A stretch of 64,000 nucleotides of DNA from Hirundichthys speculiger (Eukaryota > Chordata > Actinopteri > Beloniformes > Exocoetidae): NCBI GenBank assembly GCA_018398805.1, contig JAGFBZ010001175.1, forward strand, positions 79,723 through 143,722. The letters are read 5' to 3'. The translations under genes were made by a program, and so were the position numbers. The notes below the pieces were generated by a model that did no database searches, was not told the origin of the DNA, and saw only the letters and a list, made by a program, of their open reading frames with translations. This document shows, one piece after another, positions 1 through 64,000 of this stretch (position 1 is the stretch's first letter; the number at the start of each line of letters is the position of its first letter).

Positions 1-1040
1 CAAGCTCCCCCACCCAATCCTCAATGGAACTGGTACTAATGCAAGACCCCTATAAAAAGGGAGGGATTTCCAAATCGTGAGAATCTGTCAAATCTGACTG
101 ATGAAGCTACTCGAGAGCATCTGAGGACGTCCTGGCAGGAGGACGTAGGCAGTGAGATGACAGAAGAACATTGGCAGACAGCCCTAGAGCGAACTCATAG
201 TGCTTCCATATGTGCAAGACACGGACTCATGCAATTTAAAATAATACATTGTTTACATTGGTCAAAAAAAAAAACTTCATAAAATTTTTCCCTCAATAGA
301 CCCTTCATGTGACAGATGTGGGCTTGGACCAGCAACACTGGGACACATGTTCTGGAGCTGCCCCAAACTATCAAATTATTGGGAGTCTATTTTTAAAACT
401 TTATCCAGTGTTTTGGGCAGATCTATTGATGCAGACCCATTGGTGGCAGTTTTGGGAATCATTGATACAAATACGACAAAAAGTAATGTAGAGGATCAAA
501 TCATTTTGTTTGTCAGTATTCTTGCACGAAGACTGATATTACTCAACTGGAAGCAAAAGGCAGCACCAACTTATTCAAATCTTATGAGTGATGTCATGAG
601 ACATTTAGAACTTGAGAAAATTACATTTTCATTGAAGAATCAAGAAAAAGTTTTTCTGAGGTTTGGCAGCCGTTTATCAATCACTTTAACCACAAAACAT
701 AATCTGATGGCAGAACTTCAGAAATATTTAAACCCCAAATGGAAGGAAAGAATTTCTGTTTTTTTTTTGTTTTTTATGTTCTTTTTAAAATTTTTTGTCT
801 TTTATTGTCTCTTTTCTTTGAAAAGTATTCATATATATATATTACATTATTTTATCTCTGTGTTGTCTCCTCATCTTATGTCTATTTATTTACTTTTAAT
901 TTATATAATACAAGTAATACCATCTATTGTCAAAGATGTACATGTATGTGATGTGACCGTTTCAATGTTATGTTTGTATTATAAAACTTGAAAAACAATA
1001 AAAGAGATTTATAAAAAAAAAAAAAATTAAAAAAAAAAAA
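1..1040 (+). mobile_element. L1-type LINE, 3' end (ORF2 C-terminus and poly-A tail)
   Basis: Translation of roughly 180-750 gives a Cys-rich L1 ORF2 C-terminus, with a CDRCG-like motif (first Cys lost) followed by HMFWSCPKL and YWESIF. An in-frame stretch follows from 347 with no stop until after 980. The remainder is AT-rich 3' UTR with an AATAAA signal and an A-rich tail near 1010-1040. Stops and frame changes before 347 show that it is dead. The 5' part lies outside the window. The family call rests on the His/Cys motif and the poly-A end. Confidence 0.75.
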
Positions 1041-1287
1041 GATGAAACAAAACATTTTTTACTTCTCATGAAATGGTTGTGACAGTGTGATTTATTCTTA
1101 ATAGATCGCTTGTCTGAGCACAATATGATGAACTTTATGGGCAACAGTGTATATTGGTTAGTGAGGTTAATTTAGTTCTTCGGTATGCAGAAATGGCTAG
1201 AAATGGCAAAAATAATAATGATACAGAATAATGGAATAGAGGAAACAGTTGTAAAATACTCGAACAACGTTGATTATAATGACGTAC

Positions 1288-1456
1288 CTGGACAACTAGT
1301 GTGGCCCTGTGTCTCTTGAACCTTGTGGTGGGTGTGAAGGTCACAGTGATGAGATTTCCGGGCGTAGCAGCAGGAGGCAACGTCCCTGAGGATGGAGCCA
1401 CCGTGAACTCACTGCTGCTGCCTGGCAGGAAGCCTGCTGTAAAAGGCTCGGACCTC
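1288..1456 (-). CDS. cfap47: CFAP47-like exon E23
   Basis: 169 nt. The acceptor TTCCAG abuts 1456 and the donor GTACGT starts at 1287. It begins with one base that completes Arg with E22 and ends in phase 0 after VVQ. It encodes [11 protein letters not shown], a Gly/Pro turn and ITVTFTPT, one half of an ASH-like domain. The donor shows that more exons follow to the left of the window. Confidence 0.85.
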
Positions 1457-3299
1457 CTGGAACCAATAATCCACATTTACCATTTACAAAATATATGCAC
1501 ACAGCAAGAGTGCATGAAAAACATTTTAATCAAATGATAATGATTCCACTGGTCAAAACTTTTCTCAGGATCAGACTAAACTAACAAGATGTCTCAATTT
1601 CTGGAGGACTTTTTCATGCTTAATTTTGCTTTAGAATGTTTCTCACAAGTGTCTTAAAGCCCTAATTTTTTGCTTTTGTTTTTCTGTGGTGTAATTACTT
1701 GTTGAATTCCTAAAATACTTGTTCTTGAGATTAATTCCCAAACATAAATCACTTGACCCCATTGTTGCTGGAGCTATCTGCACATAAACAGTAACTGGAT
1801 ATTTCCTGCAATGTTTTTCTGACATTTGATCAATAAAGTACTTTACATGCTGATAAATTAAAGAGGCAAAGACTGAGAACATTAGACAACGAGAGAACAG
1901 GCAAACAGGGAAAAACAAAACTACATTTGACGATCAACACAGAATGAAGTAACTAGGAATTATGTAACCTTGGATAGAACAACAACAGGTGACAAACACA
2001 CCTGGTCTTGCTGGTTAAACGGAAAAACACAGCTGAAGTCTGGCCCAACTTTGTTGTTTCAATCGAGATGACGTCATCCACTTGAGGTTTTGTTGCAATG
2101 AGAATGATGGGAAATTCCCAAACGTAGCCAGATGCAGACCGAACTACTATGATGCTTGAGGACCTGCAAACACACACACAAACACACGCACACACAAGGA
2201 TTGAACATTTCTACATGTGTTAAATTTGTTGTATTAGTTGTTTTACATGGTTCTAAGCCTATGTGCTGCTGTGCATGTAAGGCTGAGAAATACTTTTTTT
2301 TGTATATTTTTCAGCATATCACTGTATTACCACTTGATACACATATCTTAGTATTTGCCACCAATTCTTATGATAAATAATTAGCCCCCTTCCTGATTTC
2401 TTGTGTTTGTCACACATAAATGTTCTTAAATTATTTTTCACATAGAAAATGAAAATTAATACTGGAGTCACTGTCAGACTTTGCAGTTATCGATTGTAAG
2501 AATGTAGGACTTATTTTCACAACATGCAGACACTTTTAAAAGGTGTTCTAAACATGAGGGTTTTTACATATTTTCTTGCCACTAAATATATGCAAAAACT
2601 AAAAAATAGAACTTTTCAAAAACAGTTTTAAGCATCCATCATGCCCCATTAAATGTACTTTACTGCACCATGAAAGCTTGCAAGCTCCAATGCACAGAGC
2701 CCTTGTAGATGTTAGAATTTATGTCTGCCTTACATGCACATTGAGATGAAAAATCTCTTATGGGAGCATTGTGGCAAAGCAGGCACCATCATAGTTGAGA
2801 CAGATGGTACCCCTGCCCCCACACACACACACACAAAAAAAGGTGTGTGTGTGTGGGGGGGGGGGGTCAAATATATAGCACAGAATATACAATAAAAGCA
2901 GCATAAAGCCAAGTTCAGTTGAATCATTTCCAGGCAGAAATTAAAATTATTAGACCACCCTTGTTTTCTTCAGTTTCTTGTTCATTTTAATGCCTGGTAC
3001 AACTAAAGGTACATTTGTTTGGACAAACATAATGATAACCACAAAGATTGCTCATAAGAGTTTTATTTAAGAGCTGATATCTTACCATTTTCCATGGTTT
3101 TCTTGATTATCACCTAAATCACTTAAGTTTTTACATCAATAGCTATGGCGTTGTACTGCCAAAAACACTGCTTTTATGCATTCAGTGTTTTCTTTTCTGT
3201 CTGTTTTAGTCACATGATGACATTCAGTGGTACCAGGTATTAAAAGGAACAAGAAAGTGAAGAAAAAATGGTGGTTTCCCAGACTGTGTACATATATAT

Positions 3300-3374
<75 letters not shown>

Positions 3375-6300
3375 TTGTCGAGTGAGGCATGGATTTTTGA
3401 GATCATCTCGGCTACTAGGTACGGAATATTCTCGAAGGGGTAACTATTCAAAAGAGAAATGTGATTAAATCGATTAAATTGTGAAATAATGGAACTATTC
3501 AGAAGAGAAATGTGAAAATAAACGAATGATCATTTTCAGTGTGACTGAATGCTGGAGTATGGTTATCTGTACTGTTGGGGAATGTAAACAACGGCTGTGT
3601 GTCAGGCTCCTTTAAATAAAGACGGCGAGAGGAAAGTTGGATGACATGTATTGGTTTAATAAGGTATTAAAACCAAATAGAAATATTGATTCCTCTAATA
3701 AAGAACCTAGAATGGATTGGGGAAGGCATAGATTTGAGTTGTTAATTAAGTAACATTTCTTTTGAGGAAAAAAGTTAAACTGGATTATTCAAAACAACTC
3801 TATGTACCTCTAGCTTGCCAGGAGAGACCTTAGCATGATAAGGAGGAAATCTCTCCACCACACACACAAGCTAGTAGCTGTTAGCACGTGATAGCGGGAG
3901 AGAGCCAGGGGCAAGTAGCCTTGAGGCTTCATGCAGACTGTGGTTGGTTATGTAAGACTCTGTTAAACATGGACCAATCATACAAGACTATGTAAACGTG
4001 ATTACGCATGCCATTGTAAGACCAATCAGGAGTGCATTCAACCAACTGAACTAGTTCAGACCTTTAGTGAAGACAATTTAGTTGACTGACTAAAACAAGT
4101 CAGCGGTTGGAACAAAAACCTGCAGCCACACGGCCCTTTCATGGATCAGTTTGAGACCCCTGGCATAGATGATGATTGCCTGGATCTTGTTTTTCCCCAT
4201 TCAGCTAACTCTTCAGGACCTGCCTCACTATCTGCAGATATTTAGCTGTGGCTGACCTCCCAGCTGTCTCCTTGTGACTGCCATTTGCCTGTGGGATCCT
4301 CAGGTATCTGCAGGTGTCCTGAACATCTACCATGTTGCCTTCCAGTAGCTCAACCCCTTCAGTTCTGATCATCCCTCCTCTCTGAGGAACCATCCGTCCT
4401 CACTTATCTAGTCTGAATGACATCCTGATGAGATGCAACATTCACACACCTCTAAGATTCAATATTTCTTGGACACCACATCATTACAGTGATCTGTTGA
4501 CATCAGCTGTTTGAAATAACACTTTTTTTCCTTTTTCTTTCACGTCCTTTCTAGCTAAATTTAAGCTGTTAAACCTCTTTTGGAATAAGAGTTGTTCACA
4601 AGAAAAGCTTCTCTGATTTTGGTTTGTGTTATTACTTTTTATAAAAATGCAAATAATAATGGTGGAAAGTTAGTAGTTTACAATTAAGGTACAGGATTTA
4701 ACTTCTCAAATTATTTTTATGATATTTTGCTTCTTTTAAACGAGACCTCAGGTAGTAATGGACTAACAGGAAGTAAAGCGTGTGTACAGTTAGTTCTTAA
4801 GAAAACACACATGAATACCTATGATTTACAGTCCCATTTGTTTTGTTTTTTCCAAATCATTCTTTAACTATAATGAATCTTAAAACATGCAATTTGAGAA
4901 GTTCAATTTATCTCAACAAATGGGAATCACTAAGTTGGTTTTTAATATTCTCACTTTTAGCTGATGATACTTGATCTCCTCATCTTACCACTTACGGCAG
5001 AGAAATAACACGTAGATAATGAAAGAGCCTATTAGCGCCGCCGCGCCCTCCGTCATTTCCTGATGGCCCAGTCATTAGCTCTGGAGGTATTGATTCTACC
5101 AGTGTACGCCTCATTAATGGACTCTACAGATCTTCCACAGATGACTGCAGCTGATGAATGAAAGTTGTCTTTACTCAGCAGGATTCCACAGGCAATGCAT
5201 TGTAAAGGGGGAGAAGATAAACTGTGTCTTAAACTGCATATTTAAACCAAATAAGAGTATTCCATTTCAGGAAAACAAGTGACTACAGTATTCATTTTAA
5301 GCATGAAGCATGAATTCACCAAGGCGAGAATAAATGTCATTAGCAGAGTTTTTGTTCTCTGGCAACTATTAAGCCGTTTCTGACCAATTAATGGTTGAAT
5401 AAAAATCACACTGGTGACTAACACTGAATATTTTCAGGAGGATGTGCATATAATTTTCTCAGGGCACTTTTCATAGCCGTTGTCCCTTGAAGTTTTCCAT
5501 TTTTTATTGGGCTGGTCATCTGGAACCAAGCTGCTGCTTACTGGTGTGTTTGGGGTCAATGTCTTCTTCAAACACCCATTTTAAGGGTATTTTCTCTTTA
5601 GCATTAGGCAACACGACCTTTTAGAATATTCTGATGTATTCAAACTGATCCATGATCCCTGGTACATGATAAATAGACTCAACACCTCAGCATGAGGAAC
5701 ATCCACATATCTTTTCTTTGCTTTTGTTGCGGTCGTTTGTCATACTGCCTATGACCCCTAGACCAAAAAAAGAACAATCTTGCCTTCATCAGTCTACAAA
5801 ATGTTGCACAATTTCTCTTAAGACCAGCCATTCTGCTCTTTGGTGAACTGTAACTTCTTTAGTACGTGTCTTTTTCCATCAATGGGACTTTTTGAGAGCT
5901 TCTTGCTGATTTCTTGGCTTCACATAGGCATCTAATAGTTCCAGTCCTCACAGGTAACTTTAGACCTTCTGTGCAACCAACCTTTTTATCAAAAATACGC
6001 TGTTATTCTGATCACTGTCTAGAATGACCGATTTAACTCAGAGAAATGATCTATAACCAGGTACATTTTCTGCCTCTGTCCTTAACTTAGGGTCACCTGT
6101 TTGACACTGAATGAATGGCCTCACTAATAGAACACCACACTGTTATTTTTTTTGAACAGCCTGTTTCTTTGCTGTTAATTTTTACAAAAAGTGAACAGTA
6201 TTTTGAGCACAACTGTGAATACAGTTTTAGATCGCTCCCACGGTCTGTACATCTGGAGGTCTTCTTCAGGAGCAACCGTGCATCTTTCAACTAGACAGCG

Positions 6301-9300
6301 ATAAGCTGCCTACTACATTCACTTCATATGAAGAATCCAGGTTAACTGGCCCACCTGAGACCATTCACCAAAAGAAAACATTTAACGTGATGAAATGGAA
6401 AATTTGACCCCAAGTCCAGTCTGTTACAAGTTACTCTAAATATTTGGTTTCCATTAAAAGCTCTTAAGAACAGTTGTATGACATGTCAAATGGAGGATTT
6501 CATCAGTCATTGAATTCAGACAAAGTTTGTGAGTACAAAAATTATTTGACGTTATCTATAATTATTGCTGCTCATTTCTTCTAAATGTCCATATAAATAG
6601 TCACATCAGCAGCATCTGTCCATCAATTCTGTTGCTAAATGGTCCATCAGCTCAGAAACAAACGATGACAGGATAACTGTTTGTCATCTCATGATTATGT
6701 CACAACAGTATCTGAATGCTTTTCTTATCAACTACTCTTGATGAGAAAAAGAGAGATGTCAGCTGATCCAGGGACAGATTCAGACAGAAATGGGGAAGGA
6801 ACACCACAGCGGGACAATGGTCATGCCAACAAGGACTGATTGGGACATATGCATCTATCAAGAAGATCATGTGGACAGAACTTTGGAATTGAGAACAAGA
6901 CTTTTCTGATCAGATTGTACGATGTTCGATGTAACTGTAATGCCCATTTTGACGTTAAGGGGTGCTGGTCTTTGCCTGTTGCGGATGGTGATCAGATCCC
7001 TTGGATCAGTTCCTATAGCGATTTACAGACTGCGATAAAATCCGCGTTCTGGATCAGATCCGGATCAGCCTTTGAAATTTGATAGAGGTTCCCATTGTCA
7101 ATCCCTGAGTCAAATTTCATGAGTTTTGGGCAATAATTAACGGAGATAATGAGAAACAAAATTTTTGGCTCCACTGACCGCAATGTTATTGAAAATTTGA
7201 AAGTGATCCAGAATCCTGGATTTCTTCCGGATCACAGCCAAAATGAAATCAGTTCTTCCTTTTCACATTTCTGACAACTCCTGAACATTTCATCAAAATC
7301 CATCCATAACTTTTTGAGTTATCTTGAACACAGACAGACAGACAGATAAACACCTGGTTTGTCCTTGGTGGAGGTAATAACAGCGTTTTTTCAAAACCCA
7401 AGCAATCTAAGTATCATATTACCTGTTAAATTTCCCTGATGTGCCATATTCACCAAGACAGACTTGACAAACTGGACAGAAAAGATACAGCCCAGCAATA
7501 TGTTCAGGTAAATGAAAGGAGGAGAGACGTCTATAAGCAGACCTATTGAGTCTGCTTATAGACGGTAAATTTGTTTGGCTGCAGAGGGATTTTCTTTTTC
7601 TGATCAGTTTTGTTAATTGGAAAAAACACTTTTTATTTTTATTGTATGAATCTGTCGTTCAAGTTCTTATGCTTTTGGATTCATCCATATTGTAATGTTT
7701 CTAATGATTTCTATGAAGGCACAAGTGTGAATCATTTAAATTTTAATTTGTAATACATTTTTGGACGTTCCCTTTTTGTTAGAAGTTACAGTTAAAGTTT
7801 CTGTAATGAGATTCTTTATTCTGCTGAGATCAGCAAATGTTTAAATAAAGCATGCAGAAGACATTAAGTTTTGGACAAATAACAAGCTGATCATGTGAGG
7901 TGAGTGTTAACTAGATAGGCCTTTGTCTACCAATGTTAATTCAGTTAGAAAACTCACAGTTCTAATGACAGCTCAGTCCCCCCAGTTAAAAAAAAAAAAA
8001 AGCTTTGAGACACCAGTGGATAAAAGAGGTTATTCATGGTGTAGCGCGTTGCTAGGACACAAGTTGGGGACTGATCACCCCCAGCTGGGTCACCCAGGTG
8101 AGGGTGCCTGATTACCTGAGAACCAAAGCACCCTCTGACCCTGGGTTCATCACTGATGATGTGGTTTAGCTCCACTTAGGTGTATGAAATAACTCTAATT
8201 ATTCATAAATGTAACGTAGTTTCATGTGTGTACTTGATATAAATACTGGGAGATTGTTATACTGCAGGCTGCAGTAGTAATGAGGAAGCCTTTACCCTTT
8301 ACTTTTAAAAGAGCACAGCAACTTTTACAGCAACAAAACCCAAGATTCAGCACATGAAGACAGTAATAAATGAGTGCAGAGGCCACACCCAAATTAGAAA
8401 GAGAGGATGCAAAGACTGGAAGAAATGCAAAAAAGAGGGGAATGAAAATGGAGGAAAAAAATAAGATAAATGAATGCAGAATTTACTCACAGCGTGAGTT
8501 ACTGTAACCGTTGTTGCATTTGTATCTCTGATGGCACATTTTCTGACTTATGAGGTGTTTGTTTGCCTCTTAAAGTCTATACTCTCATCTGCTACACACA
8601 AATTTGTTTGGTTTCGGTGTTTGTGTTCATCAATATTTGTCCATTCATTTTTTCATGCCTATTTATTATGCAATGGCTTTTCCTTAGTACGTCTATGTAA
8701 AGTGTTTCTGATATTTAAATATTGCCAACAGAGTGTCACATTGTTGTTCAGTGCAGGTTTTCTGTGATTACATGTGATCTTTGGATGTGTAAGACAGTAA
8801 CCTGCATGTCCAGAGAGGAGTGTAGACTAGATGAAGCGTGAGTAGAGTAAATCCATTTTCAGGATCTCTCCTGGAGGCTTCAACAGAAACTGAAAGGCAG
8901 TTCTCCTCCTCTGAGCGCCCTGTTTTATGGTCTGAGTGCACTTCACACTGGAAGTCCTCCATCCTCACCGAGGTAACTGCATGAAAGTAAGAAGTAGAGA
9001 AATGGTGAAGCGCTACATACCTTAAAATGTATGTAAAAAGAGCTAACACTATTTAAGGCTTATTGCCAAAGCTTACCTCATATAGTTGAATAAATGAATA
9101 CATGTTCTATATGTCTATATGTTTTTTTTATAATCTTCAAATGTGAGTGAATGAATGAATGAATTATGTTTCTAAACTGAGTGTCTAATGTCATTTATCC
9201 ATTTTGTGTCTATTATAGCTCTGTGTTGAAGTGGTAATTTATTTTGGGTGTAACTCACCTCCAATGACAGCTGAGCTTATGAAAAAGAAAATGATGGATG

Positions 9301-12300
9301 GATTGCACTTTACTTTAACTGTCCTATAATTACTGAGTAGATCATCAGCTACGATCCTTGTTAGTTGAAGTACAACTGGTTATCACTAACAAACATCAAA
9401 CACAGCGCAGCCTGTATTGGATTAAAACATTATTTGGTGACACAAAAGTCACATCTTGTGTCACAGCAGCTTCTTCTCATGGCTTGACTGAAAGCATATG
9501 TTCTCTACCATGATTCCTTGTTTTGATTAAATTCTGTGTGAAATATGAAATCTTTTTTGCCTGCTTCATCACAGAGGGGTCTGGATCAGGAGTGTGTCCC
9601 AGCTGTCATTGGGTTAGGGTTAGTTAATTATTGGAACCATCAAAACTGCCAAAAGTCCCTGAACACACTCACCTCCTCGATCTTTCTCGTCTGGACTCCT
9701 TAACTCATAACCAGTCAGATGTACATCCACTTCCTTTTTCAGCTGTCCACCCACTTCACTCTGAAGCACGGCAAGTGGAAAACTCTTGGCAGGAACCTCC
9801 ATGGGAATCCCACAGAGGGAGTAAATCCGACAAAAGTTTGACAGTTCTTCCTCTGCCCTGAAATGTTGAAGTTGGTTTATCAATTAAGCATTCTGAGCAA
9901 GTAAAGGAATAGGACTAGATCTGTAAATGTCTTACTGATATTGAACATCCGTGCCTCTTCACCTTCTCTTCTAACATAAACATTCCTAATTTTCACCTTA
10001 TTCCATTAAAAGATTTTTAATATGTTACCTGTGTTGGGCCACACCATGTGATCTGTGATCACAGAAGACCGCATGGTTTGTGCTGAGACAAAGGAAGTCT
10101 TTTAAAACTCAAATCCCCAGCATTCCTTGCAGGTTCACACCTAGGTGTGAACTGATGTCACGGCCTCTCACTGGCCGCGAGCCCCTAGTCTCAGCGGGGT
10201 TCCCCAAAACAGAGGCAGGTCACAGACCCGCCGCTTAAAACACAGTGTACGAGCTGAGATCGCTCTCTTGCTTCCACGGTTTGCTCCCAGCCCTTGCTCC
10301 CTTTTTCTGCGCCTGGGCTCCACGGCCGGCTTCTCCACATCCTCGGCCTGCTTTGACCCTCGTCGGCCCTCCAGATCGGATCTAATCCGCACGCTTCAAA
10401 GCATCCTCTCCCTCGGCCCATCACCGCTCCAGCCAGCAACCGTGAGGCCATCCAGCGGCGCGCTAGTCAGCCACCGGCGAGGAAGACCGGTTTACGCGCT
10501 CCGTCCAGCCAGCACCACGAGTGACCCGCGCGCAGCGACGCGGCAGAGGCTCGGTGCCCCACGGAAGACGCCATCGGCTCCACACTCAACTCTCTGATTA
10601 AAATAAGTTTTTAGAAAGGATTAAAAGGCAGGTGCTGATGCAGCTGACCTGATTTCCTTTGGCAGGTCCTTCCAGAACCTGGGGGCCCACACTGAGAAAG
10701 CTTTGTCCCCTTTTGAGTTCAGTTGGGCCCCAGGAACAACTAGAAGGCCTTTGCTTGTGGATTTTAGAGTGTGAAGAGAGTAGGAGGTTAAAAGCTCAGC
10801 GATAACAGGAGGACAGAGGCTGCTGAGGGCTTTAAAAAATGATCAATAAAATCTTAAAATCAATCCTAAAACGTACTGGAAGCCAAAGCTAAAACAGGCG
10901 TGATGTGCTCTCGGTATTTGGTTCTGTTTGAGAGCCAGAATTCTATACGAACTGGAGTCTATCCAACGATCTCTGATTAAGACAAGTAAAAAGGCTATTA
11001 CAGTGTGATGTCCCTGTCAGTCACAAAGGTGCATTTATTAGGTTTGTTTATGGTTTATGTTACAGGACAATAGATTTGTTTTCTTTTTCAGTTTAGTAAA
11101 TGTTTTATATCTTGACATTACACTGCATTCTGAGTGAAACATACACATTTGGTTTACAGTCATGCCTAGATAATTGGTATATTTTTTTTGTTTTTTTATT
11201 AGTTATTTTCAGTGGCAGTTGGGCCTCTCCTCCTGTGGAACAAGCCTAGGGACCGCTGACAAACCAAACCACCATCTGTGATGTCACGGAGGAGCTTGAA
11301 TGTGTTAGTGTCTGTTATTTTCTGTTTTCCTCCTCCTCCTTGTAGTTGGCTGGTCAACCACTATTTAAGTTCTCCTTTGTCTCATTCTGTTATGTTACTA
11401 GTTATTTTAAGTATAGTTTTGTTACTTTGACCTTTTAAGGGCCCATTTTTTGCTGGCTATTTTGAGTTAACACATTTGTTATCTTTTCATTAGAAAATAA
11501 AACCTTTTTTGAGCTCAACCTGTTCCTGTCTGTCCTTTGACTGCTCGCTCCCTCACATACAGTGATCCAGACATGATGAAATAAAAAAATGTAAAATCAC
11601 TTCAGTATCTTTAAAACTTAAACAGACACATTTTTGAAATGTTTTCAACATAATAAACATGACTGCTGTTGAACCAGATGCCTTGGTTCTCTAGCAGCTG
11701 GCCCTGGTATCTGCTAAGGGTCCAGCAGATGGCAGAATTTATTTGGTCAACTGCTGGGATCCAACAAGCAGGACTTTAGTTTTACTGGCATTCAGTTGTA
11801 AAAAGTTATTGGACCTCCAGTGTTTTACAGCAGTAATACAGTCTATTAAAGCGCTCAACTTGCCTGGGTCAGTGGTTTTAACAGGCAGGTGCAGCTCTGT
11901 GTTGTCAGCATAAAAGTGAAAAGAAACTGTGTAGCTTTGTATTACGTGGCCCAGGGGAAGCATATTGTTACAGGGTTCCTCCTTTTGTGGACTTTGTGAC
12001 AAATTGATGGCACAGTTGCAGGTCGGTGACAGTTTGCCAGTTTATTGTGCTCAACTCCACTTGTGCAAAGTGACCAAAAACAATATTTCCCAGTGGGATA
12101 AAAAAGAAAGGATTTACAAAGGTATACAAAAATAGCAACACTGCTCCACTCAGTGCATTTTAGTGTTAAACACAAATATCTCTTCACATGCTTCCCTCTA
12201 GCTGTCCATGTCCACCTCCACATGTCAACCCCCTCCTACCTTACAAACACTCTTTTTAAAGGCTTTAGCCCCTCCCACTGGACTAATTGGTCTCTGGAAA

Positions 12301-15300
12301 CTTAACTATTTATTTTAAAACAACATCAAACATAACTTGATGCTTTATTTTTCAAACAACATCCCCCATTTACAAAATTAAAGAAAACAAAAATAAACAG
12401 TTAAATGTAAAAATTAACCACCTCGTATTCGTGATGTCACTTCCTGGTTGGATGGTATATGGAGGGTGATTGGATGATGAGCAACAGAATCAAAGCTACT
12501 AAGTGTGCACTCTTAGCAGGAAAGATCTGTGAAATGATATAAACCTGCTGTGAATGGTGAGTGTGACTGAAACTGAGGTGGGGGTACCAGGACTTAGCAT
12601 GCTCCGCTATCAGCTGCTAGTAGAAGGTCATTGATTACCTTGAGCAAGGCTCTTTCAACCTGATTGAAAATTTTCAAAAGTTTCATTCTCTTCCAGAGCC
12701 GCTAAAAACTGTTGAGGACACTATATGCTCTAAAATTTTTGACATTACAGGGAGTTTAGAAAACAGATCTAAAACTATGATGGGCAAGTGGATCAAGGAC
12801 AGTTTTTATTTTAAAAGAGGGGTCACACCATTTTAAAATAATCAGCTGGAGACCAGAGAGCAGAGCAGGACCAATGAAGTTGATGACCTCTCTTAAAAAC
12901 CAAGATGGGATCACCTCAAAAGGACTTGAGGACACTCTTGTATGAGAGACTATCTCAAATAAATATACTGGATAAAACTCAGTCTGATTCAGTGGAGGTG
13001 GGGGGGGGGGGGGGGGGGGTATTAACCAGGAGATAAACAGTCCTCAGTAGCAGCCTGGACTTGTTTCTATCCAGCTGAAACAGATCAGAGAAGTACCATC
13101 TCCTTGCCTCCTTGATTAAGCAGCTAAAAGAACCTCCTTCATTTTGTTAAAACGTATCTGGAAAACCTGATTTTTTTCCACCTGCAACAATCTCAGCTGT
13201 AGTTGCAGATGCCGTCATTGATCCATGGTTCTCTTTTGTTTGTGAACTTTGTTCTAACTCTTAGGGGAGAAATCTTATCCAGGATGGATAGGCAGGTGGT
13301 GTTAAAATGAGTGGATAATTTAAGAGTATTGTTGTGTTCAGGTGATTGTTGGTAGAGGCGCTTGAACAATGAGCAGAACTCTGCTGCGCTATTGTCATTA
13401 AAAATCCAGGTGCTCCAGGAGCATGATGTGACAACATTATGCGCAACATTACATCTTCAAAAACTAGGCACTAGTGGTCCAACAATATAAAAGATTTCTA
13501 TAGGAGGTTAAAGCCACTCCTAGTATAAAAACAAGGTCCAAAGTGTGACCATGATTGTGAGTTGGCTTGGACACGTGTAAAAAAAATAAATAAGGTTAAA
13601 TAAAAGTGGATAATTGGCAGCTATTTTAAGAATCCGAGCCTTTAAAAGAAGAAAATCGATAAATATGTAATATTTAAAAGACTTCTTGAAAACACACAAC
13701 GCCACTGACCCTGAGTTGGTTAAAACATTCATAAAGAGCAGGACATAGTTACACAAGTCTACATAGTCTACCAACAAAATTCTAACAATCTAGAGGCCAC
13801 AATCAGAACATTAAATCAGGTAATTTCATCCTGTTTTTAGAGGTAACAGCAGAAACTTTTAACGGGGAGTTCAACTTGGCAGTTGTTACAAATAACCTTG
13901 TTTCTGTTGAATCCTCCGTCTGGGAGAACTTTAAAATGAAAATGTCCATGTTAAAGTTCAATAACTGTACCAATCTGTGATTATCTGTGTATCATTTGTT
14001 TTTTTTCCATTTTAAATTGTCAATCAAGAATTAAAAAAATTTAAAAGTGACTTTTTATTTTGTTTTTAATTTTTTAATCTAACACAAAAAAACAAAAAAT
14101 AATGCCTGTTATTTTACATTTCAATTTTAGCAAACAGGCCACGGGACTGAATTTGTTTTTAATATTTCATTGTTTGGTTTACATGACCCTGAAATGGCTT
14201 TGGTTCAATATTTTTTTGAGATATTTTAATCTAGAAGTCATATTCTCAAAAATGGGGATTGTTATATAATCAAGGAATACTTTCTGTTGTCATTACACAT
14301 CTGTGCCACTAGATGGAGCCGCACTGCAGTAACCAGCTAGAGAACAGCAGGACAGTGAACACATCGAGCAGATCTGATGGAACATGGAGGAATGACGTGA
14401 TCGTCTTGAACAAAGGGGTTTAAAAGTTGTTGGGTTTTTTTTTTCAGACAGAATTGTTAACATTTCTACCTGAGTTTCTACCCGAACTGTAAAGTACACA
14501 GATTTTTACTGTTCTCCATGTCTGGTTCAGCTTTCCTGCATGTTTTTTTGCCAATTCTCTTCCGGTTCCGCAGCAGCCAGAAACAGACTTTTCAAAACAA
14601 AAGCATGTGAGTAACATGCATAAGCACGCGATAAAAGAAATGTCGGCGTTAATAAATTAATGAGTTAACGCGATAATAACGCGTAACTTTCCCAGCCCTA
14701 TTAAAAACATAAAATCAAAATCACCTGCAGAAATAAAGTCGTTTAAAATGAAAGTCTTGTTTGACAAGGATCTGACCAAGAAGAGTCATTTTGAAGATGG
14801 ATTGTTTGGGAGGTGGAGGAAGGGTTCGTATCAGATACAGATTATCAGTTACTGGATCTGCAGGTTAATGAGGACCAGAATGCCAGTGAGAGATGATGAC
14901 AGAGTGAAGTGCAACATGATAGGGGGACGGTGACTGACATGAGACAGTTCTGGGGTGACCACACTAGAAATCACTGGAATAAGCTGGCATGGAAATCTTC
15001 ATATGGACATTCATATGGAGTATAAACACTGATTAAGGAGTAAAGCCACTATAAGAAGTTCAAACGTCCAACGTTGACTATGAAAGCTGTTTCATCTGTT
15101 CTCTTTGTTAACAGTAAGACTCTTTGAAGCAACATGACTGGATTTAGGAATAAGAGAGGCTTACTGGACGCCTGAAGCTTGTTCACAACCGAGCAGATAA
15201 GACTCATAATGTGCAAACTGGAGCACACATGGACGTACACACCTTGTGCTGAATGTGGTGTTGCTGTCCAGGATGGGCTTCATTGTGATGCATAGCCAGG

Positions 15301-18300
15301 CCTGTTGTAGCTCCACAGAATCAGGTGTAAACACCACAGGCACATCAACAGTTGCCTTTGCTTTGATCTGAACGTCTGCAACCAAGAGAAAGAACTTTTT
15401 TTAAGAAGGTTGCTTGCCAAAGCAAGAGTGCAAAACTTTACTTTTTTTCAGACAACACACACTTGGCCAGGGCACTCTTGAAAAAGAAACTTTAAATCTC
15501 AGTTGTTTTTCCCCCCTCCTGGTTACATAATATATAAATAATTGAAAAAAAAAATCTGTTGTGTAATAAAACTGCTGTATAACACACAGCAGTGTTACTG
15601 TGACTCCACAGCTACGTGCTGTGCTTATTCTGAATGTAACTTTCCTGTTCTAACGCCATGAACAGCTGATCAGACAGGCTGCTACAACACTTGAAACTTG
15701 GTTTACTATATGACTATCAGAGGCATAAACATGCTTTCGTTATCAATTTGCAAAGACAGAACAACGTAAAACTGTTTTTTGCTGTCATTTTAAAATATGT
15801 GTTAAACCTTTAAAGTAACAGAAACTAATTTTGTCCTGTTTAAATCTGATTACCAATGAAAGATAATCAAAAATACAATTTTAAAGAAATTCACATTTAG
15901 CATCTCCTATGCTTTTTTAGAACGTCGCTTTAAATGCAATGGATATTGCAGAAGTTTATTTGACTGTACTAGAATAATGTATGGAGCGTTCTCTGGTATT
16001 CATGACCAAAACGTTGCTTGGTGAATCAAAATCTCCTGCCAGCAGTATCAAAATATACTTCCTGATAACAGTTTATCTACAAATATGACCAAATCAACCA
16101 AGAGTGAAATTTTTCACACTCAAAGTCTTCAAATTTGAACTAAAGAGTTTGGTGTTTTAATTGATCCCAGATACATTTGTTTTCAGAAATGAGTATTTAT
16201 CCAGGTAAGTTTGATTTCTATTATTAAGGTTTAAGGTGAAAAGTTGCTGCAAGGTTAGCAGACCTTCAGTATGACTCAAAGGGACAGTGAGGGCCTTTGC
16301 ATCAGTGGCTGGATGACAGCTGAGGGCTCCACGTGGGTCCTTATCTAAAACATTAAAACATTAACAGCATTTTACATACATGCAAAAAGAAAAGTGTCTA
16401 ATTAGGAAGATGAGAAGGACTTGTGACCTGTCAGCTTGATAACGAGAGTGGCTGGAAGCTCTGTGGGGTTAGTAAATGGAACGGTGATGGAGGAACTTGA
16501 GCCAATCATGGAGGAGATGCACAAAGGCTCCTTTCCATCTGGACGAAGGCCACATCCACTCAGCAGAACACACCGATCCTGTAACTACAGAATACCAGAG
16601 TCAAATGTTTACTTCTAACAAGAATGGAAATGTTGTGCTTGAAAGTAATAGGTTAATACTGAAATTATGTGCTGCAGTAACTGTCAGTCACTAATTTAGG
16701 AAGCCATGTTTTCTTATGTAGTTATAGCTACATGGAAGAGGGTCTGTGTTGCAACAGATCTGAAGAAGCCTCTGACTGAGGACTCTGTTGTTGAACCATT
16801 GTGTTCTGAAGAGGATGCTCGGGGTCGTCCGATACGTTTTTAATTTTATGAAGTATGCCACAATCAGCTCCAGACCAGTGCCAGCCTTCTTTACCAGTTT
16901 CAGTGTTTGTTTGTTTTTTTTAAGTCACTGGCTCTGACGTTGCTCCCCCTGCAGATGAGATTTAACTCTCCACAACAGACTTTATAGAAGATACGCACAT
17001 CTTGCTGTAAACATCGGAGGATTTAGGCTTCCTCAAAAAGTAAAGTCTGCTCTGCCCCTTCTAGCAGACAGAATCAGTGAAGTGTCTTCAGTCCAGTCTG
17101 TTGTCCAGGTGAACATCAAGGTACCTGTCGCCCACCACCACCTCTACCTCTTTTCTCATCTTTGATTCATTCCTGGAATTCCTAAAATCCACTCATCTTC
17201 TTTGTTTTTTGCTAGTTCAAGATGCAATGATCAAAATATTGTGTCCAATCAAAACCATCAAATCAACTAAATCAAATCATTGCGCTGTTCTTTTGTTTCC
17301 TTTCAAGGGGGTTTAAGGTTGTCATAATGTATTTATTTCTGTGTCTGATAACGTCAAGTCTCAATTTCTGCAGAAAGAAGCAAGATGAAGAAAAAAAGAA
17401 AAACTGTCAGTTTCTACATACAAGGTTCACATAGACAGTCTAAAGTTCTTGATCAGCATTTTGTCTTTTTCCATTTTTATGCAACAACTCTAGATATCTG
17501 ATGACTAATCCAATCATTTTTTCATGATTAGGGTGCCCCCCTCAACCAGAGTGGTACCACCACAGTGATACAGATGATTGTAGGGTGAAGCTTCAGGCTT
17601 AACAGCAAAGTTACAACAACCATAAGAAGTCGTCTGCCCAATGAATAATCTCCAGACAGCAGACTCCCTTGATGAGCTTGATAGATGCCATCACTTCTTT
17701 GTGCCATCTGGATTGTGCTCATATTTGGCTTCTTCTTTGCATAATCAAGCTTGAACTTGCATTTGTAAACCTCTTGGTGAACCTCTGCTCTTCTCAACAT
17801 CCAAGAGGCTCTGCCTCTCTGAAGTGTTTCTTTGCTGGCAAACTCCAGCAAGGATGGTGTGGTAAGGACGGTGGAAGTGAAGGTGACGCCTTGTCACCGC
17901 CCCAGGACCTACCTTAGACCTTCTTCAGAGTTAGGGTTGCTTTTGGAGTCGGATGCTGTGTAAAAGGAGAGGAAGATGGCGTCCAAGGCAGGGAGCGTGG
18001 TGTAACAGCAGAAGTGTGTATTGTCTTATTTTGAAGCAAGCTTTTATTGTGGTAACATAGAGGAAGGAAATGTTTCAGAGTTGAGTTTGCTAGTTTTTCA
18101 GTGTGTTTAGTGAAAGGAGAGCAATCCCTCTGCATCCAGGATTACTTCTCTTCGTATGGCATCAGCAGTGAGTAGATTTGTTTATAAAAGTAATATTTAT
18201 TCTGCAACATGTATATTGGAAGAATTTGATTTGCAGTTATGCTCTTATAAGCTATTTTATGTAGCATGTACATTTGTATGAGAACGAATAAGTTAATATT

Positions 18301-21300
18301 GTTTATAACAGTCTGCAGAGGAATATTGTAACTAGTTTTGTGTATGTACTCTTTGTTTGTTACAGTTTTCACCTTTTTCTTCATTAAAAATCCTGCCAGT
18401 CACAACACAGGGCTGTTTGCTGGAGGTACGGCAAAGAGCTGATTTAGCTAGCTACTAAATTCAATATTAGCATTGGAAGAGAACAGTACATAAATCTTGT
18501 TTGTTTTTTTAATTTTACATTATGTACCTTTACTTCTTTACTAAATTTTAAGTCCTTTTGAGATCCATGTTATTTGATTAAATGCTCAATAATAAATCTT
18601 AAGATGAAACAGGTGTGTGTTCCTGTGCAGGTGTGTGAGAGAAGGACAGAAAGAGACATGGGGATTTCTTTCATTCAAGTCAAACCTTTGTCAATACTTG
18701 TGTAAATATTTACCTGAGAACATTTAAAAATGATCCTTCCCTGGTGGCCCTCCTCTCCAACAGTTGATGGATGAAACAGCACCCCAAGATTGGTGAAGGA
18801 CTGGGGTTCAACCATGAACTAAACACACAAAAACAATCAGATAGTGGGAAAGGTCTATATTACAAAAAAAAAACCTCCCCAAAGATCCAAAAGCTTTAAA
18901 ATGGGCAGTTTTGTTGTGCATCTTTTTTCTTCTTGTATTCTGAGTCCTTCCCTTACAGCTCAAAACAATGATGATGCATTTATGTAGCACAAAGTGACTT
19001 GTGTTGTTGGATGTGTGTAGAAGCTGAGATGAGCTGAGATTTATACAAAAGTGAATTCTGATAAAAGTCTGAGAAAAATTTGTGAATGGAACTGCTAAGA
19101 ATCTGGCGACCTGCAGGAGTAAACATGAAATCATGGAGTACACAGGTTGTTAGTAGTTCCATCCACTGCCTGTTGCCCAAAGGGAGCTGAGACAGGCCCC
19201 AGCTCTCTTTACACCCATAGAAGTAAGCAGGTCCAGATAATGGATGGACTACTGACGGTGCTAGCTGACTTCATCTCCATTGTGTAGCTTCTGGGGTTAG
19301 TGTTGATTATAATGAGCTCCAGAGTCTCTGCTGTTGGGTTGACCAGGGGAATATTCAGTCTGGTCCATCTGAAACACACAAAGGTAACATTTTTATTAAA
19401 GTTTCTCTTAGCTTCATTAGAACATACCCTTAACAGCCACGGTGTATCTGCAATATTTGCCATCTTTTCAAACATGCTTGTTCACTACTTTCCTCACAGG
19501 TTTTAATAATGTTGGACACTTAACCCAGTTTGATCATTTTCAGAAGTCAGATCTAAGATCTATTTCTGTTGTTGGGGATATAAAATGCCTGCTTAGGTAT
19601 TAAAGGGGTTATTAATGAGTGTCCAAAGAGTGTCAAATGTTACACCAGGACTGATGGTCCGGTTCTAAACGTATGTGACACAAAAGAAAAGGAAAACGTT
19701 GCACTTTTGCTGTAGAGGGGTCATGGAGAGAGAGAGCAACAGAGGAACTGCAGTATTTATAGTTTGGCCTGAGCTGCTGCTTATCAGAAGGGACCCCTGC
19801 TGGTTTTTGAGGTTTAAAAACCAATTAGAGTCCAGGTACATCACTTTACCTGAATGTAAAGTAACTTAGCCCTGCAAAGCCTACTGTGTTGCACTACCTG
19901 TGACCTCAGCTCTCCAATGAGACAGGCTTCTAATGTTTCGACTGACATTAAGGCCTTAAAAACATTCATGTTAAACCCCAAAACAAACTGAGCTCATCTT
20001 GCTAATATGCAACAGGTTGTAGATGTGCATATCAGAGGTTTTTAATGACAACTCATGAACCCAACCAACAGGAAACCTTAACTATTAGAGTCATTACTAA
20101 TTCTGCAACAGTACTGAGTACTGAAATTATTCATGTATGACATCTGTGATATTAATCCAGTGCGAATGTGTCTTATGTGTCTGGTGATTTATAAAGTAAA
20201 AGAATTCCACTGCAAATGACCTACTCTGTTTCAGCAAACACAGAGGTCATAGGGTCACGGGATAATTTTAAGCCTGTGCGAGTCCACATCTCAGTAATTC
20301 AGTGATTTTGAGGTAGAAGTCTGGTTTAAAAAAAAAAATCCTTCAGGTGCGCTCTTTTTTTTTTTTGCCTTGTTCCCAATATAATATCTGAATCTGAAAT
20401 CTGAAAAAGTTGGGATGTGTTTTTCAGATTTTAAAACATTTAAATAATATAATAACAAGGATAAGCACTCAGTAAAAGACTGACTCAAATTGTCTGTGTA
20501 AGTCTGGAGCAGTGATAACTGACATCTTTAGTCTCCTTTCACCACTGTTTTGTTTAGTAAGTTCTGCAACACTTATGGGACAAACCAAACTTAATATACA
20601 TTATCAGCATACAACAGTTTTACATCATTTGTGTACGTATGAAATCTATTAAAACATAGAAAATATTCAAATTCCATTTACGCAGGGATCATTTTCACCA
20701 CAGCAGAACACCCCTATGTTGTGCCTGACTCATGGTAAATCCCATCTGAACTCTGCCCCCTCCTGGCTACCTGAAGGTTCCAGCCCCTTTCTTACTAGGA
20801 GGGGAAAGATCAATGAAATGTGTACTTCAACATTTCTATAAATTTTTTAAATGTTTTAAAAATATTGGCGGTGGCAGTAACAGAACGGTGGTAATTAGCG
20901 TAATTTGTAATCAATCTCTAATCAAGGAAATGTGTGATTCTTGTCAATGATCAGAAACAAGATGTATTAATGATGTTGGAATAGATCTATGTCAATTCTG
21001 TATGATTTATTTCTCGTTGGATCAAGACACTGTGCGTCTGTGCTGTCAGCGGCTGAGCGGAGCTGCCGAGGGTCACTGTGTGCCGCAATGGAATGAAAAC
21101 AACGGCTATGTTTATCAAACAGGAGCAGAGATGGATGAAAACCGAATAAGTTATTATATCGGTTTTTATAAGGTAAAAGTCCCAATAAAAATAACAATTA
21201 GCCCTGAGGATACTGCTAAAATAGAGGGGAAATAGATTGAACGAAGTGTGGTGTCTGAACACCTGTTTTGATAAGGAGGACCAGACAAATGAGTCATACA

Positions 21301-24300
21301 GACAGCAGCTGTCTTTAGTGCTGATTATCTGGTTTCCTAAAAGTCAAGGCCAGATAAAATTTGTTGTTTATCATGAAGTAGGCAAGAAAGCAGCTGTCCA
21401 AGGGCAGCTGGTCTTATGATTAATGATCAATCTGATGATGGGCGTAAAACAAAAGGAGGTGTCAGCAACTGTCAGCAACTTGTTTTTAAAAAAAGGAAAG
21501 GTCATCTGACTGACCACTGTTATTTACGAGAAAATTATCTTATCAGAAGAAGACCAGGGAAATTTGGGAAAACGAAGGAGGGGCGAGGGGCGTGTGCTAT
21601 CCTCGCCCAGAAGGGTATAAAAGACCTGCATTTTGATCTGTGAAATCAGACATCTGCCCGGGCTGTCTCACGAAGGGGCTATTGTACTGTCAATAAAACC
21701 TTCATTGTGACCTTTGAACCAGTTTGTTGAGTTGTACTTTGAATTTTTGATACTTTGAAAACTTAGACTATTTTGAGAACCAGACACCAGAGTTAGACTC
21801 TACAGAAGTATGAATTAAGGTTTGATAATTAGGCTACTTTTCGATTAAGAGAGAGGTGACTGGTTATCCCAAACAATTCTGCAGGCTCAAAGCTACGGAG
21901 ACACAACAGAAAACAGGAGAGAGTTCATCAGTGTAAACATCAAAGTTACTTCGCCATACACAAACACTGGGGCCAGGTGTCTGGGTCAAATGGCGATGAG
22001 GGTGGAAGCTCAGAGTGGCCTTGGCGAAGTGGCAGAGTGGTAGGCTGCGAACTGCAGATCAGTACCAAATGCAGTGATTAAATACGAACCAATCAATCAA
22101 TCAGTTAATGAAGTTTTGGAACATACATTGGTACGTAGATCGTTAGATAAGGGTTAGCTTTAGCTGATAAGCTTTAGCTTAACGAGCTATATGGCCAAGT
22201 AAACAAGGTAACCTTGGGAAGAGTCTTGTGATGGCATGATGTCATGATGATTAGGTGAACGCCCCTGCTGATCTGTAAACCAATGGAATCATTGTGGGAC
22301 ATGGCCTATGAATTATGCATGATGTAAAGGAGGTATATGTAAAATTATGCATGTCTCTGTATATGTGAATAACCAATCAGAAGTGTCATGTGAGTTTGAG
22401 GGAAATCATGTACGCCTATGCAAATGTGAGAGAACCAATCAAGAGTGTGAAAGACCAAAAAGGGACATTTTGGGGCTGAAGCAGGCTGGACAAGAGAAAA
22501 AGAGAGAGAGAGAGAATGGCATAAAAAGAGAAGACAGAGAGAATTCGTGGTTCTTCCGTGGGGCGTCTTCGAAGAAACAGGACTAGCTGGACCAAGGGAG
22601 CTGACCAACCATCGGAGGGAAAGACCTGAAGGATTTATTCCTCAAGAACAGAAGACGAAGACGCAGGAACGGATTAACCATTTTTCCAACACTTGAGGAA
22701 GATAATTGGAGTTTTTGGAATTACCCTAGCTCACTGCTAGCAAGGAGGAGGGGCAAACCAGAGTTCCCGGGGGCCCAACCTTGTGCTCTCTGTCTCTCTG
22801 CAAGCAGCCTTGAACCACGCAAAGGCGCCACATTGCGTACCAGCCTGTCCTTGAACCAACCAGATGGATCGATCAGTAAGCCACAGCTTTAATTTGCCTT
22901 TTTAGAATTAGAATTTGTATAACCAATCAATGCTGCTGCTTAACCTTGCTAATCTGCTTTAATAAATATAAAAACTATCATAAGACGTCGTTGTGGACAT
23001 TACCTCTGTATCAGGGGCGGCTCCAGATTAATTTTAGTGGGGGGGCACAGGGGGGTACAACAGATATTTTGGGCGGGGCCACCAAAAAGTTATAAGAAAA
23101 AATGAAAGCTGCTACCGACCTCTCGCTTTTACAAAGTATTTTTCATGTTTTTATTGGCTAAATAGGAAAGGTGGGTATAACCTTTTCATTTTGTACTGTT
23201 AACATTAAAATTATGATGGACATGTTTCCTTGTTTATGTGAATTACAACAACATCATCTGCAACATCTGCCCGTTATGTAAAACTGGTAAGCTCAACAAC
23301 AGTATCCTAAGGCCAATTAAGTGACAAATATTGTGCAAGAACAGCATTATTTACAACCCTGTCAATTTCTACTTCTTATAAGAAATTATATTCTGTACTT
23401 TTAGCAATCAGTTCTCAGCTGTATACCATAAACATCATAGAGTTATGTACTACCCAATACATCACAGTGAACAATAACAATATTTACCCTCAATCTGTAA
23501 TGAAATAATCTTAAATGTTCTGTGCAGTAATGTAAGTTTTTGAATAATAATAAAATAGAATACAATAAGCAGCACTTTATACATTTTATAGTAAATCTGA
23601 GAACAATAATAAACAGTAACAATACTCCATATTCTAATATTAGTTATTAGTTCACAGCTCAGTAAACATCACGGTGTTCTGCATAGAAATCAGAAAAAGC
23701 AGCTTTCACAGTGATTAATATTATTTACTCTTAATAAGTACCTAGTGCTCAGCTCTGGTCCTTAAGCATTTTAGTGTTGTGCACAGTAATCAGTCTTAAT
23801 CAGAATGAACATCAGTACATTTTCATAGTGCAATTTCAAAGTTCTCTTTTTTTAGAGGCAAAAACACTTCAAAACAACTGTATTTTGCGATTTCCATGTC
23901 GGCTACTAAACAACCTTATGAAAACTTATGAAAACAATGTGCAGTGTCCTGGCATTGAGAATACTCAAGCCACTTGTAGTCTTTGTACCAGGAGGTGTTA
24001 AAGGCTCTAGATCTACCCCGTCAAGGTTATAATAGTTAACGAAAACGAACGAAATAACGAGAACTAAAATTGAAAAAACAATTTCGTTAACTGAAATAAA
24101 TAAAAATGCAAAATTAAAAGAAAAAACGATAACTAACTGAAACTGTATTGCGTGTTTAGAAAGATCTCGAGTTTCAAACTCGAGATCTCCTGTTAGTGTT
24201 TGTCTCTAGTGCATACATTTTCTCAAAAAAAAAAAAAAAATTTTTTTCCTAACATTTTCTCAAAAAAAATTTTTTTTTCCTATTTTTTTTTTTCCTTCAT

Positions 24301-27073
24301 GTCCCCTCCAGGGCTCCGTAGTTCAGTGAACATCTTTGTTGGTTATTTTTAATAACAAAATGTATGGTTACAAATTGTGTCTCACACTGACACACACACA
24401 CTTTCCTTTTGTAATATATGCACTTTGTATGCATTCATTAAAGGAATAGTTCACCCAAAAGTAAAAAGTCAGTCATTATTAATTCATCCTCATTTTTTAA
24501 ACGTATCTTTTTTTTTTATTTCATTATGTGATAGCCACTCTAACCATTTTTAATCCGGCACTTGACAAACAACCCAAAGTGTGATAAAACTAATACTAAA
24601 ACTAATAAAAACTAAACTAAAACTAAGCATTTTTGAAAATATAAAAACTAGTATACCCACACTAAAAACTAATCAAAACTAACTGAATTGGAGGGGAAAA
24701 GGTAAAAATGAAATAAAAACTAAACTATAATGAAAAATCCAAAACTATTATAACTTTGTACCCCGTCCTTGCTGTGTGCGAGGGAAAGTTGTCAAGACTG
24801 GTTGTGTAGGGCCCGCAGCTCTTGTCTGAGAAATATCTGTTAATATTTAAAAGTTTCATAATTAGTCTGGAGAATGAAACTTCACAGACAATGTTAAAAT
24901 AGTGTAGGACTATGTCATTATTGAACAATGATTATTTTGAAATAACATACTGATGTCTTCAAACTTTAAATGTTGCTAAATGGTGCATTAATTACATTTT
25001 GTGTTGAATAATCCCCTTGGGGACCTTTAGGTGTAGCAAATATAGGCAGGACTGGTACGTGTCTGCTGCTGCTGCTGCCATCTGATTCTGAAAAGTCATC
25101 AGGGTCACAAGTATCCAGTTCCTCCACTGGTGCATCTAAAGGTATGGATTGAAACAGAGTTAATACCCCTTTAATCAACTTTATATATATATAATAAATA
25201 CAATTTTACAACGTGGCATAAATTGCAGACATTTAACAAAGACACAATTAAAAACTGCACAGAATACAGTGCCATCAGTTTAGTCATTTAGAGTAGGTAA
25301 TTTTGTCATTTAATTCACCCAACTATGACACAACAACAAATAAATAATATTATATGGTATAAATACAGTGCATCACAGAGTGCATCACTTTTCTCATATG
25401 TGTATTTTCACCTGGAGGCTCATGGTTGCTGCTCTGGTCCTGGATGGTTGGCTCAACAACACACAATGGTCCCTGGCTGCATTCAGGGTTAGGGTTAGCT
25501 AACTAACTAACTAACTAACTAACCCTCTAACCCTAACCCTGGCCCTCTCTGTAACTGTCAGTGCTGTCAGTCTGACCTGCACTGTCCCCTACTCACTTCT
25601 GTTTAATGAAAAAATCTTGAATATCTCCTCTCCGTTTCATTGTCTGTCAAACATATCGCAAAAAAGTTTATTTATTTAATTATCCTCAACTTCAATTTAA
25701 GTAGTTGAAAAGTAACTGAAACAAAAACGTGGGTAACTAAACTTAACTGTCTGTCTGGTTTAGCTATAACACAGACATGTGCACTATTAGCTGTGACAAT
25801 AGCATTAATTAGCACATTTTCAATTTGAAGCACAAGTCTTCAGCTTCGGACTGTCCGAATCCAACAAAAATTTATAGTAGGAATACATGCCTAATTTCTT
25901 TCTCTTTATTCCTCAAACCACACGAACATTTTCCATGCAAATGGAGCTAAATAGATTTTAAGAGTAGTTTGCACAGGTGTTAGCCAAACTTCATGAAATT
26001 CAAAACTAATATAGTCTTCTTACCGCATAGGTGCAAAGCTGCTCGTCTTCTCCTCCGGCATCCGCAAACGTTCCCAAGCTTCTTCAAATCCAAACCAAAC
26101 GCAGGGGACCAATCAAAAGATCAAATTTACGTCTTTGGTGCATTCAGTTGCAGTCGGACAACGAAGTTGCGTTCAGGAGCATCGGAAATCGGAGTTTCAA
26201 TAATATAAATTTCCAATGCAAATTTGGGGGGGGCACACAGGGTGGCCAATCATTTCACAGGGGGGGCCACTGCCCCCCTGTGCCCCCACGGAAGATCCGC
26301 CCATGCTCTGTATTCACAAGTGTAATGACCTTGGTTATGCCTCTGCACTAGTAACATAGATTCTTATTGGTTATTCTAGTCATAATATTGTCAAATATCC
26401 TTGCGGCTTGCTGTCCAAGCCACTAAATTTATCCTAGCCGGTAACAAGAGCCCAGATCTTAAGAGGGGAGCTTCAAATTAACAGACGTGACCGATAGCTG
26501 GACTTTGAGCCAATTGGCTATTCCTCTTAGGTCAGTTATTGGGGGAAGCGGGGTATACGGCTGGAAGTTGTATGCAGTGAGAGCTAGGCGAATCCCCTCG
26601 ACACCAGCTTAAATAAGTTGAGGAAATCTTAGCGAGGTGAAACCCCCTAGACCGCAACTTCTTACCCGAAGAGATGGAGAGCTGGTCCCGGTGACAGACT
26701 CTGCTAGTCAGAGACTGAACCAAAACTGGGGGATCTAACATTCCCCTTGGATGAGAGAAAAACAGAGCAGGGACCCCTGCTTGTAATTCTTATCCCCCCC
26801 CCTTTTTTTTTTAAAGTGTCACATTTTAAGCCTGGCTTATAATAACTTTTAGCTGTATTTTATTCTGCTTATTTCACCTTATTAACCAATTCCTGACTGG
26901 GTTTTTAGCATACATGTCTTTATGGTTGATAAAACTTTCATGCATATCATTATTATTATTATTATCATTTTTTTTTTTTTTTTTTTTAGTTGGTATGAGA
27001 CAATATTTTTTATTATTGTTATTTTCCAACAATGAAACGTTTAACTTCAGGCAGTTATATATTTAGAACTGCC

Positions 27074-27133
<60 letters not shown>

Positions 27134-30100
27134 TTTTTTTTTTTTTTTATTCTCAAATTATTTTGGTTAAAATTGCCTTTATTTCTTTTTAAGTTGGAGG
27201 ACCCCCTACAGTACCTCCACGGCCCCCCTAGGGGTCGCGGACCCCCGGTTGAAGACCACTGAGTTAAATGATTATTAATTAATGTGGGGTGTTTGTCATG
27301 AAACAATCGTGTTGTACCGGTAATAACATAATTGTTATTACCGGTATTACTGTATTGTTCTATTTGGATATTTCAGTTCAGTTCGTGGTCAGAAACTAAA
27401 GACTCAGGTCGGGTCAGTTCCGGGTATAAATATTGTGGGTCCATTTGGGTTTGGAACCTGGACCTACTGATAATAGCTTGCATCAGGGCGGTTTTGGGTC
27501 AAATTTTCACGGGTCCATTTGAGTTCGGGTCCATGACAGTGGACCCGTGAAGACCTCTACTGTGTTGTGTAGCGGATGCTCAGGGTTGTCCATGATGGTT
27601 TTATTTTTATGAAGTATCCTCTTTTGTACAATTAGCTCCAGTGGCTCCAGAACAGTCCCCAGAAAGGAGCCAGTCTTCTTTATAAGTCTGTTCAGTTTCT
27701 TGAGTCACTGACCCTGATACTGCTGCCCCCTGAAACAACTACATATAGTATTGCATTCTCCACAACAGACTTATCAAAGATATGCAACATTTTGCGGCAA
27801 ACACTAAACTGAACACTCCCAGAACAGCCCTAACCCTACGTTCCTCTCTGAAGATAACTCCAGGGTTCAAGATGATAAAACTTTTCCAACTGGTCTCCTG
27901 AACACACAGAATACCCAGCTTCCTCCTCTGCATCATGCCAATCAACTCTGTAGCTTCTCCTGCCATCGTCTCAACATTCAAAGTCCCTACTCTCAACCAG
28001 AGTCTCTTTCTTCTTCCATTTTAACCCAGGCCTCAGCCTATCTCATATCAGGCTCTTGGGTCTTGTGATTCACATGTTTCGTTTTACATTGGATGCCCTT
28101 CCTGCCACAGCCCTCTGCATGTATCAGACTTGAAACCAGCACAAATAAGACACTGACTTTTGTCCCCCTAGCGTCTGCATCAAACACGCTCTGAATATGA
28201 GACAGTAAAAGCATCATGGTAGTCACTGTTTATTTCATAACTGTTTCTGACACAGAAATGTAGAATAAATTCTAGTATTCTCAATAACTACCCAGTAACT
28301 GATGTGTGTTTTGTGGGGTTTGTGCACTTACTTGCCCAGCTGACAGCAGACCTGTGGTAGCATCGTGACTGGAGGAGGGAGACAATAAAGCTCCAGTTGA
28401 TACCAGAACTCCTTCACTTTCACTGACTGGAACACAACACTGGCAAAAAACATAAAAATGAGATGAATAACATCTGATTATTCTCTATGACCAAGAGATA
28501 TGCCACACACTGCATTTCCTAGAATAAATGCTCAACGGTTAAACACGATTTTATGAGCGGTCACACAAAACCTTTAAACAGCAACCTTAAATTAAAACTT
28601 TCTGTGGATATCTTTTTTTTTTTTTATGTTTTCCCTTTTAGAAAGATAAGTCAGCTTGTGTGCAGTAAGTCTCACCTGCCTGTGCTCTTTCTGACTCTGA
28701 CAGGAGAGAACGTAGCCTTGTAGATGAGAGTCTCCCGTGGGGGAACTAAAATCCAGTCGGCACCAGTCAGGTTGTCTCCCTCCAGGTACACATCTAGAGT
28801 CAGTAGTTCTTCTCCTGGGTTGTAGACAGGTATCTCTATGGCAATCGAGCTCTAGGATTAAAGCATTTGTGAGTGAACATCTTTTTTTTCTAATTCTTCT
28901 TATGTTTTCTCTCTATACATAGATCTAAAAAGATTTAGATCTATGTATAGAGAGGGAGACTACATTTTCCTTTAGATGGCAGAGGGAAAACTTTAAGGTG
29001 GTTTATCAACTTTACTGGATCAAATGCAGCCTCAGGGGGTCACAAGCCAGTGTCTTTTGAGCCTGTCCCCAGCACAGACAAATGCAGAAGGTTGTGGCAG
29101 GAAGGGCATCCGACGTAAAACTTATACCAAACTAACTCTGTGAGCCACAAGACCTATGAAACCCATACCAAATCGGTGGAGGCATGGGTTAACACAACCA
29201 CCATGGGCGCTGTTGACCTATAGGGCACTGATGGAAATTGGGCTTATGTTGGTTAAAGGAGGAGAGGAGGAAGGCATGTCCGTAGGCAGAGAGAAAAGAG
29301 GAAAAGCAAGAAACTTAGGCTGAGAAGTTGGGACTTTGAATGTTGGAACTGTGAAAGGAAAAGCTGGTTGTTGATCTTGTGAGTTGGTTGACATGATGCA
29401 GAAGAGGAAGGTGGACATTTTGTAAGTTCAGCAGACCAGGTGGAAAGGTAGCAAAGCTAGAAACTCAGAAGAAGGGTTCAAACTGTTTTATCATGGTGTA
29501 GATGGAAAGAGAAATGGAGTGGGAGTCATCTTGAAGGAAGAGTCTGATAGGAATGTTCTGGAGGCGAAAACAGTGTCAGACAGAGTGATGAGTCTGAAGC
29601 TCAAGACTGAAGATGTGATGTTCAATGTTGTTAGTGCTTAAGTCCTATCGCTATGATGTCAGTTAGAAGAGAGAGAGAAACTCTGGAGTGAGGTAGATGA
29701 AGCAAGGCAGAGTGTCCACAGGGATGGTGATTGGTGCAGACTTCAATGGTCATGTTGAAGAAGGAAAAAGAACAGAGCTGACGAGGACGTGATGGGCAGG
29801 GTTAGGGTTAGACTTTGCAAAAAGAATGGAAACGGCTGTGGTGAATACTTTCTTCCAGAAGAGGCAGGAGCACAGGGTGACTTATGACTGATGGACTACA
29901 TCTTATATAGATGATGTAATCTGAAGGAGATCAGTGACTGCAAAGAAGCAGTAACAGTGTGTAGCCAGACAGCATAGGATGGTGAGAGGACAAAGGTAGA
30001 GCAGAGGATGAAGTGGTGGAAGCTGAAAAAAGAAGAGTATTGTGTGGTTTTCAGAGAGGAGTTGAGACAAGCTCTGGGTGGTTCCAGATGACTGGACAAC

Positions 30101-33100
30101 TACAGCTATGAGATCAGGGAGACAAGGAACAGAGTACTTGGTATATCATCTGACAGGAAAACAGGAGACTTGATGGTGGAATGAGGATGCGCCCAAGTAT
30201 ATAGAAATAGATTTACTAAGAAGTGGGAAACAGGACAGAAGAGAAGACAGGAGCACAGGAAGAACAGGTAAAAAGGGTGTACAGTGATTTGTATACCAGG
30301 TTGGACAGCAAGAAGGGAGACACCTACTTATACAAGTTGGCGAAGCAGAAAGATAGAGATGGAAGGATGTGCACCAGGCTATGGTGATTAAGGATAGAAA
30401 TGGAAATGTAGTGACAGATAATGGAAGTGTTACAGGAAGATGGAAAGAGTACTTTGAAAAGTTGATGAATGAGGAAAATGAAAGAGAATGAAGAGTAGAA
30501 GAGGTGACTGTTGAGGACCAGAAAATGGCAAAGATTAGTAATGAAGTTAGTTGGTGTAAGAGAAGAGGATGTGGAGGACAGGATTAGATGGAGGCGGATG
30601 ATTGGTTGCGGCGAGCCCCCGAGGGGAAAAGTCCAAAGGAAAAAGAAGATCATCTTTACTATATCAGAGGCAACTGAACACAATAGCTGTTCAGGCACAT
30701 GTTAATTTACCACAAAACTACCATTTCTAGTTAACAACAGTTTATCTGAGCATTACCTTATCTATGTTTTAAATAACCTACCTGAGCATCACACTGTACA
30801 TCAATGACCTTCAATGGTGCTGGAGGCTCACAAATTATCTCAAGGGAGAAATTAACTTCATAGTGTCCAAATACTTTTTCTAAAAGAAACACACATGTAT
30901 ACACAGATGTGAAGAAGATATAACACACATGCTTCTGTATGCACCGAATACTGATCAGCTGATAACTTATGTTTAGGAACACCTAAATTATCTTTGTCCT
31001 TACCTGAATCTTCTACAAATGACACAGTTCCTGTAAAAGAAGTCAATTATGAAGTTCAGTTTTCATTCATTTTATTAGGCTGATGCTTAGATGCAGATAC
31101 ATGTGTTAACATTATGTTTACACAAGTGGCCTAAAAACCTGCAGAACAAATTATTTACAAGCGCCTAAACCACAGCATTTTATTGTAGGTGTTCAAGACA
31201 TGCATTAATATCAAGGACACAAGTACACCATTCTGTGTATATCTCTTTTGATAAATGCAACTGGGTATAATGATAATAAATAATTTCTAAATGAATAATT
31301 TTTACAAAGAAAAGCAGGCTGTGAGAATAGAGAGACAAATAGAAAATAGACAAGGATAGATAGATTGACACAGTTGAAAGCAGTCTATCTGTTTATCTGT
31401 CTATCTATTCTTACATTCTAAATTATTAATTATAAATATTATTATATTATTATATATATATATATATTATTATAAATATAAATATTAATTAATTCTAAAA
31501 AACCACAACCAGCTGAACCTAATGACTACAGACCAGTTGCCCTGACATCTCACATCATGAAAGTCCTGGAGAGACTCTTACTGGTCCACCTCAACAAGCA
31601 GGTCAGCACCTTTCAGGACCCATTACAGTTTGCATATCGTAATGGGCTTGGGGTTGAAGACGCCATCATCTACCTGCTTCACAGAGCCCACTCTCATCTG
31701 GACCAATCAGGCAGCACTTTGAGGGTCATGTTCTTTGATTTCTCAAGTGCTTTTAATACAATTCAGCCTGCGTTGTTATGTGAGAAGCTCCATAAGTTCC
31801 AGGTGGATTCCTCCACAACCTCCTGGATTTATGACTACCTCACAAACAGACCACAGTTTGTGAGACTGAAAGGTTGTGTGTCTGAGATGGAGGTCAGCAG
31901 CATTGGAGCACCACAAGGAACTGTTCTCTCACCATTTCTCTTCACGCTCTACACCTCTGACTTCCAGTACAACTCTGAGTCCTGTCATCTGCAGAAATAC
32001 TCTGATGACTCTGCAGTTGTTGGGTGTATCAGCAACGGACAGGAAGCAGAGTACAAAGAACTGATCTGTCAGTTTGTGAAATGGTGTAGTAACAATCATC
32101 TCGTATTAAATACCAGCAAAACTAAGGAGATGATTGTCGACTTCAGGAGGAGCAAGAATCAACACAGCAGTGTTTCCATCCTGGGAAAGGAGGTGGAGGT
32201 GGTGGAGGAATACAAGTATCTTGGAGTTCAGCTTGACAACAGACTGGAGTGGAAATGCAACACAGAATACATCTACAAGAAAGGTCAGAGCAGACTCTAC
32301 TTTTTAAGAAAGTTGAGATCTTTTAATGTCTGCACCAAGATGTTGCACATCTTCTATAGGTCTGTTGTTGAAAGTGCAATCAGCTTTGCAGCCATCTGCT
32401 GGGGCAGCAGCATCAGAACCAGAGACCTGAAGAGAATCAACAAACTGATCAGGAAAGCTGGATCTGTGCTGGGTGTAACTCTGGAGCCGCTGGAACTGAT
32501 TGTACAAAAAAGAATGCTGCACAAGCTGATGAAGATGATGAAGGACTCTTCACACCCTCTCCACGACACAGTGATCAAACAACAGAGTGTGTTCAGTGAG
32601 AGGCTTCTTCAGGTCCGTTGCAAGACGGAAAGATACAGAAGATCATTCCTGCCAGCAGCCAGCAGCCTCCACAACAAGACTTAACACTGTTATTATATTA
32701 TTATTATTATTTCTGTCTGTTTTTTATTTAAAAAAAAAAAAAAGAGAGAGAGAGAGAGAGAGCCCTTACTTCATTGAATTTCCCTTTATGGGATAAATAA
32801 AGTATTTTTCATTTCATTTCATTTTTCATTCTGTAAGATAGATACAGTCATGGAAAAAATTATTAGACCACCCTTGTTTTCTTCAGTTTCTTGTTCATTT
32901 TAATGCCTGGTACAACAAAAGGTACAATTGTTTGGACAAACATAACGATAACCACAAAGATTGTTCATAAGACTTTTATTTAAGAGCTGATATCTTACCA
33001 TTTTCCATGGTTTTCTTGATTATAACCTAAATCACTTAAAGGAGCCGTTTGTAAGATTATGGCCAAAACTGGTACTGCAGTCACTTTCAAAATACTGTTG

Positions 33101-36100
33101 AGCGGCGTGTACCCTCCCCCTCCTCCCCGACCAGAGGTTGCCAGGTCGGCTGCAGAATGCAGCAGGAACGTAGGCTGTCATGGCAAGCGATGAGTCCTAC
33201 ACAGTAAGTTTATTTTCTGTTAATTATATTTAATGCTTTATGAAAGATCTTTTGCGAAGTAATAATGTACTGCAAAATTTAGTAATGGCGATTAGCCAAA
33301 TAGAATCGTAAATGTTACCACATTTCAGTCGGAGCATACGTTTTCACTTATTTTCACTTAGTTACCCTGTTAAAAATGTCTTTATTAGGCTAGTGTTGCG
33401 ATGTAAAGCTTTTTATGAACGCATTTGAAAAATCTATGCAAATTCTAATTTTGGGCTATGCAGTAATTTATTGTTTGGTTGGGAACACTATAGGCTCATA
33501 TCGATGGTAACTTGTTGTAACGTCGACAATACAACATGTAAAGTCGAGGGTAATTTTCCTAAAATACATCAGGCTATATGAAAAATTACATGACGTGTAG
33601 AATTTGAATCAAAAACACGTCCAAAAGTTCCATGTATGTTGACAAAATTATGCGCTTTTGGTATTGAGGATGTTGCCGTGGAATTACGCCTGATACTTCC
33701 AAACTAACACTAAATTATTGCACAGGCTAAAAGATAGAATATGCTTAGAATACACGTTTATGTCGAGGTAGCCTAGCACTTGTTCCAGATGATCTTTGCT
33801 TGTACTGCTCTCACTTGTTTCAGCCTGATTTAGACCTCACTTTTGAGGTACCCTCTCTTGAGGCTGATGAGAGCTGGGCAGTAAAATTATGACTTGTAAT
33901 ATCACCATCTGTATCTATGTCAGCATCTTATGTAGTTTTAATCAAATGTAAATGCCAAATGCTATTTTGTGGTTTGTTTACTTAGGAACTCATTCAAAAC
34001 ATGAGTGAAATGGGGCTACGAGCACTAGCAACCCGGATCTTCTCCCGGAACCCTGGATTGGTTTTTGATGCCCTGTCTCCATTGGATAGCACCACTCTCC
34101 CACCTGCAGCTGCTCTTCCATGGTGTACCTGTGAGAACTGCAGGGAGATGGCCACAGATGCAGAAAGGAAATGCTGTGGCCAGGGGCCTGAGCACTGCAT
34201 AAACAAATTGCCTCATTTTGAGCTTTACTGCTTGGAAGATGGCTATTTGCGTCTACACAGAGACTACAGGAATGATGTGTTGGTGGTAGCAGAAGTTACA
34301 GAGCCAGGTGATGATAATAGGCAGTTTAGATATGCTGCTTATCGCCAGTACACCTTTTGGCAGCATGGATCACTGGGCCAGGGTAACCGTCGTGTTATCC
34401 CCAGCTGCTGCATTTGGAGAATAAGGGACAAATACCCTGACCCTCAAGGCCAGTACACTGGCTTTCTACCCACAATTTGAACAAACTTTACCGACTCCAG
34501 TTTACTTGAAGTTACTTGTTGTATATACTTTGTTTTTACAAATTGTTTGTTTTGTTCCAAGTTTGTAAAGAGCCTTCTTCCTTGTTCAATAAAAAAAAGT
34601 TTATTTATAATAACAATGCTTTCCTTTTTACGATATAGAGGAACAGTAAAAAATAAATAAATAAATAAAAACGAGGGATAAACAGTATAAATAGTATAAA
34701 TAACTATTTAACAATTAGCTGCTCTGTACTGTGAAAACTTTATGAAATGGTTTAAAAGCAGCTTGTGGCAGAAAATGGAAATGACAAGGGCTGAGAGGCT
34801 CTGGAAACGGGTTTCACTGGTCTTCACTCTGGAATCGTGACACTGAGGAGAGCAAAATAAAAACAGAAATTAGATTATTTTAAAATTAAATGTAATATGC
34901 ATTACATCTAACTTGGTGTGTGGTATGTAGCCGCAGATGCAAAAGAAATAAACTGGTATTCTACCAACCAAGACCTCTCCTGACTTGGGTGCGCAGGAGT
35001 TAAGTTGAAGAGGAGGTAAGGCAACTGATGGAGGCTCTACATCCGGGATGTCATGAACAGTCTCACTGGCATCTATCACCGGCAAGGCAGGGAGGTGCCT
35101 GCAATGCTCCACCCAACCTAAAGACATATTTGTCAATTGCAGATAGAAAGACAATCGGATGAATAGGCAAGGCAAGGCAAGTTTATTTGTATAGCACATT
35201 TCGTGTACAAGACAATTCAAGGTGCTGTACATAAGCATTACAGAGCATTACATTAAAACAGGAGGAAATAAAAGATAAAATAATAATAAAAATGCAAAAA
35301 AATAATAAACAGTTATTTTTGATTTAGGAACTAAAAATGCAGATAAAATGCATGAAATAAAAGTTAAATATTATGATAAAATGTGGCAAATAAAAAAGTT
35401 TTTAACCTTGATTTAAAACTGCTGAGAGTGTCAGCAGACCTGCAGGTTTCTGGGAGTTTTTTCCACATTTGAGGAGCATAAAAACTGAACGCTGCCTCTC
35501 CGTGTTTATTTCTGACTCTGGGAACAGAAAGTAGACTTGAACCTGATGACCTGAGGGATCTGGTGGGTTCAGAACCAACCAGAAGATCCTGAATGTATTT
35601 TGGCCCTAAACCATTCAGTGCTTTGTAAACTAACAGCAGGATTTTGAAGTCAATTCTTTGACAAACAGGAAGCCAGTGTAAAGATCTGAGGACAGGAGTT
35701 ATATGATCCAGTTTCCTGGTGTTAGTGAGGACTGGAGCAGCAGGTTCTGGACTAACTGCAGCTGTCTGATGGTCTTTTTAGGGAGACCTGTCAGGACAGC
35801 GTTACAGTAGTCTAGTCTACTGAAGATAAATGCATGGACAAGTTCTTCTAAATCCTGCAGCAACATCAGTCCTTTAATCCTGGATATGTTCTTTAAGTGA
35901 TAATAAGCTGACTTCACAACTGTCTTGATGTGACTACTGAAGTTCAGGTCTGAGTCCAGGACTACACCCAGATTTCTGGCTTTGTTTTTGGTTTCTAACT
36001 TCGCTCTTTGAAGCTGAGTGCTGACTTTTAATCTTTCTTCCTTGGCTCCAAAAACTATTATTTCAGTTTTGTCTTCATTTAACTGAAGGAAGTTCTGACA

Positions 36101-39100
36101 CATCCAATCTCTAATTTGATCAATGCATCTGATCAGTGTTTGGATTGGACTGTAGTCTCCTGGTGAGATGGTTATGTAGATTTGTGTGTCATCAGCATAA
36201 TTGTGGTAACATATTTTGTTGTTTTTCATAATTTGAGCGAGTGGGAGCATGTAGATGTTGAACAGCAGTGGCCCCAAGATGGAGCCTAATAAACAAATAA
36301 TAATAAAACCTAATAAAACAAAAACAGCAAATGCAGAGAGGTGGTTATCGTTGAGGTCAGCATTCATGGCTGTACTACGGAGACCAGGAATTCTATAAAG
36401 CACTCATCTTTTGTGTTTACGTATTTCATTGAATGAATGTCTGAGGATGTAATATGAATAATTTGTGTGGCACTTTCTATGAGAATCCATTGTTAACATA
36501 CCGAATACAAATACGAGGGACATAGTCTTCATCTTCACTGTCATCTGCTTCAATCTCCTCATCCCTGCTAACACCTTCACTGTCACCCCAATCAATTCTG
36601 TCAAATTTGATAGAAAATTATAATGGTTAATACACAGCAGAACATCTTGTTACACACTATACAGTCAAACCCAGTTGAACTTACACACTGTTCATTAGGT
36701 CATTTATCTCCTGTTCATTCATGAGCGGGGTTTCAGCATCCTGGATGCTCATGTTCTGTAGAATAAAAGAAAACAATCACAATGCGGTCACAATGTACAT
36801 GTTCAACATAATTTCTTATATTTAGACAAATTCGAAAGCTTGAGAGTATTTATATACCTCTCCTCTAGAACCTCTGAGGCATCCATGGTGCACTCCTCAT
36901 CTTCCAATGCTTCCTCTGTAGGTGGCAGGTCTTCTCTATAAATAGTTTAGTTGTTTTAGACAAAAAATGCTTCCAAATATGAAATGAAAATGAAAACAAC
37001 GTGGCACTGATCACTGACCGATTTGAAAGCGTTTCAGACGATGCATGTCCAATACTGGAGAGTGATGGTGCAGTCAGATGGTGCTTCTTCCACTGTCTTT
37101 TGCTTGGGGTTGAAGTGCTTGGGCCATAATAGCTGAAGAGACAAGCGTTTTTGTCATAATTATGGAACACTCTACACATTTACCATAATATGCAACAACC
37201 AACACATTTACCACAGACTAGCGTCTAACCAAAGATAATGCGGGGAAAGTTACGTCTGCATTCGTCATCAATGGCTAACGTTTTTTATCAGTTCCATCAG
37301 AAAAGACTGACACTAATAACTAACGTTAGCAATGGTCAGATGGGTCAATTTGCAGCACGTGTAATACACAACATATGCAAAGAATGAATAAGAAATCGTT
37401 TTACCGTGGTAACGTTAGGCTACTGTCTCAATGAGGTTTCACATTACCATGGCCATGCTAATGTTTTCCACGGCATGATGACTGACGGGCTCCGCTTATT
37501 AGCCTAACGTTACATTGCTATTGTTAGCAATATCAGTCACCGTTTTTATATTCTAAATAATAATTATTTACCTTTTCAATTCGATGACCCACCTGCTCCA
37601 TAACGTTATGCGCTAGCGTTACTGTGCACGAACATGCATAACTTTGTTTAACTAGTGAATACTCCGACGTAGTGAATACTGACATTTCTTTGTTACCTTG
37701 TTCTGTTACCTTGTCCAAGTAAATTAGCGTTAGCCAAACATTTAGCTATGAATCTTACCTGTCCAGGAGAAAATCAGCAACGTTGGCATCTGTCTTCAAA
37801 TTCTTCTCCGCTTTCAGCCGTCTCCATCTATCAAAAGCACCTCCTATACAAATCCTTGTTTTATTTCGGACCTTGTCACGACGTAACTCGGATTCATAAC
37901 GAGGTCTTTTTTGTTTTGGTAAACTAGCCATTTTCACATCCAACACGTTCGTAGCGGCTGCTGCGATAAATAGAGCCGAACTGGCAACCCGGATGCCGAA
38001 ACACTACTGACTTCCTGATTGGGAGATAGGTGGAGGGTGGCGCTTCAGGCCAAAACAAAAAATGACAACAAAAACAAGACTTGCAGCCCTCAAGTCCTCT
38101 TTTTAAAAGGGAATATCCTGGCTTGAGTGCTGTTGTCAGTGACATAAGTATTTGAAATGAACATGATTTTTAAATGTCTTTTGACATATCAGGGTCATTT
38201 TATGATTCGTTTTATTAATCTTCTTACATACAGCTCCTTTAAGTTTTTACATCAATAGCTATGGCGTTGTACTGCCAAAAACACTGCTTTTATGCATTCA
38301 GTGTTTTCTTTTCTGTCTGTTTTAGTCACATGATGACGTTTACTGGTACCAGGTATTAAAATGAACAAGAAAGTGAAGAAAAAATGGTGGTCTAATAATT
38401 TTTTCCATGACTGTAGATAAATAGATAGAAAAAAAAATGAATAAATTATTGAATTCACCTGTGCGTTTTTCCCGCTTCCATGGTGATACAGCCAGAGAGT
38501 ATGCACAGCTGCTTCCAGCTTTTATCTCCAGTGACGGATTGCCGCTTAAAATGCATAGATCTGTCATCATCTACAAGCACGCACACATGCACGCAAGACA
38601 GAGAAGCAAAATAATATATCTGGAACAACGAATAAATGAATGAAACTATTCCACATTGTTTATTGTTCTATAATATTTTCTTTTTTCCTTAAGGAGGGCC
38701 AGATTTAGATTGTCTGGCAGCCTCATCAGGCTCAACTGGGCGGTATTTTGCCAGCGTGTGGTTCGTACCTTCAGGGTGAGGTTGTTCTGGCTGTAGTTGG
38801 GGACATCCAGCTGAGTGTGTGTGGTCCTCCCAACAGGGCAGTGTAACACCACATGGTCTCTGGGCAGGGGGGGTGTTCTCACTCCCTGGAGAGTAAACAC
38901 AGCCATTATGTAAAGACAGCCTGCCCTGTGGAGTAGTGGGAGTAGTGATAAAATCCCCACCATGAGACAGACATCAGGGCACTTTCACGCCACACAACTA
39001 CCAGCATTGGCAGATTGCTTGGACTACACCAGTTGTTAACACTGAAAAATGTCTGGATGGGGGGGGGGGGCAGCAGCAAAATACGAAAGACATGACGCAA

Positions 39101-42100
39101 CCATCCTATAGGATAAAAACTAGAAAACTAATATGTAAAGTCAATGTTTTCAGGTTAGTCCTTATTTAATAGCTCATCTAGACTGGACAATAAGCAAGAA
39201 TCTTTTTCACCAGTGGTTGCTATGAGAAACTGAATGACAAGCGGACAAAATCAAGTCTTGTTTTTTCAGTCTTTTTGTCACAGAATTTAAAGGTTCATAC
39301 ATAAATCAGCTCATATCTACCTGTGACAAGACCTGCGCCTCCAGCAGGTGAACCCGGACGTCACAACCAGACCTTAGGACCACCTGACATGTAAACCAGC
39401 CCTCAGACTCGCCCCGGAACCGTAACGGTACGTCCACAAAGCCACTATCTACTGAACAAATGGAGGAAATTCAAAAAAGAGAGGAAGTGGACAAACGAGT
39501 GGGAAATATCAACACAGGTACATTAATATACTGCTACATAAAACATTACATGCTCATCAGTGAATTTATTAAACTGTTTCTATTCAACTGAGCCAGAGGA
39601 CCAAGAACTTAAACTTACTTCAATCATTCTGATAAGATCTGTTCCAGGTAACAAAAAGGTTTTTTTTTAATTATAGGACCCTTTCAGTGTTTATTATTTT
39701 TCTTTTTTTTTTTTGTTCTGGCTATCAAGTCAAAATGAACTTCAACATTATTTAAAACTTATCAAATACTAAATATCAATGGATCCAGCAGGAGAAACAT
39801 AATAGCGACACCCAAAGGACTGAATATGTCCTGACCACTGGAAATAATAATATAAATAGAAAAAGAGCAAGAGTGCAAAGAAGCACTAAGTAAATAAAAA
39901 TTATACAGATTAGTGTTTTGGAATAAAAGTAGTTAAAAAGAAAAACCTGATTTCCTGATTGTTTGATTGTATTGCACCCACTGTGTTTACTAGATGTTCC
40001 TGTTCCTGTTCTAATTTTTGTACAATAAAATATTATAACTCAGATATAAATGTAGTTATGATTTAAAATAATAATAGTGGTGAGAAAAGTATGTTAAACC
40101 TTTGGAATTAACTTTTTTTGCATTAATTCATCATAAATGTGATTTACTTTGCTTCTCATTTTCTTTCTTTCATTCTTATTACTTGCATCTTTCAAAGAGC
40201 TGTGAATACCATGAGCTTGTTAATATTTGTGCCTAAAAATAGCTTCCAAACTACCCTCAATCTCATCTATGTGTGCTTGATAGTAGAATATGTTAAATGT
40301 ACCTGTATTTCCTGACAGAAAATTAATTATATGACACAGAATAATTTGGTTCAACTGTCAATCAACAGTTATTAATAAATGAATAAAACTGTGCCTCCCC
40401 CTAACTTTATAGAATAAACCTGGTGCCATGCAGTCAGGTCGGGCCTCTTCTGTTTCAGGTGTATGTGCATACCTGCAGGATCTTCTTTAATGGGTATAGT
40501 AACAGTGCTGGGCAGGGTGAAGTACTGTGGCAAAGAAACATCCACACTGTATTCTATCCCTTTACTCTGGTAAATACTTCTCAACAGCTGGGCCAAAGAG
40601 GAGAGAGGAGAAAAAAGCACAGCAAGTATGAAAAACTACACAACACTGAATGTTTTCATGCACAGCAAACGTCTCCTGTTTCTTCAGCATATATCTTGTT
40701 GAGTGTGTCTGAGTGGCTACCTGCTGACTGAGGAGCTTCTGTGCAGCTGTGGTTGACCTCACAGAGCTGCTTTCCAATGTGTGCGTGAGCGTCCGCCTCC
40801 TGTATTCATCAGGACTCAGACAGTGCTGCCCCCAGGTGGCCAAAGCCTGTTCCCACAGCACATTCACCCGGGGAACCTGGAGCAGCACCTCATGCACTTC
40901 TCCCACCATGCTTTGCAGGGTTAGCACCGGTGTAGCACCAGCGTCTATTAGTAAAGAAAGAAATTTACATTTATTTGGTTTGTAAACTGAAACCTGGCTG
41001 GACTGCTATTAGCTTTTATTAGAGCACACTTTCATTTAGGCAACATTTTAACAAGCTTATGCAATGTCAAAGCATTTATTTTCATTCTTCTTCAGGATCA
41101 AGTTCTCAGTAGAATAAAGGTCTAAACTCTGTGGTGGCAGGTCCATTTGTGAAAATTATGTCTCATGCTCCCATCACCCTCTCACAGTTTAAAGTGTCAT
41201 AATTCATCGGGTTATATGCCTGTGTAATAAAGGAATAAAATCAAATCAAATCTTGGAGAAGCTCAGCCGGCTGACATGCTCCAAGTCTTTCTTGTTTAGT
41301 AACACTACCTCCACTTGACTATTATATGTTGCTGTGAATTCTATTGACTTTTTTTTTAACCCAGTTACATTTCATTAAATCTTTCCAGTGATATTTTTGC
41401 TCATTTAAGATTTTTGTATAACCTTGTTTCTTCTAAGAAGAAAATATTTCACTGCTAGTCTTCTGGGTTTTAAATGACTCCTTGAATAGTTTTTAACTTA
41501 TAATTAGTAGTTTCAGCCAGTTCAGCTGTTAGGTTTACTGATTAAGATCGATAATTTGAAAAAAAAGTAACATATAATCCGTGACCACATGATGTGTCTT
41601 CCAATATTGTTAGTTAGGAAGAGGGTGTGAGCCCATGACATCATCAAAAAGAGAAGAAGCTTATCTCTGACTGTTTTCAGCCTGGGACTGGAGCAATTAG
41701 ACGGTCTGCTGGAGAGTCAAAACTCAGAAAAATGAGTACAAACTTCAGACAGTCTGTCATTCTATTCACTCCAGCAGATTTTCTTGTGAAAACAGAAGAC
41801 ACCACATTTCAACCTTGTTTTTATAAAAGGCAGCTCTTAAGGACAGGTCGTTTATTTCCATACCAAACCTTTCCTTTGCATTTTACTTGCACTGCCACCA
41901 AGTTAAAATAATTTTAACTTCAGTACAGCACACATGAATGGTATGCACAACCTTGCACGATGCCCAGAGCAGTATAGAGTGAGTTTCATAGTGAAGCACA
42001 GCGCCGTCCTCATCTGGTCTGAAAGATACTTCAAATAAGTATGTCTTAAATAGGGGTGAGTATTGGCAAGGACCTCGAAATACGATATGTATCATGATAC

Positions 42101-45100
42101 TTGGGTTACAATGCGGTATTATCACTATATCGCGATATATTGCGATATTCTACCCAGTTAATATCAAAATTAAAAGTAGAGAGGACAAATTGAGTGAAAA
42201 CTATTTACTTCAAAATAACCTATTTATTGTTTATTATTGGTGTTTTTGAAAAAAATCGAAAAAAAATCAATATTAGGATATCATATTGGGTGACCAAAAA
42301 TCGCGATATATTGCCAAATCGATTTTTTTTTCACACCCCTAGTCTTAAATACACATACATATTTGGGCAATTAACATTAACTTTACAGTAATATATCACT
42401 CTGCATGAAATTTATTTAGAACAGGTTTGAAGACTTTCACGTTTTAGCTTTGGAACAGTTTTGAAAAACATAATTACTGGAAAAATACCTAACAATTACA
42501 TCATTACTACTGATGTCCTTTAATGCAAAGGCGGGGAGAGTTTTTATAACATTAGGTCAAGGTAAAAGAAGCCCCAATAAATTATTTTTGGATATAGTGC
42601 TCTATGTGCAACATTTGTCAGACAGGTGTCTTACCTGAACTCTTTTGAACAACAACTGAGTTACAACTTGGCCTTGCAGTGAGAGGGGAAGGAAGTGGTA
42701 ATTCTGATGTTGCCTTCACCAAAAACACCATGTCTCCCACCTAAAGCGACAGATGCAAACAGAACAACATCTTTTGTGTGGATACTACGTAGGAATGGCT
42801 CAAAGAACATGACAGAGTCACCAGCCCTAACTCCCCAGATACCCGTTTGATGGAATATGGCATCTGTGGAAACAAATCCCATCCACAGGCCCCACCCTAC
42901 AACCGTAGAGCAAGCACCTCCTGCTAATGTTGTGGTACCAACAGCCCAAATTGTTTTTCTATGCCGTGTCTTGGATGGACGAAGGCCATTTGTCAATATG
43001 TTGGAAAAAGAAATCAAAGAATAAAAAGTAATAGAAGATTTAATGAGGCAACCCTCCCTAGAAAACATGTCAGGTGTGGTATCTTCTACAGCTACACAGA
43101 TGCACAGACAGACCTGAGGGCAAACCAGAAGCACGGTGCAGTATTTGGTGCTGACGACGAAGGGCAGGTAGAGGATACTCAGAGTGTCTGCTTGGCCTGA
43201 CTTCAAGAAAACTATCTTTGCTGGACTCAGGAACTCACTTCCATCACCATCTGGGCAGATCAGCAAACATAAGAACTACAACCACGCATCCATCAAGAAA
43301 AGCACAACACTGCGATCCACTGGACCTCACAGACATGTACTGGGGCGTACTATTTACGTTTATTAAGAACTGTTCAAGTATTTGTGGAATTACAGTTGGG
43401 TCAAGAAGTATTTGAACAATAACAGAGGTTTGATCATTTTACACCACCACAATGGAATTGGCAATAGAACAATCAAGATGTCATCAAAGTGTAGACTTTC
43501 AGTTTTAATTTACAAGGTATCACAAAAATATGGTATTTACCATTTAGGAATTGCAGACACTTTAAGCAAAGCAGCCTCCATTTTCAGGGCTCAACGATGC
43601 AGTGAATTCCCACCTAAATTCTAGGGTCCATGGACATCCCAAAACTGAGTTTCATCCTCAGAGATGCTTTGCCAAACCTCCACTGAAGCCACCTTTCGTT
43701 CTGCCTTTCACTAACTGAAAAACATGCCCTACTGGGTTGGCATCAGGTGATTATGTACAATATTCTTTTTTTTTTCCTTTAAAGGTCTTGAGCTATTTTT
43801 AAGTGTGTTTAGGGTCCTTATCCATCTGGAATCTGAGGCATTTCCTAGTGTTGAAGCATCCAGTTGAATGTTAGCAGGGAGTAAACCACTATACACCTCA
43901 GATCTCCACCATGTGGCACATAGTGACGTCTGCTTTGCATCATGAACTGTTCCTTTCCTTCTCTTTTCCCATCAATCCGTATAAGATTTTTCTGGTTTCA
44001 TCGGGCCAAAGAATCTGATTCCAGAACATAAGAGGCTTTTTAGATGCTTTTTGTTTTATCTGGTCAATTGTAGGGGTGAGTATTGGCAAGGACCTCGCAA
44101 TACGATATGTATCGTGATACTTGGGTCACGATACGATATTATCACGATATATTGCGATATTCTACCCAGTTAATATCAAAATTAAAAGTAGAGATGAAAA
44201 ATCAAGTTGCTGTATATGTTCATCAGATGATATTGATCATTCAGAGGACAAATTGAGTCAAAACTATTTGCTTCAAAACAACCTATTGTTTATTATTAGT
44301 GTTTTTGCACATTTAAGTGAATGAATGAATTTTCCTAAAAATCGGTATTAGGAGCTGAAAAACCAATATATAGGGCGGCCGAAAATCATGATATATCCCA
44401 ATATCGATTTTTTTCACACCCTTAGTCAATTGACAGTAAACCGACTATATTTACATTCACGAAGGAGTTTCTTGATTGTAGACTTTGACCATGATATAGC
44501 TAACTCTACAGAGTATTTGTGACTTCTGTTGATGTTGAGGAGGGATTTTTTTCTTCATCAGGGAAAGAACTCCATAATCACTCACTTTAGTTGTCTTCTG
44601 GAGCCTCCAGGCCCTTTGAAGTGATTGGGATTATCACTACTATCATTCTTTTTTAAGAAGTTTGGCCAAACCTTTGTTTACTCTTATAGATGTGTGTTGT
44701 TTGTTTCCAGCCTAAGCACACATGGAGATCTCTTGTACTTCATACTGAAAGTATCAGTCAAATAACTGCCAAATGCACACTCACAATCAAGCCTCAAGGG
44801 AAGTTGGAGAACCTGGAGGAAACCCACACAAGCACGGGGAGAACATGGAAACTCCATACAGAGAGACCCCTGCTGAGGTTTGAACCAGGAACCTTTTAGC
44901 TGTAGAGCAACAGTGCTGACCACTAAGCCACCGTGCTGCTGGCTTTTCTTATCCTATGTGTTGATTACATGTTTTTCTTTAGAGTTAATCCGTTGCTCAT
45001 TATCTCTGTGTAGGGACTTCAGATGCAAATTAGCCGCCAGCTGACTCTGGTGCAATTGTACAAATTGTGCACCGGAATGATTATGAGTGAATAAATATAT

Positions 45101-48100
45101 AAATAAAATGGCTGTAATTTCTATGTGGTGAATGCCATATTCTGTGAAACCCCTTAAATCAAAATGTCTATCTCATTATGATTTCAAATCCATTTTGGTG
45201 ACATATAAAGGCAAAATCATAAAACCTTTGTCACTGTCCAAAAACCCCTGGAATTTCAAACACCAACTGTATTTGAAATGTTTTTTTTCTTCCCAAAGCT
45301 CTGTGAATCAAGATTGATTGAGTGTCTTTGTCTTCCACGTGTATTCACAGCTCCCCGGTCGAGTGCATTTTCTTCCACAGTTTGAAATATACCATCATAA
45401 TGCTTGACAGAAAGTATTCTTAATTTACATTTTTGTCAAATTAGATTTCAATGCTTAATTTTCTCTTTTGAAAAGAAGGACTTTGTGATTAATATAATAT
45501 AATTTGAACAAGCGGCAGCATTTTTCTGTGCAACATATCTTTTAAAAGTGTCTGTTCTCACCACAGGACTGCAGCTACCATGACGAATACACACTGCTCA
45601 CTTCAAATCTCACATCAGCACGTTTACTTTCACTAGATCTCAGTCTACTCTGGCAGTGAGATAAAAGAGCAGAACGACAGCTGGCAAAGATGTGAACCAG
45701 TGTCAGAAATAAACACATTGTGGCGCTTGGAACTTTGACTGTAATGATCAATATTTAACATTTAAAATCAAAAGCACGTGTGTGTTTGTGTGATCATCCT
45801 GGAAGTGCTGTGTGTTATTTCCTATTTACCATTAATCTCCCTGCAACCAGTCATGTCTGAAGTCATCTTCTTCATACTAAAAAAGGATAAGGAAAGAAAA
45901 CCATAGTCAGTCGTAGTATACATGGGATTACACATCCTGGATCAGGTGACTCAAAGATGATGTAAAAAATAACATCTGGCTGTTTGATATGTTACCTGCA
46001 TGAGTTACAGGTTAGTGTAACTTAGACTGGGAAACTGTCTCTGACCTGACTTTCATACTTCCTCAGCTAAGTTTTAGGTTTGCTAATGCTATCGGTAATA
46101 CCTGAAATGTAAACAACTACAAAGTTATGATTTTACACTGCATTTAAACGAATCAACTGTTTAAAGCTTTTAATTATAGACTTTACATCAACATGTGGAG
46201 ATACTGTAAGGTGAAGACTGTCCAAATCTCTGAACAACAAACAAAGCGGGTGAAAAGCTGCAAATTCACATATTCAGCAAGATGGAAATGTTATGTTTTG
46301 ATATATTAACATGAAAATTATACTTACTGGTAGATAATTTTAAATGTTCTAGTTGAATTAAAACAAGTGTTTTAAATTGTGTTTTACACAAAACAGTCTG
46401 GGAAAAAAAGATCTAAATTATATAATATGCACCCTAAATTTTGTGAGTTGAAGTCTAAATTTTGAATGTAACAAGTAGCTAAATGTATTATATATACTGC
46501 CCAGCGTACTGTTAAACAAAAATCTCTTAGTCAGTTTGGACTAGTGTTTGTTTCCGCCAATCAGCTTTTAAATTCAATTCAACTTTATTTGTAAAGCATC
46601 TATTACAATACAAATTATCTTCCAGTGCTTTTCAGAGACCCCGAGAAAATATTATTAATCATAGCTAATATTATTAAATCTCAATTAAAAGAACAATGGC
46701 AAGAATAAAAGGGAGGATCCTCCTGCCGAAGGCCAGCCAGGTGAAGGAAGAAAAGAGGAGCATGGTCTCAGACCTCTGAAGCTTCCCTGCTCAGTTTTAT
46801 ACTTTATTCTCTTTAAAAGCCAATCACAATCACAAGCCATCATTCAAGAACAAGCTGAATTAATTGGCTCTGCTTGTTCACATAACGAAGTAAGACAGTG
46901 AAAACAGAGCTCGGGTCTGTACTCTGTTGGATATTGTGAGCGGTGCACATTACTCGGTCTTGGAAGATGCTTGAAGGAAAATGTCTTTCCTTATTTCAGG
47001 CTCCAGTGGGTTGAAGGTAGATTCCACCAGTACCACCCTAAGAACACAATCAAACAATCATCATTGTGTGTACTTTACTTCAGTCTTCAGTATCTCAGGC
47101 AGAGGAACCATCCAAAGGAAAGTCATCAATAGCAATTTAAAAAAATAACTCAACAAAATAAACCCTTCTCATCTTTTTTTTTCATCAGAATTTACAAACA
47201 CATTTAGGTGCTTTTACTTACATTCAGGCATCTTCAAGTACCTACCTGAAGTTAGCATCTTTGTTGAAAGTATTCATTAGTGGAACTTCGATCACATTTA
47301 GCTGGTAACATGGGGAACTGCACTTGACAGTATTCTAAGGAGAGACAGCGTAAAGTGGACAGTCACCAGATTAAAATCATCCTGTCATCACACCTAGCTG
47401 TAAATGAAAGGGACTCTTCAAACAAAGCACGTTAAGAAAGAAATTAGTTTGTCAAATGCAGGTGACGAGCAAATTATTAGTATTTAATTAGTAAAGCAGT
47501 GGATTGCAGTGTTATCCACATTTCCCCTCACAATATTAATACTTTGGCAGGCCACTCATGTATATTATTGACCATTTTGACCATTTATTCATTTATTTTT
47601 AAATCATTGACACTCACAATGTTGAAAGACCCAAAACACCCGATGATCTCAGGTAACAACATCACTGATGATGTGTCCCAGCGCATCCTAGGATGTATCT
47701 ATACACTGTTCCTCTGGCTTGACCAGTGACTCCCAGGAATAGGCTGGGTGACGACCAAGAAAGTTTGGTGACAACTGGAGAGACAGTGGACAGCACGGAG
47801 AGACGGCAACCGGGGCAGGAAGGGGTAGCAGCCCAACTTGCATCTTCCGTAAGGGAGAAACCCAAACAAGCTACAGATCGACCCACAGGAAAATACCCCC
47901 AGGGGAGCCCGAGAGGGGGGGAGGATGAGCACCCCGATAGGACGGACCTAATGATGACGACCTTGGAAAACGGACAATCGACTATGATTAGTAGATGCAT
48001 CTGCGGTAAGGTCTGCCCGCAACGACCATGGCCTAAAAATACATCAGGCCCAGAAGAAATGCTTGGCACAGGAGAACACAGCACAGCGCACAGGATCACC

Positions 48101-51100
48101 GCCTGGTAAGACGCAGGAGGAGCCCGGCCCGGAGACAACCCACAGTGCCCAGAACCTCCAAGTGCTCAACACTCTGAATCCAAGCAAAGTAGTCCGGTAT
48201 CAGCGGATCAAATGGCCTCACGCCAAGCAGCACAGGCTGTGGCAGCAGTTTGACAAGGACACGGCTGGGATCATCAACGCAACAGCAAAAGGAGATGCAG
48301 AGGGACGACTCAAGAGCCTGACCACCATCATTACAAGCTTCGGGGCTGAGAGGTTCGGGGTTGAAGAGCCTAAGTCTAGCAAGCCCACCCACACTAACAA
48401 CCGTAGGGCAGACAAAATCCACCAGCTGCGGAAAGAGCTGCGGTCGCTGGCAAAGCAGTTCAAGACAGCAAGTGCAGCGGAAAAGCCACCTCTCGCAGAG
48501 CTTCGACTCACCATCCGGAAGAAACTCACGAACCTGCGTAGGGCGGAATGGCACAGGAGACGGAGTACTGAGAGAGCCAGGAAGCGGACCTCCTTTATTT
48601 CCAACCCCTTTGGATTCACAAAGAAGTTGTTAGGGCAGAAGCGCAGTGGGCGTCTTGACTGTTCCAAGGGGGAGGTAGATGACCATCTCTTCAACACCCT
48701 CCGCGACCCAGACAGAGAACGAGAGCTAGGACCACAGAGAGCCCTCCGGGAAGTACCAGCCCCTCTAGTGGAGTTCAATACTGCAGATCCCACTTGGAGG
48801 GAAGTCCAGGAGGTGGTAACATCCGCCAGAGCAAGTTCTGCTCCAGGTCCCAGCCAAGTGCCTTACAAGATGTACAAGCACTGTCCAAACCTCCTCAGAA
48901 TCCTATGGAACCTACTGCTGGTGTTTTGGCGTAGAGGGACCATTCCGGATCAGTGGAGACAGGCTGAGGGAATCTGGATTCCAAAAGAGGAGAATTCCAC
49001 CAAGCTGGAGCAGTTCCGATCCATCTCACTTCTTAGTGTGGAGGGAAAGATCTTCTTTAGCGTCCTCGCCAGAAGGATGACGGACTTCCTCCTCAAGAAC
49101 AATTACGTGGACACCTCAGTACAGAAGGGGGGCATACCTGGAGTGCCCGGGTGCCTGGAACACACCGGAGTGGTCACTCAGTTGATCAGGGAGGCACGAG
49201 AGGGGAATGGAGACCTGGCGGTGCTTTGGCTTGACCTCGCCAATGCGTATGGGTCCATCCCCCACAAGCTGGTGGAAACCACCTTGGACCGTCACCACAT
49301 TCCCCGCAAGTTCAAGGACCTCATCCTGAACTATTATGGGAACTTCAGGCTGAGAGTTACATCAGGGAGAAAGGGATCATAACCGGCTGTACGATCTCAG
49401 TTATCCTGTTCGCCCTGGCTATGAGTATGTTGGTGAAAGCAGCTGAGACTGAGTGTAGAGGCCCCTTGTCTAAGTCTGGAGTTCGGCAACCCCCCATCCG
49501 TGCCTTTATGGATGACCTGACGGTTACCACCACATCAGTGCCGGGGTGCAGATGGATCCTACAGGGCCTGGAGAAGTTAATCCCTGGGCTAGGATGAGCT
49601 TCAAACCAACAAAATCCAGGTCCATGGTGCTAAAGCGGGGAAAAGTGGTGGACAGGTTTCGTTTCTTTGTTGATGGAACGGCAATACCTACAATCACTGA
49701 GAAGCCAGTCACAAGCTTGGGCAAGACCTTTGACTGTAGCCTCAGAGACACAGCCTCCATCCAAGCAACCATCACGAAGCTTGAAACTTGGTTATCCGTA
49801 GTAGACAAGTCTGGCCTACCCGGTAGGTTCAAGGCATGGCTGTACCAGCACGGCATTCTTCCCCGTATCCTTTGGCTCTTGTTGGTGTATGAGGTGACTA
49901 TATCCACGGTGGAGACCCTGGAGAGAAAGATCAGTTCCTACCTCAGAAGATGGCTGGGTCTGCCTCGCAGTCTCACAAGTGCAGCACTGTACAGCAGAAG
50001 AAACAAACTCCAGCTTCCTTTCAGCAGCCTGGAGGAGGAATTCAGGGTCTCTCGTACAAGAGAGGCACTTCTCTACCGAGACTCAAGCGATACCAGAGTG
50101 GCATCAGCAGGCATTGTGGTTCGGCGGGCAGGAAGTTCGGGGCTCAAGAGGGGTTGGAGCAGGCAGAGTCTCGAATGAGACACAAGGCCTTGGTGGGCAC
50201 GCTGGCGATCGGGCGAGCAGGGCTGGGCGCCATCCCACAGCCACGGTACGACAGGGCCCAGGGCAAGGAAAGGCGGGACCTTGTCTTGGAGGAGGTGCGG
50301 GCAGGGGTTGAGGATGGGAGGACCAACAGGATGGTGAGTATGCGGCAGCAGGGGGCATCATCGAGGTGGGAAGGAACGCTGGAAAGGAAGCTAACCTGGA
50401 ATGACATCTGGAAGGCAGAGCCCCAGCGTATTAAGTTCATGGTCCAAGCTGTTTATGATGTGCTACCAAGTCCAGCTAACCTGCAAGTTTGGGGGAAGAG
50501 TGACCTCCCAACTTGCCCCCTCTGTCCTGGAAGAGGCACGCTGGAGCACATCATGAGCAGCTGCCCTGTAGCTCTCGGAGAAGGTCGATACCGCTGGAGA
50601 CACGACCAGGTGCTGAAGGCAGTGGCTGGAACTATCTCCAGTGCAGTGGCCAACAACAAATACATCAGCAGCCGGAAATCAATTCCATTCGTGAGAGCTG
50701 GAGAGAAGCCACACCCTAAATCAACATCATCGGCCAGTCTTCTCTCATCGGCAGCAGACTGGGAGCTGCGAGTTGACTTGGGCAGGCAGCTCAAGTTCCC
50801 AGAGTATATAACATCAACCTCATTGAGACCAGACCTGGTTCTGACATCTGCCTCTTCAAAGCAAGTCCTCTTATTGGAACTGACAGTCCCTTGGGAGGAC
50901 CGCATGGAAGAGGCCAATGAGCGCAAGCGGCTCAAATACCAGGAGCTCATTGAAGACTGTCGGAGGAGAGGCTGGAAAGCCCGCTGTGAGCCAATAGAGG
51001 TGGGATGTCGGGGCTTCGCTGCATGGTCCCTGTGCAGGGCCTACAGCCTGCTTGGCATCCAAGGCGCTGCTAAAAGGAGAGGCGTCAAGTCCGCCACAGA

Positions 51101-54100
51101 GGCTGCAGAGAGAGCCTCTAGGTGGATCTGGATCAAAAGGTCCGAAAAGTGGGCTAATGCTGCTGGGACACAAGCCGGGGACTGATCACCCCGGCTGGGT
51201 CGCCTGAGGGAGGGTGTCTGATGTTGAAAGACCCGAAACACCCGATGATCTCAGGTAACAACATCACTGATGATGTGTCCCAGCGCATCCTAGGATGTAT
51301 CTATACACTGTTCCTCTGGCTTGACCAGTGACTCCCAGAAATAGGCTGGGTGACGACCAAGAAAGTTTGGTGACAACTGGAGAGACAGTGGACAGCACGG
51401 AGAGACGGCAACCGGGGCAGGAAGGGATGGCAGCCCAACTTGCAACTTGCATAAGGTCTGCAAGAATGACCATGGCCTAAAAATACATCAGGCCCGGAAG
51501 AAATGCTTGGCACAGGAGAACACAGCACAGCTCACAGGATCACCGCCTGGTAAGACGCAGGAGGAGCCCGGCCCGGAGACAACCCACAGTGCCCAGAACC
51601 TCCAAGTGCTCAACACTCTGAATCCAAGCAAAGTAGTCCGGTATCAGCGGATCAAATGGCCTCACGCCAAGCAGCACAGGCTGTGGCAGCAGTTTGACAA
51701 GGACACGGCTGGGATCATCAACGCAACAGCAAAAGGAGATGCAGAGGGACGACTCAAGAGCCTGACCACCATCATTACAAGCTTCGGGGCTGAGAGGTTC
51801 GGGGTTGAAGAGCCTAAGTCCAGCAAGCCCACCCACACTAACAACCGTAGGGCAGACAAAATCCACCAGCTGCGGAAAGAGCTGCGGTCGCTGGCAAAGC
51901 AGTTCAAGACAGCAAGTGCAGCGGAAAAGCCACCTCTCGCAGAGCTTCGACTCACCATCTGGAAGAAACTCACGAACCTGCGTAGGGCGGAATGGCACAG
52001 GAGACGGAGGACTGAGAGAGCCAGGAAGCGGACCTCCTTTATTTCCAACCCCTTTGGATTCACAAAGAAGTTGTTAGGGCAGAAGCGCAGTGGGCGTCTT
52101 GACTGTTCCAAGGGGGAGGTAGATGACCATCTCTTCAACACCCTCCGCGACCCAGACAGAGAACGAGAGCTAGGACCACAGAGAGCCCTCTGGGAAGTAC
52201 CAGCCCCTCTAGTGGAGTTCAATACTGCAGATCCCACTTGGAGGGAAGTCCAGGAGGTGGTAACATCCGCCAGAGCAAGTTCTGCTCCAGGTCCCAGCCA
52301 AGTGCCTTACAAGGTGTACAAGCGCTGTCCAAACCTCCTCAGAATCCTATGGAACCTACTGCGGGTGTTTTGGCGTAGAGGGACCATTCCGGATCAGTGG
52401 AGACAGGCTGAGGGAACCCCCCAGTGCTGAAGGCAGTGGCTGGAACTATCTCCAGTGCAGTGGCCAACAACAAACACATCAGCAGCCGGAAATCAATTCC
52501 ATTCGTGAGAGCTGGAGAGAAGCCACACCCTAAACCAACATCATCGGCCAGTCTTCTCTCATCGGCAGCAGACTGGGAGCTGCGAGTTGACTTGGGTTCC
52601 CAGAGTATATAACATCAACCTCATTGAGACCAGACCTGGTTCTGACATCTGCCTCTTCAAAGCAAGTCCTCTTATTGGAACTGACAGTCCCTTGGGAGGA
52701 CCGCATGGAAGAGGCCAATAAACGCAAGCGGCTCAAATACCAGGAGCTCATTGAAGACTGTCGGAGGAGAGGCTGGAAAGCCCGCTGTGAGCCAATAGAG
52801 GTGGGATGTCGGGGCTTCGCTGCACGGTCCCTGTGCAGGGCCTACAGCCTGCTTGGCATCCAAGGCGCTGCTAAAAGGAGAGGTGTCAAGTCCGCCACAG
52901 AGGCTGCAGAGAGAGCCTCTAGGTGGATCTGGATCAAAAGGTCCGAAAAGTGGGCTAATGCTGCTGGGACACAAGCCGGGGACTGATCACCCCGGCTGGG
53001 TCGCCTGAGGGAGGGTGTCTGATGTTGAAAGACCCGAAACACCCGATGATCTCAGGTAACAACATCACTGATGATGTGTCCCAGCGCATCCTAGGATGTA
53101 TCTATACACAAATGACATTCCTCCCCTTTTTAAATACCTACAAACAACAGAAGGAAAACAGCATGGTAAAAGTAATCTGTGTTTAATAGTTTAAGTTCAC
53201 GTAGAGTGTCTCTAGATGATGGTACAACTGCAAAGTAAAATGTATCTGCATCAACCCATTGCTATTAAGGTGAAAGATGTTGGAGAATATTTAGACTTTA
53301 TGCAGTCAGAAAGTAGTTGGTAGTTACACAATAACACTAACATATATCATCACTGATGGAAAAAAATAATTATTTCAACGATACAGCTACAATAGAGAAA
53401 CTTTGACTAAATTCACCACAGCCTGGAAATCGTGTGGTCATCATGTTTATACTGTGGTGTTATTGTGGGATGCTCTACTTCACATGGTGCTGACTTCAGT
53501 ATGTCTTAGCCCTTGTTGCCAATTATCTTTCGTGGCTTTAGACTTTTTTTTCAGAACCCTTGTATTAAAAATAAAATACAACAAAGAAAAAGCTAGCTAA
53601 TATAGCGACCCTTAAATCAAACCTTTTTTACTCTCTGTTAACACTTGCTGCACTTCAGGTACAAAGAGTAAAATGTGTTGATGCATTACTGTAATGATCC
53701 CAACAGAAACAAGCAAAGTAAATGTAGACGGCTAACATGGATGTGAATGTGGATGAAAAAGTAGAAAATTAACACATTTTGTTTCTTATGAAGAATAAAA
53801 CTACAGCACAAAGTATAATCTAATTCTGTGGGAAACATAAACCAGGTGTAGCTGCAATAAAAATAATGTATCTGGTAAATTTTTCTTTTCTTTCTGTATG
53901 TTTGTAGGCCAGAGTTTCCTGAGTTTCATGCTGACTTGCAGTTCCATCCTCTGTCCATCCCAGCGTTTACCTCCACCTGTGTGTGTAGATGTGTAAAGTA
54001 GAGATCGACCGATTATCGGTCGGGCCGATTATTAGGGCCGATATTTGGAAATTTGACTTATATCGGCATCGGCCTTTTTTTTAATCGACCGGCCGATATG

Positions 54101-56276
54101 AAGAAATCAATTTAAAACTGGGTTATTCTGGCTAAGATGCCGCCGCGCCTCTCTCTCCTGCCTGCTGTCTCCTGCATTATTCACCTCGTCCTCTGATTGG
54201 TTGAGCGGCAGAGGCGGAGCCTCCGAACAAGAAGCTGTCATCACAAACACGGGAGAGTGAGAGGAAAAGTTTTCTTGTGTGAGAAGCTCCGGAACAGAAA
54301 ACACGTGTCAAAGGTAAATGCAGAAAGCTCTTCTGAAATTGTAATAAACATCCCAGTACTCTGCATCTCACAAATACTACTAACATTACAGTGAGCAGCA
54401 GAATAACGTAAGAGCAGAGTAAACCTTAGCGGCAGCTCTGCTAACTCGTATTATGTCCCAACATGTCTGTGAATTATTTAAAAGAAGACTGCTGGTAATA
54501 TCGACATGGAAACAGTCCATGATAGAAAAGCATGTGTGTGTGATTAAGAGAGCGCATAAAAAACTCAGTTCACTTGTTTTAGGGAGCGCTTAGGTGGAGG
54601 CTGCTTAGCTTTTACCATAAAATTAGTCCGTCGATCTGGCTCTAAACGCTCTGCAGACTATGTATTAGCAACGGGTAAAATACACTGAACTTTCCGGACA
54701 GTAAGCCGTTACTTTTTCTCACGATTCGAACCCTACAGCTTATACAACGATGTGGCTAATGTATAGATTTCTACGGGCCAGCTTCATGCCGTCAGTACGT
54801 TTATCCTCGTCAGAATGAAATTACCGAACTGGTCACAGTGGACCAATGAAACTGTTCAATTAAATCAAACACACTCACACTAAATTCTTCAGATCAGTCA
54901 TTTTGTGCTTCATGCACACACCTTCATCATGGAAAACACACGAAGGAATGCATATGATTTAGCTTTTAAGTTAAAGGCAATCGATCTGTCGGTCAGAGAA
55001 GTAACCAGAGCTACTGCACGTAATTATTTTGAGATCCTTATATTCAGGTGCGCTCAATAGGAAATCACGGTATGTAATGTGGAGATTAGTATGTAGTTAA
55101 AGTCACGTGAAAAACTCTACAACTCACAACTACTAATGTTGCTATGAGCTTTCTGGTCCTATGATCTGAAAATGAACGGGAAGATGAGAGAGTAAAATTC
55201 AGAAATGATTCATCTGAACAAAGTGGTGGAACATTTTAAATACTGTGTGAGCTCATTAAAGCCTGAAAGGATGTTTGTGTCCTGTCAGGAGTTTAACTGC
55301 ACTCATAACAACTATTATACTTTTTTATGTAGCCTTTGTCATATTAATCATTAATAATGTAGCAACACAGTTTTGAATGACAGGGTCCTTGCTATCGCAT
55401 GGTAAAATATAACATTTGATAATGAAATCAACTTAAGGCATCCTAAATGCTGCTGTTTTATATACTACTACTTTATAAAATCTCTGGAAACAAGTTTTTA
55501 TTTGCAATTACTAGAGATAATGCAGAGCCTGAGAACTCCTGCACTTTTTGTTTTTGTTTCAAGTTAAAACAAAGTTAAATTATTTCAGTTATACTGAAAT
55601 TTTATTTTATTTATTGTGAAAACATTTAGGGAGCTATTATCTAAGTTTTTATTTAATGTTACAAGAGGTGCTGCTGAGCCTGAGAACTCCCTGTATTTTT
55701 GTTGTGTTTGAACTTAAAACAAAGACAAGTCATTGTAGTTATATTTAAATTTTACTGTATTTTCTGTTATTTCAGAGAGCTATTTATTTAACTTTATGAG
55801 AGATGTTTCTGAGTGTAGGAAATTCAGGCACTTCTGGAGCTATTATTTTCTATTTGTGTGATTCAATGAGCATGCTTTAGGCATTTCTGTGAAGTTCAGT
55901 GTTTGCATTATTCACTTTTTTTAGGCCAATTTTTACACTTTTACTGCAAATGAATATCGGCTCCAAATATCGGTTATCGGCCTCCTCTAACTACTAATAA
56001 TCGGTATCGGTATCGGACCTGAAAAACCCATATCGGTCGATCACTAGTGTAAAGCACCTAGAGACAATTGGCCTCGTAACAGACACTATACAAATAAAAC
56101 AGAATTGAATTAATTAAATCATACTCACAGTTGGTGTGATGTGACTGATATGCGTCCTCATGTTGAAGGCAAGAGTGGTGCAGCGAAGGCCAGATGTAGA
56201 GCTGGAGATGAGTAGAACGGCCTCCATGGGGTGAAGGTACAAACATCTGAACTGGACAGTGAGTTCAGCACTGGAC
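1288..56276 (-). CDS. cfap47: CFAP47-like ciliary protein, partial gene (23 exons)
   Basis: Transcription order is E1 56129-56276, E2 47246-47334, E3 46954-47037, E4 45830-45876, E5 43114-43250, E6 42636-42741, E7 40721-40944, E8 40473-40587, E9 39321-39451, E10 38769-38885, E11 38459-38570, E12 31004-31030, E13 30782-30879, E14 28676-28851, E15 28332-28439, E16 19257-19368, E17 18714-18818, E18 16428-16578, E19 15243-15375, E20 9673-9857, E21 8802-8976, E22 2002-2163, E23 1288-1456. Each has AG/GT borders, and all 22 junctions agree in phase. The joined frame (about 970 codons) has no stop. It repeats the ASH/MSP pattern: 'xxPFTNP' or 'PLVNPT' strand starts, then 'VxFxP' edges, then a GxxxxxI/L strand. 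CFAP47 is an axonemal protein of motile cilia and sperm flagella. The name comes from remembered similarity in motif order. HYDIN, CFAP65 and DLEC1 share the fold, but exon content such as VPFTNPT and [12 protein letters not shown] fits CFAP47 best. Both gene ends lie outside the window. Confidence 0.82.
1457..2001. other. Intron between E22 and E23
   Basis: AT-rich intron. I see no gene, repeat family or RNA in it. Short frames here have no protein-like pattern. Confidence 0.6.
2002..2163 (-). CDS. cfap47: CFAP47-like exon E22
   Basis: 162 nt between the acceptor TTTGCAG and the donor GTGTGT, phases 1 in and 2 out. It encodes a strand-rich segment with [16 protein letters not shown] and FFRLTSKT. 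The acceptor sits at the edge of a (CA)n tract at 2168-2198, so the polypyrimidine tract is provided by the microsatellite. Confidence 0.85.
2164..2942. repeat. Intron with CA/GT microsatellites
   Basis: (CA)n at 2168-2198. Near 2818-2868 an (AC)n run is followed by a (GT)n run and a G-tract; the two runs are mutually complementary and could fold on themselves. No coding signal. Confidence 0.7.
2943..3282 (+). mobile_element. Tc1/mariner-type MITE, degraded copy
   Basis: Closely matches the arms of the element at 32845-38413, including ATTATTAGACCACCC at its left and AAGAAAAAATGGTGG at its right. The outermost TIR bases are lost at both ends, and the right end runs into a long (TA)n tract. 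It keeps the uninterrupted CACTTAAGTTTTT site that is split in the other copy. Confidence 0.75.
3288..3366. repeat. (TA)n microsatellite
   Basis: About 75 bp of nearly pure TA repeat, followed by short TATG repeats. It borders the degraded MITE and replaces its right end. Confidence 0.95.
3376..4129. other. Intronic sequence, unassigned
   Basis: No exon of the host gene found. The stretch 3840-4070 has two CCAAT boxes (ACCAATCA) resembling those in the LTR-like block near 22.3 kb, so an old LTR fragment is possible but unproven. Confidence 0.35.
4130..4440 (-). mobile_element. LINE fragment, antisense
   Basis: Minus-strand frame 4393-4205 reads [13 protein letters not shown], then [16 protein letters not shown], and stops. 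The next frame continues NG(E/K)-like residues. This matches a region downstream of the reverse transcriptase in fish LINEs, remembered without a precise family name. It is broken by a stop and a frameshift and is too short to classify. Confidence 0.5.
4441..5459. other. Intronic sequence, nothing recognised
   Basis: AT-rich. I see no exon with flanking splice sites, no TIR and no RNA gene. Confidence 0.5.
5460..6290 (-). mobile_element. Degraded Tc1/mariner-like transposon remnant
   Basis: The plus strand reads as the antisense of a Tc1-type transposase region, with phrases such as CATCAGTCTACAAAATGTTG and CATCTGGAACCAAGC in the usual order for fish Tc1 elements. No intact frame of useful length remains. 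The ends are not defined. Confidence 0.4.
6291..6879. other. Intronic sequence, nothing recognised
   Basis: No coding or structural signal that I can support. Confidence 0.45.
6880..7385 (+). repeat. Dispersed repeat ending in CTTGGTGGAGGTAATAA
   Basis: Contains repeated GGATCA/GATCCGGATC words, a (CAGA)n stretch near 7330 and the ending TTGGTGGAGGTAATAA. I know this ending from a widely dispersed animal repeat whose class I cannot state. No open frame. Confidence 0.4.
7528..7564. repeat. Perfect 14-bp inverted repeat (hairpin)
   Basis: CGTCTATAAGCAGA at 7528-7541 pairs with TCTGCTTATAGACG at 7551-7564 across a 9-base spacer. The surrounding 7386-8035 has no other recognisable feature. Confidence 0.8.
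8036..8170 (+). mobile_element. Old 3' end fragment of the RLE LINE found at 47.6-53.1 kb
   Basis: Shares GGGACTGATCACCCC, CTGGGTC and ATCACTGATGATGTG, in the same order and spacing, with the 3' end of the tandem LINE (51165-51285). It is diverged and 5'-truncated, so it is an older insertion of the same or a sister family. Confidence 0.65.
8171..8801. other. Intronic sequence, nothing recognised
   Basis: AT-rich, with no exon pattern. A plus-strand frame at 8531-8767 is hydrophobic but has no codon bias or homology that I recognise. Confidence 0.45.
8802..8976 (-). CDS. cfap47: CFAP47-like exon E21
   Basis: 175 nt. The acceptor CATGCAG abuts 8976 and the donor GTTACT starts at 8801. Two bases complete Val with E20, and the last two complete Arg with E22. 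It encodes [13 protein letters not shown], an acidic turn and [11 protein letters not shown], so a strand-turn-strand part of an ASH-like fold. Confidence 0.82.
8977..9672. other. Intron between E20 and E21
   Basis: No gene or mobile element recognised. A short GGTTAGGGTTAG word at about 9610 is telomere-like but only two units long. Confidence 0.5.
9673..9857 (-). CDS. cfap47: CFAP47-like exon E20
   Basis: 185 nt, with the acceptor ATTTCAG abutting 9857 and the donor GTGAGT starting at 9672. Phase 1 in, one base out. It encodes [18 protein letters not shown], then a Gln/Glu/Lys-rich stretch and [11 protein letters not shown]. The 'I(Y)xLxGIPE' type motif followed by 'LTG' is a feature I associate with CFAP47. 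Confidence 0.85.
10140..10595. other. GC-rich block with CpG dinucleotides
   Basis: Base composition changes abruptly from AT-rich intron to GC-rich sequence with many CG dinucleotides. Open frames run on both strands (plus 10268-10597, minus 10451-10191), as expected from composition alone. There are no splice signals in phase with E20 or E19. It directly precedes an antisense LINE remnant, so it may be that element's GC-rich 5' UTR rather than a host promoter. Confidence 0.4.
10600..11000 (-). mobile_element. LINE (L2/CR1-like) non-coding remnant, antisense
   Basis: Words such as GGTCCTTCCAGAACCTGGGG, TTTGAGAGCC and AATCTTAAAATCAATCCTAAAACG match the arrangement in the antisense LINE at 35440-35700 (post-RT region). 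No frame remains. It may be the same insertion as the RT fragment at 11.7-12.0 kb. Confidence 0.5.
11001..11679. other. Unassigned intronic sequence
   Basis: Contains AATAAAA near 11495 and a run resembling a polyadenylated repeat end, but no TIR, LTR or frame that I can support. Confidence 0.35.
11680..12002 (-). mobile_element. L2/CR1-like LINE reverse transcriptase fragment
   Basis: The minus-strand frame 12002-11739 reads [20 protein letters not shown] then NTELHLPVK, and further on [15 protein letters not shown]. This is RT block C-D with the catalytic box as YADN, so the second aspartate is lost. It is related to the RT at 35.7-36.3 kb. Truncated and dead. Confidence 0.7.
12003..13019. 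other. Unassigned repeat-like intron sequence with poly-G tract
   Basis: No exon. A G-run of about 20 bases lies at about 13000-13018. The stretch 12000-12300 reads like a transposon or LTR remnant by word content, but I could not find its ends. Confidence 0.35.
13020..15242. other. Intronic sequence, mostly unassigned
   Basis: 13020-13480 looks like an antisense LINE leader region but has no frame. Near 14640-14700 an AACGCG-rich palindromic patch ends in CCCAGCCCTA, a terminus I know from fish hAT MITEs. The rest shows nothing recognisable. Confidence 0.3.
15243..15375 (-). CDS. cfap47: CFAP47-like exon E19
   Basis: 133 nt, with the acceptor GTTGCAG abutting 15375 and the donor GTGTGT starting at 15242. 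Phase 2 in, 2 out. It encodes [20 protein letters not shown] and then AWLCITMK. 'DVPVxFxPD' is the typical edge of an ASH/MSP repeat. Confidence 0.87.
15376..16427. other. Intron between E18 and E19
   Basis: No gene or classifiable repeat found. Confidence 0.5.
16428..16578 (-). CDS. cfap47: CFAP47-like exon E18
   Basis: 151 nt, with the acceptor GTTACAG abutting 16578 and the donor GTCACA starting at 16427. Phase 0 in, one base out. It encodes [20 protein letters not shown] and then VIKLT. This is the clearest repeat start in the window: a strand followed by the conserved F-x-N-P-T turn. Confidence 0.88.
16780..17190 (-). mobile_element. L2/CR1-like LINE fragment, antisense
   Basis: The reverse complement carries, with interruptions, the post-RT words of the LINE at 31.5-32.8 kb: a [23 protein letters not shown] stretch, then SRLYFL and the 'SVVES' region, in the same order. 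Stops and small indels throughout. Confidence 0.65.
17191..18713. other. Intron between E17 and E18, unassigned
   Basis: A minus-strand frame at 17851-17528 (107 codons) is open but has no splice sites in phase with E17/E18 and no domain that I recognise. I treat it as repeat sequence. Confidence 0.4.
18714..18818 (-). CDS. cfap47: CFAP47-like exon E17
   Basis: 105 nt, exactly 35 codons, phase 0 on both sides, with the acceptor GTTTAG and the donor GTAAAT. It encodes [19 protein letters not shown] and then GRIIFKCSQ. 'VLFxPS' and 'IxFKC' are the edge strands of an ASH-like domain. Confidence 0.86.
19257..19368 (-). CDS. cfap47: CFAP47-like exon E16
   Basis: 112 nt. The acceptor GTTTCAG abuts 19368, and the first base completes Lys with E15. 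It encodes [20 protein letters not shown] and then [12 protein letters not shown]. Two donors keep the phase: GTCAGT at 19256 (chosen, giving a normal loop length) or GTGTAA near 19217, which would add about 13 codons. Confidence 0.8.
19369..20999. other. Part of the E15-E16 intron, unassigned
   Basis: No exon and no bounded mobile element recognised. Short homopolymer runs occur at 20326-20370. Confidence 0.45.
21000..21900 (+). repeat. LTR-like block with TATA and polyadenylation signals
   Basis: TATAAAAG at 21615-21622 is followed about 70 bp later by AATAAA at 21692-21697, then GT/T-rich sequence. That spacing fits the R region of a long terminal repeat. No coding region follows. The borders (TG...CA) and any target duplication are not resolved. 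Confidence 0.35.
21901..23011 (+). repeat. Second LTR-like block, left part (split by a hAT element)
   Basis: Holds several CCAAT boxes (22370, 22433, 22922), a CATAAAAAG TATA-like box at 22518 and AATAAA at 22961. The block is interrupted at 23011 by the hAT insertion and resumes at 26306. Class unknown; an old retroviral-type LTR or leader is possible. No protein is encoded. Confidence 0.35.
24026..24754. mobile_element. Nested MITE-like element with TIR GTTATAATAGTT
   Basis: GTTATAATAGTT at 24026-24037 is inverted at 24743-24754. Just inside the right end the sequence is rich in AACTAAAACT-type words, a pattern I know from fish MITEs. No frame. The target duplication is not clear. It lies inside the 3.3-kb hAT element. 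Confidence 0.6.
24162..24188. repeat. Near-perfect palindrome, 13-bp arms
   Basis: AGATCTCGAGTTT, one C, then AAACTCGAGATCT. It sits inside the nested MITE-like element. Confidence 0.9.
25025..25640 (-). pseudogene. N-terminal exons of a hAT transposase-like gene
   Basis: A start at 25640 reads [14 protein letters not shown] and meets a donor GTGAGT at 25596. MKRRxDIxxFF is an N-terminus I know from ZMYM1-like hAT proteins in vertebrates. A later exon at 25135-25025 (acceptor TTTAG) encodes [19 protein letters not shown] and then [11 protein letters not shown], an acidic linker. A middle exon near 25412-25472 is likely, but its acceptor and phase are uncertain. No zinc-finger, RNase-H-like core or C-terminal dimer region follows, so no active transposase can be made. 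Confidence 0.5.
25485..25544. repeat. Telomere-like inverted repeat
   Basis: AGGGTTAGGGTTAG, then (CTAA)n, then AACCCTCTAACCCTAACCCT. The two TTAGGG-type arms face each other around a CTAA tract and can fold as a hairpin. It sits inside the hAT element, so it is not a chromosome end. Confidence 0.8.
26306..26760 (+). repeat. Second LTR-like block, right part
   Basis: Continues the sequence broken at 23011 once one copy of the 8-bp duplication is removed. It contains no frame above background. Ends unknown. Confidence 0.35.
26780..27262. mobile_element. hAT-type fragment ending in a CAGTGGT terminus
   Basis: The right end, in reverse complement, reads CAGTGGTCTTCAACCGGGGG, a terminus shared by many vertebrate hAT elements. 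Inward there is a poly-T run and a (TA)n tract at 27079-27125. I could not find the left end. Confidence 0.5.
27300..27557. mobile_element. hAT MITE fragment
   Basis: The reverse complement of the right end reads GTAGAGGTCTTCACGGGTCC, a hAT MITE terminus known from fish, with internal repeats of GGGTCCATTTG. A perfect 12-bp inverted repeat (ACCGGTAATAAC at 27316-27327 and its complement at 27334-27345) sits at its left. Confidence 0.5.
27556..27795 (-). mobile_element. L2/CR1-like LINE fragment, antisense
   Basis: Parallels the fragment at 16780-17050 word for word in places (TTTTATGAAGTAT, AGCCAGTCTTCTTTA, AGTCACTG, TCCACAACAGACTT). Both derive from the same LINE family as the copy at 31.5 kb. 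Confidence 0.6.
27796..28230 (-). mobile_element. RTE-type LINE, 5' end of endonuclease ORF, antisense
   Basis: The minus frame from 27996 reads [20 protein letters not shown] and then [15 protein letters not shown], the N-terminus of an APE-type endonuclease (the LNxxT and QET motifs). It breaks after about 40 residues. It is opposite in orientation to the RTE copy at 29040-30665. Confidence 0.7.
28332..28439 (-). CDS. cfap47: CFAP47-like exon E15
   Basis: 108 nt, with the acceptor TTGCCAG abutting 28439 and the donor GTAAGT starting at 28331. One base in, two out. It encodes [16 protein letters not shown] and then [10 protein letters not shown]. 'G/EFWYxLxLxxxPP' closes one ASH-like repeat and leads into the next, strongly recalling CFAP47. 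Confidence 0.9.
28676..28851 (-). CDS. cfap47: CFAP47-like exon E14
   Basis: 176 nt, with the acceptor ATCCTAG and the donor GTGAGA. Phase 0 in, two bases out. It encodes [20 protein letters not shown], then [19 protein letters not shown], one nearly complete ASH-like repeat core. Confidence 0.9.
29040..30665 (+). mobile_element. RTE-type LINE, broken copy
   Basis: The plus strand near 29320 reads [14 protein letters not shown] and then KRKVDIL, and further on [10 protein letters not shown], the APE endonuclease N-terminus with stops inside. Later parts carry RT-like pieces. It ends at about 30600-30665 with [11 protein letters not shown] and an AAAGGAAAAAGAAGA tail, the usual RTE terminus. 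Many stops and indels show that it is dead. Confidence 0.7.
30782..30879 (-). CDS. cfap47: CFAP47-like exon E13
   Basis: 98 nt, with the acceptor TTTTAG and the donor GTAGGT. Two bases in, phase 0 out. It encodes [20 protein letters not shown] and then VIDVQCDAQ, the 'G-x-Y-E-V-x-x-x-L-x-x-x-x-E-P-P' repeat end. Confidence 0.9.
31004..31030 (-). CDS. cfap47: CFAP47-like microexon E12 (27 bp)
   Basis: Only 27 nt, encoding TVSFVEDS plus split codons, between the acceptor TTTTACAG and the donor GTAAGG. Both neighbours fit in phase: E11 ends with G, and E13 begins with AA. It supplies a strand of the ASH-like fold. It is too short for ordinary ORF detection. Confidence 0.82.
31031..31490. repeat. 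Intron with simple repeats
   Basis: (TCTA/TCTG)n words around 31380-31410 and a (TA)n/TTA-rich tract at 31430-31490. No gene. Confidence 0.6.
31500..32825 (+). mobile_element. L2/CR1-like LINE, 5'-truncated, open RT frame
   Basis: The frame 31557-32684 (375 aa) is uninterrupted. It carries RT blocks: [11 protein letters not shown] (block A), [14 protein letters not shown] (block B), [10 protein letters not shown] (catalytic box, with YSDD in place of the usual YADD/FADD), [13 protein letters not shown] and [15 protein letters not shown]. The C-terminus ends [13 protein letters not shown]. It is preceded in the same frame by DYRPVALTS. The 3' end holds a GA-rich tract and AATAAAG followed by (ATTTC)n. 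The missing 5' part is typical of aborted reverse transcription. The open frame suggests a young insertion. Confidence 0.85.
33180..34480 (+). CDS. Stand-alone P2X7-type ballast-domain protein, 3 exons
   Basis: Exons 33180-33203 (MASDESYT, donor GTAAGT), 33824-33880 (acceptor TTTCAG, 19 codons, donor GTAAAA) and 33986-34480 (acceptor TTACTTAG) join in phase 0 to give 191 aa with a TGA stop. Exon 3 carries [10 protein letters not shown], then [26 protein letters not shown] and [14 protein letters not shown] followed by QGQYTGF. This order (CxCxxC, CC...C, AYRxYxxW, PSCCxWxIRxxxP...GQYxGF) is that of the cytosolic zinc- and GDP-binding ballast of P2X7. No channel transmembrane segments are present. 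AATAAA follows at 34588. The intact frame and splice sites suggest recent activity. The function here is unknown; regulation of, or DNA binding by, the transposon is speculation. Homology is by motif recall. Confidence 0.75.
34870..37931 (-). pseudogene. Acidic, transposase-N-terminus-like gene of the TTAA element (broken)
   Basis: Exons: A 37931-37759 ([20 protein letters not shown], then [18 protein letters not shown] and ADFLLD), B 37132-37019 ([19 protein letters not shown]; Ser/Thr-rich), C 36935-36858 ([14 protein letters not shown]), D 36747 or 36755 to 36685 ([18 protein letters not shown]; acceptor uncertain because the strong one gives a stop), E 36597-36502 ([18 protein letters not shown], then [11 protein letters not shown]) and F from 35117 down to about 34912. 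E and F do not agree in phase, so at least one exon is missing; a LINE lies between them. The basic head with 'RWRxLK' and the acidic middle recall multi-copy fish proteins that I associate with Kolobok-like transposases. No catalytic domain is present. Confidence 0.5.
35164..36285 (-). mobile_element. L2/CR1-like LINE inserted in the TTAA element
   Basis: The minus frame from about 36285 reads [15 protein letters not shown], then [15 protein letters not shown] (intact YADD box) and [30 protein letters not shown] and [13 protein letters not shown]. Non-coding 3' sequence follows, and it ends at 35164-35180 in (CCTTG)n repeats read on the minus strand, the short-tandem tail of L2-type LINEs. 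5'-truncated just upstream of RT block B. It separates exons E and F of the acidic gene, which may explain the break. Confidence 0.8.
38459..38570 (-). CDS. cfap47: CFAP47-like exon E11
   Basis: 112 nt, with the acceptor CTTGTAG abutting 38570 and the donor GTGAAT starting at 38458. Phase 0 in, one base out. It encodes [20 protein letters not shown] and then [13 protein letters not shown]. 'Y-x-L-x-V-S-P-W-K-R' is a strong CFAP47-like signature. Confidence 0.88.
38769..38885 (-). CDS. cfap47: CFAP47-like exon E10
   Basis: 117 nt (39 codons), phase 0 both sides, with the acceptor CTCTCCAG and the donor GTACGA. It encodes [20 protein letters not shown] and then [11 protein letters not shown], the start of a new ASH-like repeat. 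Confidence 0.87.
39321..39451 (-). CDS. cfap47: CFAP47-like exon E9
   Basis: 131 nt, with the acceptor GTTCAG and the donor GTAGAT. Two bases in, phase 0 out. It encodes [20 protein letters not shown] and then [17 protein letters not shown], the second half of an ASH-like repeat. Confidence 0.88.
39452..40472. other. Intron between E8 and E9
   Basis: AT-rich, with no recognised repeat or RNA. Confidence 0.5.
40473..40587 (-). CDS. cfap47: CFAP47-like exon E8
   Basis: 115 nt ending at the donor GTATGC. It encodes [20 protein letters not shown] and then [16 protein letters not shown]. The chosen acceptor (TTTGGCCCAG, right border 40587) follows a pyrimidine-rich tract. A second in-phase acceptor, TTACCAG, 21 bp downstream in the transcript would remove seven codons. 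Confidence 0.83.
40721..40944 (-). CDS. cfap47: CFAP47-like exon E7
   Basis: 224 nt, the longest exon here, with the acceptor CTAATAG and the donor GTAGCC. Two bases in, phase 0 out. It encodes a mainly helical segment, [20 protein letters not shown] then [20 protein letters not shown], unlike the beta repeats around it. It is likely a linker between ASH-like domains. Confidence 0.83.
40945..42050. other. Part of the E6-E7 intron
   Basis: No coding or bounded repeat seen apart from the MITE that follows. Confidence 0.45.
42051..42341. mobile_element. hAT MITE copy 1 (TIR TAGGGGTG), TSD GTCTTAAA
   Basis: Starts TAGGGGTGAGTATTGG and ends CACACCCCTA, with GTCTTAAA directly repeated at 42043-42050 and 42342-42349. 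The inside is rich in ATATCGCGATAT-type palindromic words and encodes nothing. Confidence 0.9.
42636..42741 (-). CDS. cfap47: CFAP47-like exon E6
   Basis: 106 nt, with the acceptor CGCTTTAG abutting 42741 and the donor GTAAGA. Phase 0 in, one base out. It encodes [20 protein letters not shown] and then [11 protein letters not shown]. 'VGDxVFxVKATxELPLPS' is a typical repeat end followed by a Pro-rich linker. Confidence 0.85.
43114..43250 (-). CDS. cfap47: CFAP47-like exon E5
   Basis: 137 nt, with the acceptor CTGCCCAG and the donor GTCTGT. Two bases in, phase 0 out. It encodes [20 protein letters not shown] and then [17 protein letters not shown], an ASH-like core of alternating strands. Confidence 0.86.
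44071..44424. mobile_element. hAT MITE copy 2, TSD GTCAATTG
   Basis: Starts TAGGGGTGAGTATTGG and ends CACACCCTTA. GTCAATTG occurs at 44063-44070 and 44425-44432. It interrupts the Tc1 remnant, whose sequence continues after it. Confidence 0.9.
44760..44941 (-). mobile_element. tRNA-derived SINE
   Basis: On the minus strand GTGGCTTAGTGGTCAGC is an A-box-like element and CCTGGTTCAAACC, 33 bp further on, a B box. Downstream is the conserved SINE body GGAGTTTCCATGTTCTCCCC and GTGTGGGTTTCCTCC. The tRNA part is too diverged to be a functional tRNA. It is inserted in the Tc1 remnant. Confidence 0.75.
45271..45829. other. Part of the E4-E5 intron
   Basis: No feature recognised. Confidence 0.45.
45830..45876 (-). 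CDS. cfap47: CFAP47-like exon E4 (47 bp)
   Basis: 47 nt, with the acceptor TTTTTTAG abutting 45876 and the donor GTAAAT. One base in and one out, which fits E3 (ends GA) and E5 (begins AT). It encodes [15 protein letters not shown], a hydrophilic loop. No domain pattern by itself; support comes from splice sites and phase. Confidence 0.62.
45877..46560. other. Part of the E3-E4 intron
   Basis: AT-rich, nothing recognised. Confidence 0.45.
46565..46760 (-). mobile_element. LINE 3' tail fragment, antisense
   Basis: The minus strand ends in AAATAAAGTTGAATTGAATT, a tail common to fish L2-like LINEs. The upstream part is short and non-coding. Confidence 0.5.
46954..47037 (-). CDS. cfap47: CFAP47-like exon E3
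   Basis: 84 nt, with the acceptor TTCTTAG and the donor GTAATG (last base before the donor is A). One base in, two out. It encodes [20 protein letters not shown] and then LQASSKT. The donor overlaps an in-frame TAA, so splicing here is required for the frame to continue. Confidence 0.75.
47246..47334 (-). CDS. cfap47: CFAP47-like exon E2
   Basis: 89 nt, with the acceptor CTCCTTAG and the donor GTAGGT. Phase 0 in, two out. It encodes [20 protein letters not shown] and then FNKDANFR. 'SPCYQLxVIxVPLxNxFxxxAxFR' is the start of an ASH-like repeat. Confidence 0.88.
47619..47706 (+). repeat. 88-bp direct repeat R1
   Basis: First copy of the repeat bounding the tandem LINE. Contains GATGATCTCAGGTAACAAC and CAGCGCATCCTAGGATG, the latter holding the short palindrome ATCCTAGGAT. 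Confidence 0.9.
48063..51185 (+). pseudogene. LINE copy 1: reverse transcriptase with C-terminal restriction-like endonuclease
   Basis: Frame 48063-49382 has a basic N-terminal part, then RT blocks: [56 protein letters not shown] and [20 protein letters not shown]. It shifts frame near 49370. The next segment has [10 protein letters not shown], the catalytic box. Frame 49546-50178 covers the thumb region. A further shift near 50170 leads into frame 49950-51185, with [20 protein letters not shown] (CCHC knuckle) and [20 protein letters not shown] followed by [11 protein letters not shown], the PD...E-type endonuclease with downstream K/R-rich helices. This architecture (RT, CCHC, RLE) belongs to the R2-group LINEs; the exact clade (Hero- or R4-like) is uncertain. 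Frameshifts near 49370, 49580 and 50170 make it inactive. Confidence 0.8.
51221..51308 (+). repeat. 88-bp direct repeat R2
   Basis: Shared by the 3' end of copy 1 and the 5' end of copy 2. Confidence 0.9.
51447..52986 (+). pseudogene. LINE copy 2: internally deleted
   Basis: Nearly identical to copy 1 over its N-terminal part (51447-52415) and its endonuclease C-terminus (52624-52986). It lacks the RT core: after GACAGGCTGAGGGAA it jumps, through a short CCCCCC stretch, to GTGCTGAAGGCAGTGG, which is position 50610 in copy 1. A second deletion removes leader sequence (copy 1 about 47855-48010), and a third small one removes GCAGGCAGCTCAA near 52597. It cannot make RT. Confidence 0.85.
53022..53109 (+). 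repeat. 88-bp direct repeat R3
   Basis: Ends the tandem array. The sequence right after it (AAATGACATTCC) differs from the sequence after R1 and R2. Confidence 0.9.
53110..53929. other. Part of the E1-E2 intron
   Basis: AT-rich with short frames only. Nothing recognised. Confidence 0.45.
53930..53998 (+). mobile_element. LINE/SINE 3' end, left part, split by hAT
   Basis: Reads CCACCTGTGTGTGTAGATGT and then GTGTAAAG. It resumes after the hAT element as GTGTAAAGCACCTAGAGACA and ends CTATACAAATAAAACAG, GAATTGAATT (56047-56110), a common fish retroposon tail. Confidence 0.55.
53999..56046. mobile_element. hAT element (2.0 kb), TSD GTGTAAAG
   Basis: Left end TAGAGATCGACCGATTATCG. Right end (complement) TAGTGATCGACCGATATGGG. 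GTGTAAAG is directly repeated at 53991-53998 and 56047-56054. Next to both ends are many TATCGG/CCGATA words. No hAT transposase frame. A second, pogo-like element is nested within. Confidence 0.9.
54683..55070 (+). mobile_element. Nested pogo/Tigger-like element with a transposase N-terminus
   Basis: Flanked by TA, with a left end CACTGAACTTTCCGGACAGT, a right end GGTGCGCTCAATAGGAAATC and only approximate TIRs. From 54929 a 43-codon frame reads [20 protein letters not shown] and then TRATARNYF, like the first helix-turn-helix of CENP-B/pogo-type transposases. It then stops at a TAG just inside the right end, so only the DNA-binding start is left. Confidence 0.55.
56129..56276 (-). CDS. cfap47: CFAP47-like exon E1 (first exon found)
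   Basis: 148 nt, with the acceptor GTTCTTCCAG abutting 56276 and the donor GTGAGT starting at 56128. One base in, phase 0 out. It encodes [20 protein letters not shown], then [20 protein letters not shown] and ISHITPT, a half ASH-like repeat. It needs an upstream exon ending with two bases of a codon, which is not in the window. Confidence 0.86.
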
Positions 56277-56505
56277 CTGGAAGAACAGCAGCAGTGGGGT
56301 ATTAAAGAGAAAAAATGTCACACTGCTTTTTTCCTATTAATTACATTGAAAATCCTATCAATTCCATTATAGAGATTTTCAGGCATTTCCAGTGATTCTT
56401 TGTTTTAATTTAATGTTTTTGTTTCGTGCCAAATAATGTCAAGGCACTTTAAACAGGAAACATTCGAAGTTTAGAAAGTTAAATACAACTTTTATTACTA
56501 CATAG

Positions 56506-56889
56506 TAGGAGCAATGACCTCTCAATACAATATGTATCATAATACTTGGGTCACAATACGATATTATCGCGATATCACGATACATTGCGATATTCTACCC
56601 AGTTAATATCAAAATTAAAAGTAGAGATGAAAAATCAAGTTGCTGTATATGTTCATCAGATGATATTGTTCATTCAGAGGACAAATTGAGTCAAAACTAT
56701 TTGCTTCAGAACAACCTATTTATTGTTTATTATTAGTGTTTTTGCACATTTAAGTATTCACAATGCGTCTAATACATGAATACATGAATTTTCCTAAAAA
56801 AATCTATATTAGGATCTGAAAAATCGATATTATATTGGGCAGCCGAAAATCGTGATATATTGCCAAATTGATTTTTTTACACACCCCTA
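56506..56889. mobile_element. hAT MITE copy 3, TSD CTACATAG
   Basis: Same family as copies 1 and 2 (shared CCCAGTTAATATCAAAATTA and ATATTGCCAAATTG words). The left end has decayed (TAGGAGCAATGACC), the right end is ACACACCCCTA. CTACATAG is at 56498-56505 and 56890-56897. Confidence 0.88.
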
Positions 56890-56929
56890 CTACATAGGCA
56901 GGTACAGAAAAAAAATACTGTAAAATAAG

Positions 56930-57345
56930 AATTCTTTCCAAAAAATATAAAATGCAAATGTTTATTTATTAATTTACAAAATACAATTTACAAAATGCAA
57001 AGGCAGCAAACAAAAGAAAAAAAATCTTATCAATAAGACTCTTATCAATGAGAAATTTGGTGTGACCACCCAGCAGAACTCAGCAGGTAGGTTGTTTTAC
57101 TCCTTGTCTTTTTTTTTTAAACCACCTTTAGAATAACTTTGGAGCCAAAGAGTCGTCTCCCTGATGTCTGGATGAAGGATAACTATCAGCTTGCATTTCT
57201 CAACATTCGTCCTGACCAAACCCCCAACTCAATTGATAGAAATACAGCTCCGAACTTGCAAAAGAGTTCTGCTCTGCTTTACTGTTTCCTGCAGACACTT
57301 ATTGTGCAACCCTCCAGACCTTTGGAGGGGCCAAATATTCCAAAT
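56930..57345 (-). mobile_element. Tc1-like transposon remnant, antisense
   Basis: AAAATGCAAATGTTTATT, then GGTGTGACCACCCAGCAG and ACTCAGCAGGTAGGTTGTTT follow the order of a fish Tc1 transposase region read antisense. Stops in all useful frames. Ends undefined. Confidence 0.5.
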
Positions 57346-57892
57346 CTGGACTCATCAGGCCAGATTTAAAATATCAGTCCCACTCATCAATCCCCAACGA
57401 GTTGAAGAGGAGACATGGTGAAGAGCAGTGGCAAAGAGGAGAGAGAGAAAGTTTAAACTATCTCTTCCCTTCATCATAATAGGGAACATAAGATTTCTAG
57501 GAATTACAGTGGATGAGGTTGGAAATCTAAAGTAACGGCAATGCTGTAATATGTGTTTCACCATGACGTGACTGCAGCAGTAAAAATTCCCGATTCGAAC
57601 ATCTCTCTTCCCAGCTTTCAGATGATATGGCAGAAAGAGATTTAAAGAGGGATGGCAAAAGTTAGCTGTGAGTTTTCGTATCTGTCGAGAGTTTACCATC
57701 GTTACAGTAGTGGCAGTATACATCCTCCCATCAGCTGGTGCCATCATCAGTGACATCATCAGATGAGTTGTTGCTAAGCTACGGACAGAGCCCAGCCCAG
57801 TGCATTAGTGGTGATATCTGGAGATTTAAAGCACGTCTCTCTCCAAGTCACCTGTCAACTGTTGATTTGTTAGTCATTTGTATTAGGGATGC
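57346..57892. other. Unassigned, minus-strand frame 57759-57355
   Basis: An open frame of 134 codons on the minus strand has no recognisable domain, no splice sites matching E1 and mixed hydrophobic runs. I treat it as a repeat of unknown class. Confidence 0.3.
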
Positions 57893-58460
57893 ACGATAAC
57901 TGTTTTTACCGATAACCGATAACACACACATATACCTAAGATCATTACATCAATACTATGAACAAAATCAAAAATAGTTTGAACTTTTTAAATGAACAGA
58001 TATTTAATTTTTGCAATGAAACACTATTGGCAAGCCTCTTAAACATTTTCATAAAGCTATCAAACAAACCTATTTGATATCTCACATCAACTTAAATAAG
58101 GTTCATTACTGACTGATATAAAAAATAAAGGCTCCTTGAACTGATGGAAATACATGCATCAAAATTACTAACAGAAAAAGATTAACATTTAAAGGATTTT
58201 GGCATGTGGTTCCATTTAAATTAATACCTTTAATTAAAGTATATGAGGTTCAGTAGTTTTTATTTTTTAATTTCATGGAAGCTTTAGATGAGAGGAATGA
58301 GGGAGAGGGGAGACTGCTGCTGGCTTGCGCACATTATCATTAGCTTCCGTTAGCTCACGTTAGCGCGATTTCAAAACTCCATGGAAGCGATTGTTATGTT
58401 GTAGGTGGCTGATCAGGTTTTACGTATTAAAGCTTGTGCTTCCCTCCTCGTAGAATTCAC
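57893..58460 (+). mobile_element. hAT fragment, left end only
   Basis: Begins TAGGGATGCACGATAACTG and then repeats CCGATAACCGATAAC, a hAT-type terminus. The right end is missing, and L1 sequence follows. Confidence 0.45.
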
Positions 58461-58472
58461 TTGGAGGATTCA

Positions 58473-59026
58473 TCACAAATCAGTCCAGAGTGCTTCAGAA
58501 AACATACATTGATAAAATAAATGTTCTGAAGTTTCAATATTATCACAGAAAATGCAGTTATTAGTTTCAAACCCAAATGATTGTTCTAGTAGTTGATTGG
58601 ATGGATAAACACCGTTTAAGATTTTAAAATGCATTTCTTTTACCTTTGGATTTATTGGAAATTTTAAGTATTCAGAGCGAAGCAAATAAATATCACCTTT
58701 GGAGAAGTTTTGTTTAATAGAATTTTGAAAAGACAGTAAAGGGTATGCAATGTCATTATACATATTTCAATCTTTTTATTTGGGATTTTAATGTTTTCAA
58801 AGTCATAGCCACCAACTAAAAAATGTGGAAGACAGAAGGTAATGTTTATTGAGCTTAAAACAATTCCTTTAATTGATGCTAAAGTAGAATTAGGGATGGC
58901 TTTCCCAACAGAAGAAAAGTAGTTACGATTAATTAGTGAATCATATTTCTGGCAAAAGGTTTCATATGACATCACACACCCATAACCATCGACTATATGA
59001 ATTAAGGACCAAATGCCTTTATCCAT
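58473..59026 (-). mobile_element. L1-type LINE ORF2 C-terminal fragment
   Basis: The minus frames read MHFKILNGVYPSNQLLEQSF, then CIFCDNIETSEHLFYQCMFS and LWTDL: the Cys/His motif at the L1 ORF2 C-terminus (CxxC...H...C). The overlapping upstream frame (59026-58664) covers the preceding region. Two frames, so it is broken. Confidence 0.75.
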
Positions 59027-59339
59027 TTCACATTATACATTTATTATACAATGATTTTCTTTTAACTGTGATCTATCTATTGTTCCATATCGGTGTGTTA
59101 TGTGGGGTGAAATTATGATTGTACAAAAGCTTCCAGTATAAAAGAGATAACAGGGAGCTTTTGAATAATGAACTCACATCTCATTAAGAAACTGATGCCT
59201 CCTAGTTTTTTGAAAATTTAATACAACTCTATAGAGCAGACACAAACGAGTCTTCTGTCTTTCATTACACACACAGTTTGTCGAACCGCATTGTGGGAAT
59301 TGTCCGTCGCGTCGACTGCCCTGAGAGAGAAGAGTCTGA

Positions 59340-59660
59340 CAAAATCAGAAGGTTTATCAAAATTAATACATGCTTGTCAGTATATGCTGATTTTGAAGCT
59401 AAGATAGGTGTCCTAAAGTTGAATTAGATAAGAGCTTATTTGGCAAAACGCGATTCCTTGTGGTTCCATATACCAAAATATCTTTTCTAAAAGGTTGGAG
59501 GATTAGCATTTTTAAATGCTAATGCATTAAAGTCTGATTTTGAAATAACTAAACTATCAACCAAACTGACTTACAAATACTACTCTACTGGGAAAATGAT
59601 GTTCATCCACAACTTTACACCACATAGTTGTGGAATAATAGAACCAAATTAATAAACAGA
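59340..59660 (+). mobile_element. L1-type LINE fragment, plus strand
   Basis: Reads GLSKLIHACQYMLIL-like and then KRLEDxxFLNANAL-like pieces across two frames, resembling the segment after the RT core of L1 ORF2. Opposite in orientation to the previous fragment. Confidence 0.45.
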
Positions 59661-59779
59661 GAGACCTTATTTAAATAAGAATGATATAATAAAAAAGTTA
59701 TATTTGTTACTGACTTGATGGATATAAATTACAATTTATTGCAGTTTAATTCATTTGTAGAAACATTTATTATTTATTC

Positions 59780-60240
59780 ATTTAACATTTATTGTTGAAA
59801 AAAAAAAACCTTACTACAATGTTGATTTCCCTTCTGGGATTAATAAAGTATTTTTCATTTTTCATTCATTTCATTTGTATTTTTTTTTTTAAATTTTATT
59901 TAACCTTTACTTTTACCAGGGAAGTCCTTTGAGAACAAGTCTCTTTTTCGAAGGAGCCCTGGCCAAGAAAGCCGCCGTAAAAGTTGCACATAAAACAGAT
60001 AAAATACAATCAACATAAACAATAAATAGATAAAACAGTACATTGACTTAACCAACAAGGATTAAATTAAGCAAGTACATGTCAGACCTAGCCTAACTTA
60101 AAAGCAGGAACAGGTGCCAGTTGTTCTTGCCTCCAGACCCTTCACTAGCCCCTTAAATTGCCCAAAGGAGATCAGGTTCTCTAACTTCAGGTCACTCTGC
60201 AGCAAGTTCCAGGCCGAGGGGGCTGAGTATTTCATTTGTA
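59780..60240. mobile_element. LINE 3' tail plus antisense repeat
   Basis: 59795-59875 ends GGGATTAATAAAGTATTTTT then (CATTT)n, like the tail of the LINE at 32.8 kb. 59890-60240 then reads, antisense, a repeat containing CCTGGCCAAGAAAGC and AGTTCCAGGCCGAGGG that I know from fish LINE 3' ends. Confidence 0.5.
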
Positions 60241-60479
60241 GCTTAAAATGCTCTTATCGAGAATTTAATCAACTTAGAGCCATTTCTCTTCCGTTAAAAT
60301 GCATAATTAACAATATCCTCACAAACTCAAGTGTGTCTGTTAAACTGGCCAACTTAAAAATTAGTGAATTGAAATTTAGTGAAAGAAAATGCAACAACAA
60401 AGTCCTTGGAAGAGTGTTTAAAGAAAATATGTTCCATGATGACAAAAAGTGAGCAAAAATAATGAAGTGACACTAGTTA

Positions 60480-61180
60480 CCTAGTTAGTAGTTACCTTAA
60501 ATTGCCCATTTCACACAAGATTAAAGAAATCCAGCTCAAATTAAAAAACAATATTTATCCCTCTGCTGAAACCCATATGAAAAAGGTTCAATTTTGAAGT
60601 AAGTCTGTGTGTTTTCTGTAAGACAGAACATCAAACAATTGAATACTTATTCGTTTCTTGTTCAGTCACAATGTTGTTTTGGAAAGATGTTTATTGATGG
60701 TTATATATTGGGATTAACAATTCTTTGTTTAACAAATTTTAAGTGATATTCTATATGGAATGTCTGTCTTAAAAGATGTCCAAAATGGTGAACATAATTC
60801 TTATTATGGGAAAATATCATAGTCATGGGGTTTTAATAACTGTAGCACAACAATAGTGAGCGGACTGATATGTCTGCACGAATGGTTTAAAATCCTGATA
60901 TTGTTTTTTTAATTTATCTGACAGTGGGAGTGGGTAATAATATCATAAAGCTATATTTCGAAGATAAAACGATTGAAAATTGTACATTTTGCAGCTGGCA
61001 ACATGGATGATCCTACATTATAACTATACCGAGTAACAGATGAGGAAATATCTATATTCTCTGAAGAATTTTTTTATTTCATGTTTAAAAATGAACCAAG
61101 TGATTGCTACCATTATGGACCACATTGTTCCAGGCTTAAATGTTCTGAGAAAAGTTTGAGAAAATAAAGTATATCTGTTC
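60480..61180 (+). mobile_element. L1-type LINE ORF2 tail, degraded
   Basis: Reads SHKIKEIQLKLKNNIYPS, then VCFL near 60600 and QLNTYSFLVQSQ-like residues: the 'IYPS...C..C...H.F..C' region of L1 with stops. An A-rich end is at about 61165. Confidence 0.45.
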
Positions 61181-61278
61181 TATCATTTGTAATAGCTCAA
61201 TTGTACCACTAGGTGGCAATGTTGTCTGTTACAATTTGGAATGCTTTTGCGTAGAAGAAGAGTGAACGAGGAAGCGAG

Positions 61279-61523
61279 CAGTGTTGCCAATTTAGCGACT
61301 TTGTCGCTATATCTAGCGACTTTCCAGACCCACCTAGCGACTTAATTTGTAAAAAGCGACTAGCAACAAATCTAGCGACTTTTTCTGGTGATTTAGAGAC
61401 TCACGTGCACTCAAACCGCTAGGTTTGAAGCCATCACTTGGCTGCTGTCTGCCTAGCCGTCGCATCTAGCGACTTCCGGGACAGCCTCTAGCGACTTTTC
61501 TCATTGGAGAGTTGGCAACAGTG
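61279..61523. mobile_element. Short hAT-type MITE with repeated TCTAGCGACTT words
   Basis: Left end CAGTGTTGCCAA, right end TTGGCAACAGTG (one mismatch). Flanks GAAGCGAG (61271-61278) and AAAGCGAG (61524-61531) fit an 8-bp duplication with one change. Inside, (T/C)TAGCGACTT recurs about six times on the plus strand, spaced irregularly. Confidence 0.75.
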
Positions 61524-61559
61524 AAAGCGAGCAATTACACGCACATTTGAGTACCGTTG

Positions 61560-61925
61560 CTTGGAAAGATAGATAGATAGATAAACTTTATTACAGACTC
61601 GAGGTCCAAAAAGCCAAAGACAAATGTACCAGTGTCTCCAGAGCTCAGACTGGTAGCGTATAGCACTAAACATAATATCTGATAGCAGCAAGATGATTTC
61701 GCGCTGCCACAAACATTTCACTGGCACTAGTCCATCGCGGTCTTTTTAAAAGTGTCCTTAGGGCATCATTATATGCCACTTGCAGGCTCTGAAGGTTTGT
61801 TTTTTTTTATAACGAGACCAAAGATGAGCGGTGTACAAGGGAGTACAATAGGCTTTGAATAAAGTCACCTTCACAGAATCACTACATGAACCGAAATACC
61901 AGGAACGATGTCAACAGCCTGGGAG
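61560..61925 (-). mobile_element. LINE-like fragment with (GATA)n tail, antisense
   Basis: The minus strand ends CAGTCTGTAATAAAGTTT-like sequence (here GAGTCTGTAATAAAGTTTAT) followed by (CTAT)n at 61570-61586, a LINE tail. The upstream part resembles non-LTR post-RT sequence without a frame. Confidence 0.45.
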
Positions 61926-62122
61926 CACGATGAGTGCGCATGCGCATAAATGGTTCGAATCAAAAGTTATGACGTAACGCTCAAGTTGTCGTCACAGCAA
62001 CGAAAACAGAGATCAAAGAGGCTACTCTTTTTTTCACATAACCTGTGGGTACAAACACAGAAACGGGTCGCTGTGAAAATTTTAAATAAGTAATTCTTTG
62101 AGGAATTCTCAAACTTTCAGAA
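61926..62122. other. Upstream sequence of the HIPK-like pseudogene
   Basis: Contains TGACGTAACGC (CRE-like half site) at about 61970 and TTAAATAAG at about 62082. No clear promoter. No feature can be supported. Confidence 0.3.
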
Positions 62123-63254
62123 ATGGAGACACCCAGGAGCAGTTATTCATCAGAACATCAATATGACATATATAAAGGTCTTATTATCAGAGGTTACTCA
62201 AACAGTTACTACGTTGAAGAGCTCTTGCATTCAGGAGCTTCTGGAAACGTTTTCAGGTGCAGAAAACTGGGAACAAACAACCACGTGGCAGTAAAAATTA
62301 TGAATAGAGATTATACTGAGGTAGGAAAGAGCGAAGCTCTAATATTATATCGATTAAGAATGTATGACCCCGACAGAAACAACTTGCTCGAGCTTATTGA
62401 AAGTTTCATGTATAAGGACCATTTTTGTCTGGTCACAGAATTGTTGGACATGACTCTAACTGATTTTATTAAAAGAAGAAATTTTGAACCTCTGCACCTC
62501 AGTGACATTCGTGACATTGCTAGGCAGTTACTAGTGGCTCTGAAAATACTGAGGACCATTGGTGTGATTCACACAAATATCACACCTGACAACATAATGC
62601 TGGTAGACCACCAGGTGCAGCCTTTCAAAGTTAAGATAATAGGTTTCGGTCATGCTACTGATACAACTAATTCAAAGAAGGAGGGCACTTTCCAGAGTAT
62701 TCCTTACAGGCCTCCAGAGGTTATCCTTGACCATCCTCAAGTGGACGTAATGGCAGATATGTGGTCTCTTGGTTGTCTTCTGATATATTTATATATAAGT
62801 CAAGACCCATTTCCAAATGAAGAAGCTGGTGCAATTAATTTTATGTGTGTGTGTGTGTGTGTGTGTATGTGTGTGAACGGCCCGGAGATTCTTTCCTGAA
62901 AGCTGCACGCAGGTCAAGAACCTTTCTTAGGAGGACGGATTTACGTACATCTTTGGTATGGCATCCCTTCAATCCCGGGAGATTTAACTGGGATTCTGAT
63001 GCCGAGTTTGGTGAAGGGCAATTGATTTAATAATCAGGGAATGGGAAAATCCCATCATAAATCTAGACGCACAACATTTGGTGTCCCTCATCAGGGCCTT
63101 ATTAAGAATGAATCCTCAAAGACGCATTACGCCAAGTAGGGCTTTAAACTACGAATTCATTACTTTGAAGCATTTTGATGGTTTGACTGATCCTTATATA
63201 ACCAATCATGGTTTCCTGCAGACCTTATTTGGCCAGGCGCCCCGCCCGGCCTGA
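62123..63254 (+). pseudogene. HIPK-like pseudokinase pseudogene
   Basis: The frame from ATG 62123 encodes an N-lobe and most of a kinase C-lobe of the HIPK family. Gly loop is degenerate (HSGASGNV, residues 36-43), the VAIK Lys is kept (VAVKIM, K58), as is the helix C Glu (E71). The HRD loop reads VIHTNITPDNIMLVD (Asp to Asn152, Lys to Thr154), DFG reads GFG (Asp to Gly174), and later come PYRPPEVIL and DMWSLGCLL. At 62843-62872 a (GT)n run breaks the frame. The frame from 62845 continues RPGDSFLKAARRSRTFLRRT and stops at 63030. A third frame from about 63015 gives LDAQHLVSLIRALLRMNPQR and RITPSRALNYEFITLKHF, the end of the kinase fold. No introns seen. Even with an intact frame it could not transfer phosphate by the usual mechanism. 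Confidence 0.75.
62843..62872. repeat. (GT)n microsatellite inside the kinase frame
   Basis: A run of GT repeats that adds a CVCVCV-type stretch and shifts the frame of the HIPK-like pseudogene. Confidence 0.9.
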
Positions 63255-64000
63255 AATCTCGAGCGCCCGGGCTACAATGTCGGGAAAAAAAAATGTCGGG
63301 CAAAAAAAAAAAAAAATGCAATGCATGCAAGCGACACGGCAGCGCTTGAGAACTGATCAGCGCACATAGGTTTGTGTTATAATGAATTAATGTTGATTCT
63401 CTAGTGCTGCGCTGTTTGCCTGCAGTGCATTCTGCGCCACCTCTCTCTCTCTCTTTCACACACACAGTAATAACCTCTCTGTCGATCACTCACGTTTGAC
63501 AGCTCACGTCTCGTCTCACTTCAATACAAGTTTTCCTCCGCTCGCTTTTATGTCGGTCCGTAATTATTTATAGTCAGTAGAGATTCTGGTTAACTTTATT
63601 CGTAATAGACCTGGTGCTTTTGTTTTGACCAGACATTGCGACCTCTCACTGCCGTTTTTTTTTTTTTTTTTTTTTTGGTTCGCCAATTCATTAAAGTGAC
63701 ACACGCACACACTAATCAACATTATGTTTAACTTTGTCTATAAAAGAAAAAAAAGAACATTAGGTATTTAAACTAACTAACTAAATAAATAAAGACCAAT
63801 GGGCGCACTGCCTGTCATCTGGACTCCAAGCTCACGTAGCTTCACTTGACAGCTGTCACTCTGAGGTGATTGATGACCAGTCCGCCCAGTCAAAAAGGTA
63901 ACGCCTACTATGTAATTTACTGGTATGCAATTGATCAGTAGTAGAGTAAATGAGACATAGGGCCCGATCTTGCGCCAAACCTCCAAAACCTGCTATTAAG
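63255..64000. other. Window end, no gene recognised
   Basis: A-rich runs near 63284-63315 within GTCGGG/CGGGAAAA words, a CT/CA microsatellite at 63440-63468 and a T-run at 63652-63676. No exon or bounded transposon that I can support. Confidence 0.45.

Follow-up and report, generated by a model that had tools for sequence, protein, structure and literature searches.

A TTAA-flanked transposon bearing a stand-alone P2X7 ballast-domain gene in Hirundichthys speculiger: a probable non-autonomous Kolobok-type element

How does the ballast domain, the C-terminal part of the ATP-gated channel P2X7, come to be encoded on its own between the ends of a transposon? The question is raised by a locus in Hirundichthys speculiger (GCA_018398805.1, contig JAGFBZ010001175.1, positions 79,723 to 143,722, forward strand), a stretch of 64,000 nucleotides that we call the window and from whose first letter all coordinates are counted. 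A precedent is already published: Kojima & Bao 2022 (PMC9587614) report that the Kol0 elements of Kolobok encode a transposase along with a second protein of the ballast fold, KolX, which they propose as the source of the P2X7 tail. We refer to the ballast gene of the window by the same name. On the evidence below, the element that carries it is very probably a young non-autonomous Kolobok-type copy of a two-gene parent, which has lost the transposase core and retains KolX mostly as a passenger.

Borders, target site and genomic copies

The original prediction placed a transposon with terminal inverted repeats (TIRs) at 33040-38238, with TTAA on either side and an empty counterpart within a MITE at 2.9-3.3 kb. 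These coordinates proved exact, both TIRs and both TTAA being verified. The features of the borders and the host MITE are:

32843-33039: left half of the MITE hosting the element (inverted arms; comparison with the copy at 2943-3275)
33036-33039, no strand: left TTAA target-site duplication, read from the sequence
33040-38238: the element, probably non-autonomous Kolobok-type, a type A copy with a LINE insert, ends AGGAGC...GCTCCT
33040-33056, plus strand: left TIR, 17 bp, AGGAGCCGTTTGTAAGA
about 35166-36311, minus strand: LINE (reverse transcriptase) fragment within the element (RVT_1, E 8.6e-12; alignment break at element positions 2130/3277)
38222-38238, minus strand: right TIR, 17 bp, AGGAGCTGTATGTAAGA as read on the minus strand
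38239-38242, no strand: right TTAA target-site duplication, read from the sequence
38243-38415: right half of the MITE hosting the element (inverted arms; comparison with the copy at 2943-3275)

The TIRs are imperfect, with 15 of 17 bases alike. When the flanks are joined across the element they match the MITE copy at 2943-3275 in 322 of 333 positions (97%); this copy has a single TTAA and no element, and thus represents the empty site. The single gap in the alignment is an artefact of the joined sequence, which began one base too late. An Rfam scan of the window returned 0 matches.

A genome search with the first 261 bases of the element yielded 771 candidates, of which the best 40 were scored; all 40 are 98-100% identical to the query, a number that is a lower bound. 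Twenty stretches were retrieved and, with the window added and one copy that was ended by its contig (L023) set aside, gave 20 whole copies. One site is represented by two alleles (L009 and L010), so that the set comprises 19 insertions, and selection by a left end that includes KolX exon 1 makes it a non-random sample. Every whole copy (20/20) starts TTAA-AGGAGC and finishes GCTCCT-TTAA. Because of these shared ends and the near-identity of the 40 scored matches, the element is not a chance pattern. Divergence from the consensus ranges from 0.8 to 4.9% (non-coding part, first 2 kb).

The LINE fragment in the window copy, which had gone unmentioned in the original prediction, is missing from copy L019. 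The identical insert occurs in 9 of the 20 copies, at 8 sites, and so the damaged element must have moved after the LINE had inserted; by inference, this movement used a transposase from elsewhere.

A predicted gene for a stand-alone ballast domain

The three-exon plus-strand gene originally proposed within the element holds up, with GT/AG intron borders and an open frame coding for a predicted product of 191 aa. Its parts are:

33180-33203, plus strand: KolX exon 1, predicted, coding for MASDESYT (GT donor, open frame)
33824-33880, plus strand: KolX exon 2, predicted (AG/GT borders)
33986-34480, plus strand: KolX exon 3, predicted, with the entire ballast domain and the stop codon (PF20478; model and Foldseek)
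34588-34593, plus strand: AATAAA, candidate polyadenylation signal of KolX, from sequence only

Both introns retain GT/AG in 20/20 whole copies. The product matches the Pfam family P2RX7_C (PF20478; E 9e-29, 101.2 bits, cut-off 23.5), and this is its sole Pfam match at E<=10, the P2X channel part not being found at that threshold. Likewise, a PDB sequence search matched 4 distinct sequences, all P2X7. A structure model of the exon-3 product, built from a 38-sequence alignment (pLDDT 84), gave 35 Foldseek matches in the PDB at E<=10; the 14 at E<=0.001 are all P2X7, and the remaining 21 are weak (E 2.4 or above) and unrelated proteins. Two helices of the model precede the part that aligns with P2X7. 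The ballast identity suggested by motif order thus extends to profile and fold.

The positions that we compared (R546, H547, Y550, R574, R578, K583 and the cysteines) are those of the pocket and zinc sites of P2X7. All seven cysteines that align with the P2X7 zinc cysteines are kept in the window protein, and each is conserved in 38 to 47 of 47 aligned rows. The equivalents of R546, Y550 and R578 are present in 46, 45 and 46 of the 47 rows, respectively. In contrast, the H547 position is mostly Y (32/47 rows, with H in 13/47), R574 and K583 are conserved in no row (0/47), and the channel part of P2X7 is absent from KolX. Residue roles in the P2X7 ballast are described in PMC7016195. The same source describes zebrafish Nanor, which resembles KolX in being a stand-alone ballast and in the pocket residues that are kept and lost; however, Nanor is presented there as a host gene, with two in zebrafish, whereas KolX is repeated within a transposon.

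Transposase remnants and classification of the element

Antisense to KolX, the element retains remnants of a multi-exon transposase:

37759-37931, minus strand: transposase exon 1 remnant (borders set by eye and checked; goldfish protein P0048 aligns)
37019-37132, minus strand: transposase exon 2 remnant (alignment to relatives)
36858-36935, minus strand: transposase exon 3 remnant, in a phase incompatible with exon 4 in the window copy
36685-36755, minus strand: transposase exon 4 remnant
36502-36597, minus strand: transposase exon 5 remnant
35005-35117, minus strand: transposase exon 6 remnant, out of frame in the window copy, with core and C-terminus absent beyond it

Neither these remnants nor the inability of the window copy to move itself had been recorded in the original prediction. 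The antisense product gave a single NCBIfam match, far under the cut-off. A protein search with its pieced-together sequence recovered 14 proteins among 158 candidates, of which the goldfish and Alosa relatives extend into a core; with the goldfish protein as the next query, 26 of 521 candidates were recovered, including a 665-aa Sparus protein (P0064) that aligns with the window remnants. P0064 contains ADGRMDSPG at 317, CTDAH at 383, DMWH at 409, NHFWWCC at 442 and DLESFQNH at 527, a series that fits the order D, D, DxxH and E with an intervening zinc finger, the catalytic residues being assigned by motif order only.

Measured against P0064, the whole copies fall into two deletion types. Type A, with 10 of the 20 copies including that of the window, retains about residues 2-146 in pieces; type B, with the other 10, retains parts of 417-659, and 8 of these also keep 2-43. 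Residues 147-416 are retained in 0/20. Eighteen further copies were sampled by 1.2 kb. Of these, 14 belong to type B and 2 to type A, the latter called from the sequence right of the junction and from how far the junction lies from the left end, and 2 (L040, L045) were assigned to neither type. Both transposase D motifs are thereby absent from 36/36 typed copies among the 38 examined. Since the core is deleted in all 36, the typed copies are non-autonomous, and since the junctions vary, at least two deletion events must have occurred. No autonomous copy was found among the 38, the genome search having scored the best 40 of the 771 5'-end candidates.

Several features point to Kolobok. A 4-bp TTAA duplication is present in 20/20 whole copies and is corroborated by the empty site; the termini AG...CT conform to the 5'-RR...YY-3' rule that PMC9587614 gives for Kolobok as unlike piggyBac, and AG ends are also ascribed to Kolobok in PMC6004289. 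As in the Kol0 elements described in PMC9587614, a transposase goes together with a second gene for KolX, whose ballast fold is recognized by Pfam, model and Foldseek and which has the seven cysteines. Motifs for the C/DxxH between the second D and E occur in the relative P0064 and are gone with the core from the typed copies; DxxH alone does not show Kolobok, because PMC9587614 reports it as common to five superfamilies. Unlike the Kol0 elements of that report, the typed copies lack the transposase core, and no THAP domain was found at the transposase N-terminus. A THAP domain is described as usual in Kolobok transposases (PMC6004289). Pfam gave no match, THAP included, in the exon 1 region of the window (37758-38003), and no THAP in the relatives P0064, P0075, P0074, P0080 and P0063, whose gene models may miss N-termini. 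P0080 nevertheless carries the source label THAP-type, and this label slightly lowers our confidence in the explanation we favour.

We propose that the parent element would have had two convergent genes, with KolX on the plus strand facing a DDE transposase of several exons on the minus strand, a structure suggested by complementary remnants. Internal deletions would have removed the transposase core and kept the ends, and the resulting short elements would have been mobilised into TTAA sites in trans, by a transposase produced elsewhere. KolX would have been an accessory protein of the parent rather than part of a channel, aiding the transposase through a zinc-bound fold that may bind DNA, nucleotide or a partner.

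Two other origins of the element or its ballast gene have to be weighed against this scheme. According to PMC9587614 a few piggyBac families carry a KolX-like gene, and an element of piggyBac type that acquired such a gene would account for the TTAA target and for the label PiggyBac-derived given by its source to an Umbra relative (P0067). We regard this as extremely unlikely: the ends follow the RR/YY rule, the window protein has all seven zinc cysteines, most of which are lacking in the piggyBac versions described in PMC9587614, and no piggyBac Pfam domain was found in the scanned window frames or in P0064, P0075, P0074, P0080 and P0063, the copies themselves being devoid of a core. Alternatively, the ballast gene could be a captured nanor-like host gene and no original part of the element, since PMC7016195 presents Nanor as a gene of the host that contains this domain too. 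This too appears very unlikely, given that PMC9587614 reports KolX as the second Kol0 protein and derives Nanor from it. The presence of the KolX region in 20/20 copies and in both deletion types also speaks against capture, but weakly: the 5' end by which copies were selected contains KolX exon 1, and this choice slightly raises the probability of capture.

Decay of KolX and origin of the P2X7 tail

Another alternative to KolX as a passenger is that selection keeps it in the non-autonomous copies for helping its own copy to move. Its occurrence in both deletion types (among copies chosen by a 5' end with exon 1), the 4 of 20 copies in which it is fully open (those of the window, L011, L020 and L025; in L027 the stop alone is missing) and nonsynonymous changes slightly below expectation (52 against 62) would agree with this. 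However, frameshifts and stops are common in the KolX copies, and the numbers of nonsynonymous, synonymous and stop changes observed between copies (52, 20 and 3) are close to the 62, 20 and 4 expected under neutrality from the non-coding spectrum. KolX in these copies shows near-neutral drift and is mostly a passenger; selection on it within them is not favoured, and retention for helping its own copy seems to us improbable. Some frameshifts may be assembly errors, given the 51 gap openings that separate the allelic contigs L009 and L010 in 9 kb of alignment.

These results, from one genome and with an exact empty site, support what has been published on the P2X7 ballast domain, namely that Kolobok transposons carry it as an accessory gene, and further indicate that KolX persists in elements without a transposase core and then decays near-neutrally. 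With a few copies still fully open, what KolX does in transposition is accessible to experiment.

The original prediction also suggested that mobile elements may have spread the ballast domain and that such an element could be the donor of the P2X7 tail. The general idea stands in the literature: Rump et al. 2020 (PMC7016195) describe capture of the ballast domain by a P2X4-like gene, and Kojima & Bao 2022 (PMC9587614) trace P2X7 to a fusion event involving KolX and regard Nanor as probably a domesticated KolX. The element family of the window is not supported as donor, and we reject it in that role. We computed a ballast tree from 46 hits, the window protein and three mammalian P2X7 (50 rows), in which the three P2X7 tails share a branch 1.67 long with 100/100 support and join the metagenome proteins P0045 and P0046 at 92/87. 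The window ballast lies apart from them inside a 29-row clade (99/96), in which the rows with named organisms are all teleosts (11/11), and the copies are young (0.8-4.9%). With mammalian P2X7 only, this tree speaks against the window family as donor and is no test of the published origin. A search for KolX-like genes in viral contigs gave 49 pattern-matching stretches, of which tblastn confirmed 0.

The family may possibly have crossed teleost orders by horizontal transfer, bringing its ballast genes along, a tentative reading that comes from uneven identities among relatives. In exon 6 the remnants share 79-83% identity with goldfish and Alosa and 82-85% with Merluccius, as against 56-60% with Sparus and Perca; for transposase exons 1-2 the values are 70-82% with goldfish and 57-63% with Sparus. 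The small contrast in the C-terminal exons (Alosa 73-91%, Merluccius 66-88%, Sparus 64-84%), along with Merluccius being as close as Alosa, makes such transfer less probable. In the ballast tree, one protein from Alosa clusters with those of Epinephelus, Sphaeramia and the window (97/91), and Perca falls outside.

Amino-terminal region of the transposase

The N-terminus of the transposase is marked by a conserved basic stretch of the form RxxTRxxIGxAFxxWxxL...FLL, which is seen in the window at 37758-38003 on the minus strand and in three related proteins recovered in our searches, namely P0048 from goldfish, P0069 and P0070. Pfam returned no matches for this stretch of the window, and it possibly constitutes a DNA-binding domain distinct from THAP.

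Ballast proteins closest to the P2X7 tails

In the ballast tree the nearest rows to the mammalian P2X7 tails are P0045 and P0046 (support 92/87), two ballast proteins taken from JGI sources.

Copies of the element in the assembly

Two fetched stretches, L009 and L010, represent one insertion present on two contigs, with 98.2% identity and 51 gap openings across 9 kb; hence either both alleles are contained in the assembly or these differences are indel noise. In another stretch, L023 (C1596:41246 and 41817), a pair of copies of the element lies head-to-head with their left ends ~300 bp apart.

Other open frames in the window

Two further features were recorded:
31482-32684, plus strand, LINE frame of 400 aa (RVT_1, E 2.6e-29), a short distance to the left of the MITE
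62102-62899, plus strand, open frame that, judged by eye, resembles a HIPK-type protein kinase

The long open frames at 47988-51185 and 51354-52430 apparently belong to a single LINE, of which there is also a shorter second copy, almost identical by eye.
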